Below, piece by piece: positions 1 through 64,000 of a stretch of DNA of 64,000 bases. The notes under the pieces are model-generated. The model worked only from the letters and a program-made list of their open reading frames with translations, made no database searches and had not been told where the DNA came from. Numbering within the stretch: the first letter of the stretch is position 1; the number at the start of each line of letters is the position of its first letter. The stretch comes from Actinomycetota bacterium (lineage in GTDB: Bacteria; Actinomycetota; Actinomycetes; S36-B12; FW305-bin1). Location: contig SCTR01000010.1 of the NCBI GenBank assembly GCA_004297305.1, forward strand, positions 1-64,000, read 5' to 3'. The position numbers were made by a program, and so were the translations under genes.

Positions 1-422
1 CCCGGGCCTGTGGGATCGGGTACGACGACGACCACACCGGGCCCCGGGCCGGCGGCCAGCGACGGGGCCGCCAGCGCCGCGAGCAGGCCCGCCGGTGGGC
101 TGGGGTCGGCTGCTGTGGCCGGGACCTCCGCTGGGGACGCCGACGACTCCAGCGCCGTACGACGACGTACCCGGGCCAGCCGGCGAGCCGCGCGGCGGAG
201 CCGCCCGGCCGATGCCGCCGCCGACTCCGGGCCGAGGCCCGGCGACCCGGCGGCGAGGGGCCGCCGGCCCGCCAACGGCCGGCCCCTCGGGGTCACAGGT
301 CGCGGCGGTTGCTGCCGCCCGAGGAATGCCTCGCGCTCAGCGGCGACCGACGTATCGACACCCTCGCGCCCAGCGGCAGCGGCGGGGTCGGGCCCAGCGG
401 CGGCAGGGTCGGGCGCGGTCAC
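1..422 (-). CDS. Partial ORF, N-terminal part of an unidentified protein (possibly glycosyltransferase)
   Basis: An open frame begins with GTG at 422-420, overlaps the stop of the next glycosyltransferase as GTGA, and runs off the left edge without a stop (140 codons seen). The first 50 or so residues are Ala/Pro-rich, then a basic stretch follows, and the last visible residues read GPGVVVVVPDPTGP, which could be the first beta strand of a GT-A fold. The overlap and the matching strand argue for translational coupling to the glycosyltransferase at 419-1354. The visible part is too compositionally biased to assign a family. The product could be another family-2 glycosyltransferase of the same polysaccharide locus, but this is inferred from context only. 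Confidence 0.5.
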   Translation of the reverse strand, partial: MTAPDPAAAGPDPAAAAGREGVDTSVAAEREAFLGRQQPPRPVTPRGRPLAGRRPLAAGSPGLGPESAAASAGRLRRAARRLARVRRRTALESSASPAEVPATAADPSPPAGLLAALAAPSLAAGPGPGVVVVVPDPTGP

Positions 423-1354
423 CGCATCGCCAGGCGATCAGGGACGTCGCTGCGGCCGACGACCCCGGCGGCACCGTCGGCACGCGCTGCGGCCACCAGC
501 GCGTCGTACCGGTCGAGCAGGTCCGGCCGGGCTTGCGCCAGCCGGCGGCGCCACCCACTCACGAACTGGTCGGTCACCCCACGCGCCCCGTCGATGTCGA
601 AACCCCAAGTCGCAGCGAAGATCTCACGATTGCGCACCATGTAGTAGACGTAGCCGGCGGAGGGAATCCGGCGCGCCGAGCGCCGCTCGTGGACGACCAC
701 GGATCGGGGGGCGACCAACACCCGCAGACCCAGCGCCCGGGCGCGCAACGCCCAGTCGGTCTCCTCGAAGTAGAGGAAGTACTGCTCGGGGATGAGCCCC
801 AGCAGAGGCAGCCGCGCAGTCCGCACCAGCACGGAAGCCCCGTGGGCGTAGTCGGTGTCGATCGCCGCGCCGGCTGGCGCCTCGTCGGCGGGCATGCCTT
901 CCCGCAGCAGCCGGGTCTCCCCCGACCGGACGTCGATCTCGGCCCCGTCGTACCGGATTCGGGCCGGTGTGCCGGCGACCAGCCGCGAGCCGACGAGCGC
1001 TGCCGTCGGCGTCGCATCCGCGGCCGCCACGAGTTCGGCGAGTGCGTCGACGCCGGCCCGGGCATCGGGGTTGACCAGCCACGCGTAGTCCGCGCCCAGC
1101 TCCCGTGCGAGCTGCAGCCCGAGGTTGTTGCCGCCGGCGTATCCGAGATTGCCGCCGGCAGGCAGGTATCGGACGGTCGGGTCGAGCCGTCGCCGCAGCG
1201 CGTCGGGGTCCGGCTCCTCGTCGTTGTCCACCACGGCGACAGTGGCGTCCAGCCAGCTACCGGCGGCGATCGAGCGCACGGCGGCCACGGTGTCGTCCGG
1301 ATCCCCGTAGTGCAGGACGACCGCCACCACCCGTGGGCCCGTCCGGACCGTCAC
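419..1354 (-). CDS. Family 2 glycosyltransferase (rhamnosyltransferase-like)
   Basis: A 311-residue cytoplasmic or membrane-associated GT-A glycosyltransferase that would transfer a sugar from an activated nucleotide donor to a growing surface polysaccharide. The fold starts at once (VVAVVLHYGDP, residues 9-19). It has VDND at 42-45, the GGNLGYAGGNNLG segment at 67-79 typical of rhamnosyltransferase-like GT2 proteins, the metal-binding NPDA at 95-98 in place of a DxD, and the catalytic-base region EETDW at 197-201. The GTG start is chosen because AGGAG lies 6 nt upstream. Its stop overlaps the next gene as GTGA. The exact acceptor and donor cannot be told, but three dTDP-rhamnose genes in the same locus make rhamnose a reasonable guess. 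Confidence 0.85.
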   Translation of the reverse strand: MTVRTGPRVVAVVLHYGDPDDTVAAVRSIAAGSWLDATVAVVDNDEEPDPDALRRRLDPTVRYLPAGGNLGYAGGNNLGLQLARELGADYAWLVNPDARAGVDALAELVAAADATPTAALVGSRLVAGTPARIRYDGAEIDVRSGETRLLREGMPADEAPAGAAIDTDYAHGASVLVRTARLPLLGLIPEQYFLYFEETDWALRARALGLRVLVAPRSVVVHERRSARRIPSAGYVYYMVRNREIFAATWGFDIDGARGVTDQFVSGWRRRLAQARPDLLDRYDALVAAARADGAAGVVGRSDVPDRLAMR

Positions 1355-1685
1355 GGTCTGCTCCTGGCCGTCATCGGCGCCCCGGTGTCATTGGCCGTCC
1401 CCGTGTCATGGCGTGTCCCCAGCCGTCATCGGCTGCCCCTGGCCGCCCCGATGCCCTGACCGGCGGCCGGCCGGCAGGCCGCCGGACGGCCCGCGTTCCG
1501 GACGCCCGGTCGACGTCGAGGCCATGGCCGGGCGAGTGTAGGCGCCCGGCGGGCGGGGCCGACTCACACGTTCGGGGGTACGGCGCCCGCCGCGAGAAGC
1601 CGAAGCAGCCAGTAACGCCCGACGCGCCACCGCGCGCCGGACCGGACCGCCCGGCACGACCCCGACCCCGGCGAGGAGCAGCTGC
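1355..1685. other. Intergenic region between divergent genes
   Basis: A 331-bp gap between the divergent glycosyltransferase (minus) and the beta-helix protein gene (plus). A GTCAT core recurs four times at 1370, 1387, 1405 and 1425, about 17-20 bp apart, just upstream of the glycosyltransferase. On the minus strand TACACT (complement of 1535-1540) could be a -10 box, without a convincing -35. No gene or RNA was recognised. Confidence 0.5.
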
Positions 1686-2855
1686 ATGGCCCGGATCATC
1701 GCGACATCCTTGCCCGCGCGCGCCACGGCGGTCACGTTGACGACCGCCCTCGTGGCTGCCGCTGCCGCGGGCCTGGGTGCAGCACCGGCGTCCGCCGCGG
1801 CGCCGTACGGCGCGGCCTGCGGGGCTCCGCAGACCCTCGTGGTGGGCCCGGCCGCCGTCAGCGGTCCCAACGACCTGCAGACCCTGTTGCGCTCGTTGTG
1901 CCCCGGCGACGTGCTCCAACTGGCTCCCGGCACCTACACGATCGGCACGCCCGGGACAGCGAACCCGGTCATCCGCCCCGGCCGCGCTGACGCCCCGATC
2001 CAGGTCACCGCCCTCAACCCCGCCGATCCGCCGCTGATCCGCGGATCGCTGTCGCTGGGAACTCCGAACGCCGAGATCCGCAAGGGCCGCGACAACGCGG
2101 TCTACGAGAGCAACCCGAGCTACTGGTGGTTGTCGCACCTGCGCATCCAGGGCACGGTCAGCAATCGTCCCGGCCTTCGCATCGAAGGCGGGGCCGGCTG
2201 GCGCGTCACGGATTCGGAGATCTTCGGTGCCGCGCAGACCGGTTCGCTGTCGAACGTCCAGCTGGACGGCCAGGGCGCATTCCCGCAGGGTTTCGTCTTC
2301 GCCGGCAACTGCGTGCACGGCGCCGGCCGGCCGGGTGGCTCCGGTGAGAAGTGGCACAACATCTACGTCGGCTTCCCCGGCAACAAGCACACCAGCGGCG
2401 CCATCACCGGCAACGTCGTGTTCGACCATCCGGACGGCTCCGGTATCAAACTCGGCCACGGCGGACAGCGCGGCGCCCGGGGCCCGTGGGGCGTGACCGT
2501 CTCCGGCAACACCATCGTCGGCGGCAGCAAGCAGATCACGCTGCACGGCGACGTCCGCAAACTGAAGGTGGACGGCAACCTGCTCGGCAACTCGTCGTTC
2601 AAGTTCCGGTCGGGCACGACCGCCGTACACGTGCACATGGTGTCGAAGAAGGCGGGCTCGTCGATCACGGGCAACTACGCCTTCGGAGTCAAGACGTTCG
2701 TGAAGTACGACCGCACCGCGAAGGTCAAGGTGGGCAAGCGTCAGCTCGGCCCGGCACCGGCATTCGCCACCGGCGGATCGGGCGGCTTCCCCGCCAGCTT
2801 CGACCCGGGATGCTCGGCGTACGGCGCGAGCAGCGTCGCCGGATTCGGCGCCTGA
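1686..2855 (+). CDS. Secreted right-handed parallel beta-helix protein
   Basis: A 389-residue exported protein. A Sec signal peptide is clear: basic MARIIATSLPAR, a hydrophobic Ala/Leu core, and a probable cleavage after ASA near residue 38. The mature part has the short G-N-x-V/I coils of pectate-lyase-like or chondroitinase-B-like beta helices, with repeated ITGNVVF, VSGNTIV, VDGNLLG and ITGNYAF turns between residues 220 and 340. Such proteins bind or cleave acidic polysaccharides, but no catalytic residues can be assigned here. GAGGAG lies about 8 nt before the ATG. It stands alone, facing a minus-strand operon of surface-glycan genes, so a role in remodelling the same glycan is inferred only. 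Confidence 0.75.
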   Translation: MARIIATSLPARATAVTLTTALVAAAAAGLGAAPASAAAPYGAACGAPQTLVVGPAAVSGPNDLQTLLRSLCPGDVLQLAPGTYTIGTPGTANPVIRPGRADAPIQVTALNPADPPLIRGSLSLGTPNAEIRKGRDNAVYESNPSYWWLSHLRIQGTVSNRPGLRIEGGAGWRVTDSEIFGAAQTGSLSNVQLDGQGAFPQGFVFAGNCVHGAGRPGGSGEKWHNIYVGFPGNKHTSGAITGNVVFDHPDGSGIKLGHGGQRGARGPWGVTVSGNTIVGGSKQITLHGDVRKLKVDGNLLGNSSFKFRSGTTAVHVHMVSKKAGSSITGNYAFGVKTFVKYDRTAKVKVGKRQLGPAPAFATGGSGGFPASFDPGCSAYGASSVAGFGA

Positions 2856-2871
2856 ACCAGCGATCGAACAC

Positions 2872-2890
2872 CGAGCCCGGCGGGGCTCGG
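2872..2890. terminator. Hairpin between convergent genes
   Basis: CCGAGCCC at 2872-2879 pairs perfectly with GGGCTCGG at 2883-2890 around a 3-nt loop, 17 bp after the beta-helix gene's stop and before the converging glycosyltransferase gene. There is no T-run, as is common for actinobacterial terminators, and it could serve both strands. Confidence 0.5.
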
Positions 2891-2964
2891 CGGCCGATCG
2901 TGTGTCGCTCGGGCCAGCCGTCGAACACGCCTCAGGCCGGCCGCCGAACATCGTCTCGCTGGAG

Positions 2965-4329
2965 TCAGCCGCGGAACACGGTGTAGCGCTCGCGTTCCAA
3001 TTCGTGCCGCCACCGTCGCCGCATGAGTTCACCTTCGTTTGACCGGACGGTGTTGACGCGGGTCTTCGTCTCGAAGTGGTAGAGCTCCACGGAGTTCGCC
3101 TGGATGACCCGCAGTCCCAGCAGCCGCAGCTTGAGGCAGTAGTCGACGTCGTTGTAGTTGTTCGGGAACTTCTCGGAGAAACCGCCGACCGCCTCCCACG
3201 CCTCACGACGTTGCGCCACGGTCGCCCCGGTCACGCCGGACACCTCGCGGTCGACGACCAGTTCGCTACCGATGCCGTCGTCGTCGCCCATCGCGCGATA
3301 GGCGTGGTAGGCGTGATTGCGGTCGTAGACGTGGCCGGCGTGCTGCAACGAACCGTCGTCGAATCGGAGTTTGCAGCCCACCGCGCCGACGTCGCTGTCA
3401 GCGGCCAAACCGACCAGGGCGTCCAGCCAGTCGTCGGTGATCACGCCCATGTCGTCGTTGAGGAAGACCACGTAGTCGCCGGTCGCCGCCAGCGCGCCGA
3501 GGTTGCACTTCTCCGCGAAGTTGAACGGTTGGTCGTAGTCGACGACGCGCAGCCGGCGGCCGGCAATCGCCTGTAGCTCGTCCAGGTATCCCCGGGGCCC
3601 GTCGGTGTCGGCGACGATCACCCATTCGTAGTCGGTGCGGTACTGCCGGGCGGCGACGTCGCGGACGAACTCCGTGACGAAGGTGCGCTGCTTGCCGAAG
3701 GCCTCGCCGCGGCCTCCCCTGGTCGGCACGATGAGCGAGGCGCGCGCCCCTGCCGGCGGGCGCAGCCGTACCCGCAGGAACCGCGGATCCGTGGCCGCCG
3801 TGACGACCGCGTCACGTCCGCTGCGCGCCAGCTGTTCCGACACGATCCGGATCCGCTCGTCGAGGCCGGCCTGAGAGCCGACGGTGTCCACGTCGGCCGC
3901 AGCGTCGGCCGAATCACCGGCGGCCTCGGCAGTGGCGTCGACGTGAGCGAACCGGGCCCCGGACTCGGCCAGCCGCAACCACACCGCGAGCCAGGCAGCC
4001 GGGTCGGCCTCGTCGGTTGCGGACTCCAGCAGCTCGGTACGACAGGCGACCGGGCCACGCAGGTAGTCCTCACCCAGCAGCCGTAACGGTGACCAGGCCG
4101 GCGCGACGACGGTCGCCTCCTGGTCTCCGGTGCGCAGCCGGAGGTCCCCGTACGCGACGTCGGCACCGTCCGGAGCCGCGACGGCACCGACCAGACGATC
4201 GAGCTGCTCGTCGTCCAGTTGTGCCCCCGACGGCAGAAGTACCGCGACATCAGAACCGGCGACCGCACTGCGCAGTGTCGCGTCGGGACCCGGCCCACGT
4301 TCGACGACGACGACCCGGGGCGGCGTCAT
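2965..4329 (-). CDS. Family 2 glycosyltransferase with long N-terminal region
   Basis: A 454-residue protein. The first ~195 residues are a divergent region with no recognisable motif. A GT-A domain follows from RASLIVPTRGG (196-206), with FNFAEKCNLG at 269-278, the DxD-equivalent FLNDDM at 289-294 and NDVDYCLK at 393-400. These are features of glycosyltransferases in rhamnan and O-antigen clusters. The ATG at 4329 is chosen because it overlaps the methyltransferase stop as ATGA, whereas the open frame runs 58 codons further upstream inside the methyltransferase. It is the last gene of the minus-strand polysaccharide run, and the donor sugar is unknown. Confidence 0.85.
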   Translation of the reverse strand: MTPPRVVVVERGPGPDATLRSAVAGSDVAVLLPSGAQLDDEQLDRLVGAVAAPDGADVAYGDLRLRTGDQEATVVAPAWSPLRLLGEDYLRGPVACRTELLESATDEADPAAWLAVWLRLAESGARFAHVDATAEAAGDSADAAADVDTVGSQAGLDERIRIVSEQLARSGRDAVVTAATDPRFLRVRLRPPAGARASLIVPTRGGRGEAFGKQRTFVTEFVRDVAARQYRTDYEWVIVADTDGPRGYLDELQAIAGRRLRVVDYDQPFNFAEKCNLGALAATGDYVVFLNDDMGVITDDWLDALVGLAADSDVGAVGCKLRFDDGSLQHAGHVYDRNHAYHAYRAMGDDDGIGSELVVDREVSGVTGATVAQRREAWEAVGGFSEKFPNNYNDVDYCLKLRLLGLRVIQANSVELYHFETKTRVNTVRSNEGELMRRRWRHELERERYTVFRG

Positions 4330-5321
4330 CGCAGCTTGCGGCGCAGCGTCACAGCCGGCCGCAGCACGGCTTGGCCGACCCGCAGCGCCCGGGAAGAGGA
4401 CAACGTCCGCAACCGGTTCTCCAGCTCCCGGGCACGAGCGCGCGAACGAGTGAGCAACTGTTCGGCTTGCTCGAGGCGGTCGGTGGCATCCTCCGCTTCC
4501 CATTGGGCGCGAGCAGCTTCGGCCTGCAGCCCCAGCACGAGGTCGCGCTGCCGGAGCAGTTCGTGGCGCAGTTGCTCGGCCTGCTGTTCCTGCTCACCGA
4601 GCTCGTGCGAAAGGCCCAGCGCGTGGGCGCGCTTCTCGTTGACCTCGATCTGCAGCCACGGCATCCGGTCCTCGTAGCCGTGGACGATCTCCCGGACGCT
4701 CAGTGGCTGGCGCTGATACGCCGCGGCCCAAGGCGTCAGCCAGCTCAGATCGAGGTCGAACCGCCGATAGAAACCGCGGTCGGCCAGCATGGAGGCCCAA
4801 TGAGCCGGCATGCGCACGTTGACGTGGGTGGTGTCGTTCAGGTCGAACGGGGTGGTGGACAACAACAGCACGTCTGTCGCCGCGCAAATGTTGTCCAGCG
4901 CCAGCTCGGCATCGGCCTGAGCCATGTGCTCGATCACCTCGATGCAGGTGATCAGATCGAATCGGCCCTCGATCGGCTCGACCAGGGAACCGACCCGAAG
5001 CCGTCCCGCCGCCCGCGGATCGCCGTCGGCGATGGCGTAGTCGGAGACGTCCACGCCCGACGCGTCCACGCCGAGCCCGACCAGCGACCCGACCAGGATG
5101 CCCTTGGCGCAGCCGGCATCCAGCACGGTCGCCGGCCGGAACGTCGTGACGATGCGCTCGGCGACGGCGTCGAAGAAGGCGGTCCAGTGAGGATGCCCCG
5201 GCTCGTACGGCGGACCGAGGTGGTGGCGGTAGTAGTGCGCCCCGTAATCGTCGGCCGTCGTGGTGGTGCCGTCGCCACCCGCGCCGGAGGATCCCGCGGA
5301 CTCGGTGATCGGGCTACTCAT
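4326..5321 (-). CDS. Class I SAM methyltransferase with C-terminal coiled coil
   Basis: A 331-residue cytoplasmic protein. The SAM-binding motif I is VLDAGCAKG (66-74), followed by an acidic GVDVSDYA (89-96) and the post-motif ITCIEVIEH (124-132), which is a standard small-molecule or sugar methyltransferase core to about residue 200. Residues ~220-305 are rich in E/Q/R/L heptads and should form a coiled coil, like tethers seen on methyltransferases that cap O-antigen chains. A GGAAGAGG ribosome site precedes the ATG. The next glycosyltransferase is coupled by ATGA. Methylation of a terminal sugar to stop chain growth is a reasonable inference from the coiled coil and the context. Confidence 0.85.
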   Translation of the reverse strand: MSSPITESAGSSGAGGDGTTTTADDYGAHYYRHHLGPPYEPGHPHWTAFFDAVAERIVTTFRPATVLDAGCAKGILVGSLVGLGVDASGVDVSDYAIADGDPRAAGRLRVGSLVEPIEGRFDLITCIEVIEHMAQADAELALDNICAATDVLLLSTTPFDLNDTTHVNVRMPAHWASMLADRGFYRRFDLDLSWLTPWAAAYQRQPLSVREIVHGYEDRMPWLQIEVNEKRAHALGLSHELGEQEQQAEQLRHELLRQRDLVLGLQAEAARAQWEAEDATDRLEQAEQLLTRSRARARELENRLRTLSSSRALRVGQAVLRPAVTLRRKLR

Positions 5322-5363
5322 GTGACCTCTTCCGTCCGGGTCGGGCCTGCTCGGCGCGGGCCC

Positions 5364-5369
5364 ATCCTA
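5364..5369 (-). promoter_or_regulatory. Possible -10 box for methyltransferase-glycosyltransferase pair
   Basis: On the minus strand TAGGAT lies just after the hairpin at 5375-5419 and about 43 nt before the methyltransferase ATG. It would give a short leader that contains the GGAAGAGG site. No good -35 is visible, so this is tentative. Confidence 0.3.
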
Positions 5370-5374
5370 GAGAA

Positions 5375-5419
5375 GGCGCCGATACGGCCGGGCAGGCGCG
5401 CGCGGGCCGTATCAGCGCC
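5375..5419 (-). terminator. Strong hairpin at the end of the 680-aa glycosyltransferase gene
   Basis: The arms 5375-5389 and 5405-5419 (GGCGCCGATACGGCC and GGCCGTATCAGCGCC) pair at 14 of 15 positions around a 15-nt loop. The stop codon of the upstream gene (5414-5412) lies inside the first-transcribed arm. A stable hairpin in the middle of an otherwise tightly packed minus-strand run suggests a terminator or attenuator. Confidence 0.6.
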
Positions 5420-7454
5420 GGCCCAGGGCGAGCCCGAGCTTGCGTCCGGCGTCGTCGAACCGCAGCCGTACGCCGGCATCCCAGCGTTCGGCCAACCGGT
5501 CCGTCAGCTCCGGGTCGGGTCGTCCGAGCGACTCGAGCGCGTCGTTGACCTCGACCCGCACCGACGACTCGACGACCACGACTGCCTCGGGTCCGGCGGC
5601 CAGCCGCAACACCAGGTCGGACATCTCCCCCCCGGGCGAACACCGCGGATCCAGGCCGTCGACCGCGGCCAGCGCGGTGGCCACGACCGCCGAACCGACC
5701 AGTGACAGCAACGGCGGCGCCCCCCAGCCGGAGTCGTCCTGGCTGCCGAGACGACCCGGGGGCCACAGACCGCCCCGGCTGTCCACCACCAACGGCTGTG
5801 CCGCCACGGCCCCTTCGCGGGTGGCGGCGCGGGCCAGCTCGACGACCGATCCGGCCACCACGGTCGCACCACCGGGCAGGATGACGACGGTACGACCGCG
5901 ACTGGCGAGGAAGGCGACGTTGGCCAGGTAGGCGATGCTGCGCGGCTGGCCGGTCCGGCGGAAGCGGATCCGCTTCTCGTGGAACAGGTTCGCCACGATC
6001 ATCGTCCAGGAGAAACGTGTGCCGCCGCCTTGCACGACGACGACTTCGACGTCGAGGTTGGCGGCGGACGCCAGTGCCGTACGAACCGTGGTCACGGTGT
6101 CGGTCCACCGGCCGATGGCGGGCACCAGCACGGACACTTCGTGGAAGCGGCCCGGCAGTTCGTCTCGTACCTGATCCCACGGCCGCTGATGACGACCCAG
6201 CACCACCTCGGCCCATTCGGGTGGTTCGACGTCGCTGGCCCGAGTCGTGATCGACAGGTCCTGATGCGCCCAGGACCCGACCAGGGGAAGCGGGATGATC
6301 TGGCCCAGTTTCGTCAGCCGCAGGACGAAGTCCCAGTCCTCGTACCGGGCCAGGTCCTCCGCGAAACCGCCGACCTGGCCGACGGCGGTCCGGGTCACCA
6401 CGAGAGCGTTGAGATCGACTCGCGGAACTTCTTGCAGGACAGTGATATCCGTGGGGAAGGTGAGATCGTGCCGGTCGATGCCGATCCGGCGGGCCGCGGT
6501 CGCGTGGGTCGCTATCGCTCGGCCATCCGCCAGCGCGACCACGGCGGCCGCCAGCTGGTGCGGGGTCCAGATATTGTCCGAATCCAGGAACGCCACGTAG
6601 GTCCCCGTCGCCTCCTGCAGCGCCCGGTTGCGGGCCGCCGCCACGCCTCGCGGCGGCGTCGACACGACGCGGATCCGCGGATCGGAGGCGGCCAGCAACG
6701 TCGCGACCTCGGCCGTGGCGTCCGACGAGCCGTCGTCGACGACGATCAGTTCCCAGTGCGACCAGGACTGCGCCTGCACCGACGCCACCGCTGCCACCAG
6801 CTGGGTGGCCTGATCGCGCACCGGCATCAGCACGCTGACCAGCGGGCGGTGGCCGGCCGGCAGGGTGTGAAGCAGCGACGCGTCCCACTCGTCGAGCACC
6901 GGGCCGTGGCGGCGGGCGCGCCGGACGTTCTGGTTCTGTTCCCGCCACGTCAATTGCGCGGCCAGCAATGCTGGTCGCACCTCGCGGTAGCGGCGCCGGC
7001 GGCCGAGCAGTCGATCGTCGCCGTCGGGACGAGTGAGGAAATGCCCGAGCGCCCGTCCCGGGTGCCGTGCCGCTGCCGGGTATCGGCGCAGGTACGCCGC
7101 GTCGTCGAACAGCGGATGGATGCCATGCTTCCCGGCGCCCCGAGCCAGATAGGACAGCAGCGGATCGACCGCGGCGCGACGCCAGCTCTTGGGGGCGAAC
7201 CACGCGGGTTCGAACAGCGGCGACGGCGAGAGCCCGGCCTCACGGCCCCGGCCGAGGTAGTCCGCGATGGCCTGCGGCTCGTCCGGGAAACGGCGGCCCC
7301 GTTGCACCTCGTACCACTCGCGATCGAAGATCCCCGACCGCTGGATCTTCCGGATCGCAGCAGCGTGATCATGTTGCCGCAGCCGGCTTCCCACGACCGG
7401 GACCCGGCGGGTGGTCGTGCGGAGCCGGCGGCGCAGGGCGCCCGCGGCGCTCAC
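5412..7454 (-). CDS. Large glycosyltransferase with two GT-A-like domains
   Basis: A 680-residue protein. Residues ~40-125 hold three FDxxWY-like units (FDREWY 43-48, FEPAWF 81-86, FDDAAY 116-121), a module found before GT2 domains in surface-glycan enzymes. A canonical GT2 domain starts at PLVSVLMPVRD (204-214), with VDDGSSD at 239-245 and FLDSDN at 289-294. A second, degenerate GT-like domain starts near residue 440 (VSVLVPAIGRW) and lacks a clear DxD. The GTG start overlaps the upstream rhamnan-F-like gene as GTGA, so the two are coupled. It probably transfers sugars to the rhamnose-containing polymer, with the second domain possibly serving for binding only. Confidence 0.8.
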   Translation of the reverse strand: MSAAGALRRRLRTTTRRVPVVGSRLRQHDHAAAIRKIQRSGIFDREWYEVQRGRRFPDEPQAIADYLGRGREAGLSPSPLFEPAWFAPKSWRRAAVDPLLSYLARGAGKHGIHPLFDDAAYLRRYPAAARHPGRALGHFLTRPDGDDRLLGRRRRYREVRPALLAAQLTWREQNQNVRRARRHGPVLDEWDASLLHTLPAGHRPLVSVLMPVRDQATQLVAAVASVQAQSWSHWELIVVDDGSSDATAEVATLLAASDPRIRVVSTPPRGVAAARNRALQEATGTYVAFLDSDNIWTPHQLAAAVVALADGRAIATHATAARRIGIDRHDLTFPTDITVLQEVPRVDLNALVVTRTAVGQVGGFAEDLARYEDWDFVLRLTKLGQIIPLPLVGSWAHQDLSITTRASDVEPPEWAEVVLGRHQRPWDQVRDELPGRFHEVSVLVPAIGRWTDTVTTVRTALASAANLDVEVVVVQGGGTRFSWTMIVANLFHEKRIRFRRTGQPRSIAYLANVAFLASRGRTVVILPGGATVVAGSVVELARAATREGAVAAQPLVVDSRGGLWPPGRLGSQDDSGWGAPPLLSLVGSAVVATALAAVDGLDPRCSPGGEMSDLVLRLAAGPEAVVVVESSVRVEVNDALESLGRPDPELTDRLAERWDAGVRLRFDDAGRKLGLALGRR

Positions 7455-8341
7455 GCGCGCAGCAGTGCGTAGGCCGCACGAGTACGGTCGATGTACTCCC
7501 TCACCCCGTCGAACATCCGTGGGAATGCCTTCTCGCAGCGGGCGATCATCTGCTCGCTGCCGAGGTGGTACGGATCGTCACGGATGGAGTCGAACTTCAC
7601 GAACGGCAGGCGCCCGTCGGGAATCGCGCGGTCCCACAGCCCCACCATCGGATTGCTGCCGGCGCCGGGGATGCGAGTGGTGTCCCGCCACAGTTCCCAT
7701 GGCCGGCGCAGCTTGTCCCATCCCTTGTTGCCCACCATGGCCCGTCGGTGGCGAAGGTCGCAGAGGAACTGCTCCCGGGGCGTGGGCTCGAAATAGCCGG
7801 CCAACGAGTATCCCTTGACGCGCATCAGCCGGGAGAAGCCCAATTCGTAGCGCTCGATCACGAACATGCGCTTGGAGATCGGCGTCATCGACTCCCAGAA
7901 CGCCCGGAACGCCGAGTCGGCCACCACCTTCGGATCGCACACCAGGTAGAACGACTGCAGGTGCCGCTCGTACTGGTAGGAAACCGTGGCACCCCAGACG
8001 TCGGCGCCCTTGGCGTCCATGCTCGCGATCATGGACCGCAACGGACGCAACGGGCCGATCGTGCTGTCGTTGCCGATCACCAGCCGGGGCGGCGCGGACC
8101 AGTCGACCGTGCGCAGGATCCCTTCGCGCCAGCTGGCGAAGTCGTAACCCTCGTTGCGCCGGGTGATCACCTGCCCGTACTGCGCCAATCGCCGGTGGCT
8201 GCGTGCGGTCAGCGGTGCGGTCGACACGATCACGACGTGGTCCACGGTGGCGGCGAGTTCGGCGAGGTGCCGGCGAACGTGCGGCGCCACCAGGCCGTCC
8301 GGATCGAAGTGGGCGAAGATCGCCTGGCTCTCGCGCGTCAC
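7451..8341 (-). CDS. Rhamnan synthesis protein F-like glycan enzyme
   Basis: A 296-residue protein from the GTG at 8341. It begins close to the family's usual N-terminus (AIFAHFDPDGLV, with VIVST following) and carries the RRNEGYDFASWREG segment characteristic of RgpF-type proteins (rhamnan/rhamnose polymer synthesis, streptococcal RgpF and relatives). These proteins act on rhamnose chains on the cytoplasmic face of the membrane. The open frame runs 55 codons further upstream, overlapping the preceding gene, but without a usable ATG or ribosome site, so the shorter start is preferred. Its presence beside rmlA, rmlB and rmlD supports a rhamnose-containing product. Confidence 0.75.
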   Translation of the reverse strand: MTRESQAIFAHFDPDGLVAPHVRRHLAELAATVDHVVIVSTAPLTARSHRRLAQYGQVITRRNEGYDFASWREGILRTVDWSAPPRLVIGNDSTIGPLRPLRSMIASMDAKGADVWGATVSYQYERHLQSFYLVCDPKVVADSAFRAFWESMTPISKRMFVIERYELGFSRLMRVKGYSLAGYFEPTPREQFLCDLRHRRAMVGNKGWDKLRRPWELWRDTTRIPGAGSNPMVGLWDRAIPDGRLPFVKFDSIRDDPYHLGSEQMIARCEKAFPRMFDGVREYIDRTRAAYALLRA

Positions 8342-8420
8342 CCGGACGCCCGCCGGGACGAGCCCGACCGTGGCAGTGGCCGCGCGGTCATCACGGGAGC
8401 AGCCTAGTCCGCACGGGTTC

Positions 8421-10073
8421 TCAGCCGGTGGCGCACACGGTAACCGCGGCTGTGCTGGAGTTCCGGAGTTCCGCGGGCGGAACACCGGGCCGGACCGGTG
8501 CCACAACGGTGGCGCCGGTCAACGTCACGACCCGTGTCGGCCCGGCCGCCGAACCCACCGGTGCCAGCTGCACGGTGGCGCCGCTGGGTCCGGTGACCAG
8601 GTAGCGAATAGACGGGTCGAGCGGGCGGGAACCGCTGGGGGTGACCGATGCGCAGTCGCGCGAGGCGGGATTCGGCGACGGCGCCGGCGACGCAGCCCAG
8701 CCAAGGTTGACCCGGGCCTGGGCGCGGGCGTCGTTGCGGACCGGCGCGGTGGACAGGTAACCGGCTGCGACGTAGCGGGCCAGCGCAGTTGCGGTCAGGT
8801 CGGGGGCGTACGCCGGTTCCGGCCGACCCGTGCCGGCCGCGACCGCGGTACCCACTTCGGCCGCCGCCGCACGCACGACGTCCTCGGTCGCCGATTTCAG
8901 CCGGGCATCCGCCCGCGCCTGCGTCAGCAGCAAGGTCGCGCCGAGCACGGCGAACGTCCCCACCAGCACCGCCGCGCTCCACTTTCCCGGCGTGACCGGG
9001 CGCAGGTCCGCCCGGCGCGCCCGGTCCAGTACGCCGGCCAGCAGCAGCGCCCAGACCGGGGCGATCAGGGCCATCGCGATATAGGCGTAGCGACCCGATT
9101 CCGCTTGCGCCGGACCGAGTGCGAGCCGGCCGTACCCGGTCACCAGGAAGAACAGGACGATGGCGCCCAGCAGCGTCCAGGCCAGTGACGCGGCCCGCCG
9201 CCGGGTGGCCAGCACGAGAACGCCGACCACGGTGACACCGAGGACCACGTAGCCGAGTTCGGGACTGTGCAACGTACTGCGCAGCGGTGCGGAGAAACCG
9301 GCCCAGACGTACTGCGGTACGTGCTCGAGGTAGTCCCAGATGTTCTTCGCGCTGTACAGCCGGGCATGGACCGGATCGAAGACGACCCGGGCGATCCCCC
9401 ACTGCAGCACCGGGATCGCGATCGTCACCGCCGCCGGCCACCACTGCCGGCGCAGCACCATGTACACGGCCAGCGCCACCGCGAGGGGGAGGTAGACCAG
9501 CGAACTCAGCGCGCCGACCACGGCGAATCCGGCGGCCAGCAGTGTCCGCGCCAGGACCGAACCGGGCAGCCGGGAACTGTCGGTCAGCGCGATCCAGCCC
9601 AGGACCAGCGCGACCGGCAGGATGAACTGCGACTGCCCCGCCCACATGAGGTTCTCGGTGCCGGCACCCATGAACAGGATCGGGACGGCGCACAACGCAG
9701 CCAGCCACGGCCGCCTGGTCACTCGCCGCGCGATCACCAGGACGGAGGCGGCCACCACGAGATTCAGTACGACGACTGGGAGCCCGTACAGCACGTAGTG
9801 GTTCATCCCGTCGACGTGCAGCACACCCTGGAACCACAGCCTGGTCCACACGATGGTGTGCTCGTTGTGCGGCGTGAACAACCACGTCAGGAACGATCGG
9901 CCCGGCGCCTCGACGTCAGGATCCAGGTAGGCCCATTCGTCGTAGAAGAACCACTGCTTCGACAGCAGGACCAGGTGGACCACCGCGGCGACGGCGAACA
10001 GCCCGATGACGGTGGGCCGATAGCCGTACGGCGCTCGAACCGATCGGGTGTCGGCGCTGACCGCGGCAGCCAC
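8421..10073 (-). CDS. Polytopic membrane protein, GT-C glycosyltransferase-like
   Basis: A 550-residue membrane protein with about ten hydrophobic segments in its first 380 residues and a periplasmic C-terminal domain of about 170. The first outer loop has WFFYDEWAYLDPD (residues ~42-54), where the acidic residues sit as in GT-C enzymes that use polyprenyl-phosphate sugars. The first helix is preceded by a short basic N-terminus. GTG start, 7 bp after the epimerase stop, so it is probably cotranscribed. It could add a sugar outside the membrane or polymerise the glycan. Sequence alone does not settle which, and no named family was recognised with certainty. Confidence 0.65.
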   Translation of the reverse strand: MAAAVSADTRSVRAPYGYRPTVIGLFAVAAVVHLVLLSKQWFFYDEWAYLDPDVEAPGRSFLTWLFTPHNEHTIVWTRLWFQGVLHVDGMNHYVLYGLPVVVLNLVVAASVLVIARRVTRRPWLAALCAVPILFMGAGTENLMWAGQSQFILPVALVLGWIALTDSSRLPGSVLARTLLAAGFAVVGALSSLVYLPLAVALAVYMVLRRQWWPAAVTIAIPVLQWGIARVVFDPVHARLYSAKNIWDYLEHVPQYVWAGFSAPLRSTLHSPELGYVVLGVTVVGVLVLATRRRAASLAWTLLGAIVLFFLVTGYGRLALGPAQAESGRYAYIAMALIAPVWALLLAGVLDRARRADLRPVTPGKWSAAVLVGTFAVLGATLLLTQARADARLKSATEDVVRAAAAEVGTAVAAGTGRPEPAYAPDLTATALARYVAAGYLSTAPVRNDARAQARVNLGWAASPAPSPNPASRDCASVTPSGSRPLDPSIRYLVTGPSGATVQLAPVGSAAGPTRVVTLTGATVVAPVRPGVPPAELRNSSTAAVTVCATG

Positions 10074-10080
10074 CGGCCGG

Positions 10081-11106
10081 TCAGATGGTGCCGTCGGCGA
10101 CGGCCTGCTCGATCCACGGGATGACCTCGTCCAGCATCTGGTCGAGAGTCGTCGTGGCCTCGAAGCCGAGCACGTCGCGTGCCTTGTCCGTGGCCGGGAT
10201 CCGCTTGGCCACGTCGTAGGTGAACGGCTCGTCGCTGGTGAGCCGCAGCGGCACGTCCGGGCCCTTGATCTTGCGCCAGATCACCTCGGCGAGTTCCCGC
10301 ACGTCGGTGGCGACCGGGGTCGACAGGTTGAAGTCGTTGTTCTCGGCCGCCGGGTGCTCCATCGCGGTGACGATGCCGCGCGCGAGGTCGCCGCCGTAGG
10401 TGTAGCAGCGGATCTGGCTGCCGTCGCCCAGGATGTGCAGCGGGTCCTGACCCTTGAGGACCTTCTGGACCAGGTCCGGCACCACGTGGCTCATCGCGAG
10501 TTCGACGTTGCCGGACTTGATCTCGACATCCCCGAGCGCGCGGCGCTCCCCGACACCGACACAGTTGAACGGCCGCACGATGGTGAACGGCAGGTGGTAC
10601 TGGTCCCACGCCGCGTGCGCGAAGTACTCGACGGCCAGCTTCTGGAAACCGTACGAGGACAGCGGCGGCGGGACCGCCCGCTCGTCGCCTTCGACCGACG
10701 GCCAGCGCTCGGTGGACTCGAAGACCATCGAGGAGGACAGGTAGGTGACCTTCTGCAGATTGCCGTCGCGGTGCGCGGCGATGGCGGCGTCGCACGTCGA
10801 GGCGATGATGCGCTCGTTGGTGGCCAGCAGGTCGTAGGCGTAGGTGTGGAAGTACGAGATCCCACCGATGAGCGCCGCGCCGGCGATCAGATGGTCGCAG
10901 TCGCTGAGCAACTTCGTCATGAGGTCGACGTCGCGTGCGTCGCCCTCGACGAACTGGTAGTCAGGGTGGCTGTCGTAGCTTCGCGCGACCGGCCCGTACT
11001 TGCTGTAGTTGTCCACGCCGACGACCTGGTGGCCGCGGTTCAGCAGTTCCTCGACCACGTAACCGCCGATGAAGCCAGCCGAGCCGGTGATGAGTACCTT
11101 TGCCAT
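10081..11106 (-). CDS. NAD-dependent epimerase/dehydratase (nucleotide-sugar)
   Basis: A 341-residue extended short-chain dehydrogenase. The NAD-binding glycine motif is GSAGFIGG at 8-15, with a catalytic serine in the SSS stretch at 124-126 and YxxxK as Y152-GFQ-K156. It would epimerise or dehydrate a nucleotide-bound hexose in the cytoplasm, feeding the glycosyltransferases. It resembles UDP-glucose 4-epimerase/GDP-mannose dehydratase relatives, but the substrate cannot be read from the sequence. GGAGAA precedes the ATG. The gene lies 66 bp downstream of the glycosyltransferase at 11173-11919 on the same strand. Confidence 0.8.
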   Translation of the reverse strand: MAKVLITGSAGFIGGYVVEELLNRGHQVVGVDNYSKYGPVARSYDSHPDYQFVEGDARDVDLMTKLLSDCDHLIAGAALIGGISYFHTYAYDLLATNERIIASTCDAAIAAHRDGNLQKVTYLSSSMVFESTERWPSVEGDERAVPPPLSSYGFQKLAVEYFAHAAWDQYHLPFTIVRPFNCVGVGERRALGDVEIKSGNVELAMSHVVPDLVQKVLKGQDPLHILGDGSQIRCYTYGGDLARGIVTAMEHPAAENNDFNLSTPVATDVRELAEVIWRKIKGPDVPLRLTSDEPFTYDVAKRIPATDKARDVLGFEATTTLDQMLDEVIPWIEQAVADGTI

Positions 11107-11172
11107 GAGTGAGCTTCTCCAGGGTGACGATCTTCGAGGACGGGGACTGCAGACGGGGGGGTACGAAACGGA

Positions 11173-11919
11173 CTACTCGATCGGGGCGGTCCGCGCCTTC
11201 AGTTCGGCCAGCGTGAGCCGCGGTCCGAACGAGAACCGGTACCAGCGCAGGTAGCGCGGGATCCACTCGACGGTCTTGAAGTTCGACTCACCGGCGTGGC
11301 GTTCCAGCCAGATCGTGGGAATCTCCGCCACCGGCAGACCCAGCCGCCGGGCCTTCGCGGTCAATTCGATCCCGATCTCGAACCCGTCACGGGAATCGAT
11401 CCCGACGTCGCGGACGAACTGGGTCGAATAGGCCTTGAACGAGTTCGTCGCGTCCCGGGTCCCGACCCCGGCAAGCAACCGCAGGCTCATTCCCGCGCCC
11501 CGCGACAGCAGACTCTTGACGAACGGCCCGCCGACCTGCTGGCCACCGGGCATGTACCGGGACGCGGCGGCGATCACGACGCCGCGCTCGACCAGGCGCA
11601 CCAGTTCGTCGATCTGGCGAGGATCGTCGGACCCGTCGGCCATGGTGACCACGGCGACCGGCGCGCTGGCCCGGTCGATACCGAACCGGATGGCGTTGGC
11701 CGGGCCACGGCCATACGTGTTGACCACGACCTGGAATCGCGGGTCGTCCAGCGACAGCTTCTCCACCACCGGCACCGTCGAGTCCGCCGGATCGTCGACG
11801 ACGACCAGGCATTCGAACGGCAGTTCCACCGATTCGGCGAACCGCGCCAGGATCGGCTCGACGGCGTCGCCCTCCATGTAGGCGGGCACGACGACGGTGA
11901 CCCGAGGCGCCCCGCTCAT
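11173..11919 (-). CDS. Polyprenol-phosphate glycosyltransferase (GT2, DPM1-like)
   Basis: A 248-residue GT2 enzyme starting at MSGAPRVTVVVPAYMEG. It has VDDPADST at 41-48 and MADGSDDP at 93-100 as the metal/nucleotide-binding acidic motifs, and ASRYMPGG in the middle. This layout matches dolichol/polyprenol-phosphate mannosyl- or glucosyltransferases, which load a sugar onto undecaprenyl or decaprenyl phosphate for use outside the cell. No C-terminal membrane helices are present. The ATG overlaps the dehydrogenase stop as ATGA, and the longer open frame upstream lies inside that gene and is rejected. Membrane GT-C-like proteins in this locus could use its product. Confidence 0.85.
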   Translation of the reverse strand: MSGAPRVTVVVPAYMEGDAVEPILARFAESVELPFECLVVVDDPADSTVPVVEKLSLDDPRFQVVVNTYGRGPANAIRFGIDRASAPVAVVTMADGSDDPRQIDELVRLVERGVVIAAASRYMPGGQQVGGPFVKSLLSRGAGMSLRLLAGVGTRDATNSFKAYSTQFVRDVGIDSRDGFEIGIELTAKARRLGLPVAEIPTIWLERHAGESNFKTVEWIPRYLRWYRFSFGPRLTLAELKARTAPIE

Positions 11920-13097
11920 ACCCGGACGCCCTCGCCGCGCAGATTCCACACGTCGACGACCGGCACGGACACCGCCAGGTCGCGGTACTCCTCGTGCGGC
12001 GTCCCGATGATGAGGACGTCGGACTCGGCCAGCACGCGCTCCAGCGGCACCAACCGGTCGTCGTCGACCAGCGGATCCGTACACAGCACGGCTGCGGCGC
12101 GGAAGGCCAGGATCTTGCGGAGCTTGTACGACAGGCTCGCGCGCGGGTCGTCGGTGCCCGGCTTGAACGACATACCGAGAATGCCCACGGTGGTCGACCG
12201 CAGATCGACCATCCGTTCCAGCCGCTTCACCAGGTAGAGCGGCAGTCCCTCGTTCACCATCATGGCGGCGTGGCCCAGCGCGAAGCGGTTGTCCTCGAAC
12301 GCCGCCAACTGCAACGTGTCCTTGAGCAGGCACGGGCCCGCGGCGAAACCGGCCCCCGGCATGTCGGACGCGCGCGGGTAGTCCTGGGCCAGCGCCTGGC
12401 GGACCCGGTCGAAGTCGACGCCGACATCGTTGGCCATCATGTAGAACTGGTTGGCAGCGGCAAACTTCACGTACCGCCAGACGTTGGTGAACAGTTTGGC
12501 GAGTTCGGCTTCTTCGGGCGACGTGACCACGATGCTCGGTGAAAGAACCTTGAACAGCGCCCCGGCCCGTTCCGCGGTCGCGTCGTCGTCGCTGCCGACG
12601 ATCTGCGGCAGCGTGAACAACTCGGTCATCGCCCGGCCCTGCGCGATGCGCTCGGGGCAGAACGCGACCTGGATCCCCGGCACTTCCTCGTCGAGGAACT
12701 TGATCACCTGGCGCGTCACGCCGGGGTAGACGGTGCTGCGAAGGACCAGTAGCTGGTTCGGCCGCAGCGAGGGGACCAGTTGCCGGACCGCCGCGATGAC
12801 CGCGTCCGGGTCGGGGTTGAGGTGCTCGTCCACCGGGGTGCCGACGACCACCACGACGGTGTCGGCGTCGGCGATGACCGAGGGATCCGCGGTGATCGAG
12901 AACCGGTTGTCGGCCAACACCCGAGCCAGCACCGGTTCGGCACCGTCCTCGCTGAACGGCATCTGCCCCGCGGACACTCGCGCCACCGTGTCCGCGTTGA
13001 TGTCGTAGGACACGGTGCGCAGCCCGCGATCAGCGAAGGCCAGGGCCAGCGGCAGTCCGACGTGACCACCTCCGCCCACGACGACCACGTCGAGCAT
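11916..13097 (-). CDS. Nucleotide-sugar (UDP-hexose) 6-dehydrogenase
   Basis: A 393-residue UDP-glucose/UDP-N-acetyl-hexosamine dehydrogenase, oxidising C6 of the sugar twice with NAD to give a uronic acid. It shows the Rossmann motif GGGGHVG (8-14), then VVVVVGTPVDE (~90-100), the CPERIAQGRA segment and the catalytic cysteine C256 in GPCLLKD, with LGMSFKPGTDDPR in the C-terminal UDP-binding domain. Family length is about 400-430, so it is complete. The ATG at 13097 is chosen for its GAGGGG site rather than an upstream in-frame start. It heads the minus-strand run, coupled by ATGA to a glycosyltransferase. Which UDP-sugar it oxidises is uncertain. Confidence 0.85.
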   Translation of the reverse strand: MLDVVVVGGGGHVGLPLALAFADRGLRTVSYDINADTVARVSAGQMPFSEDGAEPVLARVLADNRFSITADPSVIADADTVVVVVGTPVDEHLNPDPDAVIAAVRQLVPSLRPNQLLVLRSTVYPGVTRQVIKFLDEEVPGIQVAFCPERIAQGRAMTELFTLPQIVGSDDDATAERAGALFKVLSPSIVVTSPEEAELAKLFTNVWRYVKFAAANQFYMMANDVGVDFDRVRQALAQDYPRASDMPGAGFAAGPCLLKDTLQLAAFEDNRFALGHAAMMVNEGLPLYLVKRLERMVDLRSTTVGILGMSFKPGTDDPRASLSYKLRKILAFRAAAVLCTDPLVDDDRLVPLERVLAESDVLIIGTPHEEYRDLAVSVPVVDVWNLRGEGVRV

Positions 13098-13157
13098 GCG
13101 GCACCCCTCGTCTGCGCTACGGCTTCGCCGTCCTGTCCCGGCCCCGAACGGGTGCAC

Positions 13158-13208
13158 AGACTACCGGCGAGCGCGCCGCATCCCGACCGCGACGCGGCGG
13201 TGTACGGT
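13158..13208. promoter_or_regulatory. Divergent -10 candidates
   Basis: The space between the dehydrogenase (minus) and the membrane protein (plus) holds TAGTCT on the minus strand (complement of 13158-13163) and TACGGT on the plus strand (13203-13208). Both are TANNNT-type -10 boxes. The -35 regions are weak, so these are suggestions only. Confidence 0.3.
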
Positions 13209-13282
13209 CCCGTTCGAGCCAGCGACCGAGGGCGGGTCCACACCGGCCACTCTGGAGTCATCCCGCCCCTGGAGTTCCGCAC

Positions 13283-14611
13283 ATGCCCCAGTTGAGCGCG
13301 CCGGCCGGCACGGCCACCGCGGCCGCTCGCCGTACCGACGTGGCCGCTCGGCGTACCGACGTGGCCGTCGTCGTCGCGATCGTGTCGGGGTTGACCGCCG
13401 GGCTGGCCCTGATCCGGTTCGCGCTGACCGCGCCACCCGGCCGCACCGTGTGGGCCGAAGACGGTTCGCTGTTCCTGCACTGCCAGTGGCAGGAGGGCCT
13501 GGGCGGCTGTCTTACCGAGCGGGTGCAGGGCTACCTGAACGTGACAGCGCGGCTGCTCGCGGTCCCCGCGAGCTGGGTCGATCCGAGCCGGGCGGGTATC
13601 GCGCTGGCCGCGCTGACCGCGGTCGCCGTCGGCCTGGTCGGCGGCTTCGCCGCTCGGCAGGCGCTGCGAGCCGGCCTGCCGACCGCGGTCGCTGTCACGG
13701 CCGGACTGCTGCCGGCGGTCATCCCCGGGTTCCGCGGCGAGGTGGCGCTGTCACTGGCCAACATCCAGTGGTTCCTGCCGTACGCCGCGTTCTGGGCGGT
13801 CGTCCCGGTCTGGCGGGACGGACCGTCGCGCTCCCGCGCTGCGCTCGACACCGTTGTGGCCGCGCTCGCTGCCGTCGGCAGCCCCCTAACGATCGCGACC
13901 GTACCGGTGGCACTGGCGCGGATCGTGCGGGTCCGGCACAGCCCTGCCACCCAGCGGCTGCAGCGCGCCGCTCCCGCGCTCGGGCTGCTGGTCGCGGTGA
14001 CGATCCAGGCCAGCGTGTTCCTGCTGCATCGCGGCGAACGGACGATCCCCCCGATGCCGCCCGAGGGATGGGGGCTGCTCACCGACTTCCGCGGCGCGCT
14101 GGCGGCCGCGGTGGCGTGGACGGATCATCCCGACCCCGTCGGCTGGGTGACCGGGGTGACGATCGTGGCCGCCGTCGCCGTGGTGGCGCTGTCCCTCGCG
14201 CCGCTGCTGGTCGCCGGCTGCGATCCGGCGCAGCGGATCGTGGCCGTGTCGGCGCTGCTCACGTCGCTGGCCACGTACGTCGTCACGGTCGCGGCCAACG
14301 GCCACGCGTCGCGCTACTTCTACGCCGCGAGCGTGTTCGTGGCACTCGCGGTCGTGATGGGGGTCGCCTGCCTGATACGAGCCGGCGGTGCCCGTCGAGC
14401 GCTCGGCGTCGGCGTTGCCACGGTCCTCGTGGTGGCATGGCTCGTGCGGTTCCCCATCGAGCCGTACCGGGTCGCCGGGCCGGCCTGGGTGGCCGAGGTG
14501 CGCACGGCCCAGGCGACCTGCGCGGTCGACCAGCGCGGGACCGGGACGATCAACATCGCCCCCGGCGGCAGCTGGTCGGTCACGGTGCCGTGCTGGGTGC
14601 TCGCGCGATGA
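13283..14611 (+). CDS. Polytopic membrane protein of unknown function (GT-C-like)
   Basis: A 442-residue protein with about ten transmembrane stretches. The N-terminus contains an exact small duplication, RRTDVA twice (residues ~16-28), encoded by a near-perfect 18-bp repeat around 13330-13365. The first long loop has WAEDGSLFLH (residues ~55-64), with acidic residues placed as in GT-C enzymes. The C-terminal ~50 residues form a small outer domain with two cysteines. GGAG lies about 10 nt before the ATG. It is divergent from the nucleotide-sugar dehydrogenase and sits among glycan genes, which suggests a sugar transfer or transport role. No family could be named. Confidence 0.6.
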   Translation: MPQLSAPAGTATAAARRTDVAARRTDVAVVVAIVSGLTAGLALIRFALTAPPGRTVWAEDGSLFLHCQWQEGLGGCLTERVQGYLNVTARLLAVPASWVDPSRAGIALAALTAVAVGLVGGFAARQALRAGLPTAVAVTAGLLPAVIPGFRGEVALSLANIQWFLPYAAFWAVVPVWRDGPSRSRAALDTVVAALAAVGSPLTIATVPVALARIVRVRHSPATQRLQRAAPALGLLVAVTIQASVFLLHRGERTIPPMPPEGWGLLTDFRGALAAAVAWTDHPDPVGWVTGVTIVAAVAVVALSLAPLLVAGCDPAQRIVAVSALLTSLATYVVTVAANGHASRYFYAASVFVALAVVMGVACLIRAGGARRALGVGVATVLVVAWLVRFPIEPYRVAGPAWVAEVRTAQATCAVDQRGTGTINIAPGGSWSVTVPCWVLAR

Positions 14612-14639
14612 CGCCGGTCTACCGGACGAGCGCGCGCAA

Positions 14640-15614
14640 CTAGCCGGCGGCGAGTTCGGCGTAGGCCCGTTCGGACAGTTCCGCCCGGCTGAGATCAGGA
14701 CCGGGGCCGGCCTTCGACAGCGTCAGGAAGAACTCGAAACCCACGGTGTCGTGGAACGAACGCTCCCGCAGATCGATATAGCCCAGGTGGTAGAGGTCGT
14801 CCAACAACAGCCGGGTGTGGTACGGCGTCAGCACCCAGTTGTGGATGTCCACGTACGTCCCCGCACCTGCCACGGCCATCATCGCCCGCACGCCGTCGAG
14901 ATCGTGAATGCGGCTGAACGGCACGTCGCAGCCGCGCGACCAGGTGATCTGCTGATCCCGGTTCACGGCGTTCATCGCGAAATCCGCAACCGACCCCGGC
15001 GAGTGGATCAGCACCTCGCGCTCGTACGTGTCGATGACCCGGCCGAGCGAGGACCGTTCCCGGAAGTGGTCGAAGCAGTATCGCTTGTCCGGCAACGCAA
15101 GACTGAGCGAACCACCGGGTTCCAACAGCGACGAGCAGTCCTGCAGGAACGAGATCAGGCAGGGCGTGTGCTCCATCACGTGCGACGCGACGATGTAGTC
15201 GAAAGAGGCGTCGATCACGTCGGACAGCCGTTCGCCCTCCACGACGTAGTCGACGTCCTCGACCTTGGCGGTATCGACGCCGAGTTGCTGGTACTTCGCG
15301 ATCAGCCGGCTGGTTTCCAGGTGGTCGACCACCCGGACGTTGTAGCCGTCCCGCTTGGGCAGGATCGGGTTGTGGCTCGGGCCGATCTCCAAGCCCAGCC
15401 CGGCGAGTTCCAGGGACGCGGTGATCAGGTCGATCCGGTTCGGCGCGGGCGGCGCGCCAGCCCCGCCGGCCGTCACTGCGCCGGCCTTGACCGCGGCTGC
15501 AGCGGAACGCCGCGGGCCGGTCTGCCGTATCACCCACCGGGCCCACCCGGTCCGGCCGAACCGGCTCCGCCGAAGGCGCTGCCGTGCGCGACCGCGCACC
15601 GAGGTGTTCGCCAC
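14640..15614 (-). CDS. SAM-dependent methyltransferase
   Basis: A 324-residue protein with a basic, Ala-rich 55-residue N-terminal lead, then a methyltransferase core. The motif I position reads LGLEIGPSHNPILP (~74-87), a variant seen in methyltransferases of polysaccharide clusters. It is followed by ASHVMEHTPCL (the VxEH motif near 148) and LLEPGGSLSLALPDKRYCFDH (~165-185). It likely methylates a sugar or lipid-linked glycan intermediate in the cytoplasm. The GTG start is preceded by TAGGTT then 6 nt, so the mRNA may be leaderless. It converges with the membrane protein gene, 28 bp apart. Confidence 0.75.
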   Translation of the reverse strand: MANTSVRGRARQRLRRSRFGRTGWARWVIRQTGPRRSAAAAVKAGAVTAGGAGAPPAPNRIDLITASLELAGLGLEIGPSHNPILPKRDGYNVRVVDHLETSRLIAKYQQLGVDTAKVEDVDYVVEGERLSDVIDASFDYIVASHVMEHTPCLISFLQDCSSLLEPGGSLSLALPDKRYCFDHFRERSSLGRVIDTYEREVLIHSPGSVADFAMNAVNRDQQITWSRGCDVPFSRIHDLDGVRAMMAVAGAGTYVDIHNWVLTPYHTRLLLDDLYHLGYIDLRERSFHDTVGFEFFLTLSKAGPGPDLSRAELSERAYAELAAG

Positions 15615-15620
15615 GGCGTC

Positions 15621-15626
15621 AACCTA
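15621..15626 (-). promoter_or_regulatory. -10 box, leaderless start of methyltransferase gene
   Basis: TAGGTT on the minus strand, followed by 6 nt and the GTG start, with no ribosome site. This spacing places transcription start at or within a base or two of the start codon. Confidence 0.5.
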
Positions 15627-15728
15627 GCTGCGGGATCGGCCGCTGGGCAGTACCGCGGCAGCGGCGCGACAGCCGGCACGACGGCGGCGTACGGCGAACC
15701 GACAGCGCCGGCTCCTCAGGACGGACGG

Positions 15729-17015
15729 TCACAGGGTGCGATGCGGGATCACCCACGTCGCCAGCACCACGACGTCCGCGGCGAGCAGGGCAACCGGCCA
15801 CAGCCACAGCCCGACGGATCGCCACGGGATCAGCCGCCAGGTGCCCCACACCAGCAGCATCGCCCACGCGCTGACCGCGACCAGCAGGTATCGGCCTTCG
15901 GACTGGGTGTACTGCCGGACCAGCAGGGTCCAGCTGATCAGGCTCCCCAGCGCCGCCAGCACGATCGGGAGTCCACCGCGCAGCCGGTACCGCAGCAGCC
16001 CGACCAGGCTCACCGCCGCCAGGAGCCACAGCGCGAGGTCGAGCCCGTCGGGCAGGCCCAGTTGGTTCCAGCCGCCGCGGTACCAGGTGCTGTGGTAGAG
16101 CACCGGCAGTGCCTGCTGCATCACGGTCACGGACAACTCCGGTGGATTCCGCACCAGACCCGGACCGATCAGGGCGATGAAGTTCTCCGTCGCGGCACGC
16201 GTGGCCAGCAGGTCGCCGTACAGCACCACGTTGCGGACGAACCACCAGCCGCACACCGCGACCGCGACACCGGCGGCGAGGACCGGCGGCCACCACTGCC
16301 GGGCGCGCAGGCTGCGCCACGCCATCGCGCCCAGCAGCAGGATCGCGATCGGCAGGGCGGTGACCTGGGCCAGGACCGCGCAACCGAGCGCGGCGCCGAC
16401 TGCCGCAGCGCGGCCCAGCCCGGGTGCGCGTGCCCAGCGGACCCACAGCAGGACGCCGACGGCGACGAGAGCCTCGACCAGCGCGCTGTTGGTCACCGCG
16501 GCGTTGACCACCACGAATTTCGGCCACAGTCCGACCGTCAATCCGACGGCGACCGCGGCCGCCGTGCGGCCGGTCAGCAGGAGCGCCGTGCCGAAGGCGG
16601 CGAGCACGGCGACCAGCCCGCACGCCACCGAGAGGATCCGCAACTGCCGCAGCCATTCCGCCTGCCGCTGCTGCCGGGCGTTGTAGGTGTGGTCGAGCAG
16701 CTGCGGACGGCCTTCCAGCGGGCCCTCGGCGGGACCGGGCCGGGGATCAGGCCGGAACGCCGGAATGCGCAGTGCCGCCTGCCATCCGGCCAGCAGGTAG
16801 TAGTAGAGCGGACCCTGCTGTGCCTCCACCCCGTTGCCCGGCGTAATCGTGGCGGGCAGACCGGTCCGCAGCACCTGCTGCGCGTGCACCACGTGGTCGG
16901 CCTCGTCGTTGTTCTCCCAGGCCCCGGTGCAGGCCGCGACCGTACCGGTGAGCACCAGATACACCGCAGCCACCAGGGCGGCCGCGCGAACTCGACCGGC
17001 GCGAGTTGCCGACAC
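15729..17015 (-). CDS. Polytopic membrane glycosyltransferase-like protein
   Basis: A 428-residue membrane protein with about ten hydrophobic helices. After the first helix the outer loop reads ENNDEADHVVHAQQV (34-48), the DE-x-x-H pattern of DUF2142/GT39-type membrane glycosyltransferases that use polyprenyl-phosphate donors. GTG at 17015 is chosen because GGAGGG lies about 10 nt upstream. The open frame continues far into rmlD in a different reading and is not used. It follows rmlD by 43 bp on the same strand, so it is likely part of the rml transcription unit. Sugar and acceptor are unknown. Confidence 0.65.
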   Translation of the reverse strand: MSATRAGRVRAAALVAAVYLVLTGTVAACTGAWENNDEADHVVHAQQVLRTGLPATITPGNGVEAQQGPLYYYLLAGWQAALRIPAFRPDPRPGPAEGPLEGRPQLLDHTYNARQQRQAEWLRQLRILSVACGLVAVLAAFGTALLLTGRTAAAVAVGLTVGLWPKFVVVNAAVTNSALVEALVAVGVLLWVRWARAPGLGRAAAVGAALGCAVLAQVTALPIAILLLGAMAWRSLRARQWWPPVLAAGVAVAVCGWWFVRNVVLYGDLLATRAATENFIALIGPGLVRNPPELSVTVMQQALPVLYHSTWYRGGWNQLGLPDGLDLALWLLAAVSLVGLLRYRLRGGLPIVLAALGSLISWTLLVRQYTQSEGRYLLVAVSAWAMLLVWGTWRLIPWRSVGLWLWPVALLAADVVVLATWVIPHRTL

Positions 17016-17040
17016 TCGTGACGCCCTCCCCCTGCGAGGC

Positions 17041-17059
17041 ACCCGGTGGGTGACCGGGT
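17041..17059 (-). terminator. Weak hairpin after rmlD
   Basis: ACCCGGT (17041-17047) pairs with ACCGGGT (17053-17059) around 5 nt, reaching the first base of the rmlD stop. It has seven pairs and no T-run. It may only slow the polymerase before the membrane protein gene. Confidence 0.3.
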
Positions 17060-17961
17060 CAACGACGAGCAGGTTCGCCCTCAGGTCGGCCGAATCCTGG
17101 CAGCACCGTCGGCGCGGCCTCCTGCAGGGCCTCGCGCCAGTCCCGCATCGGCGCGAGCCCCGCCCGGGCCCAGCCGTCGTGACCCAGCACCGAGTACGAC
17201 GGACGCGGCGCCGGCCGGACGAAAGCGGCACTGGTCGTCGGCCGCACCCGGCCGGGATCGGCGCCCACGAGTGCGAACACTGCCCGCGCCAGGTCGTACC
17301 AGGTCGCCTCTCCGGACGCGGTGCCGTGGTACGTCCCCGCCGGTGCGCCGGCGTCGACGAGGCGGACCAGCTGCGCTGCCAGGTCGCGCGACCACGTCGG
17401 CTGCCCCCGCTGGTCGTCGACGACGTCGAGGGTGTCCTTCTCCTGCTGCAGCCGGGCCATGGTCGCGGGGAAGTTCGGGCCGTGCTCGCCGTACAGCCAG
17501 GCGGTGCGCACCAGGTAGCTGCGGCCGGGATTGGCCGCCTGCACCGCCCACTCGCCGGCGGCCTTCGTCCGGCCGTACGCCGAGCGCGGCGCCGGCGCGG
17601 CATCCTCGGCGTACGGCGACGCCGCGTCACCGGCGAACACGTAGTCGGTGGAGATCTGCACCAGACGGGCACCGGTCCGGGCGCACGCGCGTGCCAGATT
17701 GGCGGGCCCGACGGCGTTGACCGCGAAGGCAGCGGCCTCCTGCTCCTCCGCGGCGTCCACGGCCGTCCAGGCTGCGCAGTTCACCACGACGTCGTAGCCG
17801 TCGACGACGCCGTCGACCGAGCCGGGGTCCACGATGTCGATCTCGTCGCGGTCCACCCCGACGACGTCGCGGCCGGTCAGCACCGCCATCACGTCGTGGC
17901 CGAGCATGCCCAGATGGCCGACGACGAGCCAGCGCTGCGCGGGCCCGGGGACCGCTGCCAT
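17059..17961 (-). CDS. rmlD: dTDP-4-dehydrorhamnose reductase
   Basis: A 300-residue reductase that makes dTDP-L-rhamnose from dTDP-4-keto-L-rhamnose with NAD(P)H, the last step of the pathway. Visible features are the nucleotide-binding GHLGMLGHDV (~16-25), VVNCAAWTAVDAAE (~63-76), ISTDYVFAG, the YGRTK catalytic Tyr/Lys and WLYGEHGPNF. The size is the normal one for the family. The ATG shares a base with the rmlB stop (TGATG), so the two are translationally coupled. With rmlB and rmlA next door the assignment is firm. The rhamnose is probably used by the glycosyltransferases of this locus. Confidence 0.93.
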   Translation of the reverse strand: MAAVPGPAQRWLVVGHLGMLGHDVMAVLTGRDVVGVDRDEIDIVDPGSVDGVVDGYDVVVNCAAWTAVDAAEEQEAAAFAVNAVGPANLARACARTGARLVQISTDYVFAGDAASPYAEDAAPAPRSAYGRTKAAGEWAVQAANPGRSYLVRTAWLYGEHGPNFPATMARLQQEKDTLDVVDDQRGQPTWSRDLAAQLVRLVDAGAPAGTYHGTASGEATWYDLARAVFALVGADPGRVRPTTSAAFVRPAPRPSYSVLGHDGWARAGLAPMRDWREALQEAAPTVLPGFGRPEGEPARR

Positions 17962-18947
17962 CAGACCAGCGCCGCGCGGGCCTTGAGCGGCTCCCACCAC
18001 GACCGGTTCTCGCGGTACCAGGCGACGGTGTCGGCCAGTCCCTGCTCGAACGGGACCGCCGGGGCGTAGCCGAGCTCCTCGCTGATCTTGGTGATGTCGA
18101 CCGAGTAACGCCGGTCGTGACCCTTGCGGTCGGTCACCGGGACCACCCGCTGCCAGTCGGTGCCGGTGGCGTCCAGCAACAGCCCGGTGAGTTCCCGGTT
18201 CGACAGTTCCGTACCGCCGCCGATGTTGTAGACCTCCCCGGCGCGCCCACCGACGAGGACCAGCGCGATCCCCCGGCAATGGTCGTCGACGTGCAACCAG
18301 TCCCGGACGTTGCCGCCGTCGCCGTACAACGGCACCGTCGCGCCGTCGATGAGATTGGTGACGAACAGCGGAATGACCTTCTCGGGGAACTGGTACGGCC
18401 CGTAGTTGTTGGAGCAGCGGGTGATCACGACGTCGTAGCCGTGGGTCCGGGCGTACGCCCGCGCGATGAGGTCGCTGCCGGCCTTGCTCGCCGAGTACGG
18501 CGAGTTCGGCTCCAGCGGGTGCGTTTCGGGCCAGGATCCTTCGTCGATCGAGCCGTAGACCTCGTCGGTCGACACGTGCAGGAACCGCCCGACCCCCGCG
18601 TGCAGGCTGGCGTCGAGCATGGTCTGCGTCCCGACCACGTTGGTCACCACGAAATCGGCCGCCCCGGTGATCGACCGGTCGACGTGGGACTCCGCGGCGA
18701 AGTGGACCACCGCGTCGGCACCGGGCAGCACGTCGTCCAGCAACGGCCGGTCCAGGATGTCGCCCTGCACGAAGGTCAGGTCCGGGTTGCTGGCCACCGG
18801 GTCGAGATTGGCCAGGTTGCCGGCGTACGTGAGCTTGTCCAGCACCACGACCGACGCGCCGGCCAGTGCCGGGTAGCCGCCCTGCAGCACCGTCCGCACG
18901 AAATGCGAGCCGATGAAGCCGGCACCTCCGGTGACCACGATGCGCAT
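17961..18947 (-). CDS. rmlB: dTDP-glucose 4,6-dehydratase
   Basis: A 328-residue extended short-chain dehydrogenase converting dTDP-glucose to dTDP-4-keto-6-deoxyglucose, the second step to dTDP-L-rhamnose. It has GGAGFIG at 7-13, the catalytic TDE (127-129), Y151-SAS-K155, and NNYGPYQFPEK, all diagnostic of RmlB. The ATG at 18947 has an AAGGGG site at good spacing. The very long open frame that extends over rmlA on the opposite strand is a GC artefact. It is divergent from rmlA with 132 bp between, and coupled to rmlD. Confidence 0.95.
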   Translation of the reverse strand: MRIVVTGGAGFIGSHFVRTVLQGGYPALAGASVVVLDKLTYAGNLANLDPVASNPDLTFVQGDILDRPLLDDVLPGADAVVHFAAESHVDRSITGAADFVVTNVVGTQTMLDASLHAGVGRFLHVSTDEVYGSIDEGSWPETHPLEPNSPYSASKAGSDLIARAYARTHGYDVVITRCSNNYGPYQFPEKVIPLFVTNLIDGATVPLYGDGGNVRDWLHVDDHCRGIALVLVGGRAGEVYNIGGGTELSNRELTGLLLDATGTDWQRVVPVTDRKGHDRRYSVDITKISEELGYAPAVPFEQGLADTVAWYRENRSWWEPLKARAALV

Positions 18948-19067
18948 CGCTGCCCCTTGTCGGCGGTTGGTTGGGTTCGGCGGTAGGCCCGCCGCTGCCG
19001 GGCCGGCAGGCCGTCCCCGCGACGGCGGGCGCGAGTCTAGGCGCCTGGGCCCGCCGCAGCCCGACGG

Positions 19068-19073
19068 TAGGGT
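19068..19073 (+). promoter_or_regulatory. -10 box, leaderless start of rmlA
   Basis: TAGGGT ends 6 nt before the rmlA ATG and no ribosome site is present, the arrangement expected for a leaderless transcript. Confidence 0.5.
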
Positions 19074-19079
19074 CCGCCC

Positions 19080-19952
19080 ATGCGAGGCATCATCCTGGCG
19101 GGCGGCTCCGGCACCCGGCTGCACCCGATCACCCGCGGCGTCAGCAAGCAGCTGCTGCCGGTCTACGACAAGCCGATGATCTACTACCCGCTCTCGCTGC
19201 TGATGATGGCCGGGATCCGCGAGGTCCTGGTGATCACGACTCCGGACGACCACGACCAGTTCGTCCGGCTGCTCGGCGACGGGTCGCGGATCGGTATCGA
19301 GATCTCCTACGCCGTACAACCGCGACCCGAGGGCCTCGCGCAGGCGTTCCTCATCGGCGCGGACTTCATCGGCGACCAGCCCGTCTGCCTTGTGCTGGGC
19401 GACAACATCTTCTACGGCGCCGGCCTGGGGACGTCGTTGCGCCGCAACACCGACGTCGTCGGCGGCCACGTCTTCGCCTATCACGTCGCGGATCCGACGG
19501 CGTACGGCGTCGTGGAGTTCTCCGACGACGGGCGGGTGCTGTCGATCGAGGAGAAGCCGGCCAAGCCGCGGTCCAGCTACGCGGTCCCCGGACTGTATTT
19601 CTACGACAACGATGTGGTCGGGATCGCCCGGACGATCACCCCGTCGGACCGGGGCGAACTGGAGATCACCGCGGTCAACGACGAGTACCTGCGCCGCGGC
19701 GCGCTCACCGTCACCGTGCTGGACCGTGGCACCGCGTGGCTGGACACCGGGACCGTCGACACGCTGATGGCGGCCGGCGAGTTCGTGCAGGTCGTCGAGC
19801 AGCGCCAGGGGCTGAAGATCGGCTGTATCGAGGAGATCGCCTGGCGCGAGGGCTTCATCGACGACAGTGCGCTCGCGGCAATCGCCGAACCGTTGCGCAA
19901 GAGCGGGTACGGCGACTACCTGATCGGCCTGCTCGACGAGGCCCGCCGCTGA
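19080..19952 (+). CDS. rmlA: Glucose-1-phosphate thymidylyltransferase
   Basis: A 290-residue nucleotidyltransferase that makes dTDP-glucose from dTTP and glucose-1-phosphate, the first and feedback-regulated step of dTDP-rhamnose synthesis. The signature [20 protein letters not shown] spans 8-27, with [16 protein letters not shown] after it, and GDNIFYG and EEKPAKPRS in the middle. Full family length. It is transcribed divergently from rmlB-rmlD. The homotetramer acts in the cytoplasm. rmlC (the 3,5-epimerase) is not in this window. Confidence 0.96.
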
Positions 19953-20040
19953 CACCGGGGGCCGACCGGCCGCGGACTCGGCGTCATCGTCGGGGCCGGA
20001 GCGGCCGGAAGGATCTCGGCGGCCACCGAGTTGGACCGGC

Positions 20041-21162
20041 GTGACCGTAGCTGCCGGCGTACGCCTGCCCGATGTCCCGCTGTCCGCGCTCGACCTCGCC
20101 ACCGTCGGCGAGGGCTCGTCGACCACCGCGGCGCTGCACGCGACGCTGCAGCTGGCCCGGCTGACCGAGCAGCTCGGCTACCGGCGCTTCTGGGTCGCCG
20201 AGCACCACAACATGCCGGGGATCGCCAGCGCCGCGCCGACCGTCCTCATGGCGGCGATCGCCGCGGCGACCGAGACGATCCGGGTGGGCTCCGGCGGGAT
20301 CATGCTGCCCAACCACGCCCCGCTGGCCGTCGCCGAACAGATCGGGACACTGGCCGGTCTGCACCCGGACCGGATCGATCTGGGCATCGGCCGGGCTCCG
20401 GGGACCGACCCGGCCACCGCACTGGCCCTGCGCGGACCGGGCGCGGACCTGGGCGCCGACGACTTCCCGCAGCACCTCGCCGAGACCATGGCGTTCCTCG
20501 ACGGCGGCTTCCCGCCCGGCCACCCGTACGCCGCGATCCACTGCTCGCCGACACCGTCGCAACCGCCGCCGGTGTGGCTGCTGGGCTCCAGCGGCTTCAG
20601 CGCGCAGCTGGCCGGCCAACTCGGATTGCCGTTCGCCTTCGCGCATCACTTCAGCGCCGTGAACACCGTCCCCGCGCTGCAGCTGTACCGCCGGTCGTTC
20701 CAGCCGTCCGCGCAGCTGGCGGAGCCGTACGCGATGGTCGCCGTCCAGGTCATCGTGGCCGACGACGACGAGCGGGCGCACTGGCTGGCCGGGCCCGCGG
20801 CGCTGTCGTTCCTGCGCCTGCGGCGCGGCCGGCCGGGCCGGCTGCCCACTCCGGAGGAGGCTGCGGCCTATCCGTGGACGACGGCCGAACTCGGCGCGGC
20901 CGCGCAACGGCGTGAGGGCCAGGCGATCGGCAGCCCGGCCACGGTCGCGGCTGCGCTGAGCGACCTGATCGCCGCGACCGGTGCCGACGAGATCATGGCC
21001 ACGACGATGGTGCACGACCCGGCCGACCGGCGACGGTCCTTCGAACTGCTGGCCGGGCTACGGCGACCTGCCACCGACCCTGCCACCGAAGCCCCCGCTG
21101 CCGACACTGCCGGTGCTGCGTCGGTCAGCGGTCCCGCTGCGCGAGGTCGGGCGGCGAGGTAA
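20041..21162 (+). CDS. LLM-class flavin-dependent oxidoreductase (luciferase-like)
   Basis: A 373-residue bacterial-luciferase-like monooxygenase, expected to use FMNH2 or F420. It shows [16 protein letters not shown] (~47-62), [21 protein letters not shown] (~80-100), [12 protein letters not shown]-type strand ends, and [14 protein letters not shown], a layout typical of the alkanal monooxygenase-like subgroup. The substrate is not predictable. The GTG start lacks a clear ribosome site. The last 38 bp overlap the convergent glycosyltransferase gene end to end. It is an unrelated metabolic gene between rmlA and the glycan genes. Confidence 0.85.
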
Positions 21163-22165
21163 GGAACCCGACGCCCCACGCCCCGTGCATCACCGCGTAG
21201 ACCACCGGCAGCCGCGCCGCCACCGCCGGCGGCAGGCCGCGTGCATTGAGCGCGGCACCGCCGACCACCAGTGCGACGTACGCCGCCGGCGCCAGCCACC
21301 CGGCCCGCAGCAGCCGGGACCCCAGCAGCGCTCCGGTCACTCCCGCCGCGATCCCCGCGCCGACCCCGACGACCGCGACGGGGGCGGCCAGGTACCGCGG
21401 GCTGAGGGTGTCCGGATGCCGCCGTGCCACCTCGCGCCGCCACCGGCCGTAGTGGAAGTACTGCCGGGCCAGCGAGCGCACGGTGCCGCGCGGCCGGTAC
21501 GTCACGCGCATCCGCGGCGTGAACCACACCGTGCCCCCCGCGGCGCGGATGCGGTGGTTCAGCTCCCAGTCCTGTGCGCGCAGCATCGATTCGTCGTACC
21601 CGCCGGCCTGCTCGATCGCGCTGCGCCGGAACGCGCCGAGATACACCGTGGGAGCTGGACCCTCCTGGCCGCCGACGTGGAAGGCGACCCCGCCCACGCC
21701 GAGGCGGGTCGTCATGGCGCGGGCGACCGCGCGTTCGAACGGGGTGACACCCTCCGCAGCCATCACGCCGCCGACATTGTCCGCACCGGTCCGCGCCAGC
21801 GTCTCGACGGCCACCGCGACGTAGTCGTGCGGGATCAGGGCGTGTCCGTCGACGCGGACGACGACGTCGTACGACGCCGCGCGGACCGCGGCGTTCAGGC
21901 CGTGCGGCGTCCGGCCGCTGGGGTTGTCGACGGCGCGCACCCGGTGATCGGCCGCAGCGAGCTCGGCGGCGACCTCGTCGGTGCGGTCCCGGGACGGCCC
22001 GAGGGCGAGGACGACCTCGAGGGGCCCGGCGTACTGCTGCGCCAGCACCCGCGCCACGGCTTCGGCGAGGTGCCGCTCCTCGTCCAGTACCGGGATGACC
22101 ACGCTGACCCCCGGCGGCTCCGCCGGGGCGCTGGCGTCGGGCCCCGGCTCTGCGTCGGTCGTCAT
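21125..22165 (-). CDS. Family 2 glycosyltransferase with C-terminal membrane segments
   Basis: A 346-residue enzyme. The GT-A domain starts at [18 protein letters not shown] (~20-37). The acidic motif is [10 protein letters not shown] (~103-112), and [10 protein letters not shown] (~198-207) fits the ED/QxxRW-like catalytic region. Three or so hydrophobic helices from residue ~255 (after the [10 protein letters not shown] segment) anchor it. This matches glycosyltransferases of the succinoglycan ExoA type, which extend lipid-linked repeat units at the inner membrane face. A TAGCGT box lies 9 nt before the ATG. Its 3' end overlaps the LLM gene tail-to-tail. Confidence 0.85.
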
Positions 22166-22230
22166 GGCGTGCCGACGCTACCGCGGGCCAGGCACCGCCC
22201 CGACACGCCCGCGATCCGGTCGGACTGGCC

Positions 22231-22257
22231 GGGTCGCGACCCCGACGGGCCTACCCT
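22231..22257 (+). promoter_or_regulatory. Palindrome and -10 candidate upstream of the LCP gene
   Basis: A perfect 12-bp palindrome GGGTCGCGACCC (22231-22242) lies about where the -35 would be relative to TACCCT (22252-22257). That would give a leader of about 90 nt before the LCP gene. It could be an operator, but this is tentative. Confidence 0.3.
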
Positions 22258-22353
22258 CGACGTCACACCCTCGCGGGGGCACCAACCCGGTCCCTGACGC
22301 GTCCCACCCCTTCGACGCCTGCTTGCGGCCTACTGCGCTGGAGGACTGCACCC

Positions 22354-23871
22354 GTGCCCGACCCGATGCCGCCCAGCGGCGCCCGGCCCGGCCCGTCCGG
22401 CGCCGGGTCCCCTGGCGGGACGTTGCCGCCGTACTTGAATCCTCGCGGCGGCAGTCGGCGTCGCGTCGGTCGTATCGTCGCGGCGGCGGTCTCCGTCGGC
22501 GTCCTGCTCACCAGCACAGTCGGCTGGGCGGCGTCGCAGCGCTACCTCGGCGAGATCAACTCCGCGGACGTCTTCGGCGGCCTGATTCAGGCCGATCGCC
22601 CGGCCGAGTCGGCCGAGGGCGTCGATGCGATGAACATCCTCATCGTCGGCTCGGACGACCGCACCGGCATCAGCAACAAGAAGGCCGAAGAACTGCACGT
22701 CGGCGTCGAGGACTACGGCCGCCACTCCGACACCATCATGATCATGCACATCGGCGCGGACGCGAACCACGTCACCGTGGTGGGCATCCCCCGCGACTCG
22801 CTGGTGACCATCCCGGCGTGCACCGACAGCAAGGGCAAGAAGACCAACCCCACCCGGACCAAGATCAACTCCGCGTACAGCCTCGGCGGTCCGGCCTGCA
22901 CGGTCGCCACGGTCGAGAAGGCCACCGGCGTGCGCATCGACCACTACGTCGAGGTCAACTTCCAGGGCTTCCTGGCCATGGTCGACGCCGTCGGCGGCGT
23001 CGAGGTCTGCCTGCCGAAGGCGGTGAAGGACAGCGACTCCGGCCTGAACCTCAAGGCCGGGCGGCAGGTCGTCGCCGGCGCACAGGCGCTGGCCTTCGTC
23101 CGGGTGCGGTACATCGACTCCGACTTCGGCCGCATCCAGCGCCAGCAGAAGTTCCTGACCGCCATGCTGCAGAAGGTCACCAGCAAGGGAACCCTGCTCA
23201 ACCCCCTCTCGCTCAACGGCTTCATCGACGCCGCGTTGAAGAGCCTGACGGTCGACGAGACACTGGGTCGCGACGAGATCCTCAACCTCGCCGGCCGGCT
23301 GTCGTCCATCGACATGAAGAAGGTCGACTTCACCACTGTCCCAGTGGCCGACGGCAACTACACGTTCAACGGACAGAGCACCGTGCTGTGGGACAGCGCG
23401 AAGTCCGCCGCGCTGTTCGCCGCGCTGCGCGACGACAAGCCGATCACGAAGCAGAACGACACCGACGTGGCGACGGTCTCGGTGGCGCCCAAGGACATCG
23501 GGGTTGCGGTGCTCAACGGGACCACCACCGCCGGGTTCGCCAAGACCGCTGCGGAGGATTTCACCGCCGCGGGTTACGCCGTCTCCGGGCAGCCGAAGAA
23601 CGCCACGCGGACGGACTACCAGACCACGACGATCCAGTATGACCCGCGCTACGACACCTCATTGAAGACGCTGCAAGCAGCCCTCCCCGGCGCCCAGACC
23701 AAGGCGGTCAAGGGTTTGGGTAAGACGTTCCAGGTCATCGTGGGTTCGTCGTACACCGGCGTCTCATCGGTCAAGGTGCAGGCGCCGACCTCGTCGTCCA
23801 CTCCCACGACGCCAGCACCGAGCCTGGCCAACCCGGCCACCTCGACCGCCGCGGACGACATCTGCGGCTAG
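22354..23871 (+). CDS. LCP (LytR-CpsA-Psr) family cell wall glycan ligase
   Basis: A 505-residue membrane-anchored protein. A Pro/Gly-rich cytoplasmic lead of ~35 residues is followed by one helix (~40-60) and then the outer LCP domain. The LCP domain shows MNILIVGSDDR (93-103), RHSDTIMIMHI (~124-134), GIPRDSLV, a TKINSAYS stretch, and the Arg-rich ALAFVRVRYIDSDFGRIQRQQ region, all of which bind polyprenyl pyrophosphate. A LytR_C domain follows (~380-470), then a Ser/Thr/Pro tail. Such enzymes transfer lipid-linked glycans such as arabinogalactan onto peptidoglycan. GGAGGA precedes the GTG. It is well placed to attach the glycan made by this locus. Confidence 0.92.
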   Translation: MPDPMPPSGARPGPSGAGSPGGTLPPYLNPRGGSRRRVGRIVAAAVSVGVLLTSTVGWAASQRYLGEINSADVFGGLIQADRPAESAEGVDAMNILIVGSDDRTGISNKKAEELHVGVEDYGRHSDTIMIMHIGADANHVTVVGIPRDSLVTIPACTDSKGKKTNPTRTKINSAYSLGGPACTVATVEKATGVRIDHYVEVNFQGFLAMVDAVGGVEVCLPKAVKDSDSGLNLKAGRQVVAGAQALAFVRVRYIDSDFGRIQRQQKFLTAMLQKVTSKGTLLNPLSLNGFIDAALKSLTVDETLGRDEILNLAGRLSSIDMKKVDFTTVPVADGNYTFNGQSTVLWDSAKSAALFAALRDDKPITKQNDTDVATVSVAPKDIGVAVLNGTTTAGFAKTAAEDFTAAGYAVSGQPKNATRTDYQTTTIQYDPRYDTSLKTLQAALPGAQTKAVKGLGKTFQVIVGSSYTGVSSVKVQAPTSSSTPTTPAPSLANPATSTAADDICG

Positions 23872-24107
23872 CCGGCCCAGCCACAAGCCCAGGGATGCCA
23901 TCGACCTCCGCAACGCCCGCACTGCAGCCAATCGCGCACCTGTCCCTCAGTCCGACTCGGCGCCGACGCTGTTGCAAGACCTTGTGTCCGAAGCCTTGCC
24001 CTTGCGGGCGTCGACCTCTCCGCCTCGCACCAGTCACCAGCCTGGTCAAGCAACCGTCCGAGAATCGGCGAACTGCTCCACTGCATCCCGAGGGTCCGAC
24101 GACGTCA

Positions 24108-24827
24108 TCAGATGTCGTCGGGGTCGACTCGGATCACCCGGTCAGCGTGCCGCATCACAACTTCGTCGTGCGTCGCGACGACCACGCAGGAACCGCCGAG
24201 CGCAGCGTGCCGGAGGGCGTCGGCGACCTCGATCGCATTCGCCTCGTCAAGATTCGCTGTGGGCTCGTCAGCAAGGATCATGGCTGACTGAGCAGCGATC
24301 GCTCGAGCAATCGCCACGCGTTGCTGCTCTCCTCCAGACAGGCGGCGGGGTCTTGCTGAGAAATGACCATCAAGGCCAAGCCTGCGCAACGCCTGCCGCG
24401 CTGCCGCACGAGCATCGGCCGATCTGCCGCCTCGCAGCTCCAACGGCAAAGCGACATTCTGCTCGGCGGTCAGTTCGTCGATCAGGTCGAAGTCCTGAAA
24501 GACCCTGCCGATGCCGTCACGACGAAGGGTGGCCAGGTCGCCCGGCCTCAGGCCTGCGAGGTCACGACCGTTCAACCGAATAGTCCCCGAATCAGGCACG
24601 TGCAGCCCGCAGGCGAGGTTGAGCGCCGTGGTCTTGCCGGAGCCTGAGCGCCCGGCGAGCGCGACCACTTCGCCCTGGCACGCTGCGAAGCTCAAGTCTC
24701 GCAGAGCAGCAACATGCCGTCCGTCGGAATGGAAGCTCTTCGAGACATTGGAGAATTCGACCCAGACGTCACCAGCAGAATTGGATACGGGCGCACGCTG
24801 ACCAATCGCTTTCGCCTTGCTTCTCAT
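24108..24827 (-). CDS. ABC transporter ATP-binding protein (MacB/LolD type)
   Basis: A 239-residue ATPase. It shows Walker A GRSGSGKTT (59-67), the Q-loop VFQDFDLIDELT (~109-120), signature LSGGEQQR (163-170), Walker B ILADEPT (184-190) and the switch His in VVVATHDE. It belongs to the LolD/MacB/FtsE-like class that works with FtsX-type permeases, here the next gene, to which it is coupled by ATGA. These transporters drive mechanical work on lipoproteins, peptides or antibiotics at the membrane rather than classical import. An 11-codon longer frame upstream lies in the permease gene. Base composition is more AT-rich than the flanking core genes. Confidence 0.92.
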   Translation of the reverse strand: MRSKAKAIGQRAPVSNSAGDVWVEFSNVSKSFHSDGRHVAALRDLSFAACQGEVVALAGRSGSGKTTALNLACGLHVPDSGTIRLNGRDLAGLRPGDLATLRRDGIGRVFQDFDLIDELTAEQNVALPLELRGGRSADARAAARQALRRLGLDGHFSARPRRLSGGEQQRVAIARAIAAQSAMILADEPTANLDEANAIEVADALRHAALGGSCVVVATHDEVVMRHADRVIRVDPDDI

Positions 24828-27157
24828 CCGGAAGCCTCCCGCCTTGTGGCTGTCGTCCAAGTCGCACCTGCGCTGGCCACGGAGACGAGAAGGCAGGCCC
24901 CAATGACGTATAGCGCGGGCGCGGGTTCAATCCCGACCCGAAGACCGAGAGGAGCATGGAAGGCAGTCGCGACAACGAGGCCTGCCAACGATCCGATCGC
25001 AGCGCGGCTAGCCTGTATTCGCGCCGGCGTCATCACGCTTAGCCTGATCCGCAAAGCCCTTCGGGCACCCATACGGCGCAGTGTTCTGTCTCTGTCAGAG
25101 CCCAACAGCGCCGCCGCAGCGGACGCCAGCGCTGCTGTGAGGATGCCGCCCATCGCGATGATGACCAAGATCGTGCGACCACCGTCGCCAATCGCGTCCG
25201 CAATGCCCTGCTGAACGCGTAGTCTTTCGGGTGGGATTCCATGAGTAGCCAAGACGTTCCGTAGTCTGGCCAAGGTAGACGAATCGCTCGGACTGCCGGG
25301 AGCCGTCAGTATGGTGGCCGGGCTAGCTACGGCTTCGATCCCATGGGCGCCAAGACGTGTGAGGAACTCAGCGCCGATCGCAGCCCCTGACTGCACGCGA
25401 GTCGTCTCGCTAGGGGCAACCTTCCTCGCCGGAAGACCGCTAGCAAGCAACACAACTTCTTCGGTCTCGGCATCTTGAAGTACCACGTCGACAGACGTCG
25501 TGTCCTGTGGCCCATAGTCGGCCAGAAGAAGAACGCCCCCACCGGCCAGATACGAGCGCTCTTCATCTGTGAGGGGGCGCCCGGTCAACCACTCGAAGTC
25601 ACGATCACTGTGAATAGCCCGAAATCCTGTACCGGTCTGCGGGCCTCCTCCGGCAGAGCGGATCTGGAAGTTGACGAAGCTGCCAAATGCATTCCGAAGA
25701 ATGAGTTCGTCACCAGTCGCGACAGGCAATCCTGTAACTTTCGCCATCTCGTCTAGCGTGTCCGGGGAGACGGCCTTCCCGCGGTCCAGCCAAACCCACG
25801 ACTGGCCAGGTTGCAGCACCGTACGGCTATCTCCGGCTCGCATGGTCTGCGTGGCGATTGCCAACGCGAACGCCATCGTGACCAATGCGGCGGCGGTGAC
25901 AACGCTCCACGCTCCCGCCCTACCGCTGCTGCCCCGTGCCGCAATGGCTGACCACCGTCTCAGCGCGCGGATTGCCGCCAGCTCGGTCGGCGCTGTCGGC
26001 GCTGTCGGCGCTGTCGGCGCTGTCGGCGCTGTCGGCGCTGTCGGCGCTGTCGGCGAGGAAGGATGCCTTCGGCCGCTCCGCGTTGACAGCATCGAGCCCA
26101 GTACCAGCGTGCCGACAGTCAAGAGCCATATCACGGCCAGTTGGCTCCACGGGACGTCCAGCGCTGGCGGCACTCGCTCGCCATCCCACCAGACTCGCTG
26201 GTGGAAGTACCAACAGGCTGCTGCCACTACAGCGACCGCTAGCACTGTCCCAAACACCACGACAGCAAGAGTTTCTCCCGGGCCCAGAACCATCAGCTGC
26301 GCCCGTCGCGCACCAAGTCGAGAAAGCAAGGCTAGGCGGCGAAGAGAGGAATCGCGGTCGATCAATCTAACCATGAGCACTATCAATACCAACAACATGA
26401 GACAGCCAGCTACGATGGGCCACGGCATACGACTCAAGTAGCTCGATCCCGACTGCAGGATTTGCTCTCGATCGTTGACGAAGTAGTTGCTGTTGCTCCA
26501 GTCGCTAGACGGCAATACGGTCAGAATCCATCTAATGTCCGTGTCCCATGGAGCCAACTCAGCCGCGGCCCCTGGGTCAGTGAAGACGACCGGCAATTGA
26601 AGACGCAGCGCGTCAACCATAGTGCCAACAACCGTCCAAGCGACACCCATCGAAGCCACAGTGTCGCCGATGTCTGCACCGAGCTGTCCAGCCAGACTTG
26701 GCGACAACGCGACCTCATGAGGCGCTCGCGGAGCTCGGCCGGCCGTCAACGAGTAGGCGCCAAGACCCAACTCTGTGTCGGTCCACGGACGGGCAAGCAG
26801 ACTAGCTACCACCGTAGAGCTTCCAGCCGACACTGAAACACTCCGAGAGGACATCGACATACGGGCGACCGGATCTATGCTGCGGCCCATCGACGCTGTC
26901 TCGGATCGCGCACGCACTGCCTCGTCCAGATTCACCTGTGGGAACTGGCGCTGGACAAGTTCTCCGGCACCGTCACCGAGGCGCGCAGCGACGCGCTGGG
27001 GGCCCGATGGGTCCGATTGCCCATCAACGGTGCTCACTGCGGCAGCCAAGCAGATCGGCAAGGCAAAGCAGACCACAATGAGCACCGTCGAGAGGCGTCG
27101 CCGACACCTGACTAGGATGCCGGTTCGAGCAATGCAGGCATACGAACTCAGTTGCAT
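24824..27157 (-). CDS. FtsX-type ABC permease with in-frame repeat
   Basis: A 777-residue permease. A first helix (~20-43) is followed by a large outer domain to ~245, then three helices (~250-275, ~300-325, ~345-365). A second half has its own helix (~405-430), an outer domain, and three C-terminal helices from ~665, the duplicated 10-helix plan of large FtsX/MacB permeases. Between the halves a cytoplasmic linker carries seven Ala-Pro-Thr units (about residues 370-390) from a 9-bp DNA repeat. It pairs with the ATPase gene that follows (ATGA overlap). The substrate is unknown, and a peptide or lipoprotein is typical of the class. The start is overlapped by a 31-codon ORF. Composition suggests horizontal origin. 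Confidence 0.85.
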   Translation of the reverse strand: MQLSSYACIARTGILVRCRRRLSTVLIVVCFALPICLAAAVSTVDGQSDPSGPQRVAARLGDGAGELVQRQFPQVNLDEAVRARSETASMGRSIDPVARMSMSSRSVSVSAGSSTVVASLLARPWTDTELGLGAYSLTAGRAPRAPHEVALSPSLAGQLGADIGDTVASMGVAWTVVGTMVDALRLQLPVVFTDPGAAAELAPWDTDIRWILTVLPSSDWSNSNYFVNDREQILQSGSSYLSRMPWPIVAGCLMLLVLIVLMVRLIDRDSSLRRLALLSRLGARRAQLMVLGPGETLAVVVFGTVLAVAVVAAACWYFHQRVWWDGERVPPALDVPWSQLAVIWLLTVGTLVLGSMLSTRSGRRHPSSPTAPTAPTAPTAPTAPTAPTAPTELAAIRALRRWSAIAARGSSGRAGAWSVVTAAALVTMAFALAIATQTMRAGDSRTVLQPGQSWVWLDRGKAVSPDTLDEMAKVTGLPVATGDELILRNAFGSFVNFQIRSAGGGPQTGTGFRAIHSDRDFEWLTGRPLTDEERSYLAGGGVLLLADYGPQDTTSVDVVLQDAETEEVVLLASGLPARKVAPSETTRVQSGAAIGAEFLTRLGAHGIEAVASPATILTAPGSPSDSSTLARLRNVLATHGIPPERLRVQQGIADAIGDGGRTILVIIAMGGILTAALASAAAALLGSDRDRTLRRMGARRALRIRLSVMTPARIQASRAAIGSLAGLVVATAFHAPLGLRVGIEPAPALYVIGACLLVSVASAGATWTTATRREASG
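25986..26055. repeat. 9-bp tandem repeat, seven copies, in-frame in the permease gene
   Basis: The unit GTCGGCGCT repeats seven times without change (25986-26048), followed by a partial copy. It encodes Ala-Pro-Thr repeats in the permease. Perfect identity between units indicates recent expansion, and gain or loss of units would keep the frame. Confidence 0.95.
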
Positions 27158-27243
27158 GCGGCAGAGTTGCCGTATACGAGGACCGACGAAGCGTCCTCGT
27201 TGTTGATCCAGCCCACATACTCAACTTTGCTTACCGAATTCAT
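27148..27243 (-). CDS. Small ORF (31 aa) overlapping the permease start
   Basis: The frame starts with ATG at 27243 (MNSVSKVEYV...) and ends GNSAACN with a TGA at 27150-27148, ten bases inside the permease gene. It begins in ATGA overlap with an 8-codon ORF that has a strong ribosome site, so ribosomes could pass from one to the next. No family is recognised. It could be a coupling leader, a secreted peptide handled by the transporter, or a remnant of a longer gene, since the frame is open 12 codons further upstream without a start codon. Confidence 0.4.
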   Translation of the reverse strand: MNSVSKVEYVGWINNEDASSVLVYGNSAACN

Positions 27244-27266
27244 GCAATCAGAGCTGCCCGTTGCAT
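27240..27266 (-). CDS. Tiny upstream ORF (8 aa) with strong ribosome site
   Basis: ATG at 27266 is preceded by GAGGGG at 6-7 nt, a better ribosome site than the permease has. It encodes MQRAALIA and ends in TGA, which overlaps the ATG of the next small ORF (ATGA). The likely role is loading ribosomes that reinitiate on the downstream ORF and then the permease. Confidence 0.4.
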   Translation of the reverse strand: MQRAALIA

Positions 27267-27328
27267 CAATTTCCCCTCGTTAGGACTGCGGCCGATGCCC
27301 CGCTAGCGAGCTGACCGAGTTGAGACCG

Positions 27329-27357
27329 ACCCTAGGCATGTGAGGTTCCGCCGTCAA
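27329..27357 (-). promoter_or_regulatory. Promoter of the ABC transporter operon
   Basis: On the minus strand TTGACG (complement of 27352-27357) and TAGGGT (complement of 27329-27334) are exactly 17 bp apart, close to the vegetative sigma consensus. Transcription would begin near 27322 and read through the two small ORFs into the permease and ATPase. Confidence 0.65.
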
Positions 27358-27408
27358 GGGGGCGGCAACGAGCTCGCTCCAGATGATTGGCGTGTCCCTT
27401 GACGGCGG
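27348..27408. repeat. 13-bp perfect inverted repeat over the ABC promoter
   Basis: CCGCCGTCAAGGG (27348-27360) and its exact complement CCCTTGACGGCGG (27396-27408) are separated by 35 bp. The left arm contains the -35 box of the ABC promoter. It could be a regulator site pair, a hairpin after the lipoprotein gene, or the ends of a small lost element. Confidence 0.7.
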
Positions 27409-27508
27409 CCACCGTCGAGACCGGCGTCTACGGCCGAACGGTCGGTACGTCTCCTCAGCTAGAGGCCGTATCGAACTAGATTGACGCAGCTTTCCGCGGC
27501 GCCTGTTG

Positions 27509-28057
27509 TCAGCTGGGCGACAATAGAGGCAAGGACCGTGCTAGTTCGGCCACCGAGTTCACCTCGGCCGCACCGTCAAGAGAGTTCCGGTTCGAAACAG
27601 TGACGACCTGGCCAGCGACAAGGGCTTCCAGTCCGATTCCTGTTGGCTGTATGAGCACTTGCCCACCAGCCGCAGCGGTTGGCGACGCACCTGAAACCAT
27701 CAGCCCCCTGTCCCAGTAGTCCTGGACACCCGAAAACTGCCCTGAACCACGAATGGTCTGTTCAGATCCGACGGTCACGAGGACTACTCCGCCTGCCACA
27801 TCCGCGAAGCTGCAGTAGGCGAAGCCGTTCGACCATTTGGGGACGGGCACGTAAGCGGCGGTGGTCACTCCCGGAAGATTGGAGCGAACGGCATCACAGA
27901 TGGCATCGAGACTCGTCGCGACGCCGTGTGGAACCGCCAGGTGTTCTGTCGGCTGATTGCTGACTACCCTGACTTCCTCTCCGGCACAGGCGGAGAGGGT
28001 ACCGCCGAGAGCGGCGACCGCCACGCATCGGAGGGCTGTGCTAGCGGCTATGCCCAC
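27509..28057 (-). CDS. Putative lipoprotein of unknown function
   Basis: A 182-residue protein with a short hydrophobic signal and the lipobox LSAC (21-24), so Cys24 would be lipidated and the protein held on the outer face of the membrane. The mature part has two further cysteines near residues 54 and 82 that could form a disulphide, with VPVPKWSNGFAYCSF around the second, like small DUF3558-type lipoproteins, though that family is not certain. The GTG start has GGGAG 8 nt upstream. It lies on the same strand as the ABC transporter, 351 bp upstream, and shares its AT-richer composition. Confidence 0.7.
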   Translation of the reverse strand: MGIAASTALRCVAVAALGGTLSACAGEEVRVVSNQPTEHLAVPHGVATSLDAICDAVRSNLPGVTTAAYVPVPKWSNGFAYCSFADVAGGVVLVTVGSEQTIRGSGQFSGVQDYWDRGLMVSGASPTAAAGGQVLIQPTGIGLEALVAGQVVTVSNRNSLDGAAEVNSVAELARSLPLLSPS

Positions 28058-28383
28058 AACAAGCTCCCAACGCCTCGCAACATCGCTCGCCTTTCAATGC
28101 CGCCAGGCTCACGTAGAACCAGCAGCATCGCTTCCCGCGTCAGCCGCCACGCGGTTACTGGCACCACCGCGGCGGGAATGCAGCCGGGCCGGCGAAGCGT
28201 GAATGGCCGATCACCCGCCCGACCGGCCATGGCCGCCCCCATTCAGAACCAACCCCGCCCCGTGCGGGTGGTACCGGACGACCTTAGGCGTTCCTCAGGT
28301 TGGCAGCGCAATGCCGACACGCCGTTACCGTCAAAGTCGGCCACGAGCCGCGCGGCGATGCCCACTCGCCCACCGGTACCCCG
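28058..28383. other. Intergenic region, no gene recognised
   Basis: This 326-bp gap lies between the lipoprotein gene and the DUF885 gene, both on the minus strand. Composition moves from AT-richer back to GC-rich across it, so it marks the right edge of the atypical segment. Open frames here are short and unconvincing. Confidence 0.4.
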
Positions 28384-30108
28384 TTAGGGCAGGCCGACCA
28401 GCTGCCGCAGGTGACGAGGTGGCGGCGAACCTTGGCCCAGCACCGTGTCGTGCAGGTGCCGGTCGGACCAGTCCGGATGCAGCACGCGCAGATCGTGCAC
28501 GATCTCGGAAACTCCGAGCCAGCCGACGTAGTAGGTGGCGAGTTGTCCTGCGGTGAGCTGGGCACGCCGCCACTTGCCCGCCGCCTCGCCCTCCTCCTGG
28601 AAGCCGCGGCCCCGCATCAGCCACATCGCCTCGTCTTCGGTCATCCCGCGGGAATGCACGCGGACGTCGAGGATGGCGTTGATGGTCATGCGCAGCGCCA
28701 TCTTCAACTGCTGCAGCCGAAGCGCGAGCGCACCCCGCCTGCCGCCGTCACCGTCGAAGCCGCGGTCAACCATGAGGTGTTCGGCGTACACCGCCCAACC
28801 CTCGATGAACGGCCCGCTGGCGAACGCCGCCCGCACCGGCGTCGGTGCCCGCAGCTGCCGGGCATGAGCGAGCTGGACGACATGCCCGGGCATGGCCTCG
28901 TGGACGGTCAGGTCGTGCAGCATGTGGACGTTGTATTCACGGAAGAACGACGCCACCCGGCCCTGATCCCAATCCGCCGGTGGCGGCGCGACCGCGAAAC
29001 GCATGGCAAGCGAATCGGTCTCGAACGGTCCGGGGGCATCGCAGTAGGCGACCGCGACGCCTCGGTGAATCTCCGGCATCTCGACGATGTCGATGTCGAG
29101 TTCCGGCAGCGTCACCAACTGGGTCTCGTTCACGAACTGCGTGGTACGGGCCAATGCCGTGGTGCACCAAGGCAAGACCGTGGCATCGGTCACCGGGCCA
29201 CTGGCGGCGACCTCGGCCAGCGCCCGGCGTACGGCGTCCGTCCCGCGGCCGCCGGTCAACTCGGCGGCCACCTCCTCGATCTCGGCACTGATCAGCTCGA
29301 GATCGGCCTCCGCTCGGCGCAGGACGTCGTCGGGACCGAGTTCGGCATCCAGGGTGTGCCACAGCGCGGCGGCATACCGCTGCGCACCCAACCGGGGACT
29401 GCGGGTCGCGTCGGCGAGCCCGGCGGACAGCCACTCCCGGAACGCCGTGATCGCCTCGCACGCCGCGTCGCGCACCGGCGCAACGACGTGGCGTGACCGC
29501 GGCGCGGCGTCGAGCGCCCGGTCCACGTCGACGGACAGCAACGCCAGGGTGCCGTCGAGTTGGACCAGCGCCGTCTCGACGTGGACCCTCGGCATCGTGC
29601 CCAACGTCTCGCGGGCCGCCTGCAGGTGGTTCGGGATCGCGGCCAGCCGAGCCGCGAGCGACCCGAGCCGGTCCGGCAGCGGCGCGAAATCCCGCACCAG
29701 CAGCTGGTGACAGGCCGTCCCCGGATTCCACACCAGCGGATCCCAGGTCGGCCGGGCGAGTTCGTTCAACGCGAACGCCCGTGCGGTCAGCCGGGATCGC
29801 AGGATCTCCAGGTCGACGGCGTTGGCCTCACCCAGCGCGAGATCGTCCACCGCGTCCAGGGCACTGAGGGTCCGGTCGAGCCCGACCAGCTCGTCGGCGG
29901 CAGCGTCCGGTGTCAGATCGGGCAGCCAATCGTCGAATCGGTGATCGCCGAGATCGGTGGCCAGCACCGGATCCCGGGCCAGCAGGTCGTCCACGGCCGC
30001 GGTCGCCAACTCGACGAAGGCGCGGTCCGCCGGCGACGGCACGGCCGAAGCAGGGACGCCGGGAGACGGCATATCGAACGGTACGTCGGACGGCGGGCCG
30101 CCGGTCAC
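28384..30108 (-). CDS. DUF885 family protein (putative metallopeptidase-like)
   Basis: A 574-residue cytoplasmic protein. It carries HEAMPGH at 403-409, the conserved motif of DUF885 proteins that resembles a zinc-peptidase site, followed by EGWAVYAEHL and later the SRGMTEDEAMWLMRGRGFQEEGEA helices that end the family's alpha-helical fold. Whether members cleave peptides is not settled. The GTG start overlaps the mazG stop as GTGA. It closes the mfd, SurA-like, mazG run, so it is probably cotranscribed with DNA-repair and nucleotide-sanitising genes without an obvious functional link. Confidence 0.88.
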   Translation of the reverse strand: MTGGPPSDVPFDMPSPGVPASAVPSPADRAFVELATAAVDDLLARDPVLATDLGDHRFDDWLPDLTPDAAADELVGLDRTLSALDAVDDLALGEANAVDLEILRSRLTARAFALNELARPTWDPLVWNPGTACHQLLVRDFAPLPDRLGSLAARLAAIPNHLQAARETLGTMPRVHVETALVQLDGTLALLSVDVDRALDAAPRSRHVVAPVRDAACEAITAFREWLSAGLADATRSPRLGAQRYAAALWHTLDAELGPDDVLRRAEADLELISAEIEEVAAELTGGRGTDAVRRALAEVAASGPVTDATVLPWCTTALARTTQFVNETQLVTLPELDIDIVEMPEIHRGVAVAYCDAPGPFETDSLAMRFAVAPPPADWDQGRVASFFREYNVHMLHDLTVHEAMPGHVVQLAHARQLRAPTPVRAAFASGPFIEGWAVYAEHLMVDRGFDGDGGRRGALALRLQQLKMALRMTINAILDVRVHSRGMTEDEAMWLMRGRGFQEEGEAAGKWRRAQLTAGQLATYYVGWLGVSEIVHDLRVLHPDWSDRHLHDTVLGQGSPPPRHLRQLVGLP

Positions 30109-30854
30109 CGTCGGGCTCCGTCACCGGGCTCGCCGGAATCGGCCCGATCGAGCCCCTCCGCGGATCGGATGGCGGCTCGGTGTCGGCGTACCGCCGCGCG
30201 AAGCGCAGCCTCGGCGTCCACCCCGTCGCGACGACTGCGCGCTACCAGCGCCAGCAGGAATTCGCCCCAGGCGTCGGTATCGGCCAGGTCAACCGCGGCG
30301 GCGGCATTCCGGGCCGCTGCGGAGCCGGCGACGACGTCCGGCCGGCCCCGGTCGGCCCGGGCCAGCACCTTGCTGGCGAGGACCAGCGCCGGAAGTGCCA
30401 GGGGGATCCCGTCGGTGATGGACTCCCGGCCCTTCTCGGCCGCCTTCAGTGCGTGCCAGCCGGCCTCCACCTCGGCGGCGGTACGCGCGTCGGCGTCGCC
30501 GAAGACGTGCGGGTGACGGCGGACGAGTTTCGCCACGATGCCGGCCGCGACGTCGTCGATGGTCCAGGGATCGACGGGGTCCTCTTCGGCGATCCGGGCA
30601 TGGAACACGATCTGCAGGAGCAGATCGCCCAGTTCCTCGCGCAGTCCGTCGCGGTCCCCCAACTCGATCGCCTCGACGACCTCGTAGGTCTCCTCGACCA
30701 GATACTCCACCAGCGACTCGTGCGATTGCCGCGCATCCCACGGGCAGCCACCCGGCGAGCGCAGACGGTCGAGTACGGCGACCAGGTCGAGCAGGCGGGC
30801 GCCGGGCGGAGCTGCCGGTCCGCCCGGATCGGCCGCGCCGCCCGCCCCGGTCAC
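30105..30854 (-). CDS. mazG: Nucleoside triphosphate pyrophosphohydrolase MazG
   Basis: A 249-residue enzyme that hydrolyses (d)NTPs to monophosphates and pyrophosphate, cleaning damaged nucleotides. The core has CPWD (37-40), EETYE (54-58) and EELGD (73-77), the acidic Mg-binding residues of the MazG fold. The second, C-terminal MazG repeat is replaced by a shorter Ala/Arg-rich tail, as in actinobacteria. GTG start in GTGA overlap with the SurA-like gene. The mfd-mazG neighbourhood is conserved in mycobacteria. Confidence 0.9.
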   Translation of the reverse strand: MTGAGGAADPGGPAAPPGARLLDLVAVLDRLRSPGGCPWDARQSHESLVEYLVEETYEVVEAIELGDRDGLREELGDLLLQIVFHARIAEEDPVDPWTIDDVAAGIVAKLVRRHPHVFGDADARTAAEVEAGWHALKAAEKGRESITDGIPLALPALVLASKVLARADRGRPDVVAGSAAARNAAAAVDLADTDAWGEFLLALVARSRRDGVDAEAALRAAVRRHRAAIRSAEGLDRADSGEPGDGARR

Positions 30855-31516
30855 GACGAGCTGGGACTCGCCGACGGCGATGCGCTGGGCGAGAACGCCT
30901 CCGGCGGCGCGGCCAGCTGGGTCGACAACGGTCCGAGGTTCAGCGCTTCCTCGTCCCAGGTGCCGTACCGCGGGTTGACCTCGACACCGACCTCACGCGA
31001 CAGCGCGATCAGCTCGACGCGGGTCGCGGCGCCCTGTTCCTGCGGCGTACCGGCCGGCAACAGCTGCCCACCGATCGCACTGATCTGCAACTGGCCGCGG
31101 GCGATGCTCGGGAACAACGACGGCGGGACGCCGGTCTGCACCAGCCGATCGTTCATCGCCTGCTCGCCGCCGGCTGCCGCGACTGCCTGCGCCACCTGCA
31201 GGTCGACCTGGGTCTGGGTGACCACGACGCCCCGTCGCGCGGCCGCGAGGTCCAGCAGCGACAGCACCACGGCGTCGCTGACCGTCGTCGCGGTCGCGGC
31301 GAGGTTCGCCGCCCCGGGAGCCGCGCCCGACAACGTGTTCACCTCGGCGACCTGGTCGGCGATGGTCGACTCCGCGACGACCTTGTCGCCGATGATCGCC
31401 GCCGACCCGGCCTGCAGCGGACCGCATCCGGCCAGGACGGCCACCGCCAGACCGGCACCGCCGGCGAGGCCGGCCAGGCGGGCGGTACGGCGCTGCTCGC
31501 GCAGAGTCCAGATCAC
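30851..31516 (-). CDS. SurA N-terminal domain-like lipoprotein
   Basis: A 221-residue exported lipoprotein with lipobox LAGC (28-31). The mature region has VVAESTIADQV and LDLAAARRGVVVTQTQVDLQVAQAV, matching the helical N-terminal chaperone segment of SurA/foldase proteins, without a rotamase domain. A Ser/Pro/Ala tail ends the protein. It probably helps fold or hold exported proteins at the outer membrane face of the cytoplasmic membrane. It lies between mfd (12 bp) and mazG (GTGA overlap). GTG start. Confidence 0.75.
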   Translation of the reverse strand: MIWTLREQRRTARLAGLAGGAGLAVAVLAGCGPLQAGSAAIIGDKVVAESTIADQVAEVNTLSGAAPGAANLAATATTVSDAVVLSLLDLAAARRGVVVTQTQVDLQVAQAVAAAGGEQAMNDRLVQTGVPPSLFPSIARGQLQISAIGGQLLPAGTPQEQGAATRVELIALSREVGVEVNPRYGTWDEEALNLGPLSTQLAAPPEAFSPSASPSASPSSS

Positions 31517-31528
31517 GGTCGCTCCGGT

Positions 31529-34500
31529 TCAGGCGGGTGCGGGGACGGGGGTATCGAGCAGGACGTCGCCGATCAGCGTCCGGATCCAGTCCAGCAGAGC
31601 GGCGTCCCGCAACGGCTGGCCTCCGACCCGGGCCGTCGTCGGCGCCGGCACGAGGATGGTACGGACCGCGGGCTTCAGCAGGCTGCCAGGGTAGAGCCGG
31701 TTGAGGCGCAGGCTCCGCGACTCCGGCAGTGAGACCGGATGCAACCGCAGCCGGTTCCCCGCGGTCACGATTTCGGTGAGCCCGGCGGCGCGGGCCACCA
31801 CCCGCAACGACGCGACCGCGAGCAGGTGCTCGACGGGCGTCGGCACGGGACCGTAGCGGTCCTGCAACTCCTCGCGGGCCGCGGCGATCTCCTCGTCGGT
31901 CGCGGCGGCCGCCAGCCGGCGGTACGCCTCCAGCCGCAGCCGCTCGTCGGGGATGTAGTCGTGCGGCAGGTGCGCGTCGACGGCGAGCTCCACCTTCATG
32001 TCGGCCAGCTCCTCGGCCGGGCCCTCGCCCTTGGCCTGCGCCAGGGCTTCCCCGACCAGCCGGACGTACAGGTCGAACCCGACCTCGGCGATGTGGCCGC
32101 TCTGCTCTCCGCCGAGCAGATTGCCGGAGCCACGAATCTCCAGGTCCTTCATCGCCACCTGCATGCCCGACCCGAGATCGGTGTGCGCGGCGATCGTCGC
32201 GAGCCGCTCGTGAGCGGTCTCGGACAGCGGTCGTTCGGGCGGGTAGAGGAAGTAGGCGTAGCCCCGTTCCCGGCTTCGGCCGACCCGGCCACGAAGCTGG
32301 TGCAGCTGGGACAACCCGAAGGTGTCGGCCCGGTCGACGATGAGGGTGTTCGCGTTGGCGATGTCGATGCCGGACTCGACGATGGTCGTCGACAGCAACA
32401 CGTCGACCTTCTTCTCCCAGAAGTCGACGATCACCTGCTCCAGCGTGTGTTCGTTCATTTGGCCGTGCGCTACGGCGACCCGCGCCTCCGGTACCAGCTC
32501 ACGCAAGTGAACCGCCACCCGGTCGATCGACGACACCCGGTTGTGGACGAAGAAGACCTGGCCGTCGCGCAACAGTTCCCGGCGGATCGCGGCAGCGATC
32601 TGCTTGTCGTCGTACGGCCCGACGAACGTGAGCACCGGATGGCGCTCCTCCGGCGGGGTCTGGATGGTCGACATCTCGCGGATGCCGGTGACCGCCATTT
32701 CCAGTGTTCGCGGGATCGGTGTGGCCGACATGGTGAGGACGTCGACGCTGGCGCGCAACGCCTTCAGGTGCTCCTTATGCTCCACCCCGAAGCGCTGCTC
32801 CTCGTCGACCACGACCAGGCCGAGATCCTTGAAGCGCACGCCAGCGGTCAACAGCCGGTGGGTCCCGATGACCACGTCGACCGTGCCGTCGGCGATGCCG
32901 GCCACCACCGCCGACGCCTCGGCGTCGGTCTGGAAGCGGGACAACGCGGCAACCCGTACCGGGAACGGGGCATAGCGTTCGGCGAACGTCGAGAAGTGTT
33001 GCTGCACCAGCAGTGTCGTCGGTACCAGGACCGCGACCTGCTTGCCGTCCTGGACGGCCTTGAAGGCGGCCCGTACGGCGATCTCGGTCTTGCCGTAGCC
33101 CACGTCGCCGCAGATCAGCCGGTCCATCGGCATGGACTTCTCCATGTCGGCCTTGACCTCATCGATACTGGCTAGCTGGTCGGGCGTCTCGATGTAGGGG
33201 AACGCATCCTCCAGTTCCCGCTGCCACGGGGTGTCGGCGCCGAAGGCGTGCCCGACCGTGGCGGCCCGAGCGGCGTACAGCCGCACCAGTTCAGCGGCAA
33301 TCTCGCGAACTGCCTTGCGGGCGCGCCCCTTCGCCTTCTGCCAGTCCGCACCGCCGAGCCGGTGCAGCGCAGGCGCTTCGCCGCCGACGTACCGCGTGAC
33401 CTGGTCGAGCGCGTCGGACGGGACGAACAATCGGTCAGCGGGCTGCCCGCGCCGGGATGCGGCGTACTCCAGCACGATGTACTCCCGCGTCGCCCCCGCG
33501 ACGGTGCGCTGCACCATCTCGACGTACCGCCCGACGCCGTGCTGGGTGTGCACCACCAGATCGCCGGGCCGCAGCGCCAACGCCTCGACGGTGTTACGCC
33601 GCCGCGACGGCAGCCGGCGCATGTCCTTGGTGGTCGACCGCTGACCGACCAGGTCCGTCTCGGTGAGGACGACCAGATCGACGGCCGGCAGCGCGAATCC
33701 GGTGTCCAGCCGGCCGGTCGCGACGTGGACCAGGCCAGGGGTCGGTTCGTCGACGAGGTCCGGATGCAGCCGGGCCGGCAGATCGGCGGCGGCCAGCTGT
33801 TCGACGAGCCGTTCCGCCGGACCGTGTCCTTCGGTGACCAGCAGGACCCGGGCACCGCCGCTCACCCAGGCCCGGATGTCGGTCAGGGCCCGCTCGGTGT
33901 CCCCGCGGTAGGCGTCGGCGGCGCGCGCCGCGACGATCAGGGAGTCGTCGGGCTCCTCGGCCGACGGCTCACCGGTCCACGACTGACCAGCCGCGGCGTC
34001 CGCCGGGAGATCGGCGAACGGCGAGATCGTCCACCACGGCAGGCCGAGTCCGGCGGCATGGTCACGGATCTCCGTGATCGAGCGGTACGCCGCAGCACCC
34101 AGATCGATCGGTGTCGCGTTGCCGGCAGCGGCGTTGTGCCAGGAGGCGGCCAGGAACTCCTGGGAGGTACGAACCAGATCACCGGAACGGGTACGGACCC
34201 GCTCGGGATCGCAGACGACCACCAGGCTGCGCTCCGGCAGCACGTCCAGCAGCAGTTGCATGCCGTCGGCCAGGACCGGCGACAGCGCCTCCATCCCTTC
34301 CACCGCAATGCCTTCGGCGAGTCGCCCCAACAGCTCGGCAAGGTCCGAGTACTGCTGCGCGAGAGCCGCCGCACGGGCGCGGACGGCGTCGGTGAGCAGC
34401 AGTTCCCGGCACGGTGCCGCCCAGAGGCCGTGCGGGGCGACTTCGAGCGAGCGCTGGTCGGCGACCTTGAACCAGCGAACCTCCTCGACCGTGTCGCCCC

Positions 34501-35143
34501 AGAACTCGATGCGGACCGGATGCTCCTCGGTGGGCGGGAAGACGTCGAGGATTCCGCCCCGCACGGCGAATTCGCCGCGCTTCTCGACCAGATCGGTTCG
34601 GGTGTACGCCGCCGCCGCGAGCGCCCGGACCACGTCCTCCAGTGGCCGATCGTCGCCGGCCGTCAGCCGGACCGGTTCCAGGTCGCCGAGTCCGGCGACA
34701 ATCGGTTGCAGCACAGCGCGAATGGGTGCGACCAGCGCCCGGACGGGACCGATCGTCGGATCGTCGGCGCTGGGATGGGCCAGCCGGCGCAGCACGGCCA
34801 GCCGAGTGCCGACCGCGTCCGAGGACGGGGACAGCCGCTCGTGCGGCAGGGTCTCCCAGGACGGGAAGAGTGCGACCTCGTCCGGCGGGAGCAGGCAGCT
34901 GAGTGCCGCCGCGAGATCCTCGGCCTCCCGACTGGTCGCCGTGACCGCCAGGACGGGCCGGTCCCCGGTCGCCGGACCCGCGGCCGCCAGCGCGGCGACC
35001 AGCAACGGGCGCAATGCAGCCGGGGCGGTGATCGCCGTAGCACCACCGACCGCCGTGCTGCCGCCGGTCGCACGGGCGCGCTGCACCGCACGGGCCACGA
35101 CCGGGTCGACGACGACGGCGCCGAGGAGGCCGTGCAGGGTCAT
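31529..35143 (-). CDS. mfd: Transcription-repair coupling factor
   Basis: A 1204-residue ATP-dependent translocase that removes stalled RNA polymerase and recruits UvrA to lesions. Order: UvrB-homology region in the first ~450 residues, the CarD-like polymerase-interaction domain around [17 protein letters not shown] (~530), the RecG-like helicase with Walker A GYGKTE (~683) and the DEEQRFG box (~781), and the C-terminal TRCF domain. Length is normal for the family. The ATG at 35143 (MTLHGLLG) has GAAGG 12 nt upstream. The frame extends 130 codons further but through intergenic repeats and is rejected. TAGGGT (complement of 35181-35186) may be its -10 box. Confidence 0.96.
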
Positions 35144-35487
35144 TTCGGTGGTGCACCTTCCGTCGGGCGCGGGCGGACCCACCCTACGGCGGCCCGCGCC
35201 GACCGGCGTCCGCCGTACCCCGGGGCGCCCAGGCACCCCGGCACCCCGGCGTACCTCCACCCGGCACCCGGCACCCGCGGCGTACCTCGTTCGCTTCGCG
35301 TGCCCGTCTGGGCCGCCGTGCCACCGCAAGGGCGGCCAACCCGGCTTCGTTCCCCGCCCTTGCGGTGGCACCGGGGCGAAAGAGCCCGCAAGGGGCAGGC
35401 CGATGGGCCGGCCGAGGGGTGAAAGGGGCCGGCCGAGGGGCCGGCGTCGAGCGGTACCGCGGCCGTGCGCGCGGCACGATGGGCGAC
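35144..35487. other. Repeat-rich intergenic region between mfd and the VOC gene
   Basis: This 344-bp gap between divergent genes contains the possible mfd -10 box (35181-35186), short direct repeats rich in CACCCGGCACCC near 35215-35280, the large inverted repeat at 35318-35371, and two GGCCGGCCGAGGGG copies near 35407-35440. No gene was recognised. Confidence 0.6.
35318..35371. repeat. 18-bp perfect inverted repeat
   Basis: The arm GTGCCACCGCAAGGGCGG (35318-35335) is matched exactly by its complement at 35354-35371 across an 18-nt loop. It lies between divergent genes, so it is not placed as a terminator. It could be a mobile REP/MITE-like unit or an extruding hairpin. Confidence 0.9.
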
Positions 35488-36327
35488 ATGAGCGATGTGC
35501 TGTGCCGGTTCCGGGACCTCTGCCTCGACGCAAACGACGCCGCCGCGCTCGCCGCGTTCTGGGGCCGCGTACTCGACCGGCCCGTCGAGGCGGCCGACGA
35601 CGCCGGTGGCTACCGGGTCGGGCTGCTCGGCGGCGTCACGCTGTGGGTCGATCCGGTCCCGGAGCCACGAACGGTGCGAACTCGTGTCCACCTCGACCTC
35701 CGGCTTGCGGCGGCCGACCCCGGGCCGTTGCTGGCCGCCGGCGCGCGCGTCGTCCGCGAACCGACAGCAGAACTCCCTTGGTGGGTGCTGGCCGACCCGG
35801 AGGGCAACGAGTTCTGCGCGACCCCGCCGATGACGCGGGCCTCGTCGCCGCAGCCTGCCTCGTCGCCGCAGCCGGCCTCATCCGAACGGCCCGAGTCCGC
35901 ACTGCCCGTCTCGCCCGAATGGCCCGTCTCGCCGGACTGGCCTGCGCGGCCGCAGGGTGCGAACCCTGTTGCCCTCCCGCCGGCCCCCATCGACCTCGTC
36001 GTCGACGCGGTGGACCCCGCGGCGATCGCCAGTTGGTGGGCCAGCGTCACCGGTGGCGATTTCGGTCAGGACCCGGGGATGGCGGCCGCCGGCGTGAGCG
36101 ACGTGCCCGGCCTGCCCTTTCCGCTGTGGGTGTTCAACCCCGTTCGGGAGCCGAAGACGGTCAAGAACAGGTGCCACTGGGACGTGACGATGGTCGACGC
36201 CACTCCGATGCGGTTGGTGTCCGCCGGCGCACGCATCGTTCGGGACCCGGACGCGGACATCGACTGGTGGGTCATGCTCGACCCGGAAGGCAACGAGTTC
36301 TGCGCCTTCCCTCCGGACTCGGCCTGA
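35488..36327 (+). CDS. Tandem VOC (glyoxalase-like) domain protein
   Basis: A 279-residue protein with two vicinal-oxygen-chelate domains of the glyoxalase_6 type. Domain 1 ends with [17 protein letters not shown] (~95-111) and domain 2 with [17 protein letters not shown] (~259-275), so the pair arose by duplication. They are joined by a low-complexity Ser/Pro linker made of 18-bp DNA repeats (35839-35874 and 35905-35940). Such proteins often bind small molecules or detoxify without a known substrate. The start could instead be the in-frame ATG 9 bp upstream. It stands alone, divergent from mfd. Confidence 0.82.
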
Positions 36328-36478
36328 GCAGACGGGGCGTCCGACCACAACGGCGCAATGCCCTGGGCAAGAACCGCACTCCACTGCACTGCACCGCGCT
36401 GCACTTCACCGCACCGGCTGGCGGTCCGGGGCACCGGCCCGGAACGGCGACGCGGTGCCTCCCGGTGACATGTCCGAG

Positions 36479-37354
36479 TCAGGACAGCGCGACGACCTGC
36501 AACAGGTCGGTGGCGATCGCCGGGTGCGCGACGACGAGGCTCGTCACGTACGGCGAGGGCCGATTGAACCGGATGTCCGCGCCGTCGGTGTGAGTCCCGT
36601 GGTAGCCGTACCGGTGCACGACGGCCAGCGGAGCGGCCACGTCCCATTCGTAGAAACCCGTGTCGTGCACGTACGCCTCGGCGTTGCCGCGCAGGATCTC
36701 CGCGACCTTCGCCCCGACCGATCCCACCCCGACGATCTCGACCTCGCGGTCGAGCCGCTCGCCGAGTCGATCGGCGGTGGCACTCAACGTCTTCGGGGCG
36801 CGACTGCGGGAGGCGACGAGGCGCAGCGGCCGGTCGGTGGGAAGCTCCGGCGCCGGACGTCGCGGATCCACGGAGGCGAGCGTGGCGCCCTGCGCGGGCA
36901 GTTCGACCGTCGAGGCCGAGAGGGTCCCGGCGCCGTCCGGCCCGGACCTGGTCCACAGCACGATATGGACCGCGAAATCCGCCCGGCCCGAGCCGTACTC
37001 CCAGGTACCGTCCAGCGGATCGACGATCCAGACCCGTTCGGCGCCAAGGCGAGCCGGGTCGTCGACGCCCTCTTCGCTCAGCACGATGTCGCCGGGCCGC
37101 TGCTCGGCGAAGCGCGAGACGATGAGCCGGTGCGAGGCCGCGTCGGCCTCGTCCCGCAACCGCCCGGCGCGCGCGCGGTCCTCCGGGTCGACCGGACCGA
37201 AGGAGTCCCGCAGGTCCAGCAACAACTGGCCGGCTTCGGCGGCTATCGCCTGCGACACCACGGCATCGGCGGTCTCCTGCTCCGATGCGGCGGCTGAGTC
37301 GGCCGCAGACCGCGCGGCTGGGGATGGCAACGGATCGCTGGGTGACATCGACAT
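36479..37354 (-). CDS. cysQ: 3'(2'),5'-bisphosphate nucleotidase / inositol monophosphatase family
   Basis: A 291-residue Mg-dependent, Li-sensitive phosphatase. It has SEEG (93-96), DPLDGT (112-117) and the later WDVAAPLAV (~239), which are the metal and substrate-binding motifs of the family. The ending with RFNRPSPYVTSLVVAHP is like CysQ rather than SuhB, so hydrolysis of PAP/PAPS in sulfate assimilation is favoured over histidinol or inositol phosphate. The ATG lies just after the pth stop (TAAGGATG), with its ribosome site inside pth. Gene symbol given on best match. Confidence 0.8.
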   Translation of the reverse strand: MSMSPSDPLPSPAARSAADSAAASEQETADAVVSQAIAAEAGQLLLDLRDSFGPVDPEDRARAGRLRDEADAASHRLIVSRFAEQRPGDIVLSEEGVDDPARLGAERVWIVDPLDGTWEYGSGRADFAVHIVLWTRSGPDGAGTLSASTVELPAQGATLASVDPRRPAPELPTDRPLRLVASRSRAPKTLSATADRLGERLDREVEIVGVGSVGAKVAEILRGNAEAYVHDTGFYEWDVAAPLAVVHRYGYHGTHTDGADIRFNRPSPYVTSLVVAHPAIATDLLQVVALS

Positions 37355-37356
37355 CC

Positions 37357-37950
37357 TTACGCCGGATCGGAGTGCACGGAGTTCTGGGTCACCGCGAGAC
37401 CGTCGCGCAGCAGCTGGTCCACAGCATCCGCAGCGCGGTCGAGTATCAGCGGGAGTTCGCGGCGCTCCACCGCCGAGAACGGCTTGAGGACGAACTCGGC
37501 GGGATCCTGCCGGCCGGGCGGACGCCCCACCCCGACGCGGAGCCGATGGAAGTCACCGCTGCCCAACGACGATCGCACACTGCGCAACCCGTTGTGCCCG
37601 TTGTCGCCCCCGCCCAGCTTCAGGCGGAGCGCGCCGTACGGGATGTCCAGTTCGTCGTGGATGACCAGCAGCCGGTGCGCCGGTACGCCGTAGAAGTCGC
37701 CGAGCGCGCGCACCGGACCACCGGATTCGTTCATGTACGACCGAGGCCGGGCCAGGATCAGCCGCCGGCCGGCAAGCCGCTCCTCGGCGACGTCGGCACG
37801 ACCGCGGCGATGCGCGGACAGCTTGCCGCCACAACGCGCGACGAGGACATCGACGACCATCGCCCCCACGTTGTGTCGGGTCGCGGCGTACTCGGCGCCG
37901 GGGTTGCCCAGGCCCACCACCAGCCAGGGGCCGTCGTCGGCGACGGCCAC
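37357..37950 (-). CDS. pth: Peptidyl-tRNA hydrolase
   Basis: A 197-residue esterase that releases stalled peptidyl-tRNA. GLGNPG at 13-18, the catalytic His26 in TRHNVG, SYMNESG (~71-77), HDELD (~97-101) and GGDNGHNGLRS (~113-123) are all present. Normal length. The GTG start has GGAGG inside the end of the L25 gene, so the two are coupled. This rplY-pth order is conserved in actinobacteria. Confidence 0.96.
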   Translation of the reverse strand: MAVADDGPWLVVGLGNPGAEYAATRHNVGAMVVDVLVARCGGKLSAHRRGRADVAEERLAGRRLILARPRSYMNESGGPVRALGDFYGVPAHRLLVIHDELDIPYGALRLKLGGGDNGHNGLRSVRSSLGSGDFHRLRVGVGRPPGRQDPAEFVLKPFSAVERRELPLILDRAADAVDQLLRDGLAVTQNSVHSDPA

Positions 37951-37953
37951 GGC

Positions 37954-38499
37954 TCAGGCCTCCCCGGCGGACTCCTCCGAGGTGGCCGCCGAAACCTCGG
38001 CCGCCGCTTCGGCGGCGTTGGCCTCCGTGCGCGCCTCGGCGATGTCCTCGAGGTCCGAAACAGCGTGTGCTGCAGCGTCTTCAGCGCTCTCGCCCGCCGC
38101 GATCGCCTCTTCGACAGCAGCGGCGGCGGCCACCGGGTCCTGCCCGGCCTCGACTGCGGCGGCCTCGGCCGCGGCGATCGCCTCCCCCTCCTGCGCCCGC
38201 GCCTTGGCCTCGGCCGCGGTCAGGGCGATCAGGTCGACGTGCTCCAGGAACAGTTTCACCGGGTCGCGCTGCACGTCGCGCGGCGCGGTGAGCGTCGTCG
38301 TACCGCCCAGGTCGATCTCCAGCACGACCCGAGGCTTGCGGAGGGCCTGCGCGAGTTCGTGTCCCGGCAGCGCGACGTGCCGGAGCTCGGCACCCTGGCC
38401 GTAGATGACCGCGGGCACCTTCCCGGTGCGGCGGAGCCGGCGAGCGGCACCCTTGCCGAATTCGTCGCGCGGCTCGGCGGTCAGACGTACCTGGGTCAC
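37954..38499 (-). CDS. rplY: 50S ribosomal protein L25/Ctc
   Basis: A 181-residue 5S-rRNA-binding protein of the long (Ctc) form. The N-terminal L25 barrel (LTAEPRDEFGKGAARRLRRTG, VPAVIYGQG) is followed by the TL5 domain, which is truncated into an Ala/Glu-rich tail of about 80 residues (AAAEAKARAQEGEAIAAAE and so on). This tail is common in actinobacteria. GAGGAG precedes the GTG start. Directly upstream of pth. Confidence 0.95.
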   Translation of the reverse strand: MTQVRLTAEPRDEFGKGAARRLRRTGKVPAVIYGQGAELRHVALPGHELAQALRKPRVVLEIDLGGTTTLTAPRDVQRDPVKLFLEHVDLIALTAAEAKARAQEGEAIAAAEAAAVEAGQDPVAAAAAVEEAIAAGESAEDAAAHAVSDLEDIAEARTEANAAEAAAEVSAATSEESAGEA

Positions 38500-38809
38500 G
38501 GGGACAGCTCCTCTGGCGTGGTCGGCGGATCGGACCCCGGCTCAGGCGCAGGCGACCGACGCGACCGCGTCGATCACGGCTTGCCCGACCCGGCGTACGG
38601 CGACGTACGACGGTCCGGGTGCCCTCGCCGAGGAAACCTTCGGGACTCTACCGGCCGACGGCCGCCGCGCCCAAACCCCCACGCAGGTCCGGCCGGCCCG
38701 TGGCTGCGACCATCGGCCGCAGGCGGCGACCACCGGCGACAGGCCCCCGCGAACCGGTCCCGTCCGATCGCGTCCGGTCGGTCGCGTCGGCGGCGGTCAG
38801 CTGGTGGTG
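38500..38809. other. Intergenic region between prs and rplY
   Basis: A 310-bp gap. In mycobacteria the lipoprotein gene lpqT occupies this position. None is seen here, and no tRNA-like fold was found. The minus strand carries a promoter candidate at 38645-38674, and a CGTACG/CGTACG mini-hairpin lies at 38594-38609. Confidence 0.5.
38645..38674 (-). promoter_or_regulatory. Promoter candidate for rplY-pth-cysQ
   Basis: On the minus strand TTGGGC (complement of 38669-38674) and TAGAGT (complement of 38645-38650) lie 18 bp apart, upstream of rplY, which otherwise has no promoter within the 310-bp gap after prs. Confidence 0.35.
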
Positions 38810-39799
38810 TCAGCCCTGCTCGATCGGCGGATCGTCGAACATGCTGGTCACCGAACCATCGGTGAAGACCTCGGTGATGGCCTGGGCCAGCAGCGGGGCG
38901 ATCGACAGCACGGTCAGCTTGTCGAACCGGCGTTCGGCCGGGATCGGCAACGTGTTGGTGACCACGACCTCGGAGATGCGCGAGTTCTTCAGCCGGTCGG
39001 CGGCCGGGTCGCTGAGGATGCCGTGCGTCGCCGTGACGATGACCTCGGCCGCGCCGTTGTCGAACAGGACGTCCGACGCCTTCACGATCGTGCCGCCGGT
39101 GTCGATCATGTCGTCGACCACGACGCAGATCCGGTCGCGTACGTCGCCGACGACCTCGAGGACCCGGACCTCGTTGGGGACGTCGGGATCCCGCCGCTTG
39201 TGGATGATCGCCAACGGCGAACCGAGGACGTCGGTCCACCGCTCGGCCACCCGCACCCGGCCCGCATCCGGGGAGACGACGGTGATCCGGCTGCGGTCGA
39301 CCCGAGAGGCGACGTGGCGAGCCAGCAACGGCAGGGCGAAGAGGTGGTCGACCGGCCCGTCGAAGAAGCCCTGGATCTGCGACGTGTGCAGGTCCACCGA
39401 CATCAGCCGGTCGGCGCCGGCGGCCTTGAACAGATCCGCCATCAGCCGCGCCGAGATCGGCTCCCGGCCGCGGTGCTTCTTGTCCTGCCGGGCGTAGCCG
39501 TAGAACGGCGCGATCACCGTGATCCGCTTGGCCGACGCCCGCTTCAGCGCGTCGACCATGATCAGCTGTTCCATGATCCAGGTGTTGATCGGATCGGTGT
39601 GGCTCTGGATCACGAAGGCGTCGCAACCACGCACCGACTCCTCGAAACGCACGAAGATCTCGCCGTTGGCGAAGTCGCGCAGGACCGTCGGGGTCGGCTC
39701 CACACCGAGCGCGTCGGCCACCTCGGTCGTCAGATCAGGATGGGAGCGGCCGGCGAAGAACATCAGCTTCTTCTGCGGGTCGGTCTTCCTACCGGTCAC
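38810..39799 (-). CDS. prs: Ribose-phosphate pyrophosphokinase
   Basis: A 329-residue enzyme making PRPP from ribose-5-phosphate and ATP for nucleotide, histidine and arabinan precursor synthesis. The visible motifs are [19 protein letters not shown], the flexible ATP loop [31 protein letters not shown], and the PRPP loop [12 protein letters not shown] (~227-238). GTG start in GTGA overlap with glmU, the conserved glmU-prs pair. Confidence 0.96.
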
Positions 39800-41274
39800 C
39801 GGTCCTCGCTCTCCTCGTGTGCCGCAGCGTCTCGCGCGGCCGCTCGTTCGGCCGCTGCAGCGGCGGGACTGCCCGCCCGCCGACGGCTCACCCACCCCCG
39901 GATGATCCGCTGCCGGCCCCGGGCGACGGCCATCGACCCGGCCGGAACGTCCTCGGTGATGACCGAGCCGGCGGCGGTGTACGCGCCGTCGCCGACCGTC
40001 ACCGGAGCCACCAGCATCGTGTCGCTCCCGATCCGCACGTGGTCGCCGATCACCGTCTTGTGCTTGGCGACACCGTCGTAGTTGACCACCACGGTGGCGG
40101 CACCGATGTTGGAACCGGCGCCGATCTGCGCGTCACCGACGTACGACAGATGCGGCACCTTCGATCCGGGGCCGACCAGCGACGCCTTGATCTCGACGTA
40201 CGCGCCGGCCTTGGCCCCCTCGGCCAGGATGGCTCCCGGACGAAGGTAGGTGAAGGGCCCGACCTCGCAGCCGGGACCGATGATGGCGCCGGTCGCCTGA
40301 GTGCGAACGACGTTGCTGCCGGCACCCACCGTCGTATCGGTCAGCGTGCAGTCCGGCCCGACGGTCGCCCCGGCGGCGACCGCCGTACGCCCGCGCAACC
40401 AGACACCTGGCAGCAGCGTCGCGTCCGGCTCGATGACGGCGTCCGCGTCGATCCACGTCGTCGACGGGTCCATCACGGTCACCCCGGACACCATCCAGTC
40501 CGTGACGATCCGGTCGCGCAGGATCCGGCCGGCCGCGGCCAGTTGGACCCGGTCGTTGACGCCGAGGATCTCCGCGCCGTCCTCGACGGCCAGCGCGGCG
40601 ACCTGGTCCCCCCCGTCGTGCAGCAGCGCGACGACGTCGGTCAGGTACTGCTCGCCTTGGGCGTTGGCGGTGCCCAGTTTCGGCAGCGCCCGCAGCAGCG
40701 GCCCGGGCGCGAAGGCGTAGATGCCGGCGTTCACCTCGGTGATCGCGCGCTGCCCGGCGTCGGCGTCGCGCTGCTCGACGATGGCGACGACCGCGCCGGC
40801 GGCGTCCCGGACGACCCGGCCGTAGCCGGTGGGATCGGGCAGGTCGGCGCTCAGCAGCACGGCGGCGGGAGTGCCGGCCTCGTACGCCGCGAGCAGCCCG
40901 GTGAGGGTGGCCGGACGCAGCAGGGGCGTGTCACCGCAGACGACGACGACCGGCCCGGCGGTCTCGGCCGACCAGCCGTACTCGGCCAGGCCGGCCAGCG
41001 CGACGGCGAGGGCATGGCCGGTGCCGCCGCGTTCCGCTTGCACCACGGTCCGGGCCGAAGGCGACACCCGCTCGAGGTGGGCGGCCACCTCGTCGGCGCC
41101 GTGACCGACGACGACTGCGACGGTGTCGGCTTCCAGCGGTGCCACCGCCGCCAGGACGTGGCCGAGCAGGCTGCGGCCGGCGATCTCGTGCAGCACCTTG
41201 GGGGTCGCCGACCGCATGCGCGTACCTTCGCCGGCGGCCAGGATGACCACGGCGGACGGCCGGAGAGCGCTCAC
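39796..41274 (-). CDS. glmU: Bifunctional GlmU: UDP-GlcNAc pyrophosphorylase / GlcN-1-P acetyltransferase
   Basis: A 492-residue two-domain enzyme making UDP-GlcNAc, precursor of peptidoglycan. The N-terminal uridyltransferase starts with [18 protein letters not shown] (12-29) and has GDTPLL and GYGRVVRD. From about residue 260 the left-handed beta-helix hexapeptide repeats ([44 protein letters not shown], which carry the acetyltransferase site) follow. A 30-residue Ala/Glu tail is extra. GTG start with GGAG nearby. It is coupled to prs. Confidence 0.96.
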
Positions 41275-41718
41275 GAGACAGGGTCTCCTGGGGGACGGGC
41301 TCGCGCGCCGGGGCGGGCGCGGCTGGCGGTCGGCCGGGAAGGCAGGGCCACGATAGCCGCGCCCGCCAGGGCTCCGCCGCCTGGTCTCGATCCAGGACCT
41401 ACAGCTTCAAAGGCTGGCGGGCTGCCATTACCCCACGGCGGACTGCGCCCGGAACGACGCGGGCGGCGGCCAGTGTGCCACCGGTCCGTGGTGGCGAGAG
41501 TCCCGCAATGTTCATCGCCATGCCGGTTCGCCGGGTAGCGAGGTTACGGCACCGTAGGTTACGGTTACGTAGGCGTCGCAAGGCCGGCCCCGATCGAGGT
41601 GCCGTACCCCGCTCGACCGGCACTCTGACCGCCCCGTTCCACCGCTTCGACCAGCACTGTGCTCGGCCCGCCCGTCATCCGACCGGCAACACCCGCCAGA
41701 CGACGAGGAGCCCCGCGA
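41275..41718. other. Divergent regulatory region, glmU / desaturase
   Basis: This 444-bp gap holds no gene. The central feature is the TACGGT/ACCGTA/TACGTA cluster at 41541-41575. The last 60 bp contain the GAGGAG site of the desaturase gene. Open frames here are short shadows. Confidence 0.5.
41541..41575. promoter_or_regulatory. Operator-like cluster upstream of the desaturase-TetR operon
   Basis: Three overlapping inverted motifs occur: TACGG-CA-CCGTA (41546-41556, allowing a short centre), ACCGTA-GGT-TACGGT (41551-41565, perfect arms of 6) and the palindrome TACGTA (41566-41571). TAGGTT and TACGGT within it would also suit as -10 boxes. A TetR protein encoded downstream is a natural candidate to bind here. 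Confidence 0.5.
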
Positions 41719-42717
41719 ATGACCATGACGCCCGAGATGAACGACGACGTGACCGCGGAGGACCTGGCGCTGACCGGCCACGCCTACGCAGCCGCAGGCA
41801 CCATTCCGGAGCGGGCGTCGAACTCCGACGAAGTTCAGTCGGTGTCCGAACGCATCCTCGTCGGGGTCTTCATCGGCGTCCCCCTGCTGGCGCTCGTCCT
41901 CGCCGTCCCGTTCGCGTGGGGTTGGGGCATCGGCTGGTCCGATGTGGCGCTGTTCGCCGTCTTCTACCTGATCGCCGGTCTCGGCATCACCGTCGGATTC
42001 CACCGCTACTTCACCCACGGCTCGTTCCGGGCCAACCGCGGCCTGCGCATCGCCCTCGCCGTGGCAGGGTCGACGGCGATTCAGGGTCCGGTCGTGCGGT
42101 GGGTCGCCGACCACCGCAAGCACCACGCGTTCAGCGACGACGACGGCGATCCCCACTCGCCGTGGCGATACGGCAGCTCGCCGTGGGCGCTGACGAAGGG
42201 TCTTCTCTACTCCCACATGGGCTGGCTGTTCGACGTCGAGCAGACGCCGCAGCGCAAGTACGCCCCGGACCTGCTGCGCGATCCCGACCTGGTGAAGATC
42301 TCCCGGCTGTTCCCGTACCTGGTCGCCGCGACGCTGCTGCTGCCGGCGGTCCTGGGCGGTTTGATCACCTGGTCGTGGCAGGGCGCCTTGACCGGGTTCT
42401 TCTGGGCCGGCCTGGTCCGGATCGCGCTGCTGCACCACGTCACCTGGTCGATCAACTCGATCTGCCACGTCTGGGGCAAGCACCCCTTCCGGTCCCGTGA
42501 CCATTCCGGCAACGTCGCGTGGCTGGCGATCCCGTCGTTCGGCGAGTCGTGGCACAACCTGCACCACGCGCTGCCGACCTCGGCCCGGCACGGGGCCCTA
42601 CGCGGTCAGCTCGACATCTCCGCCCGGACGATCGCCCTGTTCGAGAAGGCGGGTTGGGCCACCGACGTCAAGTGGCCGCAGCCGGAGCGGCTCGAGGCGA
42701 AGCGGGTACCCGGATGA
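41719..42717 (+). CDS. Membrane fatty-acid desaturase (acyl-CoA delta-9 type)
   Basis: A 332-residue di-iron membrane desaturase introducing a double bond into fatty acyl chains, oxygen and electron-donor dependent. The three His boxes are HRYFTH (95-100), HRKHH (132-136) and HNLHH (279-283), with hydrophobic spans at ~47-70, 77-93, ~190-215 and ~220-240, as in acyl-CoA desaturases such as mycobacterial DesA3. ATG at 41719 is chosen for its GAGGAG site. The in-frame upstream codons are unlikely. It is coupled by ATGA to a TetR gene, so its expression probably responds to an acyl ligand. Confidence 0.93.
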   Translation: MTMTPEMNDDVTAEDLALTGHAYAAAGTIPERASNSDEVQSVSERILVGVFIGVPLLALVLAVPFAWGWGIGWSDVALFAVFYLIAGLGITVGFHRYFTHGSFRANRGLRIALAVAGSTAIQGPVVRWVADHRKHHAFSDDDGDPHSPWRYGSSPWALTKGLLYSHMGWLFDVEQTPQRKYAPDLLRDPDLVKISRLFPYLVAATLLLPAVLGGLITWSWQGALTGFFWAGLVRIALLHHVTWSINSICHVWGKHPFRSRDHSGNVAWLAIPSFGESWHNLHHALPTSARHGALRGQLDISARTIALFEKAGWATDVKWPQPERLEAKRVPG

Positions 42718-43454
42718 GCAGTTCGTATCCCCACCTGCACGGCGTACCGGCGCAGCCGCGATCCGTCGACGACGACCACCCTGCCGACGACGGGCCGGCC
42801 GCCGACGACAGCGAGTCCAAGGCTGGTGAAGCACGGACCGAACGCGTGCGCATGACCGGTCCGCAACGCCGCCAGCAGCTGCTGGACGTCGGACGGAAGC
42901 TGTTCGCCCAGAAGGGCTTCGAGGTCGTCACCGTCGAGGAGATCGCCAACAAGGCCGGGGTTTCGAAGCCCGTGGTGTACGAACACTTCGGCGGCAAGGA
43001 AGGCCTGTACGCGGTCGTGGTCGACCGCGAGATCAACCGTCTGCTGCAGATGGTGACCGACGCGCTGTCAGCCTCCGAAGGCCGCCCCCGGCAGATGCTC
43101 GAACAGGCCGGCCTGGCCCTGTTCGACTACATCGAGCGGTACGGCGAGGGCTTCCGGGTCCTGGTCCGCGATTCGCCGGTGTCGTTGAGCACCGGCAACT
43201 TCGCGAGCCTTCTCGGTGAGGTCGCCTCGCAGGTCGAGCACCTGCTGGCCAAGGAATTCGACGCCCGCAAACTCAACGCCAAGATGGCGCCGATGTACGC
43301 CCAGATGCTGGTCGGCATGGTCGCGCTGACCGGACAGTGGTGGCTGGACGCCCGCAAGCCGAAGAAGCACGAGGTCGTCGCCCACATGGTCAACCTGGCC
43401 TGGAACGGCCTGGCGCACCTGGAGCAGAAGCCGCGACTGTCGGTCAAGGACTGA
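42714..43454 (+). CDS. TetR/AcrR family transcriptional regulator
   Basis: A 246-residue repressor. A disordered acidic lead of ~45 residues precedes the helix-turn-helix domain (LLDVGRKLFAQKGFEVVTVEEIANKAGVSKPVVYEHFGGKEGLYAVVVDRE, ~57-107 as several short motifs), and a C-terminal ligand-binding helical bundle follows. The TVEEIANKAGVSKPVVYEHF helices are the DNA-contacting part. Coupling by ATGA to the desaturase gene points to autoregulation of a desaturase operon via the operator cluster at 41541-41575. A TetR gene next to glmU is also present in mycobacteria (Rv1019). Confidence 0.9.
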   Translation: MSSSYPHLHGVPAQPRSVDDDHPADDGPAADDSESKAGEARTERVRMTGPQRRQQLLDVGRKLFAQKGFEVVTVEEIANKAGVSKPVVYEHFGGKEGLYAVVVDREINRLLQMVTDALSASEGRPRQMLEQAGLALFDYIERYGEGFRVLVRDSPVSLSTGNFASLLGEVASQVEHLLAKEFDARKLNAKMAPMYAQMLVGMVALTGQWWLDARKPKKHEVVAHMVNLAWNGLAHLEQKPRLSVKD

Positions 43455-43524
43455 CCGCTCCTACCCGGCAACGGCCGACGGCACGAGCCTCGGCATCTTG
43501 ATGTCGAGAATCTTGACGCCTTCC

Positions 43525-43530
43525 TAGGAT
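43525..43530 (+). promoter_or_regulatory. -10 box, leaderless start of marR gene
   Basis: TAGGAT ends 6 nt before the GTG start, with no ribosome site. Upstream, ATCTTGATG and ATCTTGACG (43496-43504, 43510-43518) form a short direct repeat that could bind the regulator. Confidence 0.5.
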
Positions 43531-43536
43531 GGGCCG

Positions 43537-44112
43537 GTGACCTCATCGGAGCCGGCGGCCGGGGAAGCTCGTACCGTCGTCGCCGCTGGGTCCGGAGTCG
43601 ACGCCGCGCCGGCGGGATCGCCGTACGACGAGGTCGATCGCCTCGTCGCGGCCTGGCAGCGGGAACGTCCGGACCTCGACGTCGCGCCGCTGGAGATCCT
43701 CTCCCGCGTCACGCGGCTGGCCCGCCACCTCGACCGGGCACGCAACGAGGCATTCGCCGCGCACGGGCTCGACGGATGGGAGTTCGACGTCCTCGCCGCG
43801 TTGCGCCGGGCCGGCCCGCCGTACGCCTTGTCGCCCGGTCAACTGGTCACCGAAACCCTCGTCACCAGCGGCACGATGACCAACCGGCTCGACCGGCTCG
43901 AACGGCGCGGCCTGGTGGCCCGCACCCCCGACCCCCGCGACCGCCGGGGCGTGCGGGTGCGGCTGACCGGCAACGGGCGGATCCGGGTGGACGGTGCGCT
44001 GGCCGATCTCCTTGCCGTGCAACGGCGGATCCTCGCGGCAATCCCGCCGGAGCAGCACGGGCAGCTTGCCGACGCGCTCCGGACCCTCAACGGCCCGTTC
44101 GACCGTTCCTAG
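43537..44112 (+). CDS. MarR family transcriptional regulator
   Basis: A 191-residue regulator with a ~45-residue Ala/Asp-rich lead, then a winged helix. LDGWEFDVLAALRRAGPP, SPGQLVTETLVTSGTMTNRLDRLERRGLVART (~104-135) and DPRDRRGVRVRLTGNG form the helix-turn-helix and wing. It would act as a dimer on palindromic sites. No obvious target gene adjoins it. The stop codon lies in the first unit of a 38-bp tandem repeat. Confidence 0.88.
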   Translation: MTSSEPAAGEARTVVAAGSGVDAAPAGSPYDEVDRLVAAWQRERPDLDVAPLEILSRVTRLARHLDRARNEAFAAHGLDGWEFDVLAALRRAGPPYALSPGQLVTETLVTSGTMTNRLDRLERRGLVARTPDPRDRRGVRVRLTGNGRIRVDGALADLLAVQRRILAAIPPEQHGQLADALRTLNGPFDRS

Positions 44113-44209
44113 CCGACGCGATCAGATCCGGGCCGTTCGAACGTTCCCAGCCGACGCGGTCAGATCCCGGCCGTCCGACGTTCCCAGCCGACGCGGTCCG
44201 ATCGGCGCG
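44097..44209. repeat. 38-bp tandem repeat, three units, between convergent genes
   Basis: Unit 1 (44097-44134) and unit 2 (44135-44172) differ at a few positions, and unit 3 (44173-44209) is shorter by one base and drifts at its end. The common core is GTTCCCAGCCGACGCGGTC. Unit 1 includes the end and stop of the marR gene, and unit 3 ends just before the ABC-F stop. Confidence 0.9.
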
Positions 44210-44217
44210 ATCGTCGG

Positions 44218-46020
44218 CTAGCCGGCAACCTCGGACAGGGCGAACCAGCGAGCTTCCAGCGCGGCTGTCTCGGCTTCGGCTTCCCGCAGTTGCTCGTGCA
44301 ACTCGGCGAGGCCCTGGTAGTCGGACTGGTCGTGCTCAGCCATCCGGGTGTGGATCGCGGCGATCCGTTGACCGACCCGGTCGAGTTTCCGTTCGGTCGC
44401 GCTGAGTTCCTTGCGCGCGGCCCGCTCCGCTGCCCCTGACGGACGGGTGACCGCTATTGCGGTCCCGCTATCCGGCTCGCGCGGCGAACCTGGGGCAATC
44501 CCCCCACCGAGCTGCTGCGCCGCAGCGCGAAGCGTCAGATACTCGTCCACGCCGCCGGGCAGATGCCGCAGCCGGCCGTCGACGATGGCGTACTGCTGGT
44601 CGGTGACGCGTTCGACCAGGTAGCGGTCGTGCGAGACGACGATGAGCGTCCCGGGCCAGCTGTCGAGCAGGTCCTCCATCGCGGCGAGCATGTCGGTGTC
44701 GACGTCGTTGGAGGGTTCGTCGAGGATGAGGACGTTGGGTTCGGACAGCAGGACCAACAACAGTTGCAGTCGCCGCTGCTGGCCGCCGGACAGTTCCCCG
44801 ACGCGCGCCGAGAGATGTTCACGGGCGAAGCCCAACCGCTCCAGCAGTTGTGCCGGGGTGAGTTCCCGGCCGTCGACGACGTAGCTGGTGCGGGTGCGGG
44901 CCAGTACGTCGCGGACCCGATCACCGGTCAGCTGCGCCAGTTCCCGGAACTGCTGGTCCAGCACCGCGATTCGGACGGTCTTACCGCGGTTGACCTGACC
45001 CGCCGTGGGCGTCACCGTGCCGGCGACGAGGCCGAGCAGCGTGGACTTGCCGGCCCCGTTGGCGCCGAGGATCGCCGTCCGCTCCCCCGGCGCGATCCGC
45101 CATTCGATGTCGCGCAACACCTCCCGGCCGTCGAAACTGACGCCGGCGTCGAGCAGGTCGACCACGTCCTTGCCCAGGCGCGCCGTGGCCAACCGCGCCA
45201 GTTCCACCCGGTCACGAGGCGGTGGCACGTCGGCGATCAGCTGATTCGCCGCGTCGATGCGGAACTTCGGCTTCGAGGTCCGCGCCGGAGCGCCCCGCCG
45301 CAGCCAGGCGAGCTCCTTGCGCATCAGGTTCTGGCGCTTGGCTTCGCTGGCCGCGGCCTGCCGGTCCCGCTCGACGCGCTGCAGGATGTAGGCGGCGTAC
45401 CCGCCGTCGAACGGTTCGACCGTCCGGTCGTGCACCTCCCAGGTCGTCGTGGCGACCTCGTCGAGGAACCAGCGATCGTGGGTGACGACCAGCAGTCCGC
45501 CGGAGTTTCTCGCCCAACGTGCCCGCAGGTGCGCCGCCAGCCACGTGATGCCCTCGACGTCGAGGTGGTTGGTCGGCTCGTCGAGCGCGATCACGTCCCA
45601 GTCGCCGACGAGCAGGACCGCCAACGCCACCCGGCGCCGCTGGCCGCCGCTGAGCGAACCGATCCGCGCATCCCAGGCCAGTTCCGGCACCAGGCCGGCG
45701 ATGACGTCGCGCGTTTTCGGGTCGCCGGCCCACTCGTGCTCGGGGCGGTCACCGACGATCGCGGCACCGACCGTTGTGGCGCCGTCGAGGGTGTCTGACT
45801 GATCGAGCACACCCATCCGTACGCCGCCGCGTCGGGTCACCCGCCCGGCGTCCGGTGCGATCGTGCCGGCCAGCATTCCCAGCAGCGACGACTTGCCGTC
45901 CCCGTTGCGACCCACGATGCCGATCCGGTCACCGTCGTTGACCCCGAGGGTCACCGCGTCGAAGACCACGCGGGTCGGATATTGCAGGTGCAGGGCTTCG
46001 GCCCCGAGCAGATGTGCCAT
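44218..46020 (-). CDS. ABC-F family ATPase (ribosome-associated)
   Basis: A 600-residue protein with two ABC domains and no membrane part. Walker A GRNGDGKSS (37-45) and GANGAGKST (319-327), LSGGQRRRVALAV and LSGGQQRRLQLLL signatures, and Walker B motifs ending in DEPTNHLD and DEPSNDVD are visible. A charged linker lies between the domains, and the C-terminus (~530-600) is a coiled coil, so it resembles Uup/EttA-type translation factors. TACCCT lies 9 nt before the ATG. It follows ispE by 78 bp on the same strand. Substitution of Asp for Gly in GRNGDGKS is unusual but seen in some members. Confidence 0.93.
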   Translation of the reverse strand: MAHLLGAEALHLQYPTRVVFDAVTLGVNDGDRIGIVGRNGDGKSSLLGMLAGTIAPDAGRVTRRGGVRMGVLDQSDTLDGATTVGAAIVGDRPEHEWAGDPKTRDVIAGLVPELAWDARIGSLSGGQRRRVALAVLLVGDWDVIALDEPTNHLDVEGITWLAAHLRARWARNSGGLLVVTHDRWFLDEVATTTWEVHDRTVEPFDGGYAAYILQRVERDRQAAASEAKRQNLMRKELAWLRRGAPARTSKPKFRIDAANQLIADVPPPRDRVELARLATARLGKDVVDLLDAGVSFDGREVLRDIEWRIAPGERTAILGANGAGKSTLLGLVAGTVTPTAGQVNRGKTVRIAVLDQQFRELAQLTGDRVRDVLARTRTSYVVDGRELTPAQLLERLGFAREHLSARVGELSGGQQRRLQLLLVLLSEPNVLILDEPSNDVDTDMLAAMEDLLDSWPGTLIVVSHDRYLVERVTDQQYAIVDGRLRHLPGGVDEYLTLRAAAQQLGGGIAPGSPREPDSGTAIAVTRPSGAAERAARKELSATERKLDRVGQRIAAIHTRMAEHDQSDYQGLAELHEQLREAEAETAALEARWFALSEVAG

Positions 46021-46098
46021 GGCCGGATCAGGGTAGGCGGTCGAGGTACGGCGCCTCTCCGGTCACCGTCCCCGCCCAGCGGCTCACCTGGTACGGCG

Positions 46099-47052
46099 TC
46101 AGTGCGGTACGGCGGTATGCCCGCCGTCGATGATCCGCGCTCCAGGGACCGGACCGTGGGCGCGTTTCACGGTGCGGCAGACACCGGCGGCCGACAACGT
46201 GACGGCCAGATCGAGTGCCGCTGCGTCGTCGCGGACCAGGAAGGCGCAGGTCGGGCCGCTGCCGGACACCACGCCGCCGAGTGCGCCGTAGTCCATGCCG
46301 ACTTCGAGGGCCTGCCGCAACGACGGGCGCAGCGACAGGGCGGCCGGCTGCAGGTCGTTGCGCAGCGACCGGCCGAGTGCCTCGGCGTCCCCGGATCGCA
46401 GGGCGTGCATGAGTTCTTCGGACACCTCCGGACCAGCCGCAGGGCGGTTGTCGCAGAGCCGGTCGTGTTCGTCGTACACCGCCGGGGTCGATAGGCCACC
46501 GGCGGCCAGCGCGAACACCCAATGGAAGTCCCCCCGAGCCAAGGCCGGGGTCAACCGGTCGCCGCGGCCGGTGCCGACTGCGGTGCCGCCGTGCAACGCG
46601 AACGGGACGTCGGAGCCGAGCGCGGCTGCCATCGTGTGCAGCTGGCTGCGGGGCATTCCCAGCTGCCACAGGGCATCACAGGCGACCAGTGCGGCTGCGG
46701 CGTCAGCGCTGCCGCCGGCCATGCCGCCCGCGACAGGGATGGCCTTGCGCAGGTGCAGGTGAACTCCCGGCGAGGTACTGGAACGCCGGGACAGCGTGTC
46801 GGCGAGCAACCGGGCGGCCACGACGGCCAGGTTGCCGTCGTCGGCCGGGAGTTCTCCGGCGCCCTCGCCCTCCACGGTCACGCTGATCCCGGCCCCGTCC
46901 GGCGCCGCCGTAGCGGTGATCTCGTCGTACAGCGAGACGGCGTGGAACACGGTGACCAGGTCGTGATAGCCGTCCGGCCCGGCCGGCCCGACGGACAGCT
47001 GCAGGTTGACCTTGGCGGGCACCCGCACCGTGATGGAGGCCGGTGGTCTCAC
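46099..47052 (-). CDS. ispE: 4-diphosphocytidyl-2-C-methyl-D-erythritol kinase
   Basis: A 317-residue GHMP kinase phosphorylating CDP-ME in the non-mevalonate isoprenoid pathway, which also supplies polyprenyl carriers for wall glycans. [14 protein letters not shown] at the start, the ATP loop [15 protein letters not shown] (106-120) and [14 protein letters not shown] are diagnostic. GTG start at 47052 in GTGA overlap with rsmA, a conserved pair. Confidence 0.95.
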
Positions 47053-47903
47053 GCCGTTGAGCCTAGGGCGTCGGCGACTGCCGCGAAGTCCGTCACCGAC
47101 AGCTGTTCGCCCCTCGAGGAGGGGTCCACCCCGGCCGTTCGCAAGGCCCGCTCGGCCCGGTCGGCGCCTCCGGCCAGCCCGGCCAGCGCCGCCCGCAGTG
47201 TCTTGCGGCGCTGCGCGAATGCCGCGTCGACGACGGCGAAGACCGCCTCCCGGCCGGCGCGCGAGGCCGGCGGCGGGCGCCGTTCCCACCGGACCAGGCC
47301 GGAGTCGACCCGTGGCTGCGGCCAGAACACCGTCCGGCCGACGGCGCCGGCGCGAGTGACCTCGCCGTACCAGCGGGCCTTCACGCTGGGGACGCCGTAC
47401 ACCCGCGAGCCGGGAGGGGCGGCGAGCCGGTCGGCCACCTCGGCCTGCACCATCACCAGTCCGCGACGCAACGTCGGGAACGTGGCGAGCAGGTGCAACA
47501 GCACGGGCACCGCGACGTTGTAGGGCAGGTTCGCCACGACCGCGGTCGGTTCGACCGGCAGTCCTCGCAGCCGCAGGGCGTCCGCGACGATCACCTCAAG
47601 CCGTTCGGCGTACGACGGGATCCGCTCGGCGACAGTGCCGGCGAGTGCTTCGCCCAGCACGGGGTCGATCTCGACCGCGACGACGCGGCGCGCCGCCGGC
47701 AGCAGCCCGAGGGTCAGCGAACCCAGTCCCGGACCGACTTCGACCACGACGTCGTCGGCGCCGATCCCGGCGGCCCGCACGATCCGCCGGACCGTGTTGC
47801 CGTCGACGACGAAGTTCTGCCCGAGGGTCTTCGTCGGCCGTACGCCGAGGCGCTCGGCGATGCGGCGGATGTCGGCAGCCCCCAGCAGGCCGTCCTCACT
47901 CAC
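47049..47903 (-). CDS. rsmA: 16S rRNA dimethyladenosine methyltransferase
   Basis: A 284-residue KsgA-type enzyme dimethylating two adjacent adenosines in helix 45 of 16S r[19 protein letters not shown] (~27-42), EVGPGLG (55-61), NLPYN (125-129) and the C-terminal [12 protein letters not shown] are characteristic. GTG at 47903 follows AGGA at good spacing and 13 bp after the tatD stop. Between tatD and rsmA mycobacteria carry rpfB. Here the two genes are nearly contiguous. Confidence 0.95.
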
Positions 47904-47916
47904 GCCCGGTGCATCC

Positions 47917-48849
47917 TCACCACGGCCCGAAGACCCGTTGGGCGTTGTCCCACAACGCAGTCGCCATGTCCTCTTCCGACAGGCCGCGGACGGTGGCCAT
48001 GGTGCGCACGGTGAGCGGGACCAGGTACGAGGCGTTGGGTTTGCCGCGGAACGGCGTCGGGGTGAGGAACGGTGCGTCGGTCTCGACCAGGACCCGATCC
48101 AGCGGTACGGCGGCCAGCGCGTCACGCAGACCCTGGGCGTTCTTGAAGGTCACCACGCCCGCGAACGACAGGTACCACCCATTGTCCGCGACGATCCGGG
48201 CCAGCTCCGCGTCCCCGCTGAAGCAGTGGAACACCACCGTCGGTGGCGCCGCGGCGTCGCCCAGCACCCGCAGGATCTCCGCGTGGGCATCCCGGTCGTG
48301 GACGACCAGCGGCTTGCCGACCGAGCGGGCCAACTCCGCATGGGCCCGTAGCGATTCCTCCTGAGCCGCCAGGCCCTCCGGCGGGGTGCGGTAGAGGTCC
48401 AGACCGGTCTCGCCGACCGCCGCGACCTGCGGCAGCGCAGCGAGTGCGGCGATCTGCTGCAACGCGGCATCGAGTTGCCCGTCGGCCACCAACCCGGGCG
48501 TTTCGTTGGGGTGCAAGGCGACCGCGGCACGGACCGCCGGGTGATCGGCCGCCACCTGCGCCGACCACCGCGAACTGGCCACGTCGCATCCGACCTGTAC
48601 CACCCGCGTGACCCCGACCGCGGCTGCGGCCGCCAGCGCGTCGGGCACCGGCAACCAGTCCTCACCGACGCGGATGTCCAAGTGGCAGTGGGTATCCACC
48701 ACGGGCCGGCGCAATGGTTCCGGCGGCGCCGGGCGCACCTGGTCCCGCAGGACCGCTGACCGCTGCCCAGCCGGCTGCTGCGCTGCCGGCTCGTGCACCG
48801 CCGGCTGCTGTGCTGCCCGTGGGGCAGCGCGGCCGGCGTGCTCGGTCAC
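47917..48849 (-). CDS. tatD: TatD family metal-dependent hydrolase
   Basis: A 310-residue TIM-barrel DNase-like enzyme. Metal-binding DTHCHLD at 52-58, [36 protein letters not shown] and ETDAPFLTP follow in family order. A ~50-residue Ala/Pro/Gln-rich lead is unusual, but the GTG start overlaps the metG stop as GTGA, which supports it. 3'-5' nuclease activity is known for the family. Conserved position after metG. Confidence 0.92.
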
Positions 48850-50636
48850 GCGCGGCTCTCCAGCCGGGCGAGCTCGTCGTCGACGATGTCGGGGTCCAGC
48901 TTGCGGAAGACCAGGCTCGGCGCCGCCAATGGAGTGCCGGCCGTCAGCGGCCTGGACGCCCACGTGGCGCCGGTGGCGTAGTCGCCGGTGATGACCGGGT
49001 AGCCCGGGCCGCCGTCGAGGTCGTCCACCTCGACGATCTGCGGCGCAGCGGAAAAGACCCCGTCGCCACCGAGTTGTTCGTGCACTGCCTGCGCCGCCTT
49101 GGGCAGGAACGGCGCCAGCAGGGTGTTGCAGTCGCTGACCGCCTGCAGCGCCACGTGCAGCACCGTCGCCATACGCTGCGGATCGGCTGCCTTCAACCGC
49201 CACGGCGCCTGGTCCGACAGATACTTGTTGGCCTCCCCCACTACCCGCATCGCCTCGTTGATCGCGGCCTTCTGCCGCGCCTTGGCGATCAGCTCGCCGA
49301 CGGTGCCGAACGCGGCGCGGGTCGTGTGCAGCAGCCCGTGGTCGGCGTCGGTCAGCTCCCCGGCCGCCGGGATGGCCCCGATGTTCTTGGCCGCCATGGA
49401 CAACGAGCGGTTGACCAGATTCCCCCAGCCGGCCACCAGTTCGTCGTTGTTGCGGCGGACGAACTCCGCCCAGGTGAAATCGGTGTCCTGACTCTCGGGG
49501 CCGGCCACGGCGATGAAGTAGCGCAGCGCGTCGGCGTCGTAGCGGGACAGGAAGTCCCGCACGTAGATGACGACGCCACGCGACGACGAGAACTTCCGGC
49601 CTTCCATGGTGAGGAACTCGCTGGAGACGACCTCGGTGGGCAGGCTGAGCGTGCCGAGGCTGCCGGGATCGCCGCCTCGCGCGCCGCTTCCGTTGTAGCC
49701 CAGCAGGATCGACGGCCAGATCACCGAATGGAAGACGATGTTGTCCTTGCCCATGAAGTAGTACGCGCCACCCGCGGGGTCCTGCCACCAGCGTCGCCAG
49801 GCGTCCGGGTCGCCGCTGCGCCTGGCCCATTCCACCGACGCCGACAGATACCCGATGACGGCGTCGAACCACACGTAGATCCGCTTGTCCGGCCGATCCT
49901 GCCAGCCCTCCAGCGGGACCGGGACGCCCCAGTCCAGGTCGCGGGTGATCGCGCGCGGCTGCAGGTCGTCCAGCAGGTTCATCGAGAACTTGAGCACGTT
50001 GGGACGCCAGTCCTGCCGCGACTGCAGCCACGAACCGAGCGCCTCGGAGAAGGCCGGCAGGTCGAGGAAGAAGTGCTCGGCCTCCACGAACGCCGGCACT
50101 TCACCGTTGATCCGGCTGCGCGGATTGATCAGATCGGTCGGGTCGAGCTGATTGCCGCAGTTGTCACACTGGTCGCCGCGGGCGCCGTCGTACCCGCAGA
50201 TCGGGCACGTGCCTTCGATGTAGCGGTCCGGCAGGGTCCGTCCGGTGGACGGCGAGATCGCGCCGAGCGTGGTGCGCGGGACGACATATCCGTTGCGGTG
50301 CAAGGTACGGAACATCTCCTGCACCACTGCCCGGTGGTTCACCGTCGACGTCCGGGTGAACAGGTCGTACGACAGCCCGAGGCCCTGCAGGTCCTCGACG
50401 ATCACCCGGTTGTAGCGGTCGACCAGCTCCCGGGCGGTGACGCCCTCGGCGTCGGCCTGCACCTGGATCGGGGTGCCGTGCTCGTCGGTACCGCTGACCA
50501 TGAGCACGTCGTGTCCGACCATCCGCTGGTAGCGGCTGAACACGTCCGACGGCACGCCGAAACCGGACACGTGGCCGATGTGCCGCGGGCCGTTGGCATA
50601 CGGCCATGCGACAGCGGTGAGAACCGGGGCGGGCAT
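48846..50636 (-). CDS. metG: Methionyl-tRNA synthetase
   Basis: A 596-residue class I synthetase charging tRNA-Met. HIGH at 19-22, the zinc knuckle with four cysteines in CPICGYDG and CDNCG (~145-165), and the KMSKS counterpart KFSSS (~350) are present. An anticodon-binding helical domain follows, and there is no C-terminal dimerisation domain, the typical actinobacterial length. The ATG is preceded by TAGGAT and 6 nt, suggesting a leaderless transcript. First gene of the metG-tatD-rsmA-ispE run. Confidence 0.96.
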
Positions 50637-50642
50637 GCGGTG

Positions 50643-50648
50643 ATCCTA
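50643..50648 (-). promoter_or_regulatory. -10 box, leaderless start of metG
   Basis: TAGGAT on the minus strand ends 6 nt before the metG ATG. No ribosome site is present. Confidence 0.55.
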
Positions 50649-51518
50649 CGGTCGGCCGGGTTCCGGTTCTCGCGCATGCTTGGCGGCCACCACCGCGTCG
50701 AAGACCTGCCGCTTGGGTACGCCGGTTTCCGCCGCGACGGCCGCGGTCGCGGCCTTCCGGTCCTCCCCGGCCGCCACGCGCTCCTCGACGGCCGCGGCGA
50801 GCTCTGCCGGCGTGCGGGAGGCAGCGTCGGACGACGCCCCGGCGACCACGACGGTGATCTCACCGCGTACGCCGGTCGCCGCCCAGGCCGCGAGCTCGCC
50901 GAGCGGGCCGCGTCGTACCTCTTCGTAGGTCTTGGTCAGTTCGCGACAGACCGCGGCGGACCGATCCGCGCCGAGCACCGCGGCGGCGTCACCGAGCATC
51001 GCGGCCAGCCGATGCGGGGCCTCGAAGTACACGACCGTGCGCCGCTCAGTGACCAGTTCGGCCAGCCGGGCGCGCCGCGGCCCGCTGGTGCGTGGCAGGA
51101 ATCCTTCGAAGCAGAAGCGGTCGGTCGGCAGGCCGGACACGGCCAAGGCGGTCAGGACCGCGGACGGCCCGGGCACCGCGGTCACCCGTACACCGGCGGC
51201 GATGCACGCGGTCACCAGCCGGTATCCCGGGTCGGACACGCCCGGCGTGCCGGCGTCGCTGACCAGCAGCACCGTGGCTCCGGCGGCGGCCTGCGCCACC
51301 AGCCCGGCGGTCCGCTCTCGTTCCACCGCGTCGTAGAACGACACGACCCGGCCGCCGACACTCACCCCGAGCGCATCGGCGAGCCGGCGCAGCCGCCGGG
51401 TGTCTTCGGCCGCGACGACGTCGGCCGTCCGCAGCAGCGTGACCAGTCGGGCCGGCGCGTCCGCAGGGTCGCCGATGGGCGTCGCGGCGAGCACGACAAC
51501 CCCGGTCACGCCGGCCAT
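50646..51518 (-). CDS. rsmI: 16S rRNA (cytidine1402-2'-O)-methyltransferase
   Basis: A 290-residue tetrapyrrole-methylase-fold enzyme that 2'-O-methylates C1402 in the 16S decoding centre with SAM. It has VVVLAATPIGDPADAPARLV (~7-26), VVAAEDTRRLRRLAD, VSDAGTPGVSDPG, VPGPSAVLTAL, FEGFLPR and the TKTYEEVRRG loop. ATG start. Its 3' end overlaps the metG -10 box. Divergent from the mannosyltransferase gene with only 32 bp between. Confidence 0.94.
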   Translation of the reverse strand: MAGVTGVVVLAATPIGDPADAPARLVTLLRTADVVAAEDTRRLRRLADALGVSVGGRVVSFYDAVERERTAGLVAQAAAGATVLLVSDAGTPGVSDPGYRLVTACIAAGVRVTAVPGPSAVLTALAVSGLPTDRFCFEGFLPRTSGPRRARLAELVTERRTVVYFEAPHRLAAMLGDAAAVLGADRSAAVCRELTKTYEEVRRGPLGELAAWAATGVRGEITVVVAGASSDAASRTPAELAAAVEERVAAGEDRKAATAAVAAETGVPKRQVFDAVVAAKHAREPEPGRP

Positions 51519-51538
51519 CTTCGCGCGCCCGCCCCACC

Positions 51539-51544
51539 TACCAT
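51539..51544 (+). promoter_or_regulatory. -10 box, leaderless start of the mannosyltransferase gene
   Basis: TACCAT is followed by GTGCCG and then GTG at 51551. The spacing favours translation from 51551 on a leaderless mRNA over the in-frame GTG at 51545. Confidence 0.5.
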
Positions 51545-51550
51545 GTGCCG

Positions 51551-53152
51551 GTGTCCGCCGCGCCCGACGTCGCCGTCCCGGTGCCGGTGCCCGCCACGTC
51601 GGCCGCCCCGCAGCGCACGTTGGCCACCATCCGGGCCCGGCTGGTGCCCCCGATGCCGTCGCGGTGGTGGATCGGCTGGCTCGGGCCGCTGGTCGTCACG
51701 CTGATCGGGGGCATCCTGCGGTGGGTCGATCTCGGCCGACCGCACGCCCTGGTTTTCGACGAGACCTACTACGCCAAGGACGCGCTGTCGTTGCTGCGCT
51801 TCGGCTACGAGCGCAACCTCGTCGACGGCGCCAACGACATCCTGCTGGGCAGCAACGGCAACATCGCCTCGCTGGACATCTTCCAGACCACGCCCGAGTA
51901 CGTCGTCCATCCGCCGCTGGGCAAGTGGACGATCGCGGTGGGCGAGTGGCTGTTCGGAGCGACCCCGTTCGGTTGGCGATGGGCTGTCGCGGTGCTCGGC
52001 ACGCTGACGGTCCTGATGACGGCGCGGATCGTCCGGCGGCTGACCCGGTCGGACCTGCTCGGCACCGTCGCCGGGTTGCTGCTGGCCGTCGAGGGCCTGT
52101 CGATCGTGATGAGCCGCACCGCAATCCTGGACATGGTCCTGACGTTCTGGGTGCTCGCCGCCTTCGGCTGCCTGCTGCTGGACCGCGACCGTACCCGGTC
52201 CCGGCTGGCGGATCTGGTCGAACGTCGCGGGGCCGCCATCGGTGCCGGCCTCGGACCGCACCTGGGCTGGCGGCCGTGGCGCATCGCCGCGGGAGCGTGC
52301 CTGGGCGCGGCCTGCGCCGTGAAATGGAGCGGGCTGTGGTTCCTCGCGGCGTTCGCCCTGCTGAGCCTGTGTTGGGACATCGGTTCCCGTAAGGCGGTCG
52401 GCGTACGGAATCCCTGGTGGGCCACCGCGTTACGCGACGTCGTGCCGGCGGCGGTGTCGTTCGTGGCGGTCGCGGTCGCGGTGTATCTGGTGTCGTGGAC
52501 GGGGTGGTTCCTGTCCGATGACGCCTACAGCCGGCAGTGGGGGGACGACTCGTCGGTCATCCCGGCCGCCTTGCGCTCGCTGTGGCACTACCACGCCGAG
52601 GCGTGGCGCTTCCACACCACGTTGAGCTCGGCCCACTCGTACCAGTCCAGCGCGTTCAGCTGGCCGTTCCAGAGCCGGCCGACGTCGTTCTACTACGAAG
52701 GCTTCGACCGCGGACAGGGCGGCTGCACCGACGACAAGTGCTCCGCGGAGGTCCTTGCCCTGGGGAACCCGGTCATCTGGTGGGCGGGCCTGCTAGCCCT
52801 GCTGCACCAGGTCTGGCGCTGGTTCGCGCACCGGGACTGGCGCTCCGGCGCGATCGTGCTGGCCGTCCTCGCCGGCTGGGTGCCGTGGCTCATCTTTCCC
52901 GACCGGACGATCTTCACGTTCTACGCGGTCGTCTACGTCCCGTTCGTCGTGGCCGCCCTGACCATGTCGCTCGGCTCGGTGCTGGGCCGGGCCGACGGCA
53001 CGCCGCGGCGGCGGACCTGGGGTGCGCTCGTGGCCGGGATCGTGGTGCTGGCCGCGGTCGCTGCCGGCTGGTGGTTCTATCCGATCTGGACCGGCGAGCT
53101 GCTGCCCTACGCGCAGTGGAACCTGCGGATGTGGCTGCCCACCTGGGTCTGA
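51551..53152 (+). CDS. pmt: GT39 protein O-mannosyltransferase
   Basis: A 533-residue polytopic membrane enzyme transferring mannose from polyprenyl-phosphate-mannose to Ser/Thr of secreted proteins, coupled to export in actinobacteria. About 10 helices. The first loop carries the catalytic DE in VFDETYYAKDA (DE at 70-71), followed by VHPPLGKW. The C-terminal WPFQSRPTSFYYEG and WFYPIWTGE segments are typical of Pmt. It is the counterpart of mycobacterial Rv1002c, which also neighbours rsmI. The start is chosen from the -10 spacing, and an alternative GTG lies 6 bp upstream. Confidence 0.93.
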   Translation: MSAAPDVAVPVPVPATSAAPQRTLATIRARLVPPMPSRWWIGWLGPLVVTLIGGILRWVDLGRPHALVFDETYYAKDALSLLRFGYERNLVDGANDILLGSNGNIASLDIFQTTPEYVVHPPLGKWTIAVGEWLFGATPFGWRWAVAVLGTLTVLMTARIVRRLTRSDLLGTVAGLLLAVEGLSIVMSRTAILDMVLTFWVLAAFGCLLLDRDRTRSRLADLVERRGAAIGAGLGPHLGWRPWRIAAGACLGAACAVKWSGLWFLAAFALLSLCWDIGSRKAVGVRNPWWATALRDVVPAAVSFVAVAVAVYLVSWTGWFLSDDAYSRQWGDDSSVIPAALRSLWHYHAEAWRFHTTLSSAHSYQSSAFSWPFQSRPTSFYYEGFDRGQGGCTDDKCSAEVLALGNPVIWWAGLLALLHQVWRWFAHRDWRSGAIVLAVLAGWVPWLIFPDRTIFTFYAVVYVPFVVAALTMSLGSVLGRADGTPRRRTWGALVAGIVVLAAVAAGWWFYPIWTGELLPYAQWNLRMWLPTWV

Positions 53153-53182
53153 CCGGCGACCAGGGCGTACGGCGGGCCGACG

Positions 53183-53188
53183 TACCCT
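53183..53188 (+). promoter_or_regulatory. -10 box, leaderless start of copC
   Basis: TACCCT ends 7 nt before the copC ATG with no ribosome site. Confidence 0.5.
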
Positions 53189-53195
53189 GGCCGGC

Positions 53196-53705
53196 ATGCG
53201 GGCAACGGTGGTCGGTGGCGTCGCGCTGGCCGGCGTGACAGGCCTGCTGACGGTGCTCGCCGCGGCACCGGCGGCGGCCCATACCCAGCTGCTCGATTCC
53301 CGGCCCGGCGACGGCGCCGTCCTCGCCACCGCGCCGGAAACGCTGACCCTCTCCTTCACCGACAGACTCATCGCGGAAGGCAGTTCGCTGGTGGCCGCCG
53401 GGCCGACCGGGGCGGTCCCGGTGACGGCGGTCGGCGTCACCGACCACGACCTCACCGCGCAGTGGCCGGCGACGGCCGGGACGGGCACCTTCCAGATCAC
53501 CTACCGGGTGGTGTCGGCCGACGGGCATCCGGTGACCGGGGCCATCAGCTTCACGGTGGGAGGCCCGTCGGATCCGGGCGGCACGCTGCGCGCGGACACC
53601 GGCGGGGTCGTCGTCACGGTGGCCGCGGTCGTGGTGGCGGTCGCCGTCGTCGTGGCGCTGCTGTGGACCCGGCGCCGTACTGCGAGCCGGCCGGACCGCC
53701 CGTGA
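53196..53705 (+). CDS. copC: CopC domain copper-binding protein
   Basis: A 169-residue exported protein. Signal peptide to about Ala28 (LAAAPAAA), so the mature protein starts with His29, the N-terminal ligand of the CopC copper site. LLDSRPGDGA, VVSADGHPVTGAISFTVGG carry the later His ligand. One C-terminal helix (~139-160) anchors it outside the membrane. It is coupled by GTGA to the copD-ctaG fusion, so it likely hands copper to it for uptake or oxidase assembly. Confidence 0.9.
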   Translation: MRATVVGGVALAGVTGLLTVLAAAPAAAHTQLLDSRPGDGAVLATAPETLTLSFTDRLIAEGSSLVAAGPTGAVPVTAVGVTDHDLTAQWPATAGTGTFQITYRVVSADGHPVTGAISFTVGGPSDPGGTLRADTGGVVVTVAAVVVAVAVVVALLWTRRRTASRPDRP

Positions 53706-55777
53706 CCAGCGCGAGTTCCGGAGCGACCGCAAACTCCGGCCAGAGCGGGACGGTGCCACGGGACGGAACTCCCGCCTCGGGGGGAACGCCCCCGTCGGGA
53801 GCGCGGCTCGCGCTCGGCCTGGGCGCGGTCGCGCTGCTGGCCCTGGTCGCGGCGCTGCTGGTCGGCGGCGGTCGCTACACCCCATTACCGGGCGGACTGC
53901 CGGACGCCGGCGCGGCGGTCGGCTGGGCGCTGCCGGTGGTCGACGCGATCGCACTGCTGGCGGCGGTGCTCTGCGTCGGCTGGTTGGTGTCGGCCGCGGT
54001 CCTGACCCCGCAGGGCCGGCACGGCGTGGTTTCCCCGCAGGGGCGCGCCGACCTGGTGCGCGCGGCGGTGGCCGCCGGCGTCTGGGCACTGGCCGCGGTG
54101 ATCAGCATCCCGCTCACCCTCGCCGACGCCCTCGGCGTCGGGTTGTCCGACGCGTTGGCGCGCGACACCTTCGCCACCTACGGCTGGTCGGTGACCGAGA
54201 ACGTCGCCAGCGCCGCCGGAGCCGTCATCGCGCTGATCGTCCTCGTCGGCGCGGTCACCACGTCGACGGTCGGCCTGGCCGGTGTCTGGGCGGTGTTGGC
54301 GCTCCTCGGTGTGGCCGGGACGGGCCTGGCCGGTCACGCCGCCAGCTACGGGTCGCACGACCTGGCGCTGACGTCCGGGGTGGTCCACGCCGCGGCCGCG
54401 GCCGTGTGGGTCGGGGGGCTCGCGGCGATGCTGCTGCACGGGTGGCGAGGCGATCCGGGCCTGCCCGCGTCGGTACGCCGCTTCGGCCGGCTCGCCACCG
54501 GGTGCGTGCTGGCCCTGGCACTGAGCGGGCTCGGGAACGCCTGGACCCGGCTGGACGATCCCGGTCAACTGCTGAGCACCGGCTACGGCCGGCTGGTCGT
54601 GGTGAAGACGGCCCTGCTGCTCTGTCTCGTCCTGGTGGCAGCCACGGTACGAACCCGGATCGCCCCGACGCTGGCGACGGGCGCCCCACGGCGCGACTTC
54701 CTGCGCTGGGCGACGTTGGAGATCGTCCTGCTGGCGACGGCGGTCGGCGTCGGTGAAGCGTTGACCCGCACTGCTTTCCCCCGGATCGAGGAGCCGCTGG
54801 CCACACCGGCGGAGAACCTTCTCGGCTTCGCCATGCCCGGCCCGCCGACCATCGGGTCGGTGACACTGGGCTGGTCGCCGCAGGTCCTCTGGCTGGCCGT
54901 GGCCGCGGTGTTGCTGGCCGGGTACGGCTGGGGCTGGCTGCGGCTGCGGCTGCGTGGCGACCACTGGCCGGTCGGCCGGCTGGTCTCGTGGCTGCTGGGG
55001 GCGGGCCTGCTGCTGTGGGCCACCAACTCTGGGCTGGCGACGTACGCCGAGGTGTCGCTCGGCTACCACATGTTGCAGCACATGGTGCTGTCGATGGCCG
55101 TCCCGATCCTGCTGGTCCTGGCTGCGCCGATCTCTCTGGCGCTGCGCGCGATAGCGCCCTCACCGGAGGGTGATCGCGGTCCCCGGGAGTGGATCGTGTG
55201 GGCGGTGCACACTCCGGTGGCCAAGGCGCTGGCGCATCCGGTGGTGGCGCTGTTGCTGTTCACCGCCGGCCTGTACGCGCTGTATTTCTCGCCGCTGTTC
55301 GCCCAGCTGATGCAGGGCCATGTCACCCACGTCCTCATGCAGGGCCATTTCCTGCTGGTGGGCCTGCTGTTCTACTGGATCGTCCTCGGCGTGGACCCCG
55401 GGCCCCGGGATATCCCTTACTGGGGCAGGCTGATCCTGGTCCTGGTGGCGATGGTGTTCCACGGGTTCTTCGCCATCGCGATCATGATGTCCAGTACCCC
55501 GCTGGGCGATACCTGGTTCGCCCAGGTACGGCCGGACTGGCTCGTCGATCCGTTGGCCGACACGTACCTCGGCGGCGGGATCGCGTGGGGTTTCGGCGAG
55601 ATTCCCACCATGATCGTGCTGGTGACGATCGCCGTGCAGTGGGCTCGCAGCGAGGAACGACTGGCACGACGGCTGGATCGGGCGGCCGACCGGGACGGGG
55701 ACGCGGAGTTGGCGGCGTACAACGAACGGCTGGCGCGCCTGGGGGCCCGCCACCAGCGGGCGCTCGACGAGCGCTGA
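53702..55777 (+). CDS. CopD / CtaG fusion, copper import and cytochrome c oxidase assembly
   Basis: A 691-residue polytopic membrane protein. The first ~370 residues are a CopD-type region with about eight or nine helices, containing LTSGVVHAAAAAVWVGGLAAML, in which histidine would bind copper. The last ~300 residues are a caa3 CtaG domain with SLGYHMLQHMVLSM, GHVTHVLMQGHFLLVG and a His-rich helix set. This fusion is known in actinobacteria. GTG start at 53702 overlaps the copC stop. Acts in the membrane, probably delivering copper to the oxidase. Confidence 0.92.
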   Translation: MTSASSGATANSGQSGTVPRDGTPASGGTPPSGARLALGLGAVALLALVAALLVGGGRYTPLPGGLPDAGAAVGWALPVVDAIALLAAVLCVGWLVSAAVLTPQGRHGVVSPQGRADLVRAAVAAGVWALAAVISIPLTLADALGVGLSDALARDTFATYGWSVTENVASAAGAVIALIVLVGAVTTSTVGLAGVWAVLALLGVAGTGLAGHAASYGSHDLALTSGVVHAAAAAVWVGGLAAMLLHGWRGDPGLPASVRRFGRLATGCVLALALSGLGNAWTRLDDPGQLLSTGYGRLVVVKTALLLCLVLVAATVRTRIAPTLATGAPRRDFLRWATLEIVLLATAVGVGEALTRTAFPRIEEPLATPAENLLGFAMPGPPTIGSVTLGWSPQVLWLAVAAVLLAGYGWGWLRLRLRGDHWPVGRLVSWLLGAGLLLWATNSGLATYAEVSLGYHMLQHMVLSMAVPILLVLAAPISLALRAIAPSPEGDRGPREWIVWAVHTPVAKALAHPVVALLLFTAGLYALYFSPLFAQLMQGHVTHVLMQGHFLLVGLLFYWIVLGVDPGPRDIPYWGRLILVLVAMVFHGFFAIAIMMSSTPLGDTWFAQVRPDWLVDPLADTYLGGGIAWGFGEIPTMIVLVTIAVQWARSEERLARRLDRAADRDGDAELAAYNERLARLGARHQRALDER

Positions 55778-55786
55778 CGAACTGCG

Positions 55787-55803
55787 CCGACCGGGCCGGT
55801 CGG
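55787..55803 (+). terminator. Hairpin after the copD-ctaG gene
   Basis: CCGACCG (55787-55793) pairs with CGGTCGG (55797-55803) around GGC, 9 bp after the stop, followed by TTG but no T-run. The converging epoxide hydrolase gene ends at 55913. Confidence 0.45.
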
Positions 55804-55912
55804 TTGCCGGCAGGTGTCGTCGGCAGCAGGCCCGGGCGGTGGCCGGGGTCGCGACGGACCCCCGTACCGCCGCGGCCGCGGCCGCCGACGTACGTACCGG
55901 AGGCTACCTTCC

Positions 55913-57121
55913 TTACCGGCCGGGGTCACCTGATCGCCGCGGTTCGTTCCCTGGAATGCCCGATCGCACGAGTCGGAAGAACGCGCGGACCTCCGCGACG
56001 AACAGGTCCGGCTCCTCCATCGCGGCGAAATGACCGCCGCGGTCCAGCTGCGACCACCGCACGATGTTGGCGGTGCGCTCGGCCACCCGCCGCAGCGGCT
56101 GTACGACATCGGCCGGGAAGACCGCGACACCGGTGGGGACGGTCGTCGGCGGATGGGCCCGGAACCCGCCCGCACCGCGCACCTCGTGGTAGAGCCGCGC
56201 CGACGACGCGACCGTCCCGGTCAGCCAGTAGAGCATCACGTTGGTCAGCATGAGGTCCCGGTCGACGGCCTCCTCCGGGACTTCGGCGGCGTCGGTCCAC
56301 TCGCGGAACTGGTCGACGATCCACGCCAACTGGCCCACCGGGGAATCGGCCAGGCCGTAGGCCAGCGTCTGCGGCCGGGTCGCCTGCACCTTGAGGTAGC
56401 CGGACAGCTCCCGGCGGAAGTGGGCAGCACGCTGCATCGCCGCGCGTTCGGCCGGCGTCGGGACCTCCCCGGGCTCCAGCGGCCCGGTGGCCAGCATGTT
56501 GACGTGGACGCCGACGACGTGACCGGGGTCGGTGAGACCGAGTTCCCAGGAGATCCACGATCCCCAGTCGCCACCCTGCGCGCCGTACGCCGGATAGCCG
56601 AGCCGCTGCATCAGGACGGCCCACGCCGCGGCGATTCGCCGTACGTCCCAGCCGATCTCGTGAGTCGGACCGGATAGGCCGTAGCCCGGGATCGACGGGA
56701 TCACCAGGTGGAACGCGTCGCGCGGGTCGCCACCGTGGGCGCGGGGATCTCGCAACGGTTCGACGACGTCGAGGAACTCCACGACGGAGCCGGGCCACCC
56801 GTGGGTCAGGATCAACGGCAGCGCATCCGGTTCCGGCGAGCGGTGATGCAGGAAATGAACCCGCGCGCCGTCGATCGTCGTCGTGTGCTGGCCGAGTTCG
56901 TTGAGGCGTGACTCGAACCGGCGCCAGTCGTATCCGTCGCGCCAGTAGTCGGCCAGCTCGCGCAAGTAGGCACCCGGGACGCCGTAGCGCCATCCGACGC
57001 CGGGGATCTCGTCGGGCCAGCGCGTGGCGGCGATGCGGGCGCGCAGCTCGGCCAGTTCCGCCTCGGGGACCTCGAGGCGGAACGGCTCGATCCCGGACGT
57101 CCCGCGGGCAGGTTCGGTCAC
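55913..57121 (-). CDS. Epoxide hydrolase (alpha/beta hydrolase, EHN family)
   Basis: A 402-residue cytosolic hydrolase opening epoxides to diols. The N-terminal EHN domain is evident in IEPFRLEVPEAELAELRARI and WPDEIPG (11-41). HGWPGS (107-112) forms the oxyanion region, the nucleophile D185 lies in GGDWGS (183-188), and the His is in RGGHFAAME (~367-375). The GTG start overlaps the VOC gene stop as GTGA. The longer frame upstream runs inside the VOC gene. Paired with the VOC protein, a small detoxification operon is suggested. Confidence 0.92.
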   Translation of the reverse strand: MTEPARGTSGIEPFRLEVPEAELAELRARIAATRWPDEIPGVGWRYGVPGAYLRELADYWRDGYDWRRFESRLNELGQHTTTIDGARVHFLHHRSPEPDALPLILTHGWPGSVVEFLDVVEPLRDPRAHGGDPRDAFHLVIPSIPGYGLSGPTHEIGWDVRRIAAAWAVLMQRLGYPAYGAQGGDWGSWISWELGLTDPGHVVGVHVNMLATGPLEPGEVPTPAERAAMQRAAHFRRELSGYLKVQATRPQTLAYGLADSPVGQLAWIVDQFREWTDAAEVPEEAVDRDLMLTNVMLYWLTGTVASSARLYHEVRGAGGFRAHPPTTVPTGVAVFPADVVQPLRRVAERTANIVRWSQLDRGGHFAAMEEPDLFVAEVRAFFRLVRSGIPGNEPRRSGDPGR

Positions 57122-57603
57122 CTCGGCTGGGTGTACCACTCCGGCAGCAACTCCGGCATCTTCGCCTGTGGCATGTCGACGATTTCGACGAATCCGAACG
57201 AGAACTCGTGGAAGGCCGCTCGTACCGTCGCGATGTCGTCGGTCTCGTCGTCGGCACCCCGCAGCAGGGCCCAGTCCGACCCGGCGATCTCGGCGGACCG
57301 CCGGCCGAGGTGATCCACCCAGTAGCCGAGGTGGTGGAAACGCGGACGGTCGCCGGCCTCGAGCAGGGTCCCCGGGGCGCCTTCGAACAACTCGATGGCC
57401 GGCGCCGGACCGGACGAGTAGGCAACCCGCTGCGTCACGGTGGTGACGACGCCGTCCAGGTCCGGGAACCGGAAGCTCGCGTTCACGATCGGCCGCCACT
57501 GCACGCCGAGCGCCGTGGTGAGTTCGGCCATCGACTCCTCCAACGACGGCACGCTGAAACCGACGTGGTACGGGCCGTAGGCCCGGGCATCATGCTCGCT
57601 CAC
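57118..57603 (-). CDS. VOC family (glyoxalase-like) protein
   Basis: A 161-residue single-domain VOC protein. HVGFSVPSLEESMAELTTALGVQW (~13-36 in short pieces) and HHLGYWVDHL (~90-99) mark the two betaalphabetabetabeta halves, with Glu ligands possible in IELFEGAPG and FVEIVD. Metal or substrate is unknown. GTG start after GGGAGA. Coupled to the epoxide hydrolase. A 27-bp tandem repeat lies just upstream. Confidence 0.82.
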   Translation of the reverse strand: MSEHDARAYGPYHVGFSVPSLEESMAELTTALGVQWRPIVNASFRFPDLDGVVTTVTQRVAYSSGPAPAIELFEGAPGTLLEAGDRPRFHHLGYWVDHLGRRSAEIAGSDWALLRGADDETDDIATVRAAFHEFSFGFVEIVDMPQAKMPELLPEWYTQPR

Positions 57604-57634
57604 TGGTCTCCCTCAATAGATTTGCGCGGCTGTA

Positions 57635-57688
57635 CGTCCGTGCCACCGGCACGACCCCGGTCGTCCGTGTCACCGGCACGACCCCAGT
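57635..57688. repeat. 27-bp tandem repeat with internal GTGYC-ACC-GGCAC palindromes
   Basis: Units 57635-57661 and 57662-57688 differ at two positions, and a third unit is partly recognisable after. Each contains GTGCC or GTGTC, then ACC, then GGCAC, so the array could be a pair of operators in front of the VOC-epoxide hydrolase genes. Confidence 0.8.
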
Positions 57689-57829
57689 CGTGTGCGCCAT
57701 CGGGACGAGCCCCCGGGACCGGCCCGCCGATGTCATGTCACGGCGGGAAGGACGCTGTCAAGCCGGGCGCTCGGCGTTGCCGCCTACCCGCGACCGACCC
57801 GGGCGCCGCGGGCCCGACCGCTGCGGGGG

Positions 57830-58435
57830 TCAGGAGCTACGCCGCAGTACCCGCTGCCGCGGCGGATCGGGTAGCGGCGGATGGCTGCCGGCACGAAATG
57901 CCTGCAGCATCAGGGCAACCAGTCGGCCCGAAGCGGCGGCAGCGTCATCCGGCGCTGCCCTGTCGACCACGGCGGCATTGCTGACCAGCAGCAGTTCGAG
58001 GTCCTGCAGCACGAAGTCGCGTCGCAGCGATCCGTCGGCCTGCGCCCTGCCGACGAGCTGCAGGAACGCCTCGGTCGATCGGGACCGGGCCTCGTCCAGT
58101 CCGCTCGCGTGTTCGAAGGACATCCGGAATACGTCGCGCAACCCGCGATCATCGCGCTGCATCTGACAGACCAGGCTGATGTACGAGGCAAGTCCCTGCC
58201 AGGGATCCGGCTCGGCCGCAGCGGCTTGCGCGGCATCGGCCATGGCCGCGATCGCCGGTTCGTAGCAGGCGGCGACCAGATCGGCCCGGGTGGGAAACCG
58301 CCGGTAGAGCGTCCCGATCCCGACACCGGCACGCGCCGCGAGGTCCTCCAGGGAGATCTGTACGCCACGGTCGCGGAAGTCCGCTCGGGCGATCGTGAGA
58401 ATGCGGTCACGATTGGCGAGCGCCTCTGGCCGCAT
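57830..58435 (-). CDS. TetR family transcriptional regulator
   Basis: A 201-residue repressor. ANRDRILTIARADFRDRG and ISLEDLAARAGVGIGTLYRRFPTRADLVAA (~27-56) are the helix-turn-helix, and the C-terminal bundle carries ligand binding. ATG at 58435 with GGAAGG upstream is favoured over a long shadow frame. It is divergent from the dioxygenase gene and upstream of the VOC/epoxide hydrolase genes on its own strand, so it may control either. Confidence 0.9.
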   Translation of the reverse strand: MRPEALANRDRILTIARADFRDRGVQISLEDLAARAGVGIGTLYRRFPTRADLVAACYEPAIAAMADAAQAAAAEPDPWQGLASYISLVCQMQRDDRGLRDVFRMSFEHASGLDEARSRSTEAFLQLVGRAQADGSLRRDFVLQDLELLLVSNAAVVDRAAPDDAAAASGRLVALMLQAFRAGSHPPLPDPPRQRVLRRSS

Positions 58436-58470
58436 CCGGCACCTTCCGGGACGTGGGCGGGCCCCAGGTC

Positions 58471-58501
58471 TTGACACCGGGGCCGGCAGGGCGGACACAA
58501 T
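58471..58501 (+). promoter_or_regulatory. Promoter candidate for the dioxygenase gene
   Basis: A perfect TTGACA at 58471-58476 is followed at 19 bp by CACAAT (58496-58501). It lies in the divergent space with the TetR gene. Confidence 0.5.
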
Positions 58502-58595
58502 ACCAACCAGTCGCCGGAGGCTGCCTCCGCCGACCGGGGGGACGTCAACCGTTCCCGACCTCGCCGAGTCCGGGACCTGCCTGCGAGGAGGACCC

Positions 58596-60341
58596 GTGGC
58601 CACCCTCACGTCCACGCCCGGCGTCGCGACGACCCCGCGACGGCTCGTCCTGCCTGACGCGATCCCGTCGGACGAGGTACGGCGGTGGCGCGCCGCGGTC
58701 ACGGTCGCTGCCGACACCGGCGCGGGATTTCGTCCCGTGGCCGGTGGGCCGGCCGAACCGGACCTGCGCGGCCTGCTGGCGCTGGGAGCGCCGTTCGGCA
58801 CAGTGGCTGGACATCCGCTCGCGCTGGATGCGGTGCGGCAGTTACTGATCCGGCCATCGAGCTGGGACGGCGGACACGGCGGCCACGACGACCTGCGGCT
58901 GGCCGAGCTGTGCGCGTTCACCGCCACGCGTTCCGACGCCGACCAGGCCTTCTGGAGCCTGCAGGCCGCGACCAATCCGGCACCGTGGACGCAGTGCACC
59001 ACCGTCGTCGTCCACTGGGCCCTGACCGACCTGGACCTCGACGCCGGCGCGGTCGAGATCGTCGGCGACACCGATTCGGGGCCCGACGCGCCACCGGCAG
59101 ACAAGCAACCCACCGAGCGGCTACGCGTGGCCGCCGGTTCGATGATCGCGCTCGACGGCCGACTGTGGCACCGGATCGGCGCCGGCATGCCCACCGATGC
59201 GGTCCTCAGCGCCTGGTACACCGCGCCGTACCTGCGAGCCGCGGTGAACTGGAACACCGTCATTCCCGAGGTCGTCGCGCGGACGATCGATCCCGACGTG
59301 CTGCGGCTCATCGGGTATGTCTACGGGAACTCCGGCGACATGGTCGTCGTACCGCACCGCTCGCCGGCGTTGCGCGCGCTCGGCCAGACACCTGCCGGTA
59401 GCGAGGTGTCGGGGGCCGAAACTGGCCGAAACGCAGTCGCCGGTGCGTCCGACGACTCTGGCATGCCCGATCGCGGCACCGTCACCGTCGGAATTGCGGC
59501 CGCCGATGATGCGTCGGATCGCGCTGCTGCCGTGCCGTTCCGGCGTCGCCGGATCGACCACGTCGACACGGCGACGGCAGTAGGACAGTTCGAGGCCGAG
59601 GGCTGGTGCGCGGTTCCCGGCGCCTTGTCGGCCGAGGACGTCCGTCGCTGTCGACAGGCACTGGACCGAGCAATCGGACAGCAGGAACGAGAAGGCGCGG
59701 ACAGCCACTGGCGGTTGGATCCGAACGAGGCCAATGTCCGCGTCGCCTATCTGCTGAACTGGGACTCGTGCTTCCGGGAACTGGTCCTGCACCCTCTCGC
59801 CGCGGTCTTCGCTGGTCTGCTCGGTGAGGGCTTCGTCCTGATGAGCAGCGCGTCGAACACCGCACGGCCCGGGGCCGGTTCCATGTCGCTGCATTGCGAC
59901 CAGGTCTCCACGGCGACTCCGTGGGACACCATGGTGACGATGAACGTCGCCTGGCTGCTGGACGACACGTACGCCGACAACGGCGCGACGCGGATCATCC
60001 CGGGCAGTCACCGCTGGCGCTCCGCCGAGGTGGCGGATGTCGCCGAACGCTTCTCCTACGACGACCTGCTGCCGCTCGAGGGACCGGCCGGCACGATGCT
60101 CGCCTGGGACGGCCGGCTGTGGCACACCGCCGGCAAGAACGTCACTGCCGGACGACCCGACGAGAGCGAGCGCGCCGTCGTCCTGAACTACTACGGCGCC
60201 CGGTCCATGCGCAGTGCAGTCAACTGGAACTCCGTGCTGCTGCCCGAGGTGCAGCCGGTGGTCGACGACGAACTGGCCGAGCTCCTCGGGTTCCGCTGGG
60301 GCACAGCAGGTCCGCTTCGGCGCGCGCCGCGCAGACCATAG
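58596..60341 (+). CDS. Two-domain PhyH-like dioxygenase with a dead first half
   Basis: A 581-residue protein of two phytanoyl-CoA dioxygenase-like halves joined by an Ala/Asp-rich linker (~270-310). The C-terminal half has the Fe(II) facial triad H433-x-D435 (in SLHCDQVST) and H510 (in GRLWHTAG). The N-terminal half keeps the surrounding strands, the matching GRLWH at 188-192, and AVNWNTVIPEV, which mirrors AVNWNSVLLPEV of the second half, but SLQ replaces HxD, so its iron site is lost. GAGGAG precedes the GTG. Fe/2-oxoglutarate hydroxylation or halogenation of an unknown substrate is expected. Divergent from a TetR gene. Confidence 0.88.
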   Translation: MATLTSTPGVATTPRRLVLPDAIPSDEVRRWRAAVTVAADTGAGFRPVAGGPAEPDLRGLLALGAPFGTVAGHPLALDAVRQLLIRPSSWDGGHGGHDDLRLAELCAFTATRSDADQAFWSLQAATNPAPWTQCTTVVVHWALTDLDLDAGAVEIVGDTDSGPDAPPADKQPTERLRVAAGSMIALDGRLWHRIGAGMPTDAVLSAWYTAPYLRAAVNWNTVIPEVVARTIDPDVLRLIGYVYGNSGDMVVVPHRSPALRALGQTPAGSEVSGAETGRNAVAGASDDSGMPDRGTVTVGIAAADDASDRAAAVPFRRRRIDHVDTATAVGQFEAEGWCAVPGALSAEDVRRCRQALDRAIGQQEREGADSHWRLDPNEANVRVAYLLNWDSCFRELVLHPLAAVFAGLLGEGFVLMSSASNTARPGAGSMSLHCDQVSTATPWDTMVTMNVAWLLDDTYADNGATRIIPGSHRWRSAEVADVAERFSYDDLLPLEGPAGTMLAWDGRLWHTAGKNVTAGRPDESERAVVLNYYGARSMRSAVNWNSVLLPEVQPVVDDELAELLGFRWGTAGPLRRAPRRP

Positions 60342-60399
60342 CGATAACCCATCCGGGGGGTCTGTGCCGACCGACCATAGGTCGTCGTGCGGAGCTCAG

Positions 60400-60795
60400 C
60401 TAGGCGCCGTACTCCTCATCGGCGACCTGGCCGAACCAGACGACGACCTGGCCGCTTTCGTCGGCCTCCTGCATGGCGACGTGCGCCATGAAGCGATCCG
60501 GTGTCGCGCCATGCCAATGCTCCTCACCGGGCTCGATGTACACGACGTCCCCAGGGCGAATCTGCTGGACGCCGCCACCTCGGGTACCGACCAGGCCGAT
60601 CCCGTCGGTGACGTACAAGGTCTGACCCTTGGGGTGCAGATGCCAGGCGGTGCGTGAGCCGGGTGCGAACCGGACATGGGCACAACCGATCGCCGACTGC
60701 TCGTCCGGGGTACGAATGCTGTCGATCTGCACGGTGCCGGTGAACTGCGACGATGCGCCGGGCGCTGTCCGGCCGCCGCTGACGGTGAATTTCAT
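60400..60795 (-). CDS. Cupin domain protein (Mn/Fe hydroxynitrile lyase-like family)
   Basis: A 131-residue single cupin. Metal ligands are likely H52, H54 and Q58 in WHLHPKGQTL and a His in EEHWHGA (91-97). The sequence family includes bacterial cupins described as hydroxynitrile lyases and ChrR-like proteins, but the natural substrate is unknown. ATG start with GGAAGG. Convergent with the dioxygenase gene and divergent from the patatin gene. Confidence 0.85.
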   Translation of the reverse strand: MKFTVSGGRTAPGASSQFTGTVQIDSIRTPDEQSAIGCAHVRFAPGSRTAWHLHPKGQTLYVTDGIGLVGTRGGGVQQIRPGDVVYIEPGEEHWHGATPDRFMAHVAMQEADESGQVVVWFGQVADEEYGA

Positions 60796-60822
60796 GGCTA
60801 CCAGCCTTCCACTGTGCTCGCT

Positions 60823-60848
60823 TTGTCAGACAGGGCGCGTGTTACGGT
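60823..60848 (+). promoter_or_regulatory. Possible promoter or operator upstream of the patatin gene
   Basis: TGTC-A-GACA (60825-60833) and TACGGT (60843-60848) lie in the divergent space. TTGTCA to TACGGT spacing is only 14, shorter than usual, so the promoter is uncertain. Confidence 0.25.
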
Positions 60849-60885
60849 GCTGCCGATCGTGAACCGTCGATGGGAGGTGAGACCC

Positions 60886-60942
60886 ATGAACGCAGCCGTT
60901 GGTGGGCGCTCCCCGCACCCCACGATCGCGCGACTGCACTAG
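60886..60942 (+). CDS. Small ORF (18 aa) upstream of the patatin gene
   Basis: ATG at 60886 follows GGGAGG at good spacing. The frame is 18 codons long (MNAAVGGRSP...ARLH) and stops 45 bp before the lipase start. Ribosome-site quality is as good as that of the main gene. It could be a leader peptide affecting the lipase gene, but it resembles no known leader. Confidence 0.4.
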   Translation: MNAAVGGRSPHPTIARLH

Positions 60943-60987
60943 TCGCCGAGGGAGCGCTCGCCAGGACATCACCTGGAAGGACCTCCC

Positions 60988-61980
60988 ATGAAGACAACAG
61001 CGTCGTCCATCTCCTCCCCCGGCACGACCTGGACCGCATCGTCGAGTTCGTCGTACGACAAGCCCCAGCATCGCCCCATCACTTCTCAGCACGGCCATGC
61101 CGGCGGACGTGCCCTGGTCCTCGGCGGCGGCGGCTCGACCGGCAATGCCTGGCTGATCGGCGTCGTTGCCGGCCTCATGGACGGCGGACTGGACGTCACG
61201 GCGGCCGACCTGCTCGTCGGTACCTCGGCCGGCGCGACAGCCGCGGCGCAGCTATCCGGCAGTAACCCCACTGAGCTGTTTGCCGACATTCTCCGCACGG
61301 CGCCCGCGTCGCTCACTGCACCGGCCGGATCGCTTGCGGGACAAGCCCCGTCACGGTCGGTGTCGGAGCATCTGCAACGGCTGACCGCCACCATCGCGGC
61401 GGCCAGCGACGCAGCGGACATGCGCCGGCGGATGGGTGCTACGGCCCTCGGTCAGGCCACGACAGCCGACGACGCACTGCAGTCACGATGGCGCACGACG
61501 GTCGCCGCGCGGCTGCCGAACCAGGACTGGCTCGACCGGAGAATGCTCGTCACGGCGGTCGATGCCCGGACAGGAGAGCCGATCGTCTTCGATCGCCACG
61601 GCGGCGTCGCCCTGGTCGATGCAGTAGCCGCCAGCTGTGCCGGCGGTTTCGCCTACCGCATCGATGCGCGCCACTACATCGACGGCGGCTATCGCCGCAA
61701 CGAGAACGCTGACCTGGCAAGGGGATACGAACGGGTCCTGGTCTTGGCGCCGTTGAGCGGCAGGTCCCTGCATCCAGCGCACTGGCGCATGGACTTGGCC
61801 GCGCAGGTCGCAGATCTACGCCGCGACGGCAGCGTGGTCGAGACCATCGTCCCCGAGCGCGACACGACGCAGCTGTTCGGGGTGAATGCCATGAACATCA
61901 CGCTGCGTCCGTCCGCGGCGCAGGTCGGACACGACCATGGTCGCGCCCTGGCCATGCAGCTCAGCGACTTCTGGTGCTAG
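60988..61980 (+). CDS. Patatin-like phospholipase
   Basis: A 330-residue serine lipase. Oxyanion loop GGGGSTGNAW (46-55), nucleophile Ser80 in GTSAG (78-82) and catalytic Asp in HYIDGGYR (~230) form the Ser-Asp dyad of patatins. The first ~38 residues are a Ser/Thr-rich lead. It would release fatty acids from lipids in the cytosol or at the membrane. GGAAGG precedes the ATG. The last ~20 bp overlap a decayed DJ-1/PfpI fragment on the other strand. Confidence 0.92.
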   Translation: MKTTASSISSPGTTWTASSSSSYDKPQHRPITSQHGHAGGRALVLGGGGSTGNAWLIGVVAGLMDGGLDVTAADLLVGTSAGATAAAQLSGSNPTELFADILRTAPASLTAPAGSLAGQAPSRSVSEHLQRLTATIAAASDAADMRRRMGATALGQATTADDALQSRWRTTVAARLPNQDWLDRRMLVTAVDARTGEPIVFDRHGGVALVDAVAASCAGGFAYRIDARHYIDGGYRRNENADLARGYERVLVLAPLSGRSLHPAHWRMDLAAQVADLRRDGSVVETIVPERDTTQLFGVNAMNITLRPSAAQVGHDHGRALAMQLSDFWC

Positions 61981-62110
61981 GTCTCGCGACCCATTCGGAC
62001 GTCGGCAGTGCGATGTCGTACTGAATCCCGCGGCTTACAGCACGAACGCGTTCGGGATTGACGAGCCGGGCAACGAGATGCAAAGCCATGTCGATGCCGG
62101 CGGAGATGCG
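61961..62110 (-). pseudogene. Remnant of a DJ-1/PfpI family gene (C-terminal end only)
   Basis: The minus-strand frame gives ISAGIDMALHLVARLV followed by GIQYD, the typical last helix and end of DJ-1/PfpI-like (ThiJ) proteins. The N-terminal three-quarters including the nucleophile cysteine are absent, and no start remains. The frame stops inside the patatin gene. It lies directly downstream of the quinone reductase gene, suggesting the rest was replaced. Confidence 0.7.
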
Positions 62111-62126
62111 TGGTTGTGGGTGGTGT

Positions 62127-63086
62127 TCATGGCAGGAGGAGGGTTTTCCCGATCGTGCGACGGGACTCGATGGCGGCGTGGGCGTCTGCAGCGCGGTCGA
62201 GCGGGAATGTCTGCCCGATGGTGGGTCGGATGATGCCGTGGGCGGCGAGGTCGAGCGCACGTTCAGTGAGGTCGTACATGTCTGATGCACCGACGGCCGA
62301 GAGGCCGATCAGCCCGACCCCGCGTCCGGCTGCCGCGGTCTCGTCGATCACGCCCCAGCGTCCGCCGGCCGCGCCATGGGACACATAGCGGCCGCCGCTG
62401 CGGACGAGGGGGAAGAGGACGCTAGTGATGTCAGCTCCCACGCCATCAAAGACGACGTCGATCCCGTCGTCCGCTGCCTCGCGGATGCGGGAGGTCCAGT
62501 CGGGGTCGCGGTAGTTCACGATCACGTCGGCGCCCAGAGCGCTGGCGTAATCGACTTTCGCGCGGCTACCCACCAACGCGATGACTCGTGCGCCGGATGC
62601 GTTGGCGAGTTGGACGAGGATGCTTCCCACACCGCCGGCTGCGGCGGTGACGACCACCGTCTCGCCTGGCTGAATTCCTGCGGCTTGATGTAGGCCGATG
62701 GCGGTACGACCGTCCGCCAGTAGGGCGCTGGCCTCGCCGACAGTGAGCCGGTCGGGCACCCGATGAAGGCTGTCGGTGGCGACGACGACGAGGCTCGCGT
62801 AGCCACCGGTACCTCCGGTCGTGGTGACAACGCGGGTGCCGATCAACGCCGGGTCGACGCCTGGCCCAATGCGATCGATGGTGCCGCCAATGCCGTTTCC
62901 GAGGACGACCGGAAACCTCGCCGGCGGCGCGATCGGGCTGCCGGCGCGGATGAGGGTGTCGACGAAGGTGACCGCTGCCACCTCGACGGCAACTCGCGCC
63001 TGCCCGGCATGCGGCTCGGGGTCAGACAAGGTGACCGCACGCAGCACATCCGGGGTCCCGGCATGGTCGGCCACTACGGCTCGCAT
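62127..63086 (-). CDS. NADPH:quinone oxidoreductase / zinc-free medium-chain dehydrogenase
   Basis: A 319-residue medium-chain reductase of the quinone-oxidoreductase type, with no zinc-cysteine cluster. VLGNGIGGTIDRIGPGVDP (~64-82), the Rossmann VTAAAGGVGSILVQLA (~145-160), GADVIVNYRDPDW and DVVFDGVGA follow. It would reduce quinones or enals with NADPH. Divergent from a marR gene across a perfect operator palindrome, so repression by that regulator and induction by a reactive compound is expected. Confidence 0.9.
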   Translation of the reverse strand: MRAVVADHAGTPDVLRAVTLSDPEPHAGQARVAVEVAAVTFVDTLIRAGSPIAPPARFPVVLGNGIGGTIDRIGPGVDPALIGTRVVTTTGGTGGYASLVVVATDSLHRVPDRLTVGEASALLADGRTAIGLHQAAGIQPGETVVVTAAAGGVGSILVQLANASGARVIALVGSRAKVDYASALGADVIVNYRDPDWTSRIREAADDGIDVVFDGVGADITSVLFPLVRSGGRYVSHGAAGGRWGVIDETAAAGRGVGLIGLSAVGASDMYDLTERALDLAAHGIIRPTIGQTFPLDRAADAHAAIESRRTIGKTLLLP

Positions 63087-63157
63087 ACGGCGATCCTGGC
63101 CAGCGGCAGCATCGACTGCAGCGCGCCGCCGGTGCAGCAGTCGGCGGTCCTACTATT

Positions 63158-63202
63158 TGTTGGCATGCCAACAGAGTACGCACATTGCTGGCACACCAAC
63201 AA
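63158..63202. promoter_or_regulatory. Double MarR operator between the quinone reductase and marR genes
   Basis: A perfect 16-bp palindrome TGTTGGCATGCCAACA lies at 63158-63173. A second imperfect copy, TTGCTGGCACACCAACAA, lies at 63185-63202 over the -35 of the marR promoter. Confidence 0.75.
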
Positions 63203-63214
63203 TCTCACTACGGT
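63185..63214 (+). promoter_or_regulatory. Promoter of marR, leaderless
   Basis: TTGCTG (63185-63190) and TACGGT (63209-63214) are 18 bp apart, and GTG starts 7 nt after the -10 box, so the transcript is likely leaderless. The second operator copy overlaps the -35. Confidence 0.6.
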
Positions 63215-63221
63215 GTGACCT

Positions 63222-63713
63222 GTGGCGCGCTCACCGGACGGCCTCTCGGCTGCTCAAGCGGTGCGGCCGCACGTCGGTACCACCATCGAGGGCGCCCCCA
63301 TCGGATCCCTTTTGCTTCAGGTCATCCGTGCCCACGCACGGGTAGGCACCGAGCTGCTCAACCAGGCCGGAGTCGCCCCGCCGCACGAGATCGTGTTGCT
63401 GTACCTGGATGCCCACGGCCCTGTCCCCCAGACCGACCTGGTCCACTACCTGGGCCGCGACCGCTCCACCGTTACCGCCACCCTGCAGGCAATGGAGCGC
63501 GCTGGGCTCGTTACCCGCGTTTCGTCTCCCGCTGACAAGCGCACCATGATCGTTCGGCTCTCCCGAAAGGGCCGCGACGCCGTCCCGCCGGCCAGTGCGG
63601 CATGGCAGGAGCTGGAACGCCGCACCACCAGCACGCTCACGCGACAACAACAGGCCGACGTGATAGCCGCGCTATCCGCCATCCGCGACGCACTCAACGA
63701 CCCCACGACCTAG
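63222..63713 (+). CDS. MarR family transcriptional regulator
   Basis: A 163-residue winged-helix repressor. GPVPQTDLVHYLGRDRSTVTATLQAMERAGLVTR (~66-100) is the recognition helix region and SSPADKRTMIVRLS the wing. GTG start on a leaderless mRNA. It is divergent from the quinone reductase gene and should bind the palindromes between them, controlling both. Confidence 0.9.
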   Translation: MARSPDGLSAAQAVRPHVGTTIEGAPIGSLLLQVIRAHARVGTELLNQAGVAPPHEIVLLYLDAHGPVPQTDLVHYLGRDRSTVTATLQAMERAGLVTRVSSPADKRTMIVRLSRKGRDAVPPASAAWQELERRTTSTLTRQQQADVIAALSAIRDALNDPTT

Positions 63714-63857
63714 GTCGACAAGACTGCGCGGACGCCTGTCACCGAGGCGCGCGGAGGCTACCGACCCGCAGATCCCCGGTGCCCCGGTCGGGATGGTTCT
63801 GCTGTAACAGTGCAAGCGACCTGCGCCGGTGTTGCAGCGTCTGCCTGTGGCGTCGGG

Positions 63858-64000
63858 CTATGGGGTTCGCGGCGGGGTGACGGAATGGACGCCGAGGTAG
63901 TGGGCAAGGGCCTGCTCCACCTCGGCCAGCTGATTGCGGGAGAGATAGTCCACCGGGTCGCCGATCAGGTAGTCAGTATCGATCGAGCGGATCTGATCGA
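63858..64000 (-). CDS. Partial MazF/PemK-type toxin, C-terminus
   Basis: The minus-strand frame ends with TAG (63860-63858) and is open to the right edge. The 47 codons seen read DQIRSIDTDYLIGDPVDYLS at the start of the visible part and AEVEQALAHYLGVH later. This is the conserved ending of MazF/PemK-family endoribonucleases (DQIR strand, then the C-terminal helix ALAHYLG). The main part and any antitoxin lie beyond the window. The 10 residues after LGVH are extra. Confidence 0.72.
   Translation of the reverse strand, partial: DQIRSIDTDYLIGDPVDYLSRNQLAEVEQALAHYLGVHSVTPPRTP

Follow-up and report, generated by a model that had tools for sequence, protein, structure and literature searches.

A single bacterial gene was found to encode two consecutive PhyH halves in one chain, the second (C half) with an intact active site and the first (N half) without most residues of the family chemistry. 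We give about even odds (a probability of roughly 0.5) to the reading that the N half serves as a tethered non-catalytic partner domain of the C half. This reading is drawn from the homology of the halves, their pairing in a tree, the AVNWN segment common to both, and the losses of the N half as against the intact C half. It is also drawn from the predicted fold of the N half and its open coding character, and from analogy with the PrhA and AusE homodimers, TlxI/TlxJ and TalA, as far as the available text of the reports describes them. The gene lies in the window, by which we mean the whole stretch of 64,000 nucleotides that was analysed, and has the following layout.

58596..60341, + strand: two-half PhyH protein, 581 amino acids, GTG start, stop codon included, a single open frame
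58596..59363, + strand: N half, residues 1-256, PhyH domain, with H192 in DGRLWH and AVNWN (216-220) kept
59364..59549, + strand: linker, residues 257-318 (limits approximate), between both homology regions, third-position GC down to 0.71
59550..60341, + strand: C half, residues 319-581, PhyH domain, with H433, D435, H510, R526 and PGSH (469-472) intact

A Shine-Dalgarno sequence graded as strong (GAGGAGG, 58584-58590) stands 5 bases ahead of the GTG codon at 58596, and the frame is uninterrupted within a contig of 341,920 bases. In a Pfam profile search of the genome, the C half matched PhyH (PF05721) with 91.2 bits over profile positions 1-209 of 213. The N half scored 22.7 bits in the same search and 22.2 bits when scanned as a protein, which is barely above the curated cut-off of 22 bits. 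Assignment of both halves to the PhyH family, as made in the preliminary description, is borne out by these scores together with the match of the N-half model to PhyH structures. The profile search returned no other PF05721 match in the 2.68-Mb genome, and the two-half gene is thus its sole PhyH gene by this method. The N half had also been called a decayed copy; the term suits its active site but not the gene, since the N half is free of stop codons and its third-position GC is 0.867 vs 0.840 in the C half.

All of the expected active-site residues are present in the C half: H433 and D435 (HCD at 433), H510 and R526. From general knowledge of the family, we take HxD...H to be the iron triad and the arginine to bind 2-oxoglutarate (2OG). 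The retention of H433, D435 and H510, noted previously, was confirmed; these residues, R526 and PGSH are invariant in a 10-row alignment, two rows of which are the two-half protein itself. The N half has neither the triad nor the 2OG-binding arginine: R526 faces a gap, and only the distal histidine survives (H192, corresponding to H510). The counterparts of HxD are S121/Q123 in the MAFFT alignment or W120/L122 in a pairwise alignment, with no His or Asp either way. Therefore, the earlier statement that SLQ takes the place of HxD stands as regards the SLQ at 121 and the missing His and Asp, but the exact counterpart residues vary with the alignment. PGSH occurs only at 469 and ERAVV, which carries R526, only at 525, with no N-half copy of either.

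Sixteen invariant positions were defined from the same 10-row alignment, in which the two rows of the two-half protein make the C half complete by construction. The N half keeps six of them (W141, G151, A180, G181, H192 and G240) and is without the other ten, namely the HxD pair, R526, PGSH, T465, P497 and G336 in C-half numbering; it is short of the fold start, with a gap opposite G336. Because the ten include HxD, the arginine and PGSH, the chemistry side appears to be gone, and the N half is, as judged from sequence and model, a PhyH member by descent and fold without the family chemistry. In the halogenase-type variant of the triad, HxG/A, the first His is kept and the Asp is replaced by Gly or Ala; this variant was ruled out for the N half, where the first His is also missing. 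A loose check found an H-x-D/E string somewhere in all 54 single-domain relatives. The loss of the 2OG-binding arginine and PGSH from the N half, and its retention of distal H192, had been left out of the earlier reading.

Homology between the two halves is clear from direct comparison. BLASTP aligned them with 68.2 bits (E 8e-18; 80 of 261 columns identical, 31%), and their Smith-Waterman score was 196; when the C half was shuffled 2000 times, the scores averaged 36.9 (standard deviation 6.0) and did not exceed 74. The matching segments reported earlier were located at residues 188 and 506 (GRLWH) and 216 and 541 (AVNWN). The best-kept segment lies around DGRLWH (19 of 36 residues identical), with 33-34% identity elsewhere. 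Both halves contain AVNWN but not one of the 54 single-domain relatives does; four of these (L088-L091) have ENW at this place. When the N half was searched against the phylum (best five or fewer candidates per genome), its top match besides itself was its own C half, with 54.2 bits against 40.4 for the next. The halves are sisters in a 25-row tree with a support of 82/89, short of decisive, on branches of 2.65 (N half) and 0.96 (C half), whereas a 47-row tree without the nearest proteobacterial relatives leaves the N half unplaced on a branch longer than 4. The half-half alignment, the common AVNWN and the tree pairing are best read as the outcome of the internal duplication proposed earlier, after which the N half changed fast, though this is not proven.

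The N half modelled alone gave a pTM of 0.74 and a mean pLDDT of 68.5, from an input alignment of nine relatives that included the C half and active family members; the model is weakest at residues 1-11, 47-50, 88-97, 110-117 and 245-262. A Foldseek search against the PDB returned PhyH-type structures as the best matches (8zyb_D, TlxI (7vbq_B), SptF, PrhA, AndA and FtmOx1; E 9e-9), with TlxI in rank 2. In VIA-align, the model matched 8zyb_D with Z 18.2 (217 residues aligned, rmsd 3.4) and TlxI with Z 17.4. The top rows are tied within Z 1, with TlxI no better than active family members, and therefore the fold is not specific for a TlxI-like role. Structure prediction, proposed earlier as the check on the N half, thus yielded a PhyH jelly-roll fold (pTM 0.74, Z 17-18) and not some other fold. 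The full-length model is poor (mean pLDDT 47.5, pTM 0.44, residues 1-317 below 50) because few aligned sequences cover the N half.

Among solved structures, the relatives of the C half include PrhA, AusE, AndA, SptF and TlxJ. The nearest sequence relatives found are 31-38% identical to it and come from a Sphingomonadaceae MAG (L089), a Pseudomonadales MAG (L088) and the same class (L005); each has one domain with HxD and no AVNWN, whereas the two-half protein has two domains with AVNWN. PF05721 was matched in 253 of 394 genomes of the class (strong matches listed). A search for other proteins with the two-half layout, suggested in the preliminary description, found none in the sets searched. 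With the whole protein as query, no second case was seen in 60 relatives, 394 class genomes and 166 order genomes, and matches besides the gene itself covered only residues from 305 on; these genome sets overlap and are not additive, and the best three candidates per genome (class set) or the best eight or fewer (order set) were scored. The N half as query found none in 396 phylum genomes (best five or fewer candidates per genome). Across 57 loci with 1142 frames, five of them the gene itself, no other frame had two distinct sites of similarity to the halves.

Searches of public contigs with a few short peptide patterns gave no relative in 31 stretches and five relatives, all single-domain, in 220 stretches. 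Viral contigs yielded 13 relatives in one search, again all single-domain, and none in the other viral-contig searches; 43 plasmid records matched, none of them over more than 80% of the query. No ortholog of the two-half protein was found in the sets searched. The layout search covered the relatives, the class, order and phylum genomes, the public and viral contigs and the plasmids given above, and absence of a second two-half protein from these sets is no proof of uniqueness. Long frames considered as two-domain candidates (L012, L019, L020, L039, L048, L053 and others) were rejected with one PhyH match each. In two proteobacterial contigs a second PhyH-like gene adjoins the single-domain relative (L091, 5016-5819, - strand; L092, 4571-5464, + strand). 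A split active-dead pair was rejected at these loci, since the second PhyH-like neighbor retains HxD (WHQD) and is not a dead partner. Among the literature matches listed, none dealt with a bacterial fusion of two PhyH domains, in a search with most subscription journals outside its scope.

Pairs of an active and a dead oxygenase are already known in fungi and other eukaryotes, and the present protein looks like a bacterial variant of these. In Talaromyces purpureogenus, TlxI/TlxJ and TlxC/TlxA each combine an active PhyH-type Fe/2OG oxygenase with an incompetent homolog, as appears from the sequence to be the case here. According to the available text of the report, TlxI is without the 2OG-binding arginine and catalytically incompetent, the kcat/Km of TlxJ rises from 0.02 to 1.63 per min per uM with TlxI, and loop B' of TlxI is essential for substrate binding (PMC12141560). 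TlxI and TlxJ, however, are two separate fungal proteins of a meroterpenoid cluster, whereas here a single bacterial chain carries the dead half first; where TlxI has lost the arginine, the N half has lost HxD besides. TalA of Talaromyces pinophilus is mentioned in a review as the fusion enzyme corresponding to TlxI-J (PMC11880133); by that mention it would, like the two-half protein, unite an active half and a helper half within a single chain. TalA is fungal, whereas the protein described here is bacterial and its halves look like products of internal duplication.

In the available text on OGFOD1, a catalytic DSBH domain and a packed metal-free DSBH domain form one chain, for which the authors suggest duplication with loss of catalysis and a role of the second domain in substrate or partner recognition, stabilisation or oligomerisation; the subfamily is called eukaryote-only (PMC4396695). 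OGFOD1/Tpa1p thus resembles the two-half protein in its linker-joined catalytic and metal-site-free DSBH domains and proposed duplication origin, but it is a eukaryotic prolyl hydroxylase, not PhyH, with the catalytic half first. AndA, AusE, PrhA and SptF have the same PhyH-type fold and are among the nearest solved relatives by sequence. PrhA and AusE are described as homodimers with an interface of about 1500 A2 (PMC5760668, available text). Homodimers of AndA, AusE, PrhA and SptF pair two identical active subunits, whereas the present protein has one active and one dead half. We conclude that the two-half protein is a bacterial variant of a catalytic oxygenase with a dead twin, and not a new kind of system.

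A mechanism can be proposed along these lines. The gene of a PhyH-family Fe(II)/2-oxoglutarate oxygenase would have duplicated in frame; the second copy apparently stayed catalytic, and the first has lost two iron ligands, the 2OG-binding arginine and PGSH but still has DGRLWH, AVNWN and a predicted jelly-roll fold. The N half may then pack against the C half like a dimer partner that is permanently attached and does no catalysis, steadying it and perhaps completing its substrate pocket, as TlxI does for TlxJ in fungi, so that two DSBH domains would share one working site. In a profile alignment, AVNWN aligns to the stretch around Met241 of PrhA, a residue number deduced from differences among its three chains; in PrhA and AusE, residue 241 is part of the substrate-pocket lining (PMC5760668, available text). 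Since AVNWN is identical in both halves, a role of the N-half copy at the pocket or interface would fit. The binding or regulatory role suggested in the preliminary description is plausible. Against a partner domain, the full-length model is too poor to predict a half-half contact, the N half is without the fold start, and the larger tree leaves it on its very long branch.

In a bolder version, which we offer tentatively as possible but short of probable, the bacterium would have reached the TlxI-J/TalA arrangement independently: in-frame PhyH duplication, an obligate single-chain pseudo-dimer, a dead N half that contributes to the pocket or gates the working site, and the only PhyH gene of the genome under its own TetR switch. 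If true, helper-dependent PhyH oxygenases also arise in bacteria, through internal duplication; a single chain that can be expressed and cut could help to show what a dead oxygenase domain contributes; and degenerate PhyH neighbors or fusions would deserve a look before dismissal as pseudogenes.

Other roles of the N half have to be weighed against that of a partner domain. It could be a recruitment or recognition domain that binds substrate or partner, a role suggested for the C-terminal domain of OGFOD1/Tpa1, which is likewise non-catalytic, and the linker of about 60 residues permits either arrangement. The chain of OGFOD1, with its suggested recognition role, provides a precedent, but its domain order is opposite, its subfamily is eukaryote-only in the available text and not PhyH (PMC4396695), and the two-half protein gives no sign of a protein or nucleic-acid substrate; we consider such a role somewhat improbable, and it would not be mutually exclusive with that of a partner domain. 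The N half could instead act as a ligand sensor, with a metabolite in its emptied 2OG pocket gating the C half. The model shows an intact barrel, and the distal His and AVNWN are kept, yet a single sequence defines no conserved replacement ligand set, and we regard a sensor as quite unlikely.

The N half might also be a functionless relic, kept solely because any stop codon or frameshift in it would also remove the active half downstream. Its faster evolution (branch 2.65 vs 0.96), its ten missing invariant positions and the lack of the layout in any other genome of the sets searched agree with this, and the polar effect alone could hold the frame open; the identity around GRLWH (19/36) and the normal coding composition of the N half speak against it, though not strongly, and we regard a relic as unlikely. 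Very improbable, finally, is an origin by fusion of two different PhyH genes or by assembly error in place of internal duplication. The 47-row tree did not pair the halves, their pairing in the 25-row tree is not decisive, and the gene is carried by a single genome in the sets searched. However, in the phylum search the N half matched its own C half best, AVNWN is common to both, the frame is open inside a long contig, and with no further PhyH match, the genome offers no obvious second source for a fusion.

The genomic neighborhood of the two-half gene includes the following features.

57830..58435, - strand: divergent neighbor, TetR-family regulator of 201 amino acids (PF00440 38.4 bits, PF21597 34.2 bits)
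57118..57603, - strand: Glyoxalase/VOC-like protein (PF13669 44.8 bits)
55913..57136, - strand: epoxide-hydrolase-type alpha/beta hydrolase, start approximate (PF06441 134 bits, PF00561 36.7 bits)
60400-60795, - strand: small cupin, downstream (NCBIfam (R)-mandelonitrile lyase 164.5 bits, cut-off 140)
58507..58537, no strand: palindrome, candidate operator between the TetR and PhyH genes, 13/15 pairs with a 1-nt centre

The divergent TetR regulator and the nearby palindrome probably control the PhyH gene. Of 1000 dinucleotide-shuffled versions of the 160-bp intergenic stretch, 14 contained a palindrome scoring as well, and the window has equally good palindromes at three further sites; therefore the palindrome is a candidate operator only. 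Its 25-bp core has no other match with two or fewer mismatches genome-wide, and two others with three. Besides the cupin, a patatin-like gene and an NADPH:quinone-type reductase lie downstream. The neighboring hydrolase and VOC genes give a faint hint that the substrate may be small and hydrophobic. Two specific enzyme assignments were rejected, as NCBIfam scores are 19.2 bits for ectoine hydroxylase (cut-off 336.5) and 15.3 bits for methylphosphonate hydroxylase (cut-off 500). The neighboring genes are of mixed kinds, and no biosynthetic cluster was recognised among those tested; many frames at 38-53 kb are without a Pfam match. A second strong palindrome (57053-57086, 13/15 pairs) lies close to where the VOC and epoxide-hydrolase genes meet, and at 53462-55777 (+ strand) a CopD domain and a CtaG cytochrome oxidase assembly domain are fused in one frame.
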